From: Bacteroidales bacterium
GTDB lineage: Bacteria > Bacteroidota > Bacteroidia > Bacteroidales > VadinHA17
DNA: 38,061 bases
Assembly (NCBI GenBank): GCA_003141495.1
Contig: PLMC01000088.1
Span: 332-38,392 of the forward strand
Direction of reading: 5' to 3'
The notes below the pieces were generated by a model that had not been told where the DNA came from, did no database searches, and worked only from the letters and a program-made list of their open reading frames with translations. The position numbers and the translations under genes are program-made. Positions 1 to 38,061 of the stretch are shown here, one piece after another; the first letter of the stretch is position 1, and every line of letters starts with the position of its first letter.

Positions 1-809
1 AAGATTTCCTGTTGTTGTTTTAGGACTTTGCGGATAGTCTTAATCTTTTCATAGTATCCTCTGGGCAAAACAAACTGCCCCTGGTACTGATTCTCTATTC
101 CCTTGAGCAACATAACTATCTTCTCCAATAAATAGAGCAAGCTCCTGGTTCGCCTAAGTGTCTCCTTATGCGTCTTCTTCCGCTTATGGCTGTAATTGTT
201 ATACTTGTTCCATTGTTCTTCATACTTATTTCGAAGCATCCTAATTTTCAGATATTTGCATATAAGCTTTAGTTGGTGGTATGACCATTCTGTGCTTTCC
301 CACAGAAGTTTTACATTGGTCGGATAACGCATGGATGTTTCATAACAGGTTGCGTCGTCGAGCATAATATTGGTTTCTTATAGATATGGCTTCCAGTAAG
401 TAGCCAACACTTCCTGTTGATTCTTGATATCCAAACACATGGATAAATAACAGCGTATATCACTGACTATCTTAAAGTTATTAATACGATCAGGACCAAG
501 AAAAATACCGCAAAACATCTGGAAATCAATATTCCCGTTAAGATAGCTGATCAGTTTTCGGTCAGAACATCCAACATAGGACTTTAAGAACATCAGGGCG
601 AGCATCCCCTGAGGACTAAATTTCCGATCAGGTCCCTTCCTTTTATCTCTAATCTTTAAACTCTTAGCAAGTTCACACCAGGGGATTGCCTGATAGATTC
701 TTCCCAACTCTGACAGTTGAAATGATTTCCAATAGAGTGAAAACTCTTTTTCTGGTGAAATGAAATTAAATTCTTGGGTAGTTTCGTAAATTCTTCGTAT
801 TTTTCTCAT
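1..809 (-). pseudogene. IS1182/IS5-like transposase with in-frame stop, cut by window edge
   Basis: The first 143 codons (809 down to 378) match the N-terminal region of DUF772-type transposases: 'GRIYQAIPW', 'FSPQGMLALMFLKSY', 'GPDRINNFKIVSDIR'. A TAA at 378-380 stops this frame after 'YWKPYL'. The same frame continues with no shift as 'ETNIMLDDATCYETSMRYPT', 'LLWESTEWSYHQLKLICKYL' and a basic helical stretch down to position 1. That continuation is what the family normally has there, so this is a single nonsense codon in a longer transposase and not a natural end. The rest of the gene, with the catalytic DDE region, lies outside the window. The element sits against a truncated sigma factor gene, which it probably broke. 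The IS family assignment is from memory of motifs, not from a search. Confidence 0.8.
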
Positions 810-817
810 AGCATTTT

Positions 818-870
818 AAGAAAATTACCCCGATTTTTAGCTTTAACGAGCTTTTTCGGGGGTTTTTCTT
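818..870. terminator. Imperfect hairpin just upstream of the transposase gene
   Basis: The arms around 818-833 (AAGAAAATTACCCCGA) and 856-870 (TCGGGGGTTTTTCTT) are largely complementary, and a smaller AGCT/AGCT stem lies between them. The structure lies between the transposase start and the expected IS end. It would stop transcription entering the element from outside, a common arrangement at insertion sequence ends, or it may be part of the terminal repeat. Its function is inferred. Confidence 0.4.
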
Positions 871-922
871 AAAAATAATAAGAACTAACTATTTGTCAAT
901 CAATAGTTTTTACCATTTATGA

Positions 923-1291
923 ACATCCCTTTTTACCATAGCGTACAACGATATTTGCAAACTTTTCTGGAAAAGGAATTATCGACAAAAATTCATCGAC
1001 GACACCCTGTATGAAATTTCTCAGTCTTCCTCTGAAATAGAAGACGGTATCGACTACCAGTCTGTTCTGGAACGAGTTTATCAAATCGTTTATAAACTTC
1101 CTGAAAAACAAAAGGTCATTTTCCTGAAAAGCCGGTTGGAGGGCAAATCAACAAAAGAAATTGCCAAAGAAGTTAGTCTCTCGTCCGTAAACGTTGACAA
1201 TTATATATCAGAATCCCTGAAATTTATCCGTAAATGGTTACACAATGAAAACTTGCCAATATTGCTGTTTTTTTCGCTATTTTTCCATTGA
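923..1291 (+). pseudogene. C-terminal remnant of an ECF (SusECF-type) sigma factor
   Basis: The frame is open from 923 (after a TGA at 920-922) to a TGA at 1289-1291 and has no start codon at a credible place. It encodes a typical end of sigma region 2 ('YNDICKLFWKRNY'), a linker, and sigma region 4: 'LERVYQIVYKLPEKQKVIF' followed by 'EGKSTKEIAKEVSLSSVNVD' and 'ISESLKFIRKWL'. This pattern is the Bacteroidota-expanded ECF family that normally controls SusC/SusD loci through a FecR anti-sigma factor. About the first 70-80 residues are missing, next to the transposase remnant, so IS insertion is the likely cause. No FecR, SusC or SusD gene follows. A minus-strand ORF over the same bases is only its shadow. 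Confidence 0.75.
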
Positions 1292-2182
1292 ACCAATAAA
1301 ATCATATTACATCCTATATTAACGCTGTCTGACATTCCTGTTTAATACGCTTTAAAACAGTGTGTCATAAACTCACTTAGATAATCACGTCAAAGAAATA
1401 AAATCATCCGGTTAAAAAAAAACATTTTCCCTATGAGATTTATTCAACTTACGGGTATATTATAGACAAATATGAGAAATATAAGGATTGAGGTAACTAT
1501 ATTAAAGGGGAAATTAATTAGTGTTCAGATAAAACAAAATCATTATAGTTGGTTTAGATTAGTTAGTGTCGGAGGTTAGTAATAGGTGCTGACAGGTTGA
1601 ACAGAAGCATTTGTCTGTTAGTTCTTTCGTTATAGGGCTTGGTCGTTTTCCTGAGCACGTAATAATCGGGAGTGAATCTACAAAACTGGTATCTGATTTA
1701 CAATCGACAGGGCAATAGCCATATAATAATGACTCTGATAAATGCTTAAAAGCTTCGCTTAAACGGTTAACTCTTATATTGAAGGCTTCATACGAAGGAA
1801 GAAGAGGAAACCATGAACGAAGACGTCATTGGCAAAACTGTGTATTTGTTTTATCTTTAACCTTTGTTCCGCTTGCATAACATAAAGATAAATAGACATA
1901 ACCTCTTGATTAGTGAATTTGGGTTGATCATTATTGCTGAACCACTGACAGCTGTTTTTAAGTTTTTAGACATATATGTCACAGATATACAAATAGATAT
2001 AGATTGATTAACTTAAGTTCTTTTACCTTGAGAATTATACTTATCGACATTAGTTAGCACATTTTGTCTTAAGATATTGATTATCATGATTATAAACAAA
2101 TTAATTACATACAATATATTGACATTCAGCTATTTATATTGTTAATAACTTTTAAACTTTCAACTCTTAATTCGCATATGTA
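1292..2182. other. Gene-poor stretch, nothing recognised
   Basis: About 890 bases of AT-rich sequence with no ORF of useful length. The position just downstream of an ECF sigma remnant is where an anti-sigma and SusC/D pair would be expected, but no recognisable remains were found by reading. No B12-riboswitch-like box or tRNA was seen. It may be a decayed former polysaccharide locus. Confidence 0.4.
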
Positions 2183-2638
2183 ATGAAAAAACGCGTTACT
2201 CTTAAGGAAATATCGATTAAAGTTGGAGTTTCGACTACACTTATATCATATGTAATAAACGGTCAGGGAAAAGAAAAAAGGGTAAGTCAAAGAGTGGTTA
2301 AGAAAATTAAGGATGCTGCAAAGGAATTAAATTATCAACCAAATTATATCGCTCGTAGTTTAAGGAAAGGAACTACAAAGACAATTGGATTGATTGTTGC
2401 TGATATTTCCAATCCTTTTTTTGGACAATTAGCTCAAATAATTGTATATGGAGCCGATAAATTTGGTTATACGGTAATTTTTGGAAGTTCTGATGAAGAT
2501 GCTGTTAAAACCACTACATTGATTGAGACATTTATAAATCGACAGGTAGATGGTTGTGTTATGGTACCTTAAGAAGGAACCCTTGACCAAAAAGTAGAAA
2601 AGTGCAAAAGCATTTTTGGAATAAAAAAAGCAATTTAA
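2183..2638 (+). pseudogene. Truncated LacI-family transcriptional regulator
   Basis: The open frame (2183-2572, 129 aa) begins with a clear LacI helix-turn-helix: 'VTLKEISIKVGVSTTLISYV', then 'RVSQRVVKKIKDAAKELNYQ' and the hinge 'IARSLRKGTTKTIGLIV'. It enters the periplasmic-binding-like sensor domain ('DISNPFFGQLAQIIVYGADK') and stops with TAA after 'DGCVMVP'. Full-length members have about 330-345 residues. After the stop the same frame reads 'EGTLDQKVEKCKSIF', which resembles the normal continuation, then a second stop at 2636-2638, and the remaining roughly 190 residues are absent. I infer a nonsense mutation plus a deletion. The fragment could still be made and bind DNA, but it lacks the ligand-binding and dimer core. 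It lies directly upstream of the first UroD-type gene, which it may once have controlled. Confidence 0.75.
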
Positions 2639-2715
2639 ATGATTGTATTTATAAAAATTGCAAACCAAAAAAATAAACAAAAAACTATAATAAGTTAAAT
2701 ATCTTAGAATTTAAT

Positions 2716-3813
2716 ATGAATAATTATTTTCAAAACCCAATTTTACAAGAAGATATCTTACCTGTTGAAGTTGTATTTCATCCCTCATGGTGGTTTAAAC
2801 ATACAGGTATCACATTTGATCAGGATTTTTTTTATCATCCATTAAAACGAGTTGAATCCGAAAAAAAAATGGAGAAAGAACTCTATAATAAATTCGGGAT
2901 GTATGGCCTTGGTATAGACAGGAATAAAGATTTGCCGGTAATTGGCGCTGTTCATAATGCATCTGGTTATATAATTTCCGAACTATTGGGTTGCAAAGTA
3001 AATTATTTTGAAGACTCTGCCCCTCAGGTTTATCCGGCTAATCATGAGGAGTTAAAAATTTATAATAACGATATCTTTAAAACGCCTGTTTTTAAAAAAT
3101 TAGAGCATCTGTTAGAGAAATTAAAGGGTAAATATGGATACCTGATCGGTGATATAAATTGGGGAGGCATTCTGAATATTGCCCTCGATTTACAAGCAGA
3201 AAAAATTTTTTCGGATTTTTTTGAAAAATCTGAAGAAACTAAAAATTACTTCTCCGACATTTCTAAGGTAATAGAAAAATTCACAACTTTTATAGCAAAA
3301 GAAACCGGAACTACCTCTGTTTCAGTTAACCGGATTGTGAAACACTTTAACAATCCGGTGTTTTTACATTCAGAATGTTCACACACAATGATTTCTACTG
3401 AGCAATATGAGGAATATTTGTTGCCTTTTGATGTAAATTGGAGCCAAAGGTTTCGGCCATTTGGCATCCACTACTGTGGATCAGATCCTCATAGATATGC
3501 TAGAATATTTCAAAAAATTCCACATCTCGACTTTCTCGATGTTGGTTGGGGAGGGGATTTAAAAGAGATACGAAAATACTTACCTGAAACATTTTTAAAT
3601 ATAAGATTAAATCCGGTAGAAATAAATAGTTATACGGATGAAGAATTGTCAAATACAATAAAAAAACTTGTTATAGATTCTAATAATCCTAATTTAACAG
3701 GTATTTGTTGTATTAATATGGACGATAAAGTCGAGGATAATAAAGTTGTTGTAATATTTAAAACAGTTGAAGAGTTAAGAAAAAGTTACCATTTAGGAAG
3801 TAGGTTTGGATAA
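2716..3813 (+). CDS. UroD-superfamily methyltransferase (MtaA/CmuA-like)
   Basis: A 365-residue protein of the uroporphyrinogen decarboxylase fold. Members outside haem synthesis move methyl groups between small substrates, corrinoid proteins and thiols. The C-terminal half carries the zinc-type signature of this methyltransferase group: H252-x-C254 in 'GIHYCGSDPHRY' and C331 (in 'GICCINMD') 76 residues later, with 'FLDVGWGGDLKEIRKYLP' between. True HemE enzymes lack this Cys/His set, so I do not call it HemE. It lies after a truncated LacI regulator and before a DUF6807 gene, 6-20 kb from two paralogues and the corrinoid operon. The methyl donor is unknown. A substrate-specific methyltransferase feeding the distant corrinoid protein is the best guess. 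Confidence 0.75.
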   Translation: MNNYFQNPILQEDILPVEVVFHPSWWFKHTGITFDQDFFYHPLKRVESEKKMEKELYNKFGMYGLGIDRNKDLPVIGAVHNASGYIISELLGCKVNYFEDSAPQVYPANHEELKIYNNDIFKTPVFKKLEHLLEKLKGKYGYLIGDINWGGILNIALDLQAEKIFSDFFEKSEETKNYFSDISKVIEKFTTFIAKETGTTSVSVNRIVKHFNNPVFLHSECSHTMISTEQYEEYLLPFDVNWSQRFRPFGIHYCGSDPHRYARIFQKIPHLDFLDVGWGGDLKEIRKYLPETFLNIRLNPVEINSYTDEELSNTIKKLVIDSNNPNLTGICCINMDDKVEDNKVVVIFKTVEELRKSYHLGSRFG

Positions 3814-3950
3814 AGTAAAAGATTTACCATATGAAGTTTATTGATACGTTAAAATAATAAGATTAATCTTAATAATTATAAAAATCCAAAGTTTTCTTGT
3901 AGTAACTGTAAACATTATTTTTAACTATTAAACAATTATTTTAAAAAATT

Positions 3951-5024
3951 ATGAATCTAAAAGCAATTTTAATCGTGTTGTTAACTGCTATTTTCTCAGT
4001 CTCCTGTAGTTCTCAGTCTACGAAAAAAGGAAAAAAAGACATAGGTGATCTGAAAGTAATATTTGTTAGCTATGAAACTGAAAAAAGGGTTGATGTTATG
4101 ATTGACGGAAAACTCTTCACTTCCTACTGTTGGCCTGAGAATGTTATGAAACCCATCCTTTATCCTGTTATGACATCAGCAGGTACTGAAATTACACGCG
4201 GTTATCCGTTGAAACCGAGACCAGGCGAACGTGTTGACCATCCCCACCAAATTGGTGTTTGTTTTAGTTATGGTAATGTTAACGGGTATGATTTTTGGAA
4301 TAATTCAGCAGCAATCCCTGCAGAAAAGAAAGGTGGTTACGGAACAATCAAGCATGTGAGTGTTGATAAACTTTCCAATGGAAACGGTGAAGGATCGATG
4401 CTTACAACCGAAAGCTGGATTGATCCTTCGGGTAAAGAACTTTTAGCCGAAAAATCTGAATATCATTTTATAGCAAAAGGATCAGCACGTATTATTGACC
4501 GGATCATAACTTTGACAGCTGCAGACCTAGATGTTTCCATGAAAGATACAAAAGAAGGTGGATTGGGAATTCGTGTTGCCCGCCAATTGGAATTACCATC
4601 ACAAGAGGAAGTTGTACTTGTTGATGCCAACGGCAATCCAACGACAGTAAAAAAGATGTCAAACGAGGGAATAACCGGTAATTACAGGAGTAGTGAAGGA
4701 ATTACAGGGGATGCAGTATACGGTACCCGAGGTAAATGGGTGGATCTTTATGGAAAAATAGGTGATGAAAAAGTCTCCGTGGTTATGATTGACCATCCTA
4801 AAAATCCGGGTTATCCAACATATTGGCATGCAAGAGGATACGGATTATTATTAGCCAACCCTCTTGGTGCTAGCGCTTATACCGGAGGGAAGAATGTCAT
4901 GAACTTCAGCATTCCTGCAGGCAAATCTGCAACTTTCAGATTCAGGTTAGTTGTTAATTCAGGGGCTGATTTAACTGATTCTGAAATTGATGCTTACGCA
5001 GAGGATTTCGCCAAAAAGTATTAA
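3951..5024 (+). CDS. DUF6807 (PmoA-named family) lipoprotein
   Basis: The 357-residue product starts with a lipoprotein signal (hydrophobic 'ILIVLLTAIFSVSC', acylated cysteine at residue 19), so it should be anchored in an envelope membrane. The mature part matches the DUF6807 family, which databases once misnamed methane oxygenase PmoA: 'YPVMTSAGTEITRGYPL', 'GERVDHPHQIGVCFSYGNVN', 'DFWNN', 'WHARGYGLLLANPLG'. The family is common in Bacteroidota and Planctomycetota polysaccharide and sugar-oxidoreductase loci. Its biochemical role is not established, and there is no reason to infer methane oxidation. The conserved HPHQ histidines near residues 97-99 may bind a metal or sugar. A Gfo/Idh/MocA-type gene follows, a frequent partnership for this family. 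Confidence 0.75.
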   Translation: MNLKAILIVLLTAIFSVSCSSQSTKKGKKDIGDLKVIFVSYETEKRVDVMIDGKLFTSYCWPENVMKPILYPVMTSAGTEITRGYPLKPRPGERVDHPHQIGVCFSYGNVNGYDFWNNSAAIPAEKKGGYGTIKHVSVDKLSNGNGEGSMLTTESWIDPSGKELLAEKSEYHFIAKGSARIIDRIITLTAADLDVSMKDTKEGGLGIRVARQLELPSQEEVVLVDANGNPTTVKKMSNEGITGNYRSSEGITGDAVYGTRGKWVDLYGKIGDEKVSVVMIDHPKNPGYPTYWHARGYGLLLANPLGASAYTGGKNVMNFSIPAGKSATFRFRLVVNSGADLTDSEIDAYAEDFAKKY

Positions 5025-5056
5025 TGCCTTTATTTTCAAAATGGATTGCATCTAAC

Positions 5057-5071
5057 AACCCTTAGAGGGTT
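5057..5071 (+). terminator. Weak hairpin after the DUF6807 gene
   Basis: The 6-bp perfect stem AACCCT/AGGGTT with a 3-base loop (TAG) is followed by TTAAT, 33 bases after the stop codon. The stem is short and the T-run broken, so termination would be partial at best. Confidence 0.35.
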
Positions 5072-5200
5072 TTAATAACAAAAGAGAAATCCTTAGAAGA
5101 AAAGGTCAAGGTTACAGAGATTTAAATTTTTTATATTGAGAGTTCATGAATTGCATTTATATCAGTTACGAATTATAATAAGAACATAAAGTATCAAAAA

Positions 5201-6649
5201 ATGAAAAATAAACGTAGAGACTTTTTGAAATTAACGGGTCTGGCCGGACTTGGTATAGCTGGTGGAGGTATCTTTAAAGGATATGCTTCAGAGTCAGATA
5301 AACAAAACAAACCAGGTCTTGACCAACTCAGCAGGCAATATGAGAAATCGCATGTTCAGCGATTTAATATGTCTAGTTATAGAGCACCTAAATTGGATAT
5401 TGTTCGTGTTGGTCATATTGGGTTGGGCAACCGAGGACCTGGTCATGTTAATAATTTGAGTCGTATTGTGGGTGTTGAAATCAAAGCCTTATGTGATTTA
5501 CGTCCTGAAAAAGCCGCGGCTGCAAAAAAGTTGCTTGAGGGTTCTGGCCATAATCCAACTATCTACACAGGAAGCAAAGATGAATGGAAAAAGTTATGCG
5601 AACGTGAAGATATTGATCTGGTGATAATAACCACTCCCTGGTATATGCATGCTGAAATGGCAGTGTATGCCTTGAATCACGGTAAGCATGTAGCATCTGA
5701 AGTTGTTCTCGCTGCAACATTGGAAGAATGCTGGCAAGTAGTAGAAGCGGCAGAACGTAACCGCAAACACTGCATGATGATGGCAAACTATAGTTATAAT
5801 AGTTTTCAGCTGCTCACTCTGAACATGGCAAGGCAGGGATTTTTTGGAGATATCATACACGCTGAAGGCGGATATATTGCGAACAAAATAGAAAATAACT
5901 TTTCTAAAACCAAGTACTGGGATATGTGGTGGTTGAAACAATATGGTAATCGAAAGGGCAACATCTATCCGATACATGGTTTTGAGTGGATTTGTGAGAC
6001 TATGGATATTAATAGGGGTGATAAGATGAACTTTCTGGTATCCGTTGAAAGCAAAGATTTCCAAATGGGTGAGATGGCTAAAAACCTGGCTTCCACAGAT
6101 GAATTCTATAAACCATTTGCCGATTTAGATTATGTGGGCAATATAAATACCTCTATTATCAAAACATCTAAAGGGCGCACTATTATAGTGCAGCATGATG
6201 CAACCACAAACCGACCCTTTACACTTAAACAGGAGATATGTGGAAGTAAAAGATCTGCCATGGAATATCCCCAACCCCCGCGAATTTCCGATATAGAAGG
6301 TGGTTGGGTTTCACAGGAGGAATACAAATTGCTCGAAGAGAAATATACACCAAATATTCTCAGGAAAATGGCTGAGCTGGGTAAGAATAGCGGCTCTGAG
6401 TTTGGTGCGGACTTATTAATGGCCTGGCGTTTGATAGACTGCCTGCGAAATGGTTTGCCACTCGATATGGATGTATATGATGGAGTATCCTGGAGTTCCA
6501 TTTTGCCTTTAAGTGAATGGTCGGTAAAAAGCAATTCTTTGCCAATTGAGGTTCCTGATTTTACAAAAGATGCATGGAAAACGAATAAACGAAATATGGA
6601 AATTACTCTTGCGGAAGGGGGAAATACAGAATTGAAAAAAAAGGTTTAA
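5201..6649 (+). CDS. Tat-exported Gfo/Idh/MocA oxidoreductase, GH109-like
   Basis: A 482-residue protein beginning with a twin-arginine signal ('NKRRDFLKLTGLAGLG'), so it should be exported folded with its cofactor. The Rossmann part has 'GHIGLGNRGPGHV' (residues 71-83), 'ALCDLRPEKAAAAKKLL' and 'DLVIITTPWYMHAEM'. The rest follows the NAD-dependent glycosidase family GH109 closely: 'LEECWQVVEAAERN', 'RQGFFGDIIHAEGGYI', 'YPIHGFEWICETMDINRGDK' with H259, and 'PLDMDVYDGVSWSSILPLSE'. Characterised GH109 enzymes remove alpha-N-acetylgalactosamine by an oxidation/elimination cycle on tightly bound NAD. The family is broad, so the actual sugar is not predictable. Several long ORFs on the minus strand here are shadows. 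It probably acts in the periplasm with the neighbouring DUF6807 protein. Confidence 0.8.
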   Translation: MKNKRRDFLKLTGLAGLGIAGGGIFKGYASESDKQNKPGLDQLSRQYEKSHVQRFNMSSYRAPKLDIVRVGHIGLGNRGPGHVNNLSRIVGVEIKALCDLRPEKAAAAKKLLEGSGHNPTIYTGSKDEWKKLCEREDIDLVIITTPWYMHAEMAVYALNHGKHVASEVVLAATLEECWQVVEAAERNRKHCMMMANYSYNSFQLLTLNMARQGFFGDIIHAEGGYIANKIENNFSKTKYWDMWWLKQYGNRKGNIYPIHGFEWICETMDINRGDKMNFLVSVESKDFQMGEMAKNLASTDEFYKPFADLDYVGNINTSIIKTSKGRTIIVQHDATTNRPFTLKQEICGSKRSAMEYPQPPRISDIEGGWVSQEEYKLLEEKYTPNILRKMAELGKNSGSEFGADLLMAWRLIDCLRNGLPLDMDVYDGVSWSSILPLSEWSVKSNSLPIEVPDFTKDAWKTNKRNMEITLAEGGNTELKKKV

Positions 6650-6932
6650 CCAGGGATTTTTGCAAAATTGAATGATTTAAGAAAAGTGAGAATTTAAAGC
6701 CTGATTTTGGAGGCGGAGTCAGCAATTTTAACTGTCCTGCATAAGCAATAAATGCCACCGGGAATTATCGTAGAATGGGCCCCAAGCTGATTTCTCATTC
6801 AATCTCATGTCATACCGAGCAAAACAGATCCGTGCACAAGTTCTTAAAGGCGCCAGATTTGAGAAATCCTCTGAAAAATGGCCTTTTGATCCTTTTTTAG
6901 TGAAATATGCACTTTAAATAATTACTCCGTAA
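6650..6932. other. Intergenic stretch with a possible short gene relic
   Basis: Nothing here is recognised with confidence. One open stretch from 6806 (ATG) to 6916 (TAA) encodes 36 residues ('MSYRAKQIRAQVLKGARFEK' and on) with fairly normal codon use, but it matches no family I know. It lies where the missing N-terminal FAD-binding part of the following broken gene would be expected, yet does not look like a Rossmann fold. It may be debris from the rearrangement that also left the fhs fragment. Confidence 0.3.
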
Positions 6933-7003
6933 ATCAGGTTTTAATATGACTGCTGCATCTGAAGTTATGGCGACACTTTGTATCGCTAAAGATCTCATGG
7001 CTC
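6933..7003 (+). repeat. Relic of formate-tetrahydrofolate ligase gene (second copy of an fhs segment)
   Basis: About 70 bases match the intact fhs gene at 22665-22735. The fhs protein reads 'SGFNITAASEVMAILCIAKD' and this segment reads 'SGFNMTAASEVMATLCIAKD' in its own frame. At the DNA level the central 35-40 bases differ at only two or three positions. The match ends abruptly on both sides. The apparent start codon of the next ORF (ATG at 6946) is simply the fhs Ile codon ATT changed to ATG. This is a duplicated or recombined piece, not a functional domain, since it lacks the P-loop and the rest of the enzyme. Confidence 0.8.
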
Positions 7004-7530
7004 TGGCCAAGGTTTCTTGTACCATTGGGCGAGAGGTAAACACTTTGTATGGCGAAACCTATAATGGGGTTAAACAGATGAAAGAAAATCAGTTTCCTGA
7101 TGGAATTGATCCCTATAAGAAACCTGGCGATCCTTCCAGTGGGTTATTATGGGGGATATCAAACGAAAAGCTTGCTCCCCAAGATAGTGGCGATAAAAAA
7201 GTACAGGCTTATAATTACCGCATCTGTCTCACTAACAATCCGGGCAACTTAATACCTATCCCCCGTCCGGCCAATTTCGATTCTACCTGGTACGAGCTTT
7301 TGCTTCGACTCATGAAACAAACGGGCAAAACCACATTAAACGATTATTTTATCTGGACCATCAAGCCTAACCAAAAAACCGATACTAATAACGAAAATGG
7401 CTTTTCAACAGATATGAAGGGAATGAACCGGGGTTATCCGGATGCATCTTACGCAGACCATGAGAAAATTATAGCCAACCATACCGACTACACCAAAGGA
7501 TTATTGTATTTTGCTGGCCATGATCAGTGA
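6946..7530 (+). pseudogene. Broken FAD-dependent oxidoreductase, 5' part (N-terminus replaced by fhs relic)
   Basis: After about 20 fhs-derived residues the 194-residue ORF switches to the FAD_oxidored family of Bacteroidota polysaccharide loci: 'IGREVNTLYGETYNGV', then 'TNNPGNLIPIPRPANFD' and 'MNRGYPDASYADHEKI'. The N-terminal dinucleotide-binding Rossmann segment (GxGxxG) is absent, so FAD could not be held normally. The frame ends at TGA (7528-7530) after 'LLYFAGHDQ' but continues unshifted as 'VLEELHRQMLQWGYPQDEF', the normal family sequence, so the TGA is a nonsense codon, perhaps from CGA or TGG. The gene therefore has two inactivating lesions. The ATG at 6946 has no claim to be a native start. 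Confidence 0.75.
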
Positions 7531-7554
7531 GTTCTAGAGGAATTACACAGGCAG

Positions 7555-9273
7555 ATGCTTCAATGGGGCTATCCTCAAGATGAATTTACAAAAACAGGGA
7601 ATTTCTCTACTCAATTATATATTCGTGAGGCATGTCGTATGATTGACGAATATGTGATGATAGAGCATAATTGTACTGGTAAAGAAGTAATATCCGATGC
7701 TATAGGGATGGCGGCTTACACGATGGATTCGCATAATGTTCAACGTATTGTGGTGAATGGAATGGTAAAAAACGAAGGAGATGTGGAAATTGGTGGTTTC
7801 CCGCCTTATCCTATTTCATATCGATCACTCACGCCTAAACGAGGCGAATGTAAGAACCTTCTTGTTCCCGTCTGTTTATCGGCTACACATATTGCCTGTG
7901 GATCAATCCGCATGGGACTTGTGTTTATGGTGTTGGCGCAATCGTCGGCTATAGAAGCACCCGAAGCAATTAATACAAACAAATCTGTTCAGGAAGTTGA
8001 TGTTAAAAAAATCCAGGCAAAACTTATTGAAGACCCGCTTCTCAATGGTTCTATTCCCGATATTATCGACGATATGGATTCTACTTATATTCAAAAAGCA
8101 GGTACTTTCGAAAAAAGCAGTGCCTGGATGGGGCAATATGGTGCAACCTATCTGGTTTCAACTAATGCAGATGATAAAACTATTGTTACATTGGTTCATG
8201 ACATTAAAAAAACAGCTCAATATGATGCTTATTTTTATTGTCCGTCTAATACTAAAAGCGGAAAGATTAAAATTCAGGTAAAAGTAAAAGAGAAAACTTT
8301 TTCAATGAATCTTGATCCGGCTCAATACCATGGCGAATTTGCATCTATAGAAACTTATTCCTTTGAGAAAGGACAAATGCCTGCAATATCAGCAATGCTG
8401 GCTAATAGTAACGGGATACTGGTAGTGGATGCATTACTGCTTAAAGCAAAAAAATCTAAGGTTACAATACAACCAAATCTCGGGAATGCTAATATTAACG
8501 ATTTTCCAGCAGATATTGAGTTGTCAGCTACACAGCTCTTGGCTCCAGCCCCGGGTATTAGGGTAAGGTCGATTGAAAAAGGCTGGGAGGAGCCGGAGGT
8601 TTACCACACGTTGCATCTTCCAAAGAACTGGAATACCAATAAAAAATTCCCAGTTATCATTGAGTACGCAGGCAATGGAGACTATAATGAGTGTGGTGAT
8701 GTGTGCGATGGGAGCGCAGAAGGCTCGGTAATGGGCTACGGCTTGTCTGGTGGGCGTAAGTTTATTTGGCTTTGTTTACCTTTTGTCGAAAAAACAGCAT
8801 CGACTAAAAAAAATGCTGTCACCTGGTGGAGAGATGTAGATGAAACAATAAGGTATTGCCAACAGGCAGTCGCAGATGTTTGTTCGAACTGGGGTGGGGA
8901 TACCCATCGGGTTATTTTAATGGGATTTTCACGTGGGGCCATTGCTTGTAACTACATTGGCCTGCATGGCGATGATATAGCTCATCTCTGGTGTGGTATG
9001 CTCTGCTACAGCCACTACGAAGGTGAGTTTAAGCATACATCTGCGGACCTAAAGGACTGGCCCACTCGACTGCAAAGGTTGGGCGATCGCCCCCAATTTA
9101 TTTGTCAAGAGATTAGCACTCTTAATATTGAGCAGGCAATTCAATCTACAGGATATAAGGGGAATTTTACCTATGTTACCATTCCTTTCAAAAATCACTC
9201 CCAACGCTGGACCCTTTGTGATTTGCCAGTAAGAAAGCAAGCTCGCAAATGGATTGAGGATTTAGTGAGGTAG
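7555..9273 (+). CDS. C-terminal part of FAD oxidoreductase fused to an alpha/beta-hydrolase
   Basis: A 572-codon frame continuing the broken gene before it. Residues 1-140 or so are the end of the FAD_oxidored domain ('QLYIREACRMIDEYVM', 'GGFPPYPISYRSLTPKRGEC', 'LLVPVCLSATHIACGSIRMG'). Residues of about 170-305 look like the beta-rich carbohydrate-binding or golvesin-type domain often attached to it. From about residue 340 the protein is an alpha/beta-hydrolase or esterase: 'LHLPKNWNTNKKFPVIIEYA', nucleophile elbow G-F-S-R-G-A with S459, and a likely catalytic H548 in 'FKNHSQRW'. The oxidoreductase part cannot work without its N-terminus. The hydrolase half is intact and could still fold if translation starts at 7555, but no signal peptide would precede it. 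Treat it as the second half of a pseudogene unless expression is shown. Confidence 0.6.
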   Translation: MLQWGYPQDEFTKTGNFSTQLYIREACRMIDEYVMIEHNCTGKEVISDAIGMAAYTMDSHNVQRIVVNGMVKNEGDVEIGGFPPYPISYRSLTPKRGECKNLLVPVCLSATHIACGSIRMGLVFMVLAQSSAIEAPEAINTNKSVQEVDVKKIQAKLIEDPLLNGSIPDIIDDMDSTYIQKAGTFEKSSAWMGQYGATYLVSTNADDKTIVTLVHDIKKTAQYDAYFYCPSNTKSGKIKIQVKVKEKTFSMNLDPAQYHGEFASIETYSFEKGQMPAISAMLANSNGILVVDALLLKAKKSKVTIQPNLGNANINDFPADIELSATQLLAPAPGIRVRSIEKGWEEPEVYHTLHLPKNWNTNKKFPVIIEYAGNGDYNECGDVCDGSAEGSVMGYGLSGGRKFIWLCLPFVEKTASTKKNAVTWWRDVDETIRYCQQAVADVCSNWGGDTHRVILMGFSRGAIACNYIGLHGDDIAHLWCGMLCYSHYEGEFKHTSADLKDWPTRLQRLGDRPQFICQEISTLNIEQAIQSTGYKGNFTYVTIPFKNHSQRWTLCDLPVRKQARKWIEDLVR

Positions 9274-9288
9274 ATTAAAATAAAAATC

Positions 9289-9414
9289 ATGAAACGTAGA
9301 ATTTTGTTACTACACTTGTGCTCCTTACTTCTTCCTCTATTTGGTAAGGATAAGTTAAATGGGCAGCAAGTAGTATGGTATGACAGCCAACCCACAAAGG
9401 ATACCAAAATATAA
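9289..9414 (+). pseudogene. 41-codon stub of a secreted protein
   Basis: ATG at 9289 and TAA at 9412-9414 enclose a signal-peptide-like start ('MKRRILLLHLCSLLLPLFG') followed by 'QQVVWYDSQPTKDT'. A 'WYD-P' motif just after the signal is how many secreted family GH95-type hydrolases begin, but the protein ends at once. It starts 15 bases after the preceding ORF, like a normal operon member. It is best explained as the surviving head of a deleted glycoside hydrolase gene. The family name is a weak guess. Confidence 0.4.
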
Positions 9415-9560
9415 TGACAAGGAAATGGAGAGAATTAGCATTTTTATCATATCAACTTATAATTGAATTCACTTTTATTCCCTATCGGGCTGAATATGAG
9501 TCTGTAATCATTTGGGATAAGTATTTTACTCAAACTGATAAACAAAATTGTATATGAATA

Positions 9561-9571
9561 CTCAATTTGAG
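9561..9571. promoter_or_regulatory. Perfect short palindrome upstream of the DUF4091 gene
   Basis: CTCAATTTGAG is an 11-base inverted repeat (5 + 1 + 5) 35 bases before the start codon at 9606. A repressor could bind there, but such short palindromes arise by chance in AT-rich DNA. Confidence 0.2.
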
Positions 9572-9605
9572 CTAGTTATTTTATAAAACTTATACTAAAA
9601 TTATC

Positions 9606-11315
9606 ATGTCTAAAATTGCCATTTCTTATCTGTTAATCATTTTTGTAGCATTACCTTGTATTAGTTTTTCACAAACAATTATGCACCCTGCAAAGGAGAA
9701 CAAGCAGTCATCGGGGATGATGCTAGAAGCAGTAGATCCTTTACAGAAAGTTTTTCCCGAGGTAGCTTTATTTCCTGATTTGAAGGCAACTGCAGATGTT
9801 GCCAGGGGCGAACATGCAACTTTTCAATTTGCCTTACATAGTATGTTATCTATAGAGCATTTAACGGCTTCAGCAATACAACTTAACCAGAAATATTCGC
9901 TTATTAATCATCAAAATGTAAGTATTGGGTATGTTGATTATGTACGAATGGGTAAGACTTATCCAGCTCCACCTCCTGATAAACTCATTTCTCCCACAGG
10001 ATTTTTCCCAGATCCCATTATTGATACTCCATTCATCGATGTGAATGCAGATTATACTCAGCCGATATGGGTTTCTATCAATGTACCTAAAAACACACCA
10101 TCCGGAGAATACAATGGACAACTTACCGTTCGAGGAAGAATGAATGATAAGAATATGGAATTACACGTTCCGTTTTCCATACATGTTTATCCTGTTACAA
10201 TTGATTCAAGCAGTTTGTGGGTAACCAACTGGTTTTATTTTGATGAAAGAAAATTAAAACTGATGAACAAAGGAGATTCTGTGGTGCCATATTCAGATAA
10301 ATATTGGGAATTACTGAAAGTAATAGCAAAGAAAATGGCGGATTATGATCAGAATGTGGTATTGATATCTCCTTTGTCATTAGCAAAATATTCTCTGAAT
10401 GATGGGCAATATAATATTGATTTCAGTCATTTTGATAAATATGTAGAAATCTTCCGGCAAGCTGGTGCTTTAAAACGAATTGAAGGTGGTCATATAGGAA
10501 GCAGAATGGGGGATTGGAATACTAGTTTTGGAGTAACCGTTCCTATTGTTAATACTGATACTACGATTTTTGAAACGCATGCGATATCAGATCAGGTATC
10601 TCAGAATTTCTATAAGCAATTTGTTCAGGCGTTAATGGCGCATCTAAAAGAAAAAGGATGGGATAAGATTTATATGCAGCATATTGCAGACGAGCCAACT
10701 GACCAGAACTATCAGTCATATATTGATATTGCTTCTTTCTTTAAAAAACTGGCTCCGGGCATCCCCGTTATTGATGCAATAGGTACAAAGAAGCTTAATA
10801 ATATATTGAATATATGGGTACCGATATTGGATGTCTTAGATAAAGATTATGATTATTTTGAAGGGCGCCAGAGCAAGGGCGATGAAGTATGGACTTATAC
10901 ATGTGTCGGACCACAAAGAAATTATGCTAATCGTTTTATTGAATTACCATTGATCAAAACAAGAATATTGCACTGGATCAACTTTCGGTACAATATTACC
11001 GGTTATCTTCATTGGGGATTTAACTATTGGAATGAGCACCCCTTTGATGAAACCGTCCAGCCCAATATGGAATTGCCAGGTGGAGATAGTTACATCGTAT
11101 ATCCTGAATATGAAAAGTTATACAGTTCTATCCGGTTGGAAACTATGCGAGACGGCATTATGGATTATGAATTATTGAAAATGCTGTCTCAAAAACATCC
11201 GGATAAAGCAAAAGAAATATGCAGTCAGATAGTCTATAGTTTTGATGAGTATAATACTGATATCAAAGATTTTAGGGAGAAACGAAAAATGATATTGGAA
11301 TTGCTTAGTAAATAG
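9606..11315 (+). CDS. DUF4091 / GH123-like secreted glycosidase
   Basis: A 569-residue protein with an N-terminal signal peptide ('ISYLLIIFVALPCISFSQ'), a beta-sandwich N-domain (about residues 40-200; 'ADVARGEHATFQFAL', 'PSGEYNGQLTVRG') and a TIM-barrel-like catalytic region of the DUF4091/GH123 type. The diagnostic motif 'HIADEPTDQNYQSY' places an adjacent acid pair at D362-E363, as in GH123 beta-N-acetylgalactosaminidases, which use substrate-assisted catalysis with an Asp-Glu pair. The C-terminal 'RLETMRDGIMDYELL' is the usual end motif. I infer a periplasmic or surface exo-glycosidase, possibly for N-acetylated hexosamines. It pairs well with the GH109-like gene, which would also act on GalNAc-type sugars. 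The DUF5107 gene follows 43 bases later, so they are probably co-transcribed. Confidence 0.8.
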   Translation: MSKIAISYLLIIFVALPCISFSQTIMHPAKENKQSSGMMLEAVDPLQKVFPEVALFPDLKATADVARGEHATFQFALHSMLSIEHLTASAIQLNQKYSLINHQNVSIGYVDYVRMGKTYPAPPPDKLISPTGFFPDPIIDTPFIDVNADYTQPIWVSINVPKNTPSGEYNGQLTVRGRMNDKNMELHVPFSIHVYPVTIDSSSLWVTNWFYFDERKLKLMNKGDSVVPYSDKYWELLKVIAKKMADYDQNVVLISPLSLAKYSLNDGQYNIDFSHFDKYVEIFRQAGALKRIEGGHIGSRMGDWNTSFGVTVPIVNTDTTIFETHAISDQVSQNFYKQFVQALMAHLKEKGWDKIYMQHIADEPTDQNYQSYIDIASFFKKLAPGIPVIDAIGTKKLNNILNIWVPILDVLDKDYDYFEGRQSKGDEVWTYTCVGPQRNYANRFIELPLIKTRILHWINFRYNITGYLHWGFNYWNEHPFDETVQPNMELPGGDSYIVYPEYEKLYSSIRLETMRDGIMDYELLKMLSQKHPDKAKEICSQIVYSFDEYNTDIKDFREKRKMILELLSK

Positions 11316-11358
11316 CCCTTTATGGTTATAGTAAATATTTAAATTATTAAATAATTTT

Positions 11359-14268
11359 ATGAAAAAATTGGTTATAACCTTTGAGTTTATTTTCTTTTCT
11401 TATGTGGTATTTGCTCAGCATTCCTCCACCATCAAAGAATACGAAAAAACATATAAGACCTATCCTTTTTCTGATCCTGATCCTGTACCCAACAATGGAA
11501 AGATATATCCTTATTTTCGATACGATGGGTTTACGGATAACCCGGTGCGGCTAAAATGGAAAGTGGTAGAATTGGAGAATGCTTATATCAAAGTGGATAT
11601 CATGCCCGAAATAGGTGGCAAGATATGGACTGCTATTGATAAAAAAAGCGGGAAACCGTTTATTTATGAGAACGACGTGGTAAAGTTCCGTGATATTGCC
11701 ATGCGGGGGCCCTGGACAAGTGGAGGCATAGAAGCTAATTTTGGTATCATCGGTCACACACCAGCGGTAGCTAACCCGGTAGATTACCTAATTCGGGGAA
11801 ACGAGGATAGTAGCGTTAGTTGCATTATTGGTGCGCTGGATCTGTTAACAAGAACGAGTTGGAACCTGGAGATCAGGCTCCCGAAAGATAAAGCGTACTT
11901 TATTACCCGGGCTTACTGGCATAATGAAACGCCTATTGAACAACCCTATTATAGTTGGATGAATCTAGCTATAAAAACACGGGATAGCCTGGAATTTATT
12001 GATCCCGGCACCCATTATATTGGGCATGATGGACTAGCATACCCATGGCCTTTTGATTCGCTGAACCACAAGAATTTGTCCATATACGGACAAAATAATT
12101 TTGGAGATTCAAAATCCTATCACATTATGGGGACCTATAGCAAATATTTCGGAGCGTACTGGCAGCATGAAAATTTCGGTATGATCCATTATGCTAACCG
12201 GGAAGATAAGCCTGGGAGAAAGGTATTTATGTGGGCATTATCCAACCATGGAAAAATATGGGAAAAACTGTTGACCGACAACAGTGGCCAATATTGCGAA
12301 ATCCAAAGCGGACGATTGTTTAATCAAAATGTTATAGAAAGTAGCCATACTCCCTTCAAGCAAGTGGGATTTGCCCCCTATCATACGGATGCCTGGACAG
12401 AATACTGGTATCCGTATAAAAATACCGATGGAGTAGCAAATGCTGACCTGAATGGAGTTATCAATATACAACAGGGCACAGATTCGCTCACGGTATTTAT
12501 TTCTCCTGTCAGCGAAATAGACGATACCTTAAAGCTAATTGATAAAACCGGAAATGTCATTTACCTTCAAAAAATAAACCTTCAGCCTTTGCAATCATAT
12601 CAAAAAAGTTTTTTGTTTACCGGCGGTAAAAGCATTATACGACTGGAGCTTGCAGGCAGTGTTATTGATTGGAACGGGGATACAGCAGAGCAATTAAGCA
12701 GACCTTTAGATGCTTTCCCCGGTTTCGATTGGAATACCGCATACGGATTATATCTCATGGGCAGGGATTTGGCACGCTATAAAGATTATATAGGCTCGGA
12801 AATCAAGATCCGGGCTTCCCTTGAAAAGGAAACTGGTTTTATTCCTTCTTTAACGGAAATGGCATTTTTGCAGTACCGGAAAATGCAATATGATTCCGCT
12901 TTTTATTATGCACGGAAAGCACTGAGTATTGAAACCTACAATCCTGCGGCTAATTATTATTATGGATTATCCGCTGAAAAGCTTGGTAAATGGTATGATG
13001 CGGCAGACGGCTTTGAGTTAGCCGCACTGACGGCTGATTACCGTTCTGCTGCTTACATAGCGTTAAGCCGTATGTACCTGCATAAGGGTAATTATCAAGA
13101 AGCATACGAATATGCAAACCGCAGCCTGGATAATGACGGGAAAAATATGAGTGCATTGAAACTTAGATACCTTGTTGATCGTCTGGCAGGGAATGATGAT
13201 GATAAAGAAGCTATAAAACAAAAAATATTAGAATTAGATCCCTTAAACCATTTTATCCGGTTTGAGGAATATTGGGAACATAAAGGCAAAGCAACCCAGG
13301 AGGCATTTACCCGTCTTATAAGAAATGAGCTGCCCCAGGAAACTTACCTCGAATTGGCTATTTGGTATTACGAACTAAACAGACTAGAAGAAAGCAAAGT
13401 TATTTTGAGCATGTCCCCTACTAGTAATGTCATCAGTTATTGGCAGGCGTTTCTACATAAAGAAGATCCCGATACTAATAAATGGTTAGACGCTGCAAAT
13501 AATGGAAATCCCCGCATGGCATTTCCATTCCGTGAAGAAACCGCTACGGTAATGAAATGGGCTATACAAAATACCAGCGATTGGAAACCCAGATATTATC
13601 TGGCTCTGATCCAATCTTTTCGAAATAATAAGACTGCTGCTTTAAGCTTATTGAACAGTGTCCAGGGAATAGTTGATTTTCCGCCTTTCTACATTACAAA
13701 AGCCAGGCTATATGATTCGACAGAAACCGTTAATAAATTACAAGATCTTTCCATGGCTATATCCCTTAATAAGCAGGAGTGGCGTTATGGAAAATATCTA
13801 ACCGAATTTTTATTAGGTCAAAAACAATATGCGCAAGCACTAAAAACAATTGAGCCTTATTATAAAAAAGATGTCGGTAACTATATTACAGGTATGCTCT
13901 ACACCCATTGTCTGATGCAGAATAATAAGTATGATGCCGCGGAAAAACTTCTGGATAACATTCATATTCTACCTTTTGAAGGCGCTACAGATGGTCATCA
14001 GCTTTATGAACAAATTAAGTTGATGCTCGCCTTGCAATTATTGCAAAATCACTGCTACAAAGCAGCCCTTCAAAAGGTAAGAGAAGCACGGGAATGGCCT
14101 GAAAAACTTGGCGTTGGGAAACCTTATCCTGATATGATAAATGTCAGTCTTGAAAATGGGATTGAAAAACTTATTCAGCAAACGATGCGAGGTTACAAAC
14201 TATCCAATAGTGATATGGATACCTTTAGGGTAAAAGTGAAATCAATTAGCATGCACAGTGACATTTAG
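11359..14268 (+). CDS. DUF5107 domain protein with TPR repeats
   Basis: A 969-residue secreted protein (signal 'FEFIFFSYVVFAQ'). Residues of about 40-340 are the DUF5107 domain, a beta-rich fold related to sugar-epimerase-like galactose-mutarotase domains: 'VDIMPEIGGKIWTAIDKKSG', 'RGPWTSGGIEANFGIIGHTP', 'THYIGHDGLAYPWPFDS'. From about residue 450 come tetratricopeptide repeats ('AFYYARKALSIETYNPAANY', 'EAYEYANRSLDNDGKN'). Such proteins are frequent in Bacteroidota carbohydrate loci and usually about 1000-1100 residues long. The mutarotase-like domain suggests sugar binding, but no enzyme activity is established. Five minus-strand ORFs inside it are shadows. It ends a few bases before a transposase remnant. 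Confidence 0.8.
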   Translation: MKKLVITFEFIFFSYVVFAQHSSTIKEYEKTYKTYPFSDPDPVPNNGKIYPYFRYDGFTDNPVRLKWKVVELENAYIKVDIMPEIGGKIWTAIDKKSGKPFIYENDVVKFRDIAMRGPWTSGGIEANFGIIGHTPAVANPVDYLIRGNEDSSVSCIIGALDLLTRTSWNLEIRLPKDKAYFITRAYWHNETPIEQPYYSWMNLAIKTRDSLEFIDPGTHYIGHDGLAYPWPFDSLNHKNLSIYGQNNFGDSKSYHIMGTYSKYFGAYWQHENFGMIHYANREDKPGRKVFMWALSNHGKIWEKLLTDNSGQYCEIQSGRLFNQNVIESSHTPFKQVGFAPYHTDAWTEYWYPYKNTDGVANADLNGVINIQQGTDSLTVFISPVSEIDDTLKLIDKTGNVIYLQKINLQPLQSYQKSFLFTGGKSIIRLELAGSVIDWNGDTAEQLSRPLDAFPGFDWNTAYGLYLMGRDLARYKDYIGSEIKIRASLEKETGFIPSLTEMAFLQYRKMQYDSAFYYARKALSIETYNPAANYYYGLSAEKLGKWYDAADGFELAALTADYRSAAYIALSRMYLHKGNYQEAYEYANRSLDNDGKNMSALKLRYLVDRLAGNDDDKEAIKQKILELDPLNHFIRFEEYWEHKGKATQEAFTRLIRNELPQETYLELAIWYYELNRLEESKVILSMSPTSNVISYWQAFLHKEDPDTNKWLDAANNGNPRMAFPFREETATVMKWAIQNTSDWKPRYYLALIQSFRNNKTAALSLLNSVQGIVDFPPFYITKARLYDSTETVNKLQDLSMAISLNKQEWRYGKYLTEFLLGQKQYAQALKTIEPYYKKDVGNYITGMLYTHCLMQNNKYDAAEKLLDNIHILPFEGATDGHQLYEQIKLMLALQLLQNHCYKAALQKVREAREWPEKLGVGKPYPDMINVSLENGIEKLIQQTMRGYKLSNSDMDTFRVKVKSISMHSDI

Positions 14269-14275
14269 GTCTAAT

Positions 14276-14371
14276 GATCAAGAGGAATTTTATAATTTTA
14301 ATCGTCCACACGGAGCTTTTGAAGGTAAAACAACATATGAGCAATTAAGATATACATTAAAAAATATTTAA
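14276..14371 (+). pseudogene. C-terminal end of an IS481/IS3-type transposase
   Basis: A 31-codon tail ending in TAA reads 'DQEEFYNFNRPHGAFEGKTT' then 'YEQLRYTLKNI'. The 'YNFNRPHGA--GKTPYE' pattern is the end of the integrase core of IS481 and IS3-family transposases. No upstream part of the element remains. It begins 7 bases after the stop of the DUF5107 gene and marks a junction between the carbohydrate region and the methyl-transfer region. Confidence 0.75.
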
Positions 14372-14430
14372 AATTAATGAAGTCATGAAATTAATAAATC
14401 AGTTTTAGAATATGTTAATTTATTAAATAT

Positions 14431-15690
14431 ATGAAAACAGCAAGCAATTCAAAAGAGAACTTTTTAAGGACTATCAACCATCAGCAACCAAATAAGGTCG
14501 TTGTTGATTTTGGTTCAACTAGTGTCACAGGCATTCATGCACTTATAGTTGAAAAACTGCGGGATTATTATGGACTTGAAAAACATCCAGTTAAAATAAT
14601 TGAACCTTACCAGATGTTGGGAGAAGTCGAACGTGATCTCGTTAGATCAATGGATATTGATGTGATTGGAATATTTGGTGCGAAGAATATGTTCGGCATT
14701 CCAAATGAAAACTGGAAACTGCATAGGACCTTATGGGGACAGGAGGTTCTCTTTCCTGGTGATTTTAACTATACTTTTAATAAAAATGGTGACATCCTGA
14801 TGTATCCTGAAGGAGATACATCAGCTTCGCCATGTGGAATGATGCCTAAATCGGGATATTTCTTCGATGCGATCGAGAGACAGGAGCCTATTGATGAATT
14901 AAAACTAAGAGTTGATGATAATCTTGAAGAGTTTGGCCCTGTCTCTGAAAGCGAACTTCTCTACTGGAAGAACCAAATCGACTCCCTGAAAGATATTGAT
15001 AAGGGTGTTATGGCCTCGCTGGGAGGAACAGCTCTTGGAGACATTGCTCTTGTTCCTGGTCTGAACCTGAAAAAGCCAAAAGGCATTAGGGGAGTTGCTG
15101 AATGGTATATGTCAACTCTGACAAGAGCAGATTTCATCAGGGAACTGTATGACAGGCAAACAGATATAGCTGTCGAGAATCTTAAAAATATATTCAGTGT
15201 CATTGGAAACAGGATAGATGCAGTGTTTATTTGCGGTACAGACTTTGGTACACAGAATTCAACTTTCTGCTCACCTGAGACTTATAAACATCTATGGTTG
15301 CCTTATTATAAGAAAATAAATGACTGGATCCATCAAAACACTACCTGGAAAACTTTTAAACACTCTTGCGGTGCAGTAGAATCGTTTATCCCATTGTTTA
15401 TAGAATCGGGATTTGATATAATAAACCCGGTTCAGATAAATGCATCAGGAATGGAACCTAAGAACCTTAAAAGAAAGTATGGTGATGAGATCGTTTTCTG
15501 GGGTGGAGGAATTGATACACAGGGCGTATTTGCCTTCGGAAAACCACAGGAGGTGAAAGATCAGGTTAAAAGACAATGTGAGATCCTGAATAAGAACGGA
15601 GGATTTGTGTTTAATACAGTTCACAATATTCAAGCCAATGTTCCTTTCGAAAATGTAATTGCAATGCTTGAGGCATTAAAAGAGATTTAA
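14431..15690 (+). CDS. UroD-superfamily methyltransferase with H-x-C...H site
   Basis: A 419-residue member of the uroporphyrinogen decarboxylase-like methyltransferase group, longer than its two paralogues in the window. It opens with the common 'SKENFLRTINHQQPNKVVVD' head and ends with 'FVFNTVHNIQANVPFENVIA'. The expected metal site has H311-x-C313 ('FKHSCGAVESFIP'), but the third position holds H399 instead of the cysteine found in MtaA/MtbA. I infer a zinc or substrate-binding variant, probably the enzyme that takes the methyl group from the growth substrate. It stands 1.35 kb before the divergent corrinoid operon, on the same strand, with the AraC gene between them. Aromatic O-demethylase and sugar-demethylase roles are both possible, and the sequence does not tell. 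Confidence 0.75.
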   Translation: MKTASNSKENFLRTINHQQPNKVVVDFGSTSVTGIHALIVEKLRDYYGLEKHPVKIIEPYQMLGEVERDLVRSMDIDVIGIFGAKNMFGIPNENWKLHRTLWGQEVLFPGDFNYTFNKNGDILMYPEGDTSASPCGMMPKSGYFFDAIERQEPIDELKLRVDDNLEEFGPVSESELLYWKNQIDSLKDIDKGVMASLGGTALGDIALVPGLNLKKPKGIRGVAEWYMSTLTRADFIRELYDRQTDIAVENLKNIFSVIGNRIDAVFICGTDFGTQNSTFCSPETYKHLWLPYYKKINDWIHQNTTWKTFKHSCGAVESFIPLFIESGFDIINPVQINASGMEPKNLKRKYGDEIVFWGGGIDTQGVFAFGKPQEVKDQVKRQCEILNKNGGFVFNTVHNIQANVPFENVIAMLEALKEI

Positions 15691-16035
15691 TGTAAATCAT
15701 TAACCTAGTGAATCATTCAATTAGATAAATGATGTCATCGCAAACTAATTTCAAATATTGAACTGAGAATGATATCATAAATAAGATTACTCTATTCTCA
15801 GGAGGAGTCAAGATCAAAAAATCTTTACCTTACACTATATATGAATGGCCAGAATTGTACAAATAAAATTGCTTAAATTTGAATGTATCTAAGGAATGAG
15901 AAATTGACCCAGTGGGAATGCAATGTAGCCGAAAAATTCTTATATCATCTAACCTCGGGAATGTATATAATGATTGATCAGCTATGCGTTGGGAAATCTT
16001 ATAAGTTATTAGGTTCGATAAGCAATTTTGGAAGT
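15691..16035. other. Convergent intergenic stretch, nothing recognised
   Basis: About 345 AT-rich bases between the end of the UroD-type gene and the end of the minus-strand araC-type gene. No long ORF, tRNA or strong terminator hairpin was found. A short GATCAAAAAATC-like inverted repeat near 15812 is too weak to call. Confidence 0.4.
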
Positions 16036-16905
16036 TTATCTTAGTATTTTAAACCGTTTACGGTATTCCGAGGGTGGTACTCCAGTATTTTTTTTAAATT
16101 GCTTATTGAAATGGCTGATGTTGTTAAAACCACTATCCAGACATATTTCCAGGATGCTCAGATCTGGGTCCATCAGTAGTTTGCACGCAAATTCAGTTTT
16201 AATCTTATTCAGGTATTCAAAAACAGTAATCCCCGTGTTCATTTTAAAAAACCGGCACAATGAACCTTCAGCCATATTGACGAGAGCAGCTAACCTCTTC
16301 AAATCCACCTCTTCATGGTAATTGTTCATTAAATATTCATGGATGGCTGCTATCCGTTTATTACTGGTTGTGAACCGCATTTTAAGATATTCTTTGCTAG
16401 CCAGTTGAACATTACTTTCACTTTTCCCGATAATGTCCATCAGCATAAAAAAATGAAGCATCCGGTCAAAACTTTTCAAATAAGGTAACTGGAGCATGAT
16501 TTCACTCACTTCATTGAGAGTATGCCCAACAATATGAATTCCTCTTTCTGATAATTCCAAAGTTCTTTTGACATAGCTGAATTCGGGAAGAGATAATAAT
16601 TGAGGAGATAAAACATTCGATGTAAACTGAAGAAAAACCATTTCAAGAGTCCTGTTGGAAGGAGTCCGGGTTTCTTTATCCGCAATCCAGACATGTGGAA
16701 GATTCCGACCAATAAATGCCAGGTCGCCAGGTTGAAATGCTTCGATTGAATCAGCCACAATCCGCTTTCCGGAACCCTCTGTTATGAAGCTGATTTCAAA
16801 ATTATTATGGTAATGCCAGGTGCTTTTTTCAAGGTTGTCCTGGAAAATCCCTATAAAGAACGATTCATCATCTTTCACAATTATTTTCTCAAATAGAGCT
16901 GGCAT
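16036..16905 (-). CDS. AraC-family regulator with cupin sensor domain
   Basis: A 289-residue protein. The N-terminal half is a cupin-type sensor ('WHYHNNFEISFITEGSGKRI', 'FQPGDLAFIGRNLPHVW'). The C-terminal 100 residues carry two helix-turn-helix units: 'VDLKRLAALVNMAEGSLCRF' and 'ILEICLDSGFNNISHFNKQF', ending with the family signature 'GVPPSEYRKRF'. It is transcribed away from the corrinoid operon across a 138-bp gap, the classic layout for a local activator. Cupin AraC proteins of this sort in Bacteroidota often sit in sugar-use loci, which fits a carbohydrate-derived inducer, but the ligand is unknown. The 97-aa plus-strand ORF inside it is a shadow. Confidence 0.85.
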   Translation of the reverse strand: MPALFEKIIVKDDESFFIGIFQDNLEKSTWHYHNNFEISFITEGSGKRIVADSIEAFQPGDLAFIGRNLPHVWIADKETRTPSNRTLEMVFLQFTSNVLSPQLLSLPEFSYVKRTLELSERGIHIVGHTLNEVSEIMLQLPYLKSFDRMLHFFMLMDIIGKSESNVQLASKEYLKMRFTTSNKRIAAIHEYLMNNYHEEVDLKRLAALVNMAEGSLCRFFKMNTGITVFEYLNKIKTEFACKLLMDPDLSILEICLDSGFNNISHFNKQFKKNTGVPPSEYRKRFKILR

Positions 16906-16922
16906 AGTGGTAATAATTGTAC

Positions 16923-16954
16923 CAAAACTAACTAAAATGTTAATATAGTATCAA
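16923..16954 (-). promoter_or_regulatory. Predicted Bacteroidota promoter for the AraC gene
   Basis: Read on the minus strand, a TTG (16954-16952, within TTTTGA) is followed 21 bases later by TAGTTTTG (16930-16923), matching the TTG / TAnnTTTG consensus. The leader to the start codon at 16905 would be only about 10 bases. Confidence 0.45.
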
Positions 16955-16995
16955 AAGTAGTAAATATTGATGTAGTTTTCAAGTAAGACCAACAT

Positions 16996-17003
16996 TATTT
17001 TTG
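16996..17003 (+). promoter_or_regulatory. Candidate -7 element of the corrinoid operon
   Basis: TATTTTTG fits TAnnTTTG and lies 40 bases before the start codon at 17044. The nearest upstream TTG (16967-16969) is spaced too far, so this promoter is weak on its own, as expected if the AraC protein activates it. GTAGT occurs twice just upstream (around 16957 and 16972) and could be part of an activator site. Confidence 0.4.
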
Positions 17004-17043
17004 TAATAACTATTTAATATGTACAAAATAAAATCAATTAATT

Positions 17044-17712
17044 ATGGAAGATTTGCTCGAAAAGTTGCTTGAAGCTGTGGAATTGGGAAAGGTTGATAAA
17101 AAATCCCCTTATCCTCCCAATTTAAAAGATCAGGATGGAGCTTATGAACTTGCAGGGAAAGCGCTTGAACAGGGATGCAAACCCGATGAGATCCTTGAAA
17201 AGGCATTAATACCAGCAATGGCAAATGTTGGTAACAGATACAGTCGCAGAGAGATATATGTACCTCAGATGCTTATGTCAGCAAAAGCAATGGGTGGTGC
17301 AATGCTTCACCTTAAACCATTCTTTCAGTCGGGTGAAACAAAAAGAAAAGGAACTTTTATAATAGGTACTGTTACAGGCGACCTTCATGATATAGGGAAG
17401 AATCTTGTTTCAATGATGGTGGAAGGTGCTGGCTGGGAGGTAATTGACCTTGGTGTTGATGTCAGTACCGAAAAATTCATTAAGGCAATAGAAGAAAAAC
17501 CCAGCGCTGTCGTAGGTCTTTCAGCCTTGTTGACGACTACCATGGAAAACATGAGAAAGATTGTAGCCGACATTAAAACAAAGTATGCTGGAGTCAAGAT
17601 ACTAGTAGGAGGAGCCCCGGTAACAATGGAGTATTGTAAAAAGATCGGAGCCGATTTTTATTCACCTGATCCACAGGGTGCAGTCAATTATTTAAAAAAC
17701 CTTGCATCATAG
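17044..17712 (+). CDS. Corrinoid (methyl-carrier) protein, MtaC/MtvC-type
   Basis: A 222-residue protein of the usual length for stand-alone methyl-carrying corrinoid proteins. Residues 1-90 or so form the four-helix cap domain ('GCKPDEILEKALIPAMANVG', 'EIYVPQMLMSAKAM'). The rest is the Rossmann-like B12-binding domain with the base-off/His-on motif 'GDLHDIGKNLV' (D113-x-H115-x-x-G118), 'VVGLSALLTTTMENM' and the 'VGGAPV' loop. H115 is the predicted lower cobalt ligand. The protein would accept a methyl group on cob(I)amide from a UroD-type methyltransferase and hand it to the methyltransferase encoded 18 bases downstream. It is the first gene of a six-gene operon that includes every partner needed for methyl transfer to THF. 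The reverse direction is chemically possible. Confidence 0.9.
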   Translation: MEDLLEKLLEAVELGKVDKKSPYPPNLKDQDGAYELAGKALEQGCKPDEILEKALIPAMANVGNRYSRREIYVPQMLMSAKAMGGAMLHLKPFFQSGETKRKGTFIIGTVTGDLHDIGKNLVSMMVEGAGWEVIDLGVDVSTEKFIKAIEEKPSAVVGLSALLTTTMENMRKIVADIKTKYAGVKILVGGAPVTMEYCKKIGADFYSPDPQGAVNYLKNLAS

Positions 17713-17730
17713 CGATTTAACCTATTGTAA

Positions 17731-18576
17731 ATGAAAACAATACTGTGCGGAAGTACCAGAGAGGTTATAATTGATACTAATGGTCCGGTTATAATTATCG
17801 GGGAGAGTATTAACCCAACAAGACGAAAAAAGCTGGTATCCACATTACAGGAAGGGAATTTTGAATATGTGCTTGAGTTAGCCAGAATACAGATCGATGC
17901 AATGGCTGATGTCCTGGATGTCAACGTAGGTTTCCCTGGCGTTGATGATGTAAAACTACTTCCGGAAACTGTAATAGCAATTCAGAATAAATTCGATATT
18001 CCGCTTTGCCTTGATTCTCCCAATCCTAAGGCTATTGAAGCAGCGCTTAAGGTGGCAAATGGGAAATGCCTTATTAATTCTGTGAATGGAGAAGAACATT
18101 CTTTAAATGCTATCCTGCCTGTTGCAAAAGAATTTGGTGCTGCCATAATTGGATTGGTAATGGATGATAACGGGATCACTCACGATCCAGAAAAAAGACT
18201 AGCCATTGCTGAAAAGATACTTGAGAGAGCACTTAAGCTGGGGATCAAAGAGGAGTACGTTGTTATCGACCCTCTTGCTATGGCTGTAAGCGCCGATCCA
18301 AATGCATGCATGGTTACTATGAAAACTATCAGGCTTATTCATCAGAAACTTGGGCTTAATATTACTATGGGCGCAAGCAATATATCTTTCGGATTGCCAA
18401 ACAGGGAAATCCTGAATGCTGCCTTTATGACATTATCAATACTGAACGGGCTTACCTGTCCGATTGCAAACCCTGAGAAGATAACTGCTGCTGTAAGAGC
18501 TGCAGATCTTATACTTGGGCGCGATGATTTTGCAATGAGATTTATAGAGTATTCACAAAGAACTATTAATGTATAA
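17731..18576 (+). CDS. Methyltetrahydrofolate:corrinoid methyltransferase (pterin-binding)
   Basis: A 281-residue TIM-barrel protein of the pterin-binding family that contains AcsE, the MetH THF domain and the methyltransferase II enzymes (MtvA type) of acetogen O-demethylases. Visible motifs: 'GESINPTRRKK' (from residue 24), 'DVLDVNVGFPG' (61-70), 'CLDSPNPKAIEAAL' (93-106), 'INSVNGE' (115-121), 'MGASNISFGLPNR' (213-225). These contact the pterin and match AcsE-like enzymes better than dihydropteroate synthase, which works in folate synthesis. It would move the methyl group between the corrinoid protein upstream and tetrahydrofolate. No B12 domain is attached, consistent with use of the separate carrier. 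Confidence 0.88.
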   Translation: MKTILCGSTREVIIDTNGPVIIIGESINPTRRKKLVSTLQEGNFEYVLELARIQIDAMADVLDVNVGFPGVDDVKLLPETVIAIQNKFDIPLCLDSPNPKAIEAALKVANGKCLINSVNGEEHSLNAILPVAKEFGAAIIGLVMDDNGITHDPEKRLAIAEKILERALKLGIKEEYVVIDPLAMAVSADPNACMVTMKTIRLIHQKLGLNITMGASNISFGLPNREILNAAFMTLSILNGLTCPIANPEKITAAVRAADLILGRDDFAMRFIEYSQRTINV

Positions 18577-18626
18577 TTGAGAAAATTAGTTCTTGATTCT
18601 GCACAATAACTTCTAATCTTTTTTCA

Positions 18627-20069
18627 ATGTCTCTTTTTACACCTTCGCGCAGATGGCAGCCAGCATTTTATCCTTTTAAGAAAGAAAAATTTGTCAGGCG
18701 TCTGCTTGCAAAAACCGAACTTCTTGTAAAAGGTCCGCTTTTTGGGTGCAGAATGTGCGGAAATTGTCTTCTCCAGGAAACAGCTTTTATATGTCCTATG
18801 GAATGCCCCAAAGGTATGAGAAATGGACCATGTGGCGGCACAACATCCTCAAAGAATTGTTATGTCGACGAAACACGTAAATGCATATGGTATTGTATTT
18901 ATAAACGAGCAGAACAATTGGGTAGAGAAGATATGCTACTTGAAGTACTTCCCCCTCTAGATTGGGAAAAGGTTGGAACAGAAACATGGGGCGAAGTAGT
19001 ACGGCAAATCCAAAAAGTGGGTACTGCAAATTTTTTAAAGGCTATGCTCTCAAAAGATAAAGAAATAAAATCAAAGACATGGGATAGCGTCTTTAAAACA
19101 ATTCGTCAGCCTGATTGGTGGAAGGGTGATTCTGATTACCACGCACCCGGCTACATCGAACCTTTTTCGGATCTTGAGAAGCAACTACAGGAGGGAGAAT
19201 TTGTTGTTACGACTGAAGTGACACCACCATTAAATGCAAATACTGATAGATTGGCTAAAGATATCGAACAGGTAAAGCGTTGGATAACAGCTGTAAACTT
19301 TACTGATTCTTCCTCTGCACGGCCGAGAATGTCGAGTATAGTATGTTGTAAAGTAGCTAACGATCATAATGTTGAACCTGTCTTGCAAATAGCAGCACGC
19401 GATACAACGCGAACCGGACTCCAGGCTAATATAATTGGTATTAACGAATTGGGTATATTCAATGTTTTATGCGTCACCGGCGATAGCGCAAAGGTGGGTC
19501 CTTCACCAATGAGTAGTATGAACCTTCTCGATATCGACTCAGTTCAAATGTTATGGTTATTGAGACGGATGCGCGATGAAGGAATTTATCTTGATGGAAG
19601 AAAAATGAAAAATCCCCCTAAAATGTTTCTTGGAGCTGCAACAACCCCTTTTGCCTCAGACCCAAGATTACAGGCAATAAAGGATCATAAAAAAGTAAAT
19701 GCCGGTGCACAGTTCTTCCAGACTAATCTTGTCTTTGATACTGAGAGACTTGACGCATGGTTTGAACAACTCGATAAAAGGAACATCCTCGACAAAGTAT
19801 ACATATTAATTGGTATTGCTCCTCTGAAAAGCTTTAAAGTGGCTGAATACCTTCATACGAAAGTTCCAGGAGTCAGCCTGCCGGATAATATATTAAGCAG
19901 GATGGAAAAAGCAGGCGAAGGTGCTCCAGAGGAAGGAACTCAGATTGCCTTGGAATTGATTGAGTCAATTAAGAAAAAAAAGGGAGTTAATGGCATTCAC
20001 ATAATGTCCTTAGGATGGGAATCAGTAGTCCAGAGGATCGTAACCGATTCGGGTCTCTTACGTAAGTGA
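18627..20069 (+). CDS. Fused MetV-MetF methylenetetrahydrofolate reductase
   Basis: A 480-residue fusion. The N-terminal part is the cysteine-rich domain otherwise found as separate MetV or at the tail of some MTHFRs. Its nine cysteines at 41, 44, 47, 56, 60, 69, 78, 86 and 90 ('GCRMCGNCLL', 'CPMECPKGMRNGPCGGT') should bind iron-sulfur clusters. From about residue 180 a MetF TIM barrel follows: 'FVVTTEVTPPLNANTDR' with the active-site-type E197, 'AVNFTDSSSARPRM', 'GIFNVLCVTGD', 'GAQFFQTNLVFD'. It interconverts methyl-THF and methylene-THF on FAD. In acetogens MetV and MetF are usually two subunits. Here they are one chain, and no NADH-binding or Hdr/Rnf partner gene adjoins. In this operon I expect the oxidative direction. 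The electron acceptor is unknown. Confidence 0.85.
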   Translation: MSLFTPSRRWQPAFYPFKKEKFVRRLLAKTELLVKGPLFGCRMCGNCLLQETAFICPMECPKGMRNGPCGGTTSSKNCYVDETRKCIWYCIYKRAEQLGREDMLLEVLPPLDWEKVGTETWGEVVRQIQKVGTANFLKAMLSKDKEIKSKTWDSVFKTIRQPDWWKGDSDYHAPGYIEPFSDLEKQLQEGEFVVTTEVTPPLNANTDRLAKDIEQVKRWITAVNFTDSSSARPRMSSIVCCKVANDHNVEPVLQIAARDTTRTGLQANIIGINELGIFNVLCVTGDSAKVGPSPMSSMNLLDIDSVQMLWLLRRMRDEGIYLDGRKMKNPPKMFLGAATTPFASDPRLQAIKDHKKVNAGAQFFQTNLVFDTERLDAWFEQLDKRNILDKVYILIGIAPLKSFKVAEYLHTKVPGVSLPDNILSRMEKAGEGAPEEGTQIALELIESIKKKKGVNGIHIMSLGWESVVQRIVTDSGLLRK

Positions 20070-20119
20070 AATATATTTATGATAAATTTTATTAGACTTA
20101 CTGACAAATAGTTGTAAAA

Positions 20120-20818
20120 ATGGAAAGTACTCATTTTCAATTTGCTTTATCAGAACTGAACCTTAATGTTTCTCAGATTGAGAGTGTGATGGGGTATAAA
20201 CAGGGCGAATCGCAGGAAACCATCTCGGATCTTATTTCTGAAGTGCTTAAAGAAACGGAGGCGATCTGCAATATAAAGGGTGAATATAGGATTTTATCAG
20301 ATATTCAGTTTAATGATGTTGAAAAAACGATTGAAATCAATCATCTGGTTTTTCAGATAAAGAAGATTGTTTACGGGCTAATTAAAAAATCAGATTCAAT
20401 AGCCGTTTTTCTTTGTACTGCTGGTGAAGGTATCGGGATCAGAAGCAAGAAAGCAATGAAGGAGGGTGATCTTTTAACAGGTTATATATATGATGTTATT
20501 GGTAGTGAAATAGTTGAATCAGCGGCGGATTTGATGCAGAATGAACTTGAAAAAACAGTGATTTCTTCCGGAAAGAAAATAACTAACCGGTATAGCCCGG
20601 GATATTGTGGTTGGGATGTTACAGAGCAACATAAATTATTCGAGCTTGTTCCCAGTAATTTTTGTGGCATCAGATTAACTGAATCGGCACTCATGGATCC
20701 TATTAAATCTGTCAGTGGTATTATTGGTATAGGTGAAAATGTCAGGTTTAATCCTTATACATGTAATTTGTGCGACAATAAGAATTGTATTTATGGGAAT
20801 GCAAGAGAAAAAAACTAA
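20120..20818 (+). CDS. Stand-alone MetH-type B12 reactivation domain protein
   Basis: A 232-residue protein resembling only the C-terminal activation domain of cobalamin-dependent methionine synthase. The AdoMet-binding signature is clear: 'NRYSPGYCGWDVTEQHKLF' (156-174), 'CGIRLTESALMDPIKSVSG' (182-200). A short C-terminal cysteine cluster follows, C215-x2-C218-x4-C223 in 'YTCNLCDNKNCIYG', which MetH lacks and which might hold a metal or iron-sulfur centre. Its likely job is reductive methylation or reduction of the corrinoid protein when cob(I) is oxidised to inactive cob(II). Acetogens use the ATP-dependent iron-sulfur activator RACo for this, and none is present. The flanking genes support the corrinoid-activation role. 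That the protein uses SAM is inferred from the motif. Confidence 0.8.
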   Translation: MESTHFQFALSELNLNVSQIESVMGYKQGESQETISDLISEVLKETEAICNIKGEYRILSDIQFNDVEKTIEINHLVFQIKKIVYGLIKKSDSIAVFLCTAGEGIGIRSKKAMKEGDLLTGYIYDVIGSEIVESAADLMQNELEKTVISSGKKITNRYSPGYCGWDVTEQHKLFELVPSNFCGIRLTESALMDPIKSVSGIIGIGENVRFNPYTCNLCDNKNCIYGNAREKN

Positions 20819-20932
20819 AGATCAAGTTTTAATCACTAGAAGATGAGAAAAATGTTTACTTAATATTACATATTTTAAATAACAAATTGGTAATCAATAT
20901 TACATTACTAAAAACTTCAAGAACTAAAAAAG

Positions 20933-22039
20933 ATGAAGAAAAATATGATAGAATGGAAAAACTCCATTATTGCTTCGGAAGAGATAAAAGCTATGCCGAT
21001 AATGACCTATCCAGGGTTAAATATTCTGGGAAAAACTGTATTGGAATTGGTTACAGACGGTGAAGTTCAATACCGAAGTCTTAAAGCATTGTCAGACAGG
21101 TATCCAACAATAGCATCTGCTACATTAGTAATGGCTCTATACGTTGAGGCAGAAGCATTTGGCAGTGAGATAAACTATGGTCAAACCGAGATTCCTACTG
21201 TTTCAAAAAGGTTGATTGACTCTTTTGACTCATTAGCAAGTCTGAATATACCAGAAATAGGTGAAGGCAAAACCCGTGAGCATCTGAAAGCTGCAAAACT
21301 GGCAACAGAAAACATCACAGATCATCCGGTTTTTGGAGGGATTATTGGCCCTTATTCACTTGCCGGGCGGCTTTATGACATTACAGAGATGATGGCTGCC
21401 ATACTTATTGAACCCGAAGGAGCTCACAAATTATTGCAGGTTTGCACAGACTTTCTCAAAAAATATGCTAAGGCTTTCAAAGATGCAGGTTGTAATGGTA
21501 TTATAGTAGCCGAACCTGCTGCCGGTTTATTGGCCGAGAAAGAGTGTAATGAATTTTCATCCTTCTATGTTAAACAAATAGTTGACCATGTTCAGGACGA
21601 AAACTTTATAGTTATTCTGCATAATTGTGGAAATACTGTACCTCTTGTAAATTCAATGGTTTCGACAGGAAGTGCAGGTTTCCACTTTGGTAATGCGGTT
21701 GATATGCTCGATATTTTACCATATATACCTTCAGACCGTTTAGTCTTTGGCAACCTAGATCCTGTAGGGATTATTAAAAATGGTACGCCTGAAATCATCA
21801 GAGCAGAAACACTTGAATTATTAAATAAAACAGCCTCGTTTAAAAACTTTGTTTTGTCTTCGGGATGCGATATACCTCCGAGTACAAAAATCGAAAACAT
21901 TGATGCATTGTTTAATGCATTAAATGAGTACAATGAGGATCAATTAAACTCAATAAAAGATGACTTTAGTAGCTTTTTTGAGAATGAATTATTAGAGAGA
22001 GAGGTGCTCTGTTGGGATAACACTCTTTCAGTGGCTTAA
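20933..22039 (+). CDS. UroD-superfamily methyltransferase, MtaA-like with H-x-C...C site
   Basis: A 368-residue protein with the best MtaA/MtbA-like features of the three paralogues. It reads 'FGGIIGPYSLAGRLYDITEM' and 'GCNGIIVAEPAAGLLAEKEC', then the zinc site H230-x-C232 ('VILHNCGNTVPLVNSM') and C312 ('LSSGCDIPPSTKIENIDALF') 79 residues on, the H-x-C-x(n)-C arrangement of methylcobamide:thiol methyltransferases. Bacteroidota do not make coenzyme M, so the partner is either a methylated donor feeding the operon's corrinoid protein or a thiol such as homocysteine, as in core-MetE-type enzymes. The first fits the operon better, since it already has a route from corrinoid to THF. The 114-base gap before it is the largest in the operon and could hold a secondary promoter, but none was recognised. 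Confidence 0.82.
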   Translation: MKKNMIEWKNSIIASEEIKAMPIMTYPGLNILGKTVLELVTDGEVQYRSLKALSDRYPTIASATLVMALYVEAEAFGSEINYGQTEIPTVSKRLIDSFDSLASLNIPEIGEGKTREHLKAAKLATENITDHPVFGGIIGPYSLAGRLYDITEMMAAILIEPEGAHKLLQVCTDFLKKYAKAFKDAGCNGIIVAEPAAGLLAEKECNEFSSFYVKQIVDHVQDENFIVILHNCGNTVPLVNSMVSTGSAGFHFGNAVDMLDILPYIPSDRLVFGNLDPVGIIKNGTPEIIRAETLELLNKTASFKNFVLSSGCDIPPSTKIENIDALFNALNEYNEDQLNSIKDDFSSFFENELLEREVLCWDNTLSVA

Positions 22040-22091
22040 AGAATAACTTCAAAAACCATTATTATATCAAATTGAAAATTATAACGTTATA

Positions 22092-23762
22092 ATGAAGACA
22101 GATATTGAAATTGCTCAGCAGGTTGTTATAAGACCTATCGTGGAAATTGCTGAAAAGCTCGGTATTAACCCTGACGAACTTGAATTATATGGTAAGTATA
22201 AAGCAAAAATCCCCATATCCCTGATTGATGAAGGACGAGTAAAAAAAGGGAAGCTGATACTTGTTACTGCTATTACACCCACACCTGCCGGAGAAGGGAA
22301 AACAACTACATCAATCGGTCTTGCACAGGCTCTCAACCGTATTGGCAAAAAAGCAACAGTGGTTCTTCGTGAACCTTCTCTTGGACCCGTTTTCGGGATT
22401 AAAGGAGGTGCAGCAGGGGGAGGATATTCCCAGGTAATTCCAATGGAAGACATTAACCTTCATTTTACAGGAGATATGTCCGCGGTTGAAAAGGCTCATA
22501 ACCTTCTGGCAGCGCTAATTGATAATAATATTCAACTAAATGAAGGTAATCTTGATATAGATCCTCGAACTATAACCTGGAAAAGGGTTATGGATATGAA
22601 TGAAAGGTCACTTCGAGATATTATCATTGGGCTAGGTGGTTCAAATCAAGGTGTGCCTAGGGAATCTGGGTTTAATATTACAGCGGCGTCTGAAGTTATG
22701 GCGATACTTTGTATCGCTAAAGATCTTATGGACCTGAAAAAAAGACTTGGAGACATATTTGTAGGTTATACTTATAGTGGGAAACCTATTTTTGCCCGCG
22801 ATCTTAAGGCAAATGGAGCGATGACTGCACTGTTGAAAGAGGCCATAAAGCCAAATCTGGTGCAGACTCTTGAAGGTACTCCAGCTATTATTCATGGAGG
22901 CCCCTTTGCCAACATAGCCCAGGGAACAAATTCCATCATTGCTACAAAAATGGGACTGACCTTTAGTGATTATGTCGTAACTGAAGCAGGTTTTGCAAGT
23001 GAATTAGGGGCAGAAAAATTCTTCAATATTAAGTCCCGTTTTGGTAATCTACATACAGATGCGGTTGTGATAGTAGCAACAATACGTGCCCTTAAGTATC
23101 ATGGAGGTCTCAAGCTGTCAGAATTGCTTAAAGAAGATCTTGAAGCTCTTAAAAATGGATTTGACAACCTCGACAAACATATTGAAAATATGAAATATTA
23201 TGGTTTCAATCCCGTGATTTCAATAAATAAATTTGATAAAGATACAGAAGCAGAAATTAATCTGCTTAAGGAACATTGTAATTCACAAAGTGTTGCAGTT
23301 GCCCTTAATGAAGCATGGTCGAAAGGGGGAGAAGGAGCAATCGAACTTGCTAACTGTGTACTTAAAGCAATAAACAACTCTCCTACTGGCTTTAAACCAC
23401 TTTATGATCTTGAATGGTCATTTGAGAAGAAAATTGAGACCATAGCCTCCAGGATGTATGGTGCGGATCATGTCGAATATACCGTGCTTGCCAAGCAGCA
23501 GTTAAAGAAGATAGAAGAACTAGGACTAGGTAATCTGGCGGTATGCATAGCAAAAACACAAAAATCACTTTCAGACAATGAGCATAAGAAAGGTTGCCCT
23601 AAAGGATTTACTTTCAAAATCAGAGAAGTTGAACTCTCTTCCGGCGCAGGTTTTATAGTACCGATTGCAGGTACAATAATGCGTATGCCAGGTCTGCCCT
23701 CAAATCCTTCTGCTGAAAAGATAGATATCGATGAAAATGGTAAAATAACAGGGCTTTTTTAG
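22092..23762 (+). CDS. fhs: Formate-tetrahydrofolate ligase
   Basis: A 556-residue protein of the normal family length (about 555-560). The P-loop is 'TPTPAGEGKTTTSIGLAQAL' (63-82). Further typical segments are 'LREPSLGPVFGIKGGAAGGG', 'INLHFTGDMSAVEKAHNLLA', 'ITAASEVMAILCIAKDLMDL', 'TEAGFASELGAEKFFNIK' and the end 'AGTIMRMPGLPSNPSAEKID'. It makes 10-formyl-THF from formate and ATP or, in reverse, formate and ATP from formyl-THF. As the last gene of a demethylation operon the reverse, energy-saving direction is likely. FolD/FchA steps between methylene- and formyl-THF are not encoded here and would come from elsewhere. A roughly 70-bp copy of its middle lies at 6933-7003. No clear terminator follows. 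Confidence 0.95.
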   Translation: MKTDIEIAQQVVIRPIVEIAEKLGINPDELELYGKYKAKIPISLIDEGRVKKGKLILVTAITPTPAGEGKTTTSIGLAQALNRIGKKATVVLREPSLGPVFGIKGGAAGGGYSQVIPMEDINLHFTGDMSAVEKAHNLLAALIDNNIQLNEGNLDIDPRTITWKRVMDMNERSLRDIIIGLGGSNQGVPRESGFNITAASEVMAILCIAKDLMDLKKRLGDIFVGYTYSGKPIFARDLKANGAMTALLKEAIKPNLVQTLEGTPAIIHGGPFANIAQGTNSIIATKMGLTFSDYVVTEAGFASELGAEKFFNIKSRFGNLHTDAVVIVATIRALKYHGGLKLSELLKEDLEALKNGFDNLDKHIENMKYYGFNPVISINKFDKDTEAEINLLKEHCNSQSVAVALNEAWSKGGEGAIELANCVLKAINNSPTGFKPLYDLEWSFEKKIETIASRMYGADHVEYTVLAKQQLKKIEELGLGNLAVCIAKTQKSLSDNEHKKGCPKGFTFKIREVELSSGAGFIVPIAGTIMRMPGLPSNPSAEKIDIDENGKITGLF

Positions 23763-24328
23763 AAGATCATTTTAGTCTGGATAATACATTAATTTAAAAC
23801 TAAACATAAAAATAGACTTTTGATTCTGCCTTTTCTTTTGGGTTTCGTGATTTAGTTTTTAGAGATGAGATTTCTTGATTTTTATATTATTGTGACATGT
23901 CCTTTTTTCGTGAAAGCTTCTACTTAAAGCCTAAAATCTAGCAATCATGTTATAATTTAGGAGAGGGGAAAGTATAAAAATAAGGATATTTTTTATGCTA
24001 CATTTTTTACTATCATTAAAAATATCTTCCTAAGTACCTCATATAGAAGGGTTATAGTTTGTTATTAGTTGGAGTGAACCGACTCAGCCACTATTTCGAT
24101 ATATTTGTTTAATAAATTGCGCCTTTTTTAAATGGTTTTTAACTGGTAATTAGTCACTTAAATTATGTTATTAGGTGTAATTTTGTCACACTAAAAAATA
24201 AAAAACCTTGTAAAGTACTAAATAACAATGGTTTATGTTTTAACAAAAGTGAATCTGGAGTGACTCGAATAACACCTCAATTACGCGTGATCAACTAAAT
24301 TTGATAACCCGTCAATGTGAATTAGGAT
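23763..24328. other. Intergenic stretch, nothing recognised
   Basis: About 565 very AT-rich bases between fhs and a small minus-strand gene. It contains TATATTTG at 24100-24107 (a -7-like element without a matching upstream TTG and with no gene after it on that strand). No ORF or RNA gene was found. Together with the AT-richness this looks like a junction at the end of an acquired segment. Confidence 0.35.
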
Positions 24329-24739
24329 TTAAGAAGATAAATCTAAAAGATTATCATCCTTATCAATATCGTGCCATAAACGCATCGACATTCTTTCATC
24401 GTATTCTTCATTATCCATGATTCGCCATATCCCAAAGTCATCAGGATTTAATATCTGGCTTACCGTGACAATTTTGTTCCTGGTAAAAAAGTATAGAATA
24501 CAATACAAATAACCATTTGCTTGGTAAACGTCCAATAAGCGTACAATATCGATAACTCCTTCTTCCTCAAAGGTGTAAATATTATTTACCTTAACAACCT
24601 GCCCAGTTGTACATATGCTCCTATGCTTCAGGTAATGCCAAGTAGAAAAGAAATGGCAACCAAGTTGAAGGAACCAGGACTTTAATTGTTTCCTCAGACT
24701 ATGTAAGAAGAATCGTATTCTAATTAATAATGTACTCAT
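24329..24739 (-). CDS. Hypothetical protein
   Basis: A 136-residue product with no family I recognise. The first 40 residues are basic and aromatic ('RIRFFLHSLRKQLKSWFLQL', 'HFFSTWHYLKHRSICTTG'). The remainder looks like a small folded beta-rich domain with acidic C-terminus ('VVKVNNIYTFEEEGVIDIVR', 'IWRIMDNEEYDERMSMRLWH'). Codon use is ordinary and there is no competing ORF on the other strand, so it is probably real. No signal peptide or clear membrane helix. The start is uncertain: the hydrophobic-basic head may be non-native, and an internal start near 'VVKVNN' cannot be excluded. It is isolated between fhs and the tRNA-Asp region. Confidence 0.45.
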   Translation of the reverse strand: MSTLLIRIRFFLHSLRKQLKSWFLQLGCHFFSTWHYLKHRSICTTGQVVKVNNIYTFEEEGVIDIVRLLDVYQANGYLYCILYFFTRNKIVTVSQILNPDDFGIWRIMDNEEYDERMSMRLWHDIDKDDNLLDLSS

Positions 24740-25078
24740 AATTAGGTACTTTGATGTATCCTGTGGATCTCTCCCCCGGTATATCCCCGGTCTTCAAGGT
24801 CAGCGGTGCTACAGAGATGAATTCTTAAAGCAAAATATGCTTTTTCCCGTTTCTAATAATAAATACCTGGCATAGTAGAAATATCCACAAAAGTCGCTAG
24901 GGAAAAATATTACGGAAAAGAAATTTTGATGGTCAAAATGTCTTTCTGAAATTTTTTTATAAAAAATTATAAAAATTATAGTAAATTGCAATTAAGTAAT
25001 TGATATATAGCTATTATCAAAGTATTTTTTCAAATGATTCTGATCATTCATAAATCCAGGTGCTAAGGAGAAAGTTTG
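24740..25078. other. Intergenic stretch with possible coding relic
   Basis: On the minus strand the frame from 24852 to a TAA at 24744-24742 encodes 36 residues ('KREKAYFALRIHLCSTADLE', 'DRGYTGGEIHRIHQST') with protein-like composition but no start codon, preceded by TAG. I do not recognise it. It could be the end of a lost gene. The rest is AT-rich and featureless. Confidence 0.3.
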
Positions 25079-25120
25079 TGGCAGATTTTGGCGGATTTTG
25101 TGGCGGATTTTGTGGCAGAC
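25079..25120. repeat. Tandem 12-bp repeats beside tRNA-Asp
   Basis: Three to four imperfect copies of TGGCGGATTTTG lie in a row: TGGCAGATTT (25079), TGGCGGATTTTG (25089), TGGCGGATTTTG (25101), then TGTGGCAGAC. They lie just past the tRNA-Asp terminator. GTGGCAGA-type repeats next to a tRNA resemble arm-type or core sites of tyrosine integrases, so this may be the scar of an integrated element. No integrase gene is present. Confidence 0.55.
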
Positions 25121-25127
25121 ATTAAAA

Positions 25128-25150
25128 AACCCCTTGAAAATCAAGGGGTT
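25128..25150 (-). terminator. Strong rho-independent terminator of tRNA-Asp
   Basis: A perfect 10-bp stem (AACCCCTTGA / TCAAGGGGTT) with a 3-base loop. On the minus strand it is followed by TTTTTTAAT. It lies 15 bases after the tRNA 3' end, so it ends the tRNA transcript. Confidence 0.85.
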
Positions 25151-25165
25151 ATAGGGTCTTATGGG

Positions 25166-25239
25166 CGGTGCGGACGGGACTCGAACCCGCGACCCACGGC
25201 GTGACAGGCCGTTATTCTAACCAACTGAACTACCGCACC
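25166..25239 (-). tRNA. tRNA-Asp (GTC)
   Basis: On the minus strand the 74 bases fold as a full cloverleaf: acceptor GGTGCGG/CCGCACC, D-arm with GTTCAGTTGGTTAGAAT, anticodon stem ACGGC/GCCGT around CTGTCAC (anticodon GTC), and T-arm with GGTTCGAGTCC. The discriminator base is G. CCA is not encoded (genomic CCC follows), so it is added after transcription. Confidence 0.95.
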
Positions 25240-25358
25240 AGTTGTAAAACGAGCTGCAAAATTAACCTAATTTTTTACTCCGCAAAATTATTTTTGAAAA
25301 TATTATCTGTTTGTTTCTCATTTGTGATTTCGTATGTTGCCGTGTAATATATTATTAT

Positions 25359-25901
25359 TCACATACTTAGTGCATGGAAGAAACTAAAATTCACACCTCC
25401 GTAATTCCGGTGCTCAAAAAATAACTTATGACCGGAAAAACTTATATCCCTGGGATGTTCAAGTATGAAAAATCCGTCATTTTTAATTACACCTGCCTGC
25501 AAAACAAAGTCAGGCAGCTCTTTAAGCCATGTAAGATCATATGGAGGATCGGCAAAAACAATGTCGTATTTAACCGAACAAGCCTTTAAATATGCCTTCA
25601 CATCAATATGGATCGGCCTGACATTATGAAGGTTCAACTCCGTTAATATTTTTTTAATACCTGATATATGATTCATATCTTTTTCAACGAGATGAACCGT
25701 CAGTGCTCCACGGGAAGCGAATTCATAACTAATGCTTCCTGTTCCGGAAAAAAGATCCAAAACAGTAATAGACTCAAAATCAACCCTGTTATTCAGGATG
25801 TTAAATAAACCCTCCCGGGCAAAGTCAGTGGTGGGCCTGGCCTTAAAATTTGCGGGAGGATTGATCCTCCTGCCTTTATATTCGCCCCCTATTATTCGCA
25901 A
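25359..25901 (-). CDS. rsmD: 16S rRNA (guanine966-N2)-methyltransferase RsmD
   Basis: A 180-residue SAM-dependent methyltransferase that modifies G966 (E. coli numbering) of 16S rRNA. It starts with the family hallmark 'MRIIGGEYKGRRI', then 'RPTTDFAREGLFNIL' (22-36), the SAM loop 'LDLFSGTGSIS' (48-58) and the catalytic 'ADPPY' (117-121). Length is normal. Its first bases overlap the end of the upstream DUF3822 gene by 10 bp, so translation is probably coupled. This rsmD-DUF3822 pairing is widespread in Bacteroidota and supports the taxonomic guess. A 60-aa plus-strand ORF within it is a shadow. Confidence 0.93.
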   Translation of the reverse strand: MRIIGGEYKGRRINPPANFKARPTTDFAREGLFNILNNRVDFESITVLDLFSGTGSISYEFASRGALTVHLVEKDMNHISGIKKILTELNLHNVRPIHIDVKAYLKACSVKYDIVFADPPYDLTWLKELPDFVLQAGVIKNDGFFILEHPRDISFSGHKLFFEHRNYGGVNFSFFHALSM

Positions 25902-26734
25902 TTTACGACTGTAAACAGATTAATAAACCGATGAAGCTCCGTATCATTAAAGACATAACTGAATGTGAAATTCCCTGAAGGTTCTGAAAATTTTATATTC
26001 CTTATGTATAATGAGAAACTGGATGAGAGATCATCATACTTCTCTGTTAAACCACTGAAATATACAGTCTCTTCCTGTTTGATATCCAGGTTTTTAAACA
26101 CGTTCAGTACATAATAGAGTATGTCTGAGATATTCCTGTAAGCGAATGAATTACAGAATTTTAGCATATTGTCATTAAATATAATCAGACTAAAATAATC
26201 CCTTTCTACGTGAATATGTATGTAATTGCCTATTACACTTTTTCTGGTTGAAGAAGTATGGTCCAGCAATAGTTTTATATGATGATGTGGGTATACTCCG
26301 GGATAAAAACTATTCATTACTTCACTTATTGATTTAGATGCTGAGAACACAAGAAATGCATCAGGATCATTAATCTTATCTGTCAGAACGATGCTGTCCT
26401 CTTTCAGGTTATGATTGAAAACGAAGTATTCAACTTTTTTCCCCGGATCATAAAGTGGCGCCGGTACAAGGGTAAACTTGGATGATGCTAATACATAATT
26501 CACTTTCTTGTATCGTTTACTAAGAAAATCATCATTCCGTATCAACTCACTTATTTTATCGGCATTAAAATATTTATTTTCTTCAGCCCCGAATGACCTG
26601 ATCATGATGAACTTATTTCTTATTGAATCAAGAAGACAAAATGATAATCCATCGGGGCTTACCTGAATGGATAACTCATAATTTTCAGTAGAGTTTATAT
26701 CGAGGGTTTCGTCAAAGAGTTCAAGAAACGGCAT
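25892..26734 (-). CDS. DUF3822 family protein
   Basis: A 280-residue protein of a family found next to rsmD in Bacteroidota. Recognisable parts are 'ELSIQVSPDGLSFCLLD' near the start, 'FTLVPAPLYDP', 'HHHIKLLLDHTS' and 'NYIHIHVERDYFSLIIFND'. Such proteins have an actin-like ATPase-type fold similar to pilus-assembly PilM/FtsA relatives, but function is unknown. No signal peptide or membrane helix is seen, so it is probably cytoplasmic. It is the first gene of a two-gene unit with rsmD, divergent from the helicase gene across 85 bp. Confidence 0.82.
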   Translation of the reverse strand: MPFLELFDETLDINSTENYELSIQVSPDGLSFCLLDSIRNKFIMIRSFGAEENKYFNADKISELIRNDDFLSKRYKKVNYVLASSKFTLVPAPLYDPGKKVEYFVFNHNLKEDSIVLTDKINDPDAFLVFSASKSISEVMNSFYPGVYPHHHIKLLLDHTSSTRKSVIGNYIHIHVERDYFSLIIFNDNMLKFCNSFAYRNISDILYYVLNVFKNLDIKQEETVYFSGLTEKYDDLSSSFSLYIRNIKFSEPSGNFTFSYVFNDTELHRFINLFTVVNCE

Positions 26735-26769
26735 TTCTTAATGTTATCAAGATTGGTTAAGTTTACAAA

Positions 26770-26777
26770 CAAAAATA
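26770..26777 (-). promoter_or_regulatory. Candidate -7 element for the DUF3822-rsmD unit
   Basis: On the minus strand TATTTTTG fits TAnnTTTG, 36 bases before the start codon at 26734. No good TTG is placed at the usual upstream distance. Confidence 0.4.
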
Positions 26778-26819
26778 GGAAAAATATTCCAGCAGAAGTT
26801 TGTGATTTTCTAAATACTC

Positions 26820-28241
26820 ATGCGAGATATCATTATATATAATAATCTGTGTAAAAATCTTGGGAATACACCTACTGATGATCAGTCTGATGCGTTGAAG
26901 AAAATTGCCGGATATATCTGCGATAATAATAGTGATGTGATCTTTCTGATGACCGGGTATGCCGGAACCGGAAAAACAAGTATTATAAGTTCTGTCGTAA
27001 AAACTCTCGATCTGCTAAGGATGCGAGCGATTCTTCTGGCTCCGACAGGAAGAGCTGCAAAAGTTCTTGCCTCATATTCCGGGAGACAGGCATTTACTGT
27101 TCATAAAAAGATATACCGCCAAAAATCCTCGAAAGACGGGCTTGGAAGCTTTTCACTGGACAGAAATCTTCATAAGGATACTTTTTTTATTGTAGATGAA
27201 GCATCAATGGTATCAAATTGTTCAGTAGATTCATCATTGTTCGGCAGTGGCAAGCTTCTCGATGACCTTATTGAATATGTCTATTCAGGTACCGATTGCA
27301 AACTGATTCTTGTCGGAGATACCGCACAACTCCTTCCGGTCGGATCTACTCTAAGTCCGGCTCTCGATCCAGCCTCCCTTGGAGGTTACGGATTCGGATT
27401 GATTTCCTGTGAACTGAGACAGGTTGTCCGGCAAAGTGAAACATCAGGAGTTCTCATGAATGCGACCCGCGTTCGTTTACAGGTGGCTGAAACCAACCTG
27501 GTTCATCCTTCAATCGATTGTATTAACTACAAGGATACAATCAGAATAACCGGAGAAGAACTGATTGATGAAATCTCTTCGGCATATGGAACATGCGGTA
27601 TGGAAGGAACCATAATTGTTGTTAATTCAAATAAGCAGGCGAATAGGTATAATCAGGGGATACGTAACAGGATCTTTTTCAGGGAGGAAGAGATAAGTCC
27701 AGGCGATATGGTTATGGTCGTAAAGAATAACTACTTTATCATCGATGAGGATGAGGATGGAGCAGGATTTATAGCAAATGGTGATATTGCTGAGGTGAAA
27801 AAAATCAGGAAATATGAGGAGAGATATGGTTTCCATTTTGCCGATATGGTACTGAAGTTTCCTGACTATAATCTGGAAATTGAATCCAAGGTAATGATGG
27901 ATGTTTTACATCTCGACACACCTGCATTGCCTTCAGAAAAAAATAAAGAACTATACCAAAGTATTTTGGCTGATTATCTGAATATTAAAAACAGAAGAAA
28001 ACAATTTGAAGCAGTAAAAAATAATCCTTATTTCAATGCTCTTCAGATAAAATTTGCATATGCCGTAACCTGTCATAAAGCGCAGGGCGGACAGTGGGAA
28101 AGGGTGTTTATCGATCAGGGCATGTTCAACCGGAACGAAATCACAATCGACTACCTGCGCTGGTTCTATACTGCGCTGACAAGGTCAACGGATAAGGTAT
28201 ACCTGGTGAACTTTTCCGAAGATTTTTTTGATACTCCATGA
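26820..28241 (+). CDS. RecD/Pif1-like ATP-dependent DNA helicase
   Basis: A 473-residue superfamily 1B helicase. Walker A is 'TGYAGTGKTS' (residues 45-54). It is followed by 'LLAPTGRAAKVLASYSGRQA', the Walker B region 'FFIVDEASMVSN', motif III 'LILVGDTAQLLPVGS' and 'CELRQVVRQSE'. The C-terminal UvrD_C_2 part has 'AVTCHKAQGGQWERVFID' and 'RWFYTALTRSTDKVYLVNF'. It lacks the RecD N-terminal domain and RecBC partners, so it is the stand-alone helicase common in Bacteroidota, annotated as ATP-dependent RecD-like helicase or exodeoxyribonuclease V subunit. It likely acts in replication or repair, 5'-3'. It is chromosomal housekeeping, divergent from DUF3822-rsmD. Confidence 0.88.
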   Translation: MRDIIIYNNLCKNLGNTPTDDQSDALKKIAGYICDNNSDVIFLMTGYAGTGKTSIISSVVKTLDLLRMRAILLAPTGRAAKVLASYSGRQAFTVHKKIYRQKSSKDGLGSFSLDRNLHKDTFFIVDEASMVSNCSVDSSLFGSGKLLDDLIEYVYSGTDCKLILVGDTAQLLPVGSTLSPALDPASLGGYGFGLISCELRQVVRQSETSGVLMNATRVRLQVAETNLVHPSIDCINYKDTIRITGEELIDEISSAYGTCGMEGTIIVVNSNKQANRYNQGIRNRIFFREEEISPGDMVMVVKNNYFIIDEDEDGAGFIANGDIAEVKKIRKYEERYGFHFADMVLKFPDYNLEIESKVMMDVLHLDTPALPSEKNKELYQSILADYLNIKNRRKQFEAVKNNPYFNALQIKFAYAVTCHKAQGGQWERVFIDQGMFNRNEITIDYLRWFYTALTRSTDKVYLVNFSEDFFDTP

Positions 28242-28358
28242 ACTTTTATTAGTGAACCTCCAGGTCCTTCAGTTTCTTCCATCAGACGACAAATTTTAAT
28301 TTCTGGAAATTACCCATCTTCGCTTATATTAAAACTGTCTTCTTTTTCAATATAAATA

Positions 28359-28366
28359 TATTTTTG
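28359..28366 (+). promoter_or_regulatory. Candidate -7 element for the SAM methyltransferase gene
   Basis: TATTTTTG matches TAnnTTTG, 94 bases upstream of the start codon at 28460. The -33 TTG is not evident, so the call is tentative. Confidence 0.3.
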
Positions 28367-28459
28367 TATACCGGGAAAATATAGTTTAAATTTGGTAAGT
28401 GGCTGAGGAATAGATGAGAATATATTTATACACTTTTTCATATAAGTATACTTCTGGAT

Positions 28460-29173
28460 ATGACTAAGCTATTATCTAAACTGGAAACACTTGGACGAAA
28501 TATTCTTCTTTCAGATGCTTCGAAACAGGAAGAATATGATTTTGTCTGGAAACACTTATCTCCATGTGATAAAATTTTGGATGTAGGTTGCGGAGTGGGA
28601 TTATTCATTCATTATGCGCCTGAACGAATTTTCGGAGTTGATATTAACCCTCACAATATTGACTTATGCAAATCCAATGGTTTCCGTGTATCCGTTGGAA
28701 ATGCACTCAATCTTGATTTCCCCGACAACTCATTTGATGGGGTACATTCATCGCACGTTATGCACGTATTTTCACCCGATCGTGCAATGACCTTTGTTAA
28801 GGAGATGTGCCGGGTTTGCAAGCCTGGTGGTAAGATTGTTGTTTCCCTGAAGCATGACCATGAATACTTCTGGCAGAATCCGGAAAACAGCCGCCCTTAT
28901 CCGCCTTCCGTTTTTTACTCAATGTCTTCACAGCAACCTTCAGCGGAAAAGCCGCGGCTTAATCCCATGTGGGAAGATCTTCCACAATTCGAACCAGTTG
29001 ACATCAATTACCGTCGGCCTCCGCTTTATTACTTCATGATGTACGGATCCCATAACCGGATGCGTATCTCAGCGGCGCTCAATGTTATTCAATGTAAGTG
29101 CGGATTAAGAAAATTCTGGACATTCGATGCCTATACTATTGTCCTGGAAAACCGTAAACAGACGTCAATGTGA
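28460..29173 (+). CDS. Class I SAM-dependent methyltransferase
   Basis: A 237-residue Methyltransf_11-type enzyme. Motif I is 'ILDVGCGVGLF' (39-49), with the acidic residue of motif II in 'IFGVDINPHNIDLC' (57-70). It continues with 'VGNALNLDFPDNSFDGVHSS' and 'EMCRVCKPGGKIVVSLKHDH'. The C-terminal third, rich in Pro, Tyr and Arg ('NSRPYPPSVFYSMSS', 'NYRRPPLYYFMMYGSH'), is not one I can tie to a substrate. Small molecule or lipid methylation is equally possible. It stands alone between the helicase and the YjbQ-family gene, 107 bp before the latter. Motifs make the fold certain but not the substrate. Confidence 0.8.
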   Translation: MTKLLSKLETLGRNILLSDASKQEEYDFVWKHLSPCDKILDVGCGVGLFIHYAPERIFGVDINPHNIDLCKSNGFRVSVGNALNLDFPDNSFDGVHSSHVMHVFSPDRAMTFVKEMCRVCKPGGKIVVSLKHDHEYFWQNPENSRPYPPSVFYSMSSQQPSAEKPRLNPMWEDLPQFEPVDINYRRPPLYYFMMYGSHNRMRISAALNVIQCKCGLRKFWTFDAYTIVLENRKQTSM

Positions 29174-29280
29174 CTTTCTGATAAGAGATAGAATGCTCTC
29201 CTAAAGTGAGAATATAATCCATTAAACCATGATATTGATATCATATTTCAGAATAATCATATAACTTTCTGAACAAAAAC

Positions 29281-29697
29281 ATGAAATCATATCGTAAAGA
29301 GCTCTGGTTTGAAACATCAACCAGACGAGCATTTTTAAATATTACAGGACAGGTGGAAAAGTGCCTACTTGAGAGTGGTATTCAGGAAGGTTTGGTACTG
29401 GTAAATGCTATGCACATTACAGCAAGTATTTTTATTAATGATGATGAGTCTGGGTTACATTACGATTTTGAAGCATGGTTAGAAAAACTAGCTCCTGAAA
29501 AGCCTTATTCCCAATATAAGCACAATGGTTTTGAGGATAATGCCGATGCCCATATCAAACGCACTGTTATGGGAAGGGAAGTAGTGGTTGCAATTACAGG
29601 TGGCAAACTTGACTTTGGTCCCTGGGAACAAATATTCTACGGGGAGTTTGACGGAAAAAGGAGGAAAAGAGTTCTTGTAAAGATAATTGGTGAATAA
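29281..29697 (+). CDS. YjbQ / UPF0047 family protein
   Basis: A 138-residue protein of the near-universal UPF0047 family, also called secondary thiamine-phosphate synthase enzyme. Family marks are '[12 protein letters not shown]' (H45 onward), '[12 protein letters not shown]' (87-98) and the closing '[19 protein letters not shown]' (107-125). Conserved histidines form a metal-like pocket, and E. coli YjbQ can stand in weakly for ThiE, but the true role is unclear. Length is normal. The neighbours give no functional hint. It is likely cytoplasmic and constitutive. Confidence 0.88.
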
Positions 29698-29895
29698 ATT
29701 TATTTAATACAAATAACATATGAGGTGCAGAGCATCGAAATATTAAATCTATCGAGTGGTAGATTTCTTAAGACTGGCCGGATATCAACGCGTCATGATA
29801 GCTGCCACACGAAGTAATATAGCCTGATTCAAATAAGTTAGTGTATTCATTAATCGTAGAATCTATCCGCTTTTGCAGAATACGCTTAAATATCG
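29698..29895. other. Intergenic stretch with a weak hairpin
   Basis: The inverted repeat AAATCTA (29745-29751) / TAGATTT (29760-29766) with an 8-base loop lies 48 bases after the YjbQ-family stop and could be a weak terminator. It is followed by CTTAAG, not by a T-run. A 73-aa minus-strand ORF runs through here and across the next promoter. I do not think it is a gene. Confidence 0.3.
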
Positions 29896-29903
29896 TATCT
29901 TTG
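29873..29903 (+). promoter_or_regulatory. Well-matched Bacteroidota promoter with long leader
   Basis: TTG at 29873-29875 (within CTTTTGC) and TATCTTTG at 29896-29903 are spaced by 20 bases, an excellent match to TTG / TAnnTTTG. Transcription would begin near 29910, leaving a leader of about 180 bases before the LVIVD lipoprotein gene. That leader contains a CTGATGA/TCATCAG hairpin (about 30009-30037), so post-transcriptional control is possible. Confidence 0.6.
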
Positions 29904-30088
29904 CATTTATCAAGAGGTCTGTCTCCTTTCATAAAAATTCTTCTCAGGTAAGTTTTATGTAAACAAAAACTAAAAGGATATTGATGCATGTCTTAATGTA
30001 GCAGATGCCTGATGAGAGTTCCAGAATGATCATCAGATGTACAAATAGTCCTCCTGAATATAAAGTTTTATAATAAAAACAATTAATT

Positions 30089-31327
30089 ATGAAAAAGTTA
30101 TTGATTTTCGGTATTACAATTTTACTTATTGTAACTGGCTGTAAAAAATCAGATGAACAGGTTATTAGAAAGTCATCAGATAATATAGGATCAAAAGGTG
30201 TGTTAATTAACAACAACCTTAGTTCATTAAATGAAAGAATTTCTTTAACTCGTAATACACCTGAGTATATTTTTGGAGATACAGCAAAGAAAATAATGAA
30301 AAGTTCTAAAGGGACACTGAGTTCTTCAGTAACTATTCAGCTGATTGCACGTTTATCACCCCCGGAATATAACGGTGAAGTTTTACAAGCCTCACATGTT
30401 CGGATAGTGGATCATTATGCTTATGTAACATACAACACGCAAGGTCCAAGATATTTAGGTGGAGTTGATATAGTAGATATAAGCAATCCAAATGATCCTG
30501 AATTGGTATCTAACGTTGTTTTCATTGATAAGGAAACTAATAAGGGCAAAGATGTAAGTTCGGTGGATGTTAAATATTCACCTTCTGCAAAGAATAATAC
30601 TTTTCTATGGATTACCGGAGCAGATGAAACTCGTGATAGCGCATTTGTAGAAAGATATGAACTGAATTCATCCAATCAATTTGAATCAGATAAACCTGTA
30701 AACTACTCTTTAAAGGGTTTTGTCGGCACTGATGTAAGATTTTATAATGATAAAGTTTATGTTACATCTGGCACTGGTGGAAGATTGACTATATTAGATG
30801 ATCAAATGAAAAAAGTGAGTTTTATGAATATGGAAAATGCCCGTTCAGTTGATGTTAATAAAGATTTAGAAATAGCACTAGGTGGGAATCCTGGTCATTT
30901 ATATAATCCTGGAAATTGGGATAAAGAAATTGGTGGTTCTACTGATCCTGAAGCCAAATCAATATTAAGATTATATAATAACTTTGCTCTTGTTGCCCTT
31001 GGTGAAGAAGGTTTAAAATGTTATGATGTTTCTTCTAATATGCCTTCCACAGTTATATCATCATTACCCCGACCAGTAGTTCCTGAAGGTGAATCACCCA
31101 TGGATTATGTTACAAACGGAGTGTCAGTCTCCGATAATGGCTGGGTTTATGTAGCAAATGGCGCAGGAGGATTGGATATTGCTAAAATAGATACCGATGG
31201 TCAGTTAACATGGATGGGTAATGTTAACCTTGAGTCATCAGTTAACTTTGTTGAGGCTAATGCAAAATATGTATTTGTTGCCAGGGGTGTACTTGGACTA
31301 AAAATTTTGAAAGTAACAGAAAATTAG
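30089..31327 (+). CDS. LVIVD-repeat lipoprotein
   Basis: A 412-residue protein with a lipoprotein signal ('LLIFGITILLIVTGC', lipid-bearing Cys at residue 18), so it is anchored in the cell envelope. The body is made of beta-propeller-type LVIVD repeats: 'VRIVDHYAYVTYNTQG' followed by 'GGVDIVDISNPNDPELV', then 'GTDVRFYNDKVYVTSGTGGR', 'NNFALVALGEEGLKCYDVS', 'NGWVYVANGAGGLDIAKID' and 'ANAKYVFVARGVLGLKIL'. These repeats form surface-exposed propellers in many Bacteroidota, but ligands are generally unknown. It converges with the glycosyltransferase operon, 32 bp apart, without a strong terminator between them. Confidence 0.82.
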   Translation: MKKLLIFGITILLIVTGCKKSDEQVIRKSSDNIGSKGVLINNNLSSLNERISLTRNTPEYIFGDTAKKIMKSSKGTLSSSVTIQLIARLSPPEYNGEVLQASHVRIVDHYAYVTYNTQGPRYLGGVDIVDISNPNDPELVSNVVFIDKETNKGKDVSSVDVKYSPSAKNNTFLWITGADETRDSAFVERYELNSSNQFESDKPVNYSLKGFVGTDVRFYNDKVYVTSGTGGRLTILDDQMKKVSFMNMENARSVDVNKDLEIALGGNPGHLYNPGNWDKEIGGSTDPEAKSILRLYNNFALVALGEEGLKCYDVSSNMPSTVISSLPRPVVPEGESPMDYVTNGVSVSDNGWVYVANGAGGLDIAKIDTDGQLTWMGNVNLESSVNFVEANAKYVFVARGVLGLKILKVTEN

Positions 31328-31359
31328 GATATTAAGCTGAGTATCAGATACAAATGAAA

Positions 31360-32799
31360 TTATTCCTCTGAATTAGATGCGGATGAGTGCAGTATCCGTT
31401 TCTTTTTCTTTTCAAAGCCTTTCCTTTCTACTTTGCCCCATCCTTTTTTCCTTCTCAATGCCTCAAGATTCCCCCTTACGGCAAAATAGGTATGCATTGG
31501 ATAAAAGAAGGGTTCCAGAAGAGCAGCAATAAGGAGTTTCAGAACATCTCTTTTTTTCTTGTACTTGTGATAAGTGATCTCCTCAAAAAGGATTGCCCAT
31601 ATTGAAACAGATACTGCAAAGGTGTATACAAATAGGAAGAGTAGCAGGTAAAAGGGCCAGTTAATCGCATTTGTTACAACAAGAAAAATGGAATAAATAA
31701 AACCTGAAAAAGCTATCAATGGTGCTAACCATTCAAAGAAAAACCAGTATGGGTATCCAAGAAGTCCCAAACGGCCATAGGTTTTATTGAAAAATATTTT
31801 ACGATGTGTCCAGAGAGATTCGACAAGTCCCCGGGTCCATCGGGTGCGTTGTTCCTGCAGTGATTTTATATCAGAAGGCACTTGTGTCCAGCAGAGAGGA
31901 TCGGGGATATATGTCACTTCGTACTTCACACCCTCTTCAGCCATACGCCGTCTCATACGAACAACGAGCTCCATATCTTCGCCTACGGTCTTTATACTGT
32001 AGCCACCACTTTTTATTACCGTTTCACGATCAAAAATGCCCATTGCTCCGGAGATAAGCATTAATCCGTCAAGCTGGCTCCATGCCATCCTCCCAAGTAG
32101 AAAAGCCCGGGTATACTCGAGAACCTGAAGACGTGGCAGCATCTGACCGGGAAGATGGATTTCACGAATATGACCTCCTTCAATCTCGCACGAATTAACA
32201 ATTCTTATTACTCCACCAGCTCCTATTACCTTCCGGTCTTTTTCTTCAAGAAAAGGTTTTACAAGTTTAAGAATTGAGTCAGTTTCGATAATCGAATCAG
32301 CATCGATGGAAATAAAAAGAGGGCTTTGGCAAATATTTATACCTGCATTTAGTGAATCAGCTTTGCCTCCATTCTTTTTGTCGATCACAGTCAGCCTTTT
32401 AAAAGAAGGGTTTTTTGACTTATATACTCCTCTTATTTTTTCACATGGTATGTGGTAATCAAAATAATAGTTAACTTTTGTAAGCTCATATTCCTCCGTT
32501 ATATTTTTAAAGGTATCGTCGGTTGAGCCATCATTTACAAGAATAACTTCGAAATTATTATAGTAGAGCGAAAGAAGAGTACGGACATTATCAATAATGG
32601 TTTTACTCTCATTAAATGCCGGAGCAATAATTGCAATTTCGGGACTAAGCGGGGATAATACCAGGGAATTATAATTGACATAACTGTTTTTCCGCAGGTA
32701 TTTGCGAAGTGCTATGGCAGAGAATATCCCCAGAATCACATATGATCCTGAGAGGACCAGTGTGATTATAAAGAACATATTTGCAAAAGTAGATCCCAT
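31360..32799 (-). CDS. Membrane glycosyltransferase family 2 (PgaC/BcsA-like)
   Basis: A 479-residue processive-type GT2. One N-terminal helix (about 8-31) precedes the catalytic domain: 'ILVNDGSTDDT' (D90), 'KKNGGKADSLNAG', 'SIDADS' (D166-x-D168), the catalytic base in 'VGEDMELVVRMRRR' (E274-D275) and Q-x-x-R-W at 317-321 ('EQRTRW'), the mark of cellulose, chitin, hyaluronan or poly-GlcNAc synthases. Three or so helices follow (about 345-440), and the tail is highly basic. It would polymerise a sugar from a nucleotide donor and pass it across the inner membrane. It is the last gene of a four-gene unit. No PilZ domain is seen. The polymer is not predictable, but the PgaC-like layout suggests a beta-linked amino sugar. 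Confidence 0.85.
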   Translation of the reverse strand: MGSTFANMFFIITLVLSGSYVILGIFSAIALRKYLRKNSYVNYNSLVLSPLSPEIAIIAPAFNESKTIIDNVRTLLSLYYNNFEVILVNDGSTDDTFKNITEEYELTKVNYYFDYHIPCEKIRGVYKSKNPSFKRLTVIDKKNGGKADSLNAGINICQSPLFISIDADSIIETDSILKLVKPFLEEKDRKVIGAGGVIRIVNSCEIEGGHIREIHLPGQMLPRLQVLEYTRAFLLGRMAWSQLDGLMLISGAMGIFDRETVIKSGGYSIKTVGEDMELVVRMRRRMAEEGVKYEVTYIPDPLCWTQVPSDIKSLQEQRTRWTRGLVESLWTHRKIFFNKTYGRLGLLGYPYWFFFEWLAPLIAFSGFIYSIFLVVTNAINWPFYLLLFLFVYTFAVSVSIWAILFEEITYHKYKKKRDVLKLLIAALLEPFFYPMHTYFAVRGNLEALRRKKGWGKVERKGFEKKKKRILHSSASNSEE

Positions 32800-32805
32800 A
32801 ACGTT

Positions 32806-34062
32806 TTAAAATATTCTTTTATCGAGGACATGTTTTATAATAATACTATAGTTTTTGTACTCTGATTCCATAATTTTGACTAGGGCTTTAGCTCCATCTT
32901 CTCCATTGTTATTTATAGCTTTAGTCGCTTCGATCTGCAACTGTACATCATCCTCTTTATCAAGAACCAGTTTCAGGAACCCCATCATAGAATCATCAGG
33001 CATTTTACCCATCGATTTTACAATGGCAAGACATATTTTATATTCCTGATATTTATACATATGCTTCATTGTCTCAAGTGTGGAACGCATATCAAGATCG
33101 CCAGCTACTTCCACTGCAAGGATTCTGACTGAAGGATCGGTATGAAAAAGTGTCTCAAGGACATTGGCTTCAGATTCTTTCTGCTTAAACTCCCTGATCA
33201 TCCTTAGTGCAAAAGTAACCACCGTCGGATTAGGAGAAGTAAGCCACTTCTGAAATGATGGGAGAGGAATATTATGATGAATGATAAGCTCATGAAGAGT
33301 TATCTGTTCCCATAAGGAGAAATGAGATGTAAGATGTGATAGAAACTCAAAGGGATTATCATCATTGAGCCGTACAAGTGCAATCTGGGCCTCCATTCTG
33401 AGTATCTCATTTGATGAGTTAAGTGCATTATATATAATATCATTAGCATCTTTAATATTCATATAAGCCAGCTCCCTGATTCCTTTTACCTTTTTATGCC
33501 ATTGGCGGCTGTGAGCCTTTTTTATCGAATCCCTATCGAGACCAAGCAGTTTATAAAGGTCAAAGAGTTTTTCAATCTCCTTTCCCTTAAGGTTAATGCT
33601 GACATCTATCATCTGGTCTATAAGGACCTGACGTCTGTAGGTATCAGAGGCAATTGAACGGAATTCTTCAGGAGTGGCGGAGCCAAATAAATAATTAATA
33701 ATAAGGCTTTGATATTTCTCCATCAGATACTGGTGCAGCATCTCTTCTTTTTCCATCCTTTTTCTGTTCAGAAGAATGATAATCAGTAGAATTATCATTG
33801 TAACAATAGATATTATAATAGCCGCAATCAGAAAATCGACAAGTAATAATGATTTATTAGAGTAATCTATTCTTTTTATCCAGCTACCCTCGCCTTTTTT
33901 GAAAGAGACATAGGGGAAAGCAGTTGAAGCCTTTGCAACAGTATCATTAGTTTTTGAAATGAAGGTGGCTGCATCAGTCTTATAATTTACATCGGATGGA
34001 TAGCCTCGCAAGACATTAGCTGATAACAATGATAATATTAACAATAGTCTGAATCTCATCAT
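32806..34062 (-). CDS. HEAT-repeat protein with membrane anchor
   Basis: A 418-residue protein with a signal-like start ('FRLLLILSLLSANVLRGYP') and a strong membrane helix at about 74-98 ('LLLVDFLIAAIIISIVTMII'). The large remainder faces the cytoplasm and is alpha-helical with HEAT-like repeats from about residue 210 on ('EILRMEAQIALVRLNDDNP', 'TVVTFALRMIREFKQKES', 'PSVRILAVEVAGDLDMRS'). HEAT repeats are scaffolds, so I infer an assembly or regulatory platform linking the response regulator to the glycosyltransferase. Its start overlaps the stop of the barrel gene by 4 bases (ATGA), and the glycosyltransferase starts 6 bases after its end, so translation is probably coupled. The same trio occurs in other Bacteroidota as far as I recall. 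Confidence 0.75.
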   Translation of the reverse strand: MMRFRLLLILSLLSANVLRGYPSDVNYKTDAATFISKTNDTVAKASTAFPYVSFKKGEGSWIKRIDYSNKSLLLVDFLIAAIIISIVTMIILLIIILLNRKRMEKEEMLHQYLMEKYQSLIINYLFGSATPEEFRSIASDTYRRQVLIDQMIDVSINLKGKEIEKLFDLYKLLGLDRDSIKKAHSRQWHKKVKGIRELAYMNIKDANDIIYNALNSSNEILRMEAQIALVRLNDDNPFEFLSHLTSHFSLWEQITLHELIIHHNIPLPSFQKWLTSPNPTVVTFALRMIREFKQKESEANVLETLFHTDPSVRILAVEVAGDLDMRSTLETMKHMYKYQEYKICLAIVKSMGKMPDDSMMGFLKLVLDKEDDVQLQIEATKAINNNGEDGAKALVKIMESEYKNYSIIIKHVLDKRIF

Positions 34063-35129
34063 TTCATTTTAATGGCATAGATGAAACTAATATTACCTTC
34101 AAACCTGTTACGCCAGACTGTTTCGATGTATTCCTCGCGAGAGTAACCAGCACCGATCCGCATCATTAATTTGTGAGTCACCGACATATTATATGCCACC
34201 CGTACAGTGTTGGCATATAATCGCATAAGATTTGTCTGGATATCAAAAGGTTCGTCAGGTGCAGCCCCTGTGCCCAGAGTAATCTGGACGTAATCCTTAT
34301 CATAGAAATATCTTCTTGCGTTCAGGAGTATTGAGGTTCTGGGACCAATTTCCTTAAAATAGACATATCCTTTTAAAGACAGCCAGAATTTACCAAGGTA
34401 CTTTTCAACTGATAACGCTGCAATGAGTGCACTACGATCAAAATAATAGTAGTTTAATCCGGAAGATACAGCCCAACCTGCCGGCAAAACGTGCCATACT
34501 TCAATCGCGGCCCGGTGTCGGGGGAAATATGAACCTGGACTATAAGCGTACGCCAGATACGCATAATTTTTATCTGTTATATTAGGCCAGGCTTCAGCTT
34601 CTATCTGCAATTCTGTAGCATCAGAATTAGATGGTCCCCCAATTTTAAAATTCCCAACATTCAGACCTGCGAATGCTTGTCCCCAGTTAAATCTGTGTCC
34701 TGCACCGGCTTTAAAGAGTTGCGATAAGAGTGTGTAAGGTTCTCTGAAACTGTCGAAAGAGTACCCTGCTCTTATATCTGTTGATACTGGTGTATTAACT
34801 TTCGACCACAGAAGTATATCCCTTCTGGCAGAGAGTGCATCTATATTGTCCGGGTCATTTAAAAGAAGAGTGTCAATAGCGGCAGCGGCATTAATATAAT
34901 CTCTTTGCCATGCAAGTATGCGGCCCAATAGTATCCGTGCATCACCATAGGAGGGAAACGCATTGACAAGTTTGTGGGCAGCGGCAGCAGCCGTGATATA
35001 GTCACCTTCAAATGCTATCGCTTTAATCCTTAGATACTCAGATTCCGGATTAATAGTATCCTGCGATAGGACTGGCATTGTATTCAAGAGTCCTGCTACT
35101 ATTACAATTAGAACCATATATCTGTTCAT
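34059..35129 (-). CDS. YaiO-family outer-membrane beta-barrel with TPR head
   Basis: A 356-residue exported protein (signal 'LIVIVAGLLNTMPVLSQ'). Residues of about 28-110 form two or more tetratricopeptide repeats ('AIAFEGDYITAAAAAHKLVN', 'RDYINAAAAIDTLLLNDPDN'). From about 118 on alternating, aromatic-rich beta strands run to the end ('VSTDIRAGYSFDSFREPY', 'GLNYYYFDRSALIAALSVEK', 'MMRIGAGYSREEY', final 'ISFIYAIKMK'), typical of the YaiO barrel family. A TPR head plus barrel is also the plan of PgaA, the poly-GlcNAc export porin, so export of the polymer made by the GT2 enzyme is a reasonable inference. The barrel is short for PgaA, so it may be a smaller analogue. Confidence 0.8.
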   Translation of the reverse strand: MNRYMVLIVIVAGLLNTMPVLSQDTINPESEYLRIKAIAFEGDYITAAAAAHKLVNAFPSYGDARILLGRILAWQRDYINAAAAIDTLLLNDPDNIDALSARRDILLWSKVNTPVSTDIRAGYSFDSFREPYTLLSQLFKAGAGHRFNWGQAFAGLNVGNFKIGGPSNSDATELQIEAEAWPNITDKNYAYLAYAYSPGSYFPRHRAAIEVWHVLPAGWAVSSGLNYYYFDRSALIAALSVEKYLGKFWLSLKGYVYFKEIGPRTSILLNARRYFYDKDYVQITLGTGAAPDEPFDIQTNLMRLYANTVRVAYNMSVTHKLMMRIGAGYSREEYIETVWRNRFEGNISFIYAIKMK

Positions 35130-35132
35130 GAG

Positions 35133-35507
35133 TTACTTTTTGAGAATGGAGAAAATCCGCCGGATAAGATCAGATGGATCAAATGGCTTAACAATATAAC
35201 CACTAATTCCTAACTCCTCTGCTTGACGTTGCATCTGAAGATCACTGAATGCAGTAAGTACCAGCACTGGTGTATTCATTTTAAGATCAGATCTCAGATA
35301 TTTAATAAGTTCCAGTCCGCTGTGAAAAGGCAGATGGATATCCACCAAGATCAAATCATAAACAGTTTTTTGCAAAAGGGTTAAGGCTATATTCCCATCT
35401 TCTGCAGTATCTGATTTAAACCCTTCCTTTTCCAAAATATAGGAAAGGGTATTCATTGCCAGCTGGTTATCCTCACAAATTAGTATTTTCATTTTTTTCT
35501 GGATCAC
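35133..35507 (-). CDS. Single-domain response regulator
   Basis: A 124-residue CheY-like receiver with no output domain. The acidic pocket is E12-D13 ('ILICEDNQLAM'), the phosphorylation site is D56 ('LVDIHLP'), with T85 ('VLTAFSD') and K107 ('YIVKPFD') completing it. The start at 35507 gives five extra residues. An internal ATG at residue 6 ('MKILICED') is a likelier native start by comparison with the family. No histidine kinase adjoins it. It is 3 bases ahead of the YaiO-like gene and the first in the operon, so it probably relays a signal to the HEAT protein or the glycosyltransferase by protein contact. Confidence 0.87.
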   Translation of the reverse strand: MIQKKMKILICEDNQLAMNTLSYILEKEGFKSDTAEDGNIALTLLQKTVYDLILVDIHLPFHSGLELIKYLRSDLKMNTPVLVLTAFSDLQMQRQAEELGISGYIVKPFDPSDLIRRIFSILKK

Positions 35508-35681
35508 CCCTTGAGAATTCTATACTACCAAGGAACGTTTAACTTACCAGATAGTTTAATTATCAAAATTGATCATTTTTTGCAGGTGGCCAAAGAAAGC
35601 CGGAGTATTTTTATTGTCAAATTATTTCCGCAGTTGCAAATAAGTGAACTGGAGATCGCGAGGTTGAACGGGAACTTTGAA

Positions 35682-37424
35682 CTAAGCCAGCTTCATATTG
35701 TCAATAATATCCGCAATCCTTTTATCAAGTATTTTCTCGGTTTCTTCAAATTTATCTGCTGAACTGAGCTTCGTATTTACACTGAAATAAAATTTTATCT
35801 TGGGTTCCGTACCTGAAGGTCTTACAGAGATTTTTGTCCCGTCAGCAAGGAAAAACTGCAGGACATCGGACTTAATCAGGTTAATACTTGTTTTTGTGCC
35901 TTTAATGATATCGTACGAATCCTGTCTTTCATAGTCATTTAACTTGACCACCTGGCTATTGTTGATCTTTTTGGGAGGATTATTCCTATACTCTGTCATC
36001 ATAGCTTTGATCTGGTCTGCACCTTCTTTCCCTTTTCTTACAATATTTATAAGTTTTTCCTTATAGAAACCATACTTCACATATATATCAAGGAGAAGCT
36101 CAAAAAGAGACATATCATTACTCTTTGCCCATGCGGTAACTTCTGCTGCCAAAGCGCAGGATCCAACAGCATCTTTATCCCGAACATAATCACCTGGTAA
36201 AAAACCATAACTTTCTTCGCCGCCACCTATATATTTTTTAGTCCCTTCATTTTCCCTGATCAACTCGGCAAAGAACTTGAATCCTGTCAAAACATTGAAA
36301 TATTCAACATTAAACCCTTCAGCTATCTTTTCTATAAGATCAGAAGTGACTATGGTTTTAATGATATACTCATTACCCTTGTACTTTTTTTTCTCTTTAT
36401 ATTGTGAAAGAATGTACCAGATAAGAATAACACCAGTCTGATTACCGTTTAGCAGGATGAATTCCCCCTTAATGTTTTTTACAGCAAGACCAAGTCTGTC
36501 TGCATCAGGATCAGTGGCCATTACAAGTTCGGCATTTGTTTCAATTGCTTTTTTAATAGCCAGTTTAAGTGCATCAGGTTCCTCCGGGTTAGGCGATTTA
36601 ACTGTGGGAAAGTTACCATCAGTAATATCCTGCTCAGGCACATTTATGATGTTCCTGAAACCGAACATCTTTAATGCAGGCGGAACCAATGTTATCCCGG
36701 TTCCGTGAATGGGAGTATAGACTATTGGAATATCAGAGAACTTCTTTATAATCCCGGGATTAAGACTCATCTTATGTACTTCATCCAGAAATAGTTTATC
36801 AGTTTCTTTTCCGATAATTTTTATTTTTTCTTTATTTCCATTGAACTTTATATCATTCACAGAAGTAATTTTTCGTACCTCATCGGTTATCCCGTCATCA
36901 TGAGGAGCCACTACCTGACCACCATCATCCCAGTAGGCTTTGTACCCGTTATATTCGGGAGGATTATGTGAGGCAGTTATAACAACACCACTCTGGCATT
37001 TATAATGTCTTATGGCGAACGAGAGTTCGGGAGTAGGACGCAGAGATTCAAAGAGATAGACTTCAAATCCGTTGGCAGAAAAAATGTTTGCGGTTGTTTC
37101 TGCAAAGTAGCGACTGTTATTTCGGCAATCATGAGCAATTGCAACTCTTATTCCCGAACTGCCGCATTGTTTAATAATGTAATTTGACAAGCCCTGGGTA
37201 GCCATACCCAAAGTATAGATATTCATCCTGTTAGTGCCGGCTCCCATGATGCCTCTCAGTCCCCCTGTGCCAAATTCAAGATCCTGGTAAAATGCGTCAA
37301 TAAGCTTTTTCTCATCTTTTTCAAGCATTTCACGGACCTCTTTTCGGGTTTCTTCATTGAACTCTTTACCAAGCCAGCTTCCGGCTTTCGTTCTGATCTC
37401 AGCTAGTGATAACATAATTGACAT
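35682..37424 (-). CDS. Phosphohexomutase (phosphoglucomutase/phosphomannomutase)
   Basis: A 580-residue alpha-D-phosphohexomutase that interconverts sugar 1- and 6-phosphates, cytosolic. The catalytic phosphoserine loop is 'GVVITASHNPPEYNGYKAYW' with S152. The Mg-binding loop is 'MATDPDADRLG' and the sugar loop 'GGGEESYGFLPGDYVRDKDA'. The C-terminal phosphate-binding loop is 'ISVRPSGTEPKIKFYFSV'. Length and the head 'LEFGTGGLRGIMGAGTNRMN' fit the PGM2-like type of Bacteroidota. An 83-aa plus-strand ORF over its end is a shadow. It starts 1 base after the stop of the rfbD gene, so the two are co-transcribed and may supply nucleotide-sugar precursors, possibly also for the nearby polysaccharide operon. 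Confidence 0.92.
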   Translation of the reverse strand: MSIMLSLAEIRTKAGSWLGKEFNEETRKEVREMLEKDEKKLIDAFYQDLEFGTGGLRGIMGAGTNRMNIYTLGMATQGLSNYIIKQCGSSGIRVAIAHDCRNNSRYFAETTANIFSANGFEVYLFESLRPTPELSFAIRHYKCQSGVVITASHNPPEYNGYKAYWDDGGQVVAPHDDGITDEVRKITSVNDIKFNGNKEKIKIIGKETDKLFLDEVHKMSLNPGIIKKFSDIPIVYTPIHGTGITLVPPALKMFGFRNIINVPEQDITDGNFPTVKSPNPEEPDALKLAIKKAIETNAELVMATDPDADRLGLAVKNIKGEFILLNGNQTGVILIWYILSQYKEKKKYKGNEYIIKTIVTSDLIEKIAEGFNVEYFNVLTGFKFFAELIRENEGTKKYIGGGEESYGFLPGDYVRDKDAVGSCALAAEVTAWAKSNDMSLFELLLDIYVKYGFYKEKLINIVRKGKEGADQIKAMMTEYRNNPPKKINNSQVVKLNDYERQDSYDIIKGTKTSINLIKSDVLQFFLADGTKISVRPSGTEPKIKFYFSVNTKLSSADKFEETEKILDKRIADIIDNMKLA

Positions 37425-37425
37425 A

Positions 37426-38061
37426 TTATTTCAACAGTTTAAGGCATTTTATCAGGCTGTCCCTCCAGTGGGGGATTGATAACCCATAATTTTCCTTTAT
37501 TTTACTTTTGTCCAAAACAGAATAGGCAGGTCTCTTTGAAGTCTGCGGGTAATCTTTTGTAAGAACCGGAAGCACCTGGCACGTCAGACCAGATTCCTTA
37601 ATAATCTCACTGGCAAAATCGTACCAGCTGCAAACACCTTCATTCGAATAATTATAAATGCCGGAATTCATTGCTATCTGGTTTCTTATAACTCCTGAAA
37701 TTATATTCATTATGGCTCCTGCAAGGTCGGCCGCATAGGTCGGAGTTCCGGTCTGATCAAAGACCACTTTTAAAGATTCTTTCTCAGCGGCATTCCTGAG
37801 AATAGTTTTGACAAAATTATTTCCGAATGAAGAATATAACCATGCAGTTCTTATGATCATTGATCCCTGGTGAAGAAGGGCATATTTTTCCCCGGCCAGC
37901 TTTGATCTGCCATAAGCAGATAAAGGATTTGCTGGGATATTCTCGTTGTAGGGTACATTTGAACTACCGTCATAAACATAATCCGACGATACATGAATGA
38001 ACCTGCATTCAGATCCCCTGATTACTTCTGTTATATTTTTAACAGCTGTTCCGTTTATAAG
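37426..38061 (-). CDS. rfbD: dTDP-4-dehydrorhamnose reductase, 5' end beyond window
   Basis: The frame is open from the window edge (38061) to 37426, 212 codons in all, although a shorter reading from the ATG at 37860 would miss real sequence. The upstream part reads 'NGTAVKNITEV', 'IHVSSDYVYDG' and 'NPLSAYGRSKLAGEKYAL', which has the SDR catalytic Y-x-x-x-K and the substrate motif of RmlD. It continues with 'IRTAWLYSSFGNNFVKTILR' and 'FDQTGTPTYAADLAGAIMNI'. The N-terminal NAD(P)-binding GxxGxxG lies outside. The enzyme makes dTDP-L-rhamnose by reducing the 4-keto intermediate. A 1-base gap to the phosphohexomutase gene indicates an operon for sugar nucleotides. Confidence 0.9.
   Translation of the reverse strand, partial: LINGTAVKNITEVIRGSECRFIHVSSDYVYDGSSNVPYNENIPANPLSAYGRSKLAGEKYALLHQGSMIIRTAWLYSSFGNNFVKTILRNAAEKESLKVVFDQTGTPTYAADLAGAIMNIISGVIRNQIAMNSGIYNYSNEGVCSWYDFASEIIKESGLTCQVLPVLTKDYPQTSKRPAYSVLDKSKIKENYGLSIPHWRDSLIKCLKLLK

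Follow-up and report, generated by a model that had tools for sequence, protein, structure and literature searches.

The six-gene operon described here, from an uncultured member of the Bacteroidales (VadinHA17), encodes, on a reading that we hold with moderate confidence, the one-carbon part of a demethylation pathway that relies on corrinoid and turns methyl groups into formate, with a sugar methyl ether of the plant cell wall as the likely donor. A first methyltransferase of the UroD family would remove the methyl group from its donor onto a corrinoid protein (CP), and a second methyltransferase (MeTr) would hand it from CP to tetrahydrofolate (THF). The fused MetV-MetF reductase (MetVF) and FolD, recognised by sequence like MeTr and Fhs, would oxidise methyl-THF to formyl-THF, the ligase Fhs would split this into formate and ATP, and a reactivation protein (Act) would restore oxidised corrinoid to its active form. 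Gene context suggests that the donor is foremost 4-O-methyl-D-glucuronate released from glucuronoxylan by GH115 or GH67, and that, once its 4-O-methyl group is lost, the sugar could be routed through mannonate dehydratase. As no CODH/ACS was found, the organism would count as a natural 'formatogen' and not an acetogen. The enzymes of the operon are all reversible; the methyl-to-formate direction that we infer is well supported.

The operon and its surroundings

The window (the whole 38,061-nucleotide stretch of DNA analysed) carries six genes in a row on the + strand at 17044-23762, with intergenic gaps of 18, 50, 50, 114 and 52 bp. Domain and NCBIfam matches at these positions bore out the families assigned to all six by a previous, sequence-only reading. 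CP (17044..17712), the methyl carrier, contains two B12-binding domains (PF02310 and PF02607), and its nearest solved structure is 1y80 (E 1e-42). MeTr, a methyl-THF:corrinoid protein methyltransferase or MTII (17731..18576; PF00809), matches NCBIfam PRK07535 with 266.4 bits against a cut-off of 259. Its nearest solved structures, 4o0q, 4o1e and 4o1f (E 3.6e-39), are those of the MTII of the D. hafniense O-demethylase, according to the available portion of PMC13222342; by family and by these structures MeTr is a predicted THF-methylating MTII. MetVF, a fused methylene-THF reductase, follows at 18627..20069 (PF12225 at residues 31-114, PF02219 at residues 183-475).

Act (20120..20818) is a stand-alone MetH-type reactivation domain (PF02965, Met_synt_B12), whose AlphaFold model matches the MetH activation domain 1j6r (E 9.9e-13, TMt 0.87). 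The family is thus established, and we propose that the protein reactivates CP. Residues C163, C215, C218 and C223 do not vary in any of the 14 homologues aligned. The C-terminal cysteine region, considered as a possible site of an Fe-S cluster, has a pLDDT below 50 in the model. Act alignment A3 comprised the window protein and 30 of the 33 listed Act proteins, with L078, L088 and L104 left out. The last two genes encode UROD, an MtaA-like methyltransferase of the UroD superfamily (20933..22039; PF01208, URO-D), and Fhs, a formate-THF ligase (22092..23762; PF01268, E 3.5e-264; PRK13505, 874.5 bits against a cut-off of 652).

An AraC-family regulator (16036..16905, - strand; PF12833, E 5e-23, and PF00165) diverges from the operon, as had been claimed, and its orthologues diverge from the same operon in genomes G020 and G017 (85%) and G031 (55%). 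Compared with the nearest sister locus, L071 (L016 for Act), dN/dS of the six operon genes and the regulator lies between 0.04 and 0.18 (0.04 for AraC against L071), which indicates that all seven are real genes under purifying selection. Open reading frames were taken from a simple longest-ORF script, and short or overlapping genes can escape the gene-context strings used below.

The window genes upstream of the operon encode GH123, DUF5107, DUF6807 and Gfo/Idh proteins, none of them a xylan gene, and an Fhs fragment lies near 6.9 kb of the window. Gfo5 and the DUF6807 proteins examined have N-termini that look, by eye, like signal sequences, which makes export probable; ether activation was also considered as a role for the Gfo/Idh and DUF6807 neighbours. 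Rfam found one tRNA and no riboswitch in the window, where promoter-like sites number 42 (30.1, sd 5.8, in shuffles) and terminator-like sites 8 (5.6, sd 2.6).

Linkage to xylan and glucuronate genes

The operon had been described as single. This did not hold: it is a second copy, and a further MetVF with its own CP, MeTr and Act lies at C7 of the same genome. The gene context there reads SusD, CP-MeTr-MetVF-Act, GH115 alpha-glucuronidase, LacI, SDR, ManD, XylB and XylA, with ManD, a mannonate dehydratase, scoring 664 bits against a cut-off of 550. Across most of the genus the set takes this CP-MeTr-MetVF-Act form. Fhs and UroD are missing from that locus, which is often placed among xylan or glucuronate genes, and the CP family recurs in polysaccharide loci. 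Full-length MetVF relatives occur in 23 of the 25 genus genomes.

Of the 8 genus genomes with GH115, 6 have it no more than 12 kb from CP/MetVF or Act, and 4 of the 9 with GH67 show the same for that enzyme (p = 2.8e-11 and 1.2e-6, respectively, assuming a chance of 0.01 per genome). In G017, the CP-Act pair next to the GH115 locus lacks MeTr and MetVF, and the only detected copies of these two genes are in the AraC-Fhs operon of that genome; this split ties the two kinds of locus together. MetVF is equally common with and without the glycoside hydrolases (11 of 12 genus genomes with GH67 or GH115, 12 of 13 without), neither enzyme being detected in 12 of the 23 genomes that have MetVF; the glucuronoxylan tie therefore rests on linkage and not on co-occurrence. 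Testing the co-occurrence of MetVF (E up to 1e-40) and a second UroD-type protein, UROD_up (E up to 1e-20), across the whole class had no power, the two being found in 1 of 395 genomes (our own) and 2 of 395, respectively.

Candidates for the first methyltransferase and the identity of the donor

Three UroD-superfamily proteins are candidates for the first methyltransferase (MTI): UROD within the operon, UROD_up upstream of it, and URODcons, encoded elsewhere and linked to CP and Act. URODcons, found at C6 of this genome (G000) and away from the operon, is the best candidate for first methyltransferase in the pathway shared across the genus. It adjoins Act-CP in another family (G030) and is missing from one genome in which CP, MeTr and Act have decayed. 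The latter case is G023, a single MAG in which URODcons is absent between GcvP and GfoOxC and the three other genes are truncated. In G006 it lies beside LacI-MFS-GH10-GH3-GH115. Counting against the proposal, it is present in G002 and G024, where MetVF was not found, and G030 has URODcons-Act-CP, with no full MetVF and no Fhs found. The Zn-ligand cysteines are also absent from all 24 aligned URODcons sequences (the G007 protein, cut at a contig end, was not aligned); zinc is dispensable in some O-demethylases, as reported in the accessible text of PMC13222342. For URODcons, two of the 15 URO-D matches were taken from G019, two of 3 from G005 and two of 7 from G006.

UROD_up (14431..15690, + strand; PF01208, 58.6 bits), just upstream of the operon region, is a possible alternative first methyltransferase. 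A relative 86% identical to it stands immediately 5' of CP-MeTr-MetVF in L106, and it is found beside sugar-porter genes in all five genus loci fetched (L051-L055); a PDB sequence search with it gave no match. UROD itself has MtaA (4ay7, E 1.4e-18) as its nearest solved structure, and its LHNCGN and SSGC motifs align with LHICGN and APGC of MtaA, so that the HxC...C positions are kept. UROD and UROD_up may serve the same donors as URODcons or other ones.

It is these MtaA-like features that lend some weight to a different donor. Methyl groups would again end as formate, taken by the operon's own UROD from a methyl-sulfur or methyl-selenium compound, a methanol-like compound or a methoxy-aromatic, and the xylan context of the sister loci would reflect another specialisation. 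We regard this as unlikely, though a serious contender. In its favour, MtaA and MtbA models score best against UROD, though below their cut-offs, and UROD accompanies MetVF only in the window and in L071 (one of the 53 other Bacteroidota loci compared). The window lacks xylan genes, and methyl-sulfur and methyl-selenium roles have been proposed for MtaA-like proteins in the portion of PMC10418091 available. Against it, the UROD_up and URODcons families are placed with sugar genes, the CP family appears repeatedly in polysaccharide loci, and the three B12-binding_2 proteins of this genome are MetH and two CPs, so that one type of corrinoid protein is found besides MetH. Where the sequence-only reading had methoxy or methylated compounds in view, the context suggests a methylated sugar rather than a methoxy-aromatic.

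Direction of the one-carbon pathway

The THF methyl branch is present in the form of MetVF, FolD and Fhs. This genome has the FolD domain that the sequence-only reading had proposed to look for in the host; counting it, the domain occurs in 40 of the 41 genomes. The CODH/ACS beta domain CdhC (PF03598), a model that does pick up a Chloroflexi AcsB, was found in none of the 41 genomes searched, with about a tenth of this genome missing from the assembly. AcsB and AcsC were likewise absent near MetVF in all 53 Bacteroidota loci compared, in agreement with the original claim that acetogen CO-dehydrogenase genes are lacking. The gene content predicted for formatogenesis, methyl-THF oxidation and Fhs with no ACS route to acetyl-CoA, is therefore present.

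The relatives were taken from the best 80 of 377. Near MetVF, the 53 Bacteroidota loci have Fhs in 12, RACo in 7 (and in G031), a FocA-type gene in 4 and FolD in 1; Act and UROD vary in their presence among such operons. L033 and L110 combine CP, RACo, AraC, FocA, Fhs, MeTr and MetVF, L110 with FolD in addition. FocA-type genes occur in G031/L033, L110, L111 and L130, and the L071 copy is frameshifted; no FocA-type formate channel (PF01226) was matched in this genome or in any of the 25 genus genomes. The methyl-to-formate reading thus gains from the absence of CdhC, from FolD, from the separate methionine genes described below and from relatives with FocA or FolD; its direction is still inferred, and no FocA was detected in the genome.

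Flow in the reductive direction is improbable in our estimation. Formate would enter the cell and be reduced through Fhs, FolD and MetVF, giving methyl-THF and then methyl-CP, from which the MtaA-like protein would methylate a thiol or other acceptor. MtaA is an acceptor-side enzyme, anabolic Fhs usually runs toward formyl-THF, and FocA-type channels are as reversible as the operon enzymes. Such a pathway would, however, spend ATP and reductant for no evident product; the absence of ACS, the polysaccharide-degradation contexts of the loci and the absence of FocA from the genus genomes also count against it.

Two further readings have very little probability. MeTr, CP and Act resemble domains of MetH, as a split methionine synthase would, but none of the six proteins matches the homocysteine S-methyltransferase Pfam domain, and a full-length MetH with a complete activation domain adjoins a stand-alone MetF at C10 (MetH with its activation domain occurs in most genus genomes), so the operon genes are not the methionine genes and a role in methionine synthesis only was rejected. 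A remnant or cryptic acetogenic Wood-Ljungdahl pathway is as improbable. Among the listed matches, the MetVF relatives nearest to ours outside Bacteroidota belong to Chloroflexi acs clusters (AcsC in 22 and AcsB in 17 of 27 loci). In a tree of 80 MetVF proteins longer than 440 aa, drawn from the loci, from the window and from the second copy of this genome, the clade from Chloroflexi is grouped with the Bacteroidota clade that has RACo and Fhs. The lack of CdhC in the 41 genomes and of AcsB/AcsC in the 53 Bacteroidota loci led us to reject a hidden Wood-Ljungdahl pathway. Within these searches, neither of the two findings named by the sequence-only reading as its refutation, a full carbonyl branch or a role confined to methionine synthesis, came to light.

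Significance and comparison with known systems

We therefore return to demethylation of a wall sugar as the preferred reading. In its fullest form, which we advance tentatively and with rather less than even confidence, this would be the first corrinoid pathway to demethylate a methoxy-sugar (4-O-methyl-D-glucuronate, perhaps other methylated wall sugars) by a zinc-less UroD-type enzyme, with the methyl group yielding formate and ATP in natural formatogens. Hardwood xylan commonly bears 4-O-methylglucuronate side groups, and a search of the open-licence literature with limited terms gave no paper that we recognised on its anaerobic corrinoid demethylation. If the proposal is true, Bacteroidota that degrade xylan in fens, lake sediments and digesters convert methoxyl groups to formate, a substrate of methanogens.

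The Wood-Ljungdahl clusters of Chloroflexi (L114-L149) share a fused MetVF about 62-65% identical to ours, with MeTr and RACo adjacent; they carry acs genes, and the fetched loci have no CP, Fhs or Act of the window type. Type 1 mlp clusters likewise join MtaA-like proteins to a corrinoid protein and a reactivator. PMC10418091 defines them by the presence of two or more Mlps and a Ram protein and by the absence of a THF methylase within 20 kb, whereas the window operon has MeTr and one MtaA-like gene and so falls outside that definition.

The UroD-type corrinoid O-demethylases come closer. MtvB, OdmB and VdmB of acetogens, placed in the UroD superfamily by the accessible part of PMC13222342, and the D. 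hafniense system, whose solved MTII is the nearest to MeTr, have the same four parts, namely a UroD-type MTI, a CP, a THF-dependent MTII and an activator; in our case the MTI is a candidate and ether cleavage is predicted. The present system differs in its Bacteroidota host, in having MetVF and Fhs within the operon, in the lack of a carbonyl branch and in a context of polysaccharide, not aromatic, degradation. The loci of the window lineage also carry a MetH-type Act, the proposed activator, in place of an ATP-dependent one of the RACo, Ram or AE type.

Engineered homoformatogenesis in A. woodii, as far as the available text of PMC10284823 describes it, likewise oxidises a methyl group on THF and frees formate through Fhs, and the fhs2-formate transporter operon of Acetobacterium woodii given there resembles the pairing of Fhs and FocA in some of the relatives compared here. 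That system is a deletion mutant of an acetogen growing on glycine betaine, whereas the gene sets described here are natural and lack ACS; if our proposal is true, they offer a testable natural counterpart to a formatogen lifestyle so far seen, on that account, in an engineered acetogen.

Results

Six genes at 17044-23762 (+) encode a corrinoid protein (CP), an MTII-type methyl-THF methyltransferase (MeTr), a fused MetV-MetF reductase (MetVF), a stand-alone MetH-type reactivation domain (Act), an MtaA-like protein (UROD) and a formate-THF ligase (Fhs). Their positions, and that of a divergent AraC gene, are those given by the sequence-only reading. The six run the same way, 18-114 bp apart, and family profile matches of the operon proteins bear out the families that the reading named. 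The operon genes are kept by selection, since dN/dS is 0.04-0.18 for them and the AraC gene. The host genome (3.51 Mb, 135 contigs, estimated 90% complete) carries the window on contig C69. Among the best 80 of 377 relatives, the nearest operon-bearing one is L071, a fen MAG locus with 93% identity in MetVF; unlike the window, it has a FocA-type gene between AraC and CP (1454-2265), which is read in two frames and is frameshifted or misassembled. Judging from names, fen MAGs like L071 may come from the mire of PMC10805028, a study of methylotrophy whose main text has no word starting with 'bacteroid'.

Upstream of the operon lie GH123, DUF5107, DUF6807, Gfo/Idh and broken FAD-oxidoreductase genes, and none for xylan. 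An N-terminally short FAD-oxidoreductase gene is split (6946-7530 and 7555-9273), and within 6910-7530 an Fhs piece (profile 184-216, one stop) is fused to it. The additional, gapped Fhs gene on contig C94 is without the piece neighbouring this fragment and breaks at a two-N gap; the fragment is either a misassembly or a decayed remnant. A 365-residue protein at 2716-3813, ahead of the DUF6807 gene, has a UroD-like HxC stretch by eye and no Pfam match, and two adjacent ORFs at 3-809 resemble, also by eye, a broken transposase.

Full-length fused MetVF is found in 23/25 genomes of the genus and in G031, from another family, but in neither G002 (75% complete) nor G024 (90% complete); in a class-wide sample of 395 genomes, the window's own is the only one with it. 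This genome holds two copies, on C69 and C7, 73% identical. Fetched loci of the genus show two arrangements: CP-MeTr-MetVF-Act without Fhs (type A), and a divergent AraC gene with CP-MeTr-MetVF-(Act)-(UROD)-Fhs (type B; the window, L071, G020, G017 and G005, whose contig starts at MetVF). Other Bacteroidota have RACo instead of Act, plus Fhs (type C). The MetVF tree groups all five type B rows together (98/96), and these adjoin the type A rows at support that is not strong (87/70).

Type A neighbours include SusC/SusD, GH3, GH10, GH115, GH67, glucuronoyl esterase, XylA/XylB, Gfo/Idh and DUF6807 genes. The C7 copy reads SusD, CP, MeTr, MetVF, Act, GH115 (opposite strand), LacI, SDR, ManD, XylB, XylA; ManD (664 bits, D-mannonate dehydratase cut-off 550) and XylA (671, xylose isomerase cut-off 533) score above their cut-offs, XylB (327 vs 380) scores below, and profile comparison gives the SDR no specific name. 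GH115 and GH67 are alpha-glucuronidases that release (4-O-methyl)glucuronate from xylan. Of the eight genus genomes with GH115, six have it no more than 12 kb from CP/MetVF or Act (G000, the window's own, G001, G010, G011, G017 and G022, not G006 or G024), and for GH67 this holds in 4/9 (G001, G010, G011, G016). If each genome is taken to have a chance of 0.01 of such proximity, p = 2.8e-11 and 1.2e-6, respectively. In the GH115 region of G017, 47 bp separate CP and Act, and neither MeTr nor MetVF intervenes; elsewhere in this genome MetVF was seen only in the type B operon. Type B genes therefore probably serve this GH115 locus. G024, lacking MetVF, has a CP near GH2-like, SDR and ManD genes (L157 7352-14999).

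Three kinds of UroD-superfamily protein occur in the window's genome. UROD, present among the loci compared only in the window and L071, is closest to MtaA and keeps the HxC...C positions. UROD_up (14431-15690) has a sugar-porter gene next to it in each of the five loci fetched from the genus, where GH2, GH51 or DUF5107 genes also occur; a relative in L106 lies immediately 5' of CP-MeTr-MetVF, after which come GH53-type, sugar-porter and GH2 genes, and in G006 and G001 more distant relatives (29-32%) lie next to CPs. URODcons (contig C6) occurs in 23/25 genus genomes (21 at >=65% identity, G005 and G006 at 51-54%); in most cases GcvP and GfoOxC flank it. In G030 it is adjacent to Act and CP, in G006 it lies beside LacI-MFS-GH10-GH3-GH115, and in G031 it belongs to a gene run that includes DUF6807 and Gfo/Idh genes. 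UroD-family, DUF6807 and Gfo/Idh genes also recur together at L040 6900-10613, L039 2532-5118 and L064 2080-10843.

G023 (99% complete) has no URO-D family match in its genome, and its GcvP-GfoOxC gap is 82 bp; its CP stops at residue 42 and continues into MeTr residue 162, Act is without about residues 50-129, and MetVF is intact. This looks like joint decay, in one MAG, on account of which we rank URODcons as first candidate for the first methyltransferase. G002 and G024 keep URODcons and miss MetVF. Metal-ligand cysteines are missing from URODcons in 24/24 sequences. Parts of PMC13222342 place the O-demethylases MtvB, OdmB and VdmB in the UroD superfamily and describe zinc-free members.

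The Act model (20120-20818) resembles the MetH activation domain 1j6r (E 9.9e-13, TMt 0.87). Four of its cysteines (C163, C215, C218, C223) are conserved without exception in 14/14 homologues and almost fully across 31; three of them form a C-terminal CxxCx4C. The pattern hints at an Fe-S cluster, in a region where the structure model is unsure; to our knowledge, such cysteines are unexpected in a MetH-type activation domain. Stand-alone PF02965 proteins were already known, as a section of PMC5764234 records.

Discussion

An mlp cluster was rejected as the identity of the operon. An acetogenic pathway is likewise rejected: CdhC is matched in 0/41 genomes by a profile that does match AcsB of a Chloroflexi locus, and AcsB and AcsC are each found in 0/53 Bacteroidota loci against 17/27 and 22/27 Chloroflexi loci. 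(The AcsB of one Chloroflexi MAG, L114 1438-4251, matches Intein_splicing, PF14890, E 2e-6.) Methionine synthesis is rejected as the operon's role, since contig C10 holds a stand-alone MetF next to a MetH frame of 1220 residues whose activation domain is complete. The only B12-binding_2 proteins are MetH and two CPs in the window's genome, and MetH and one CP in G011, the best-assembled genus member; as far as this profile shows, methyl transfer other than for methionine synthesis therefore runs via CPs of the operon type.

For the fate of the methyl group, FolD is present in the host (40/41 genomes overall), and 20/25 genus genomes have strong Fhs matches. The 53 Bacteroidota loci include Fhs in 12, a FocA-type gene in four and FolD in one; L110 unites RACo, CP, AraC, FolD, FocA, Fhs, MeTr and MetVF, and L033 (G031) has the same set minus FolD. 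No FocA-type gene was found in the 25 genus genomes searched. Oxidation of methyl-THF to formate, with release, would fit these loci better than the other uses we considered, but each step is reversible. Portions of PMC8760232 report that methyl-THF oxidation by MetVF-type enzymes is poor with some carriers.

As to the methyl donor, a 4-O-methyl group on glucuronate would, we reason, block later C3-C4 cleavage. MetVF does not follow the distribution of GH67/GH115: it occurs in 11/12 genomes with these enzymes and 12/13 without. The fetched flanks of the 53 Bacteroidota loci, many of them short, hold GH67 in 4, GH115 in 1, GH10 in 3, CE15 in 2, XylA in 17 and XylB in 18. Alternative donors that would also fit are further methylated sugars and free methylglucuronate acquired from neighbours. 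On balance we lean slightly towards CP-dependent demethylation of a plant cell-wall methyl sugar, its methyl group released as formate. The boldest form, in which 4-O-methyl-D-glucuronate would be demethylated by a zinc-less UroD-type methyltransferase and its methyl group converted to formate with ATP gain, is a tentative proposal that we consider rather less probable.

In A. woodii, passages of PMC10284823 describe an fhs2-formate transporter operon that contributes to transient formate production, and a mutant that produces formate out of methyl groups. The present operon would work like a corrinoid O-demethylase coupled to the oxidative THF branch, with formate as the end product.
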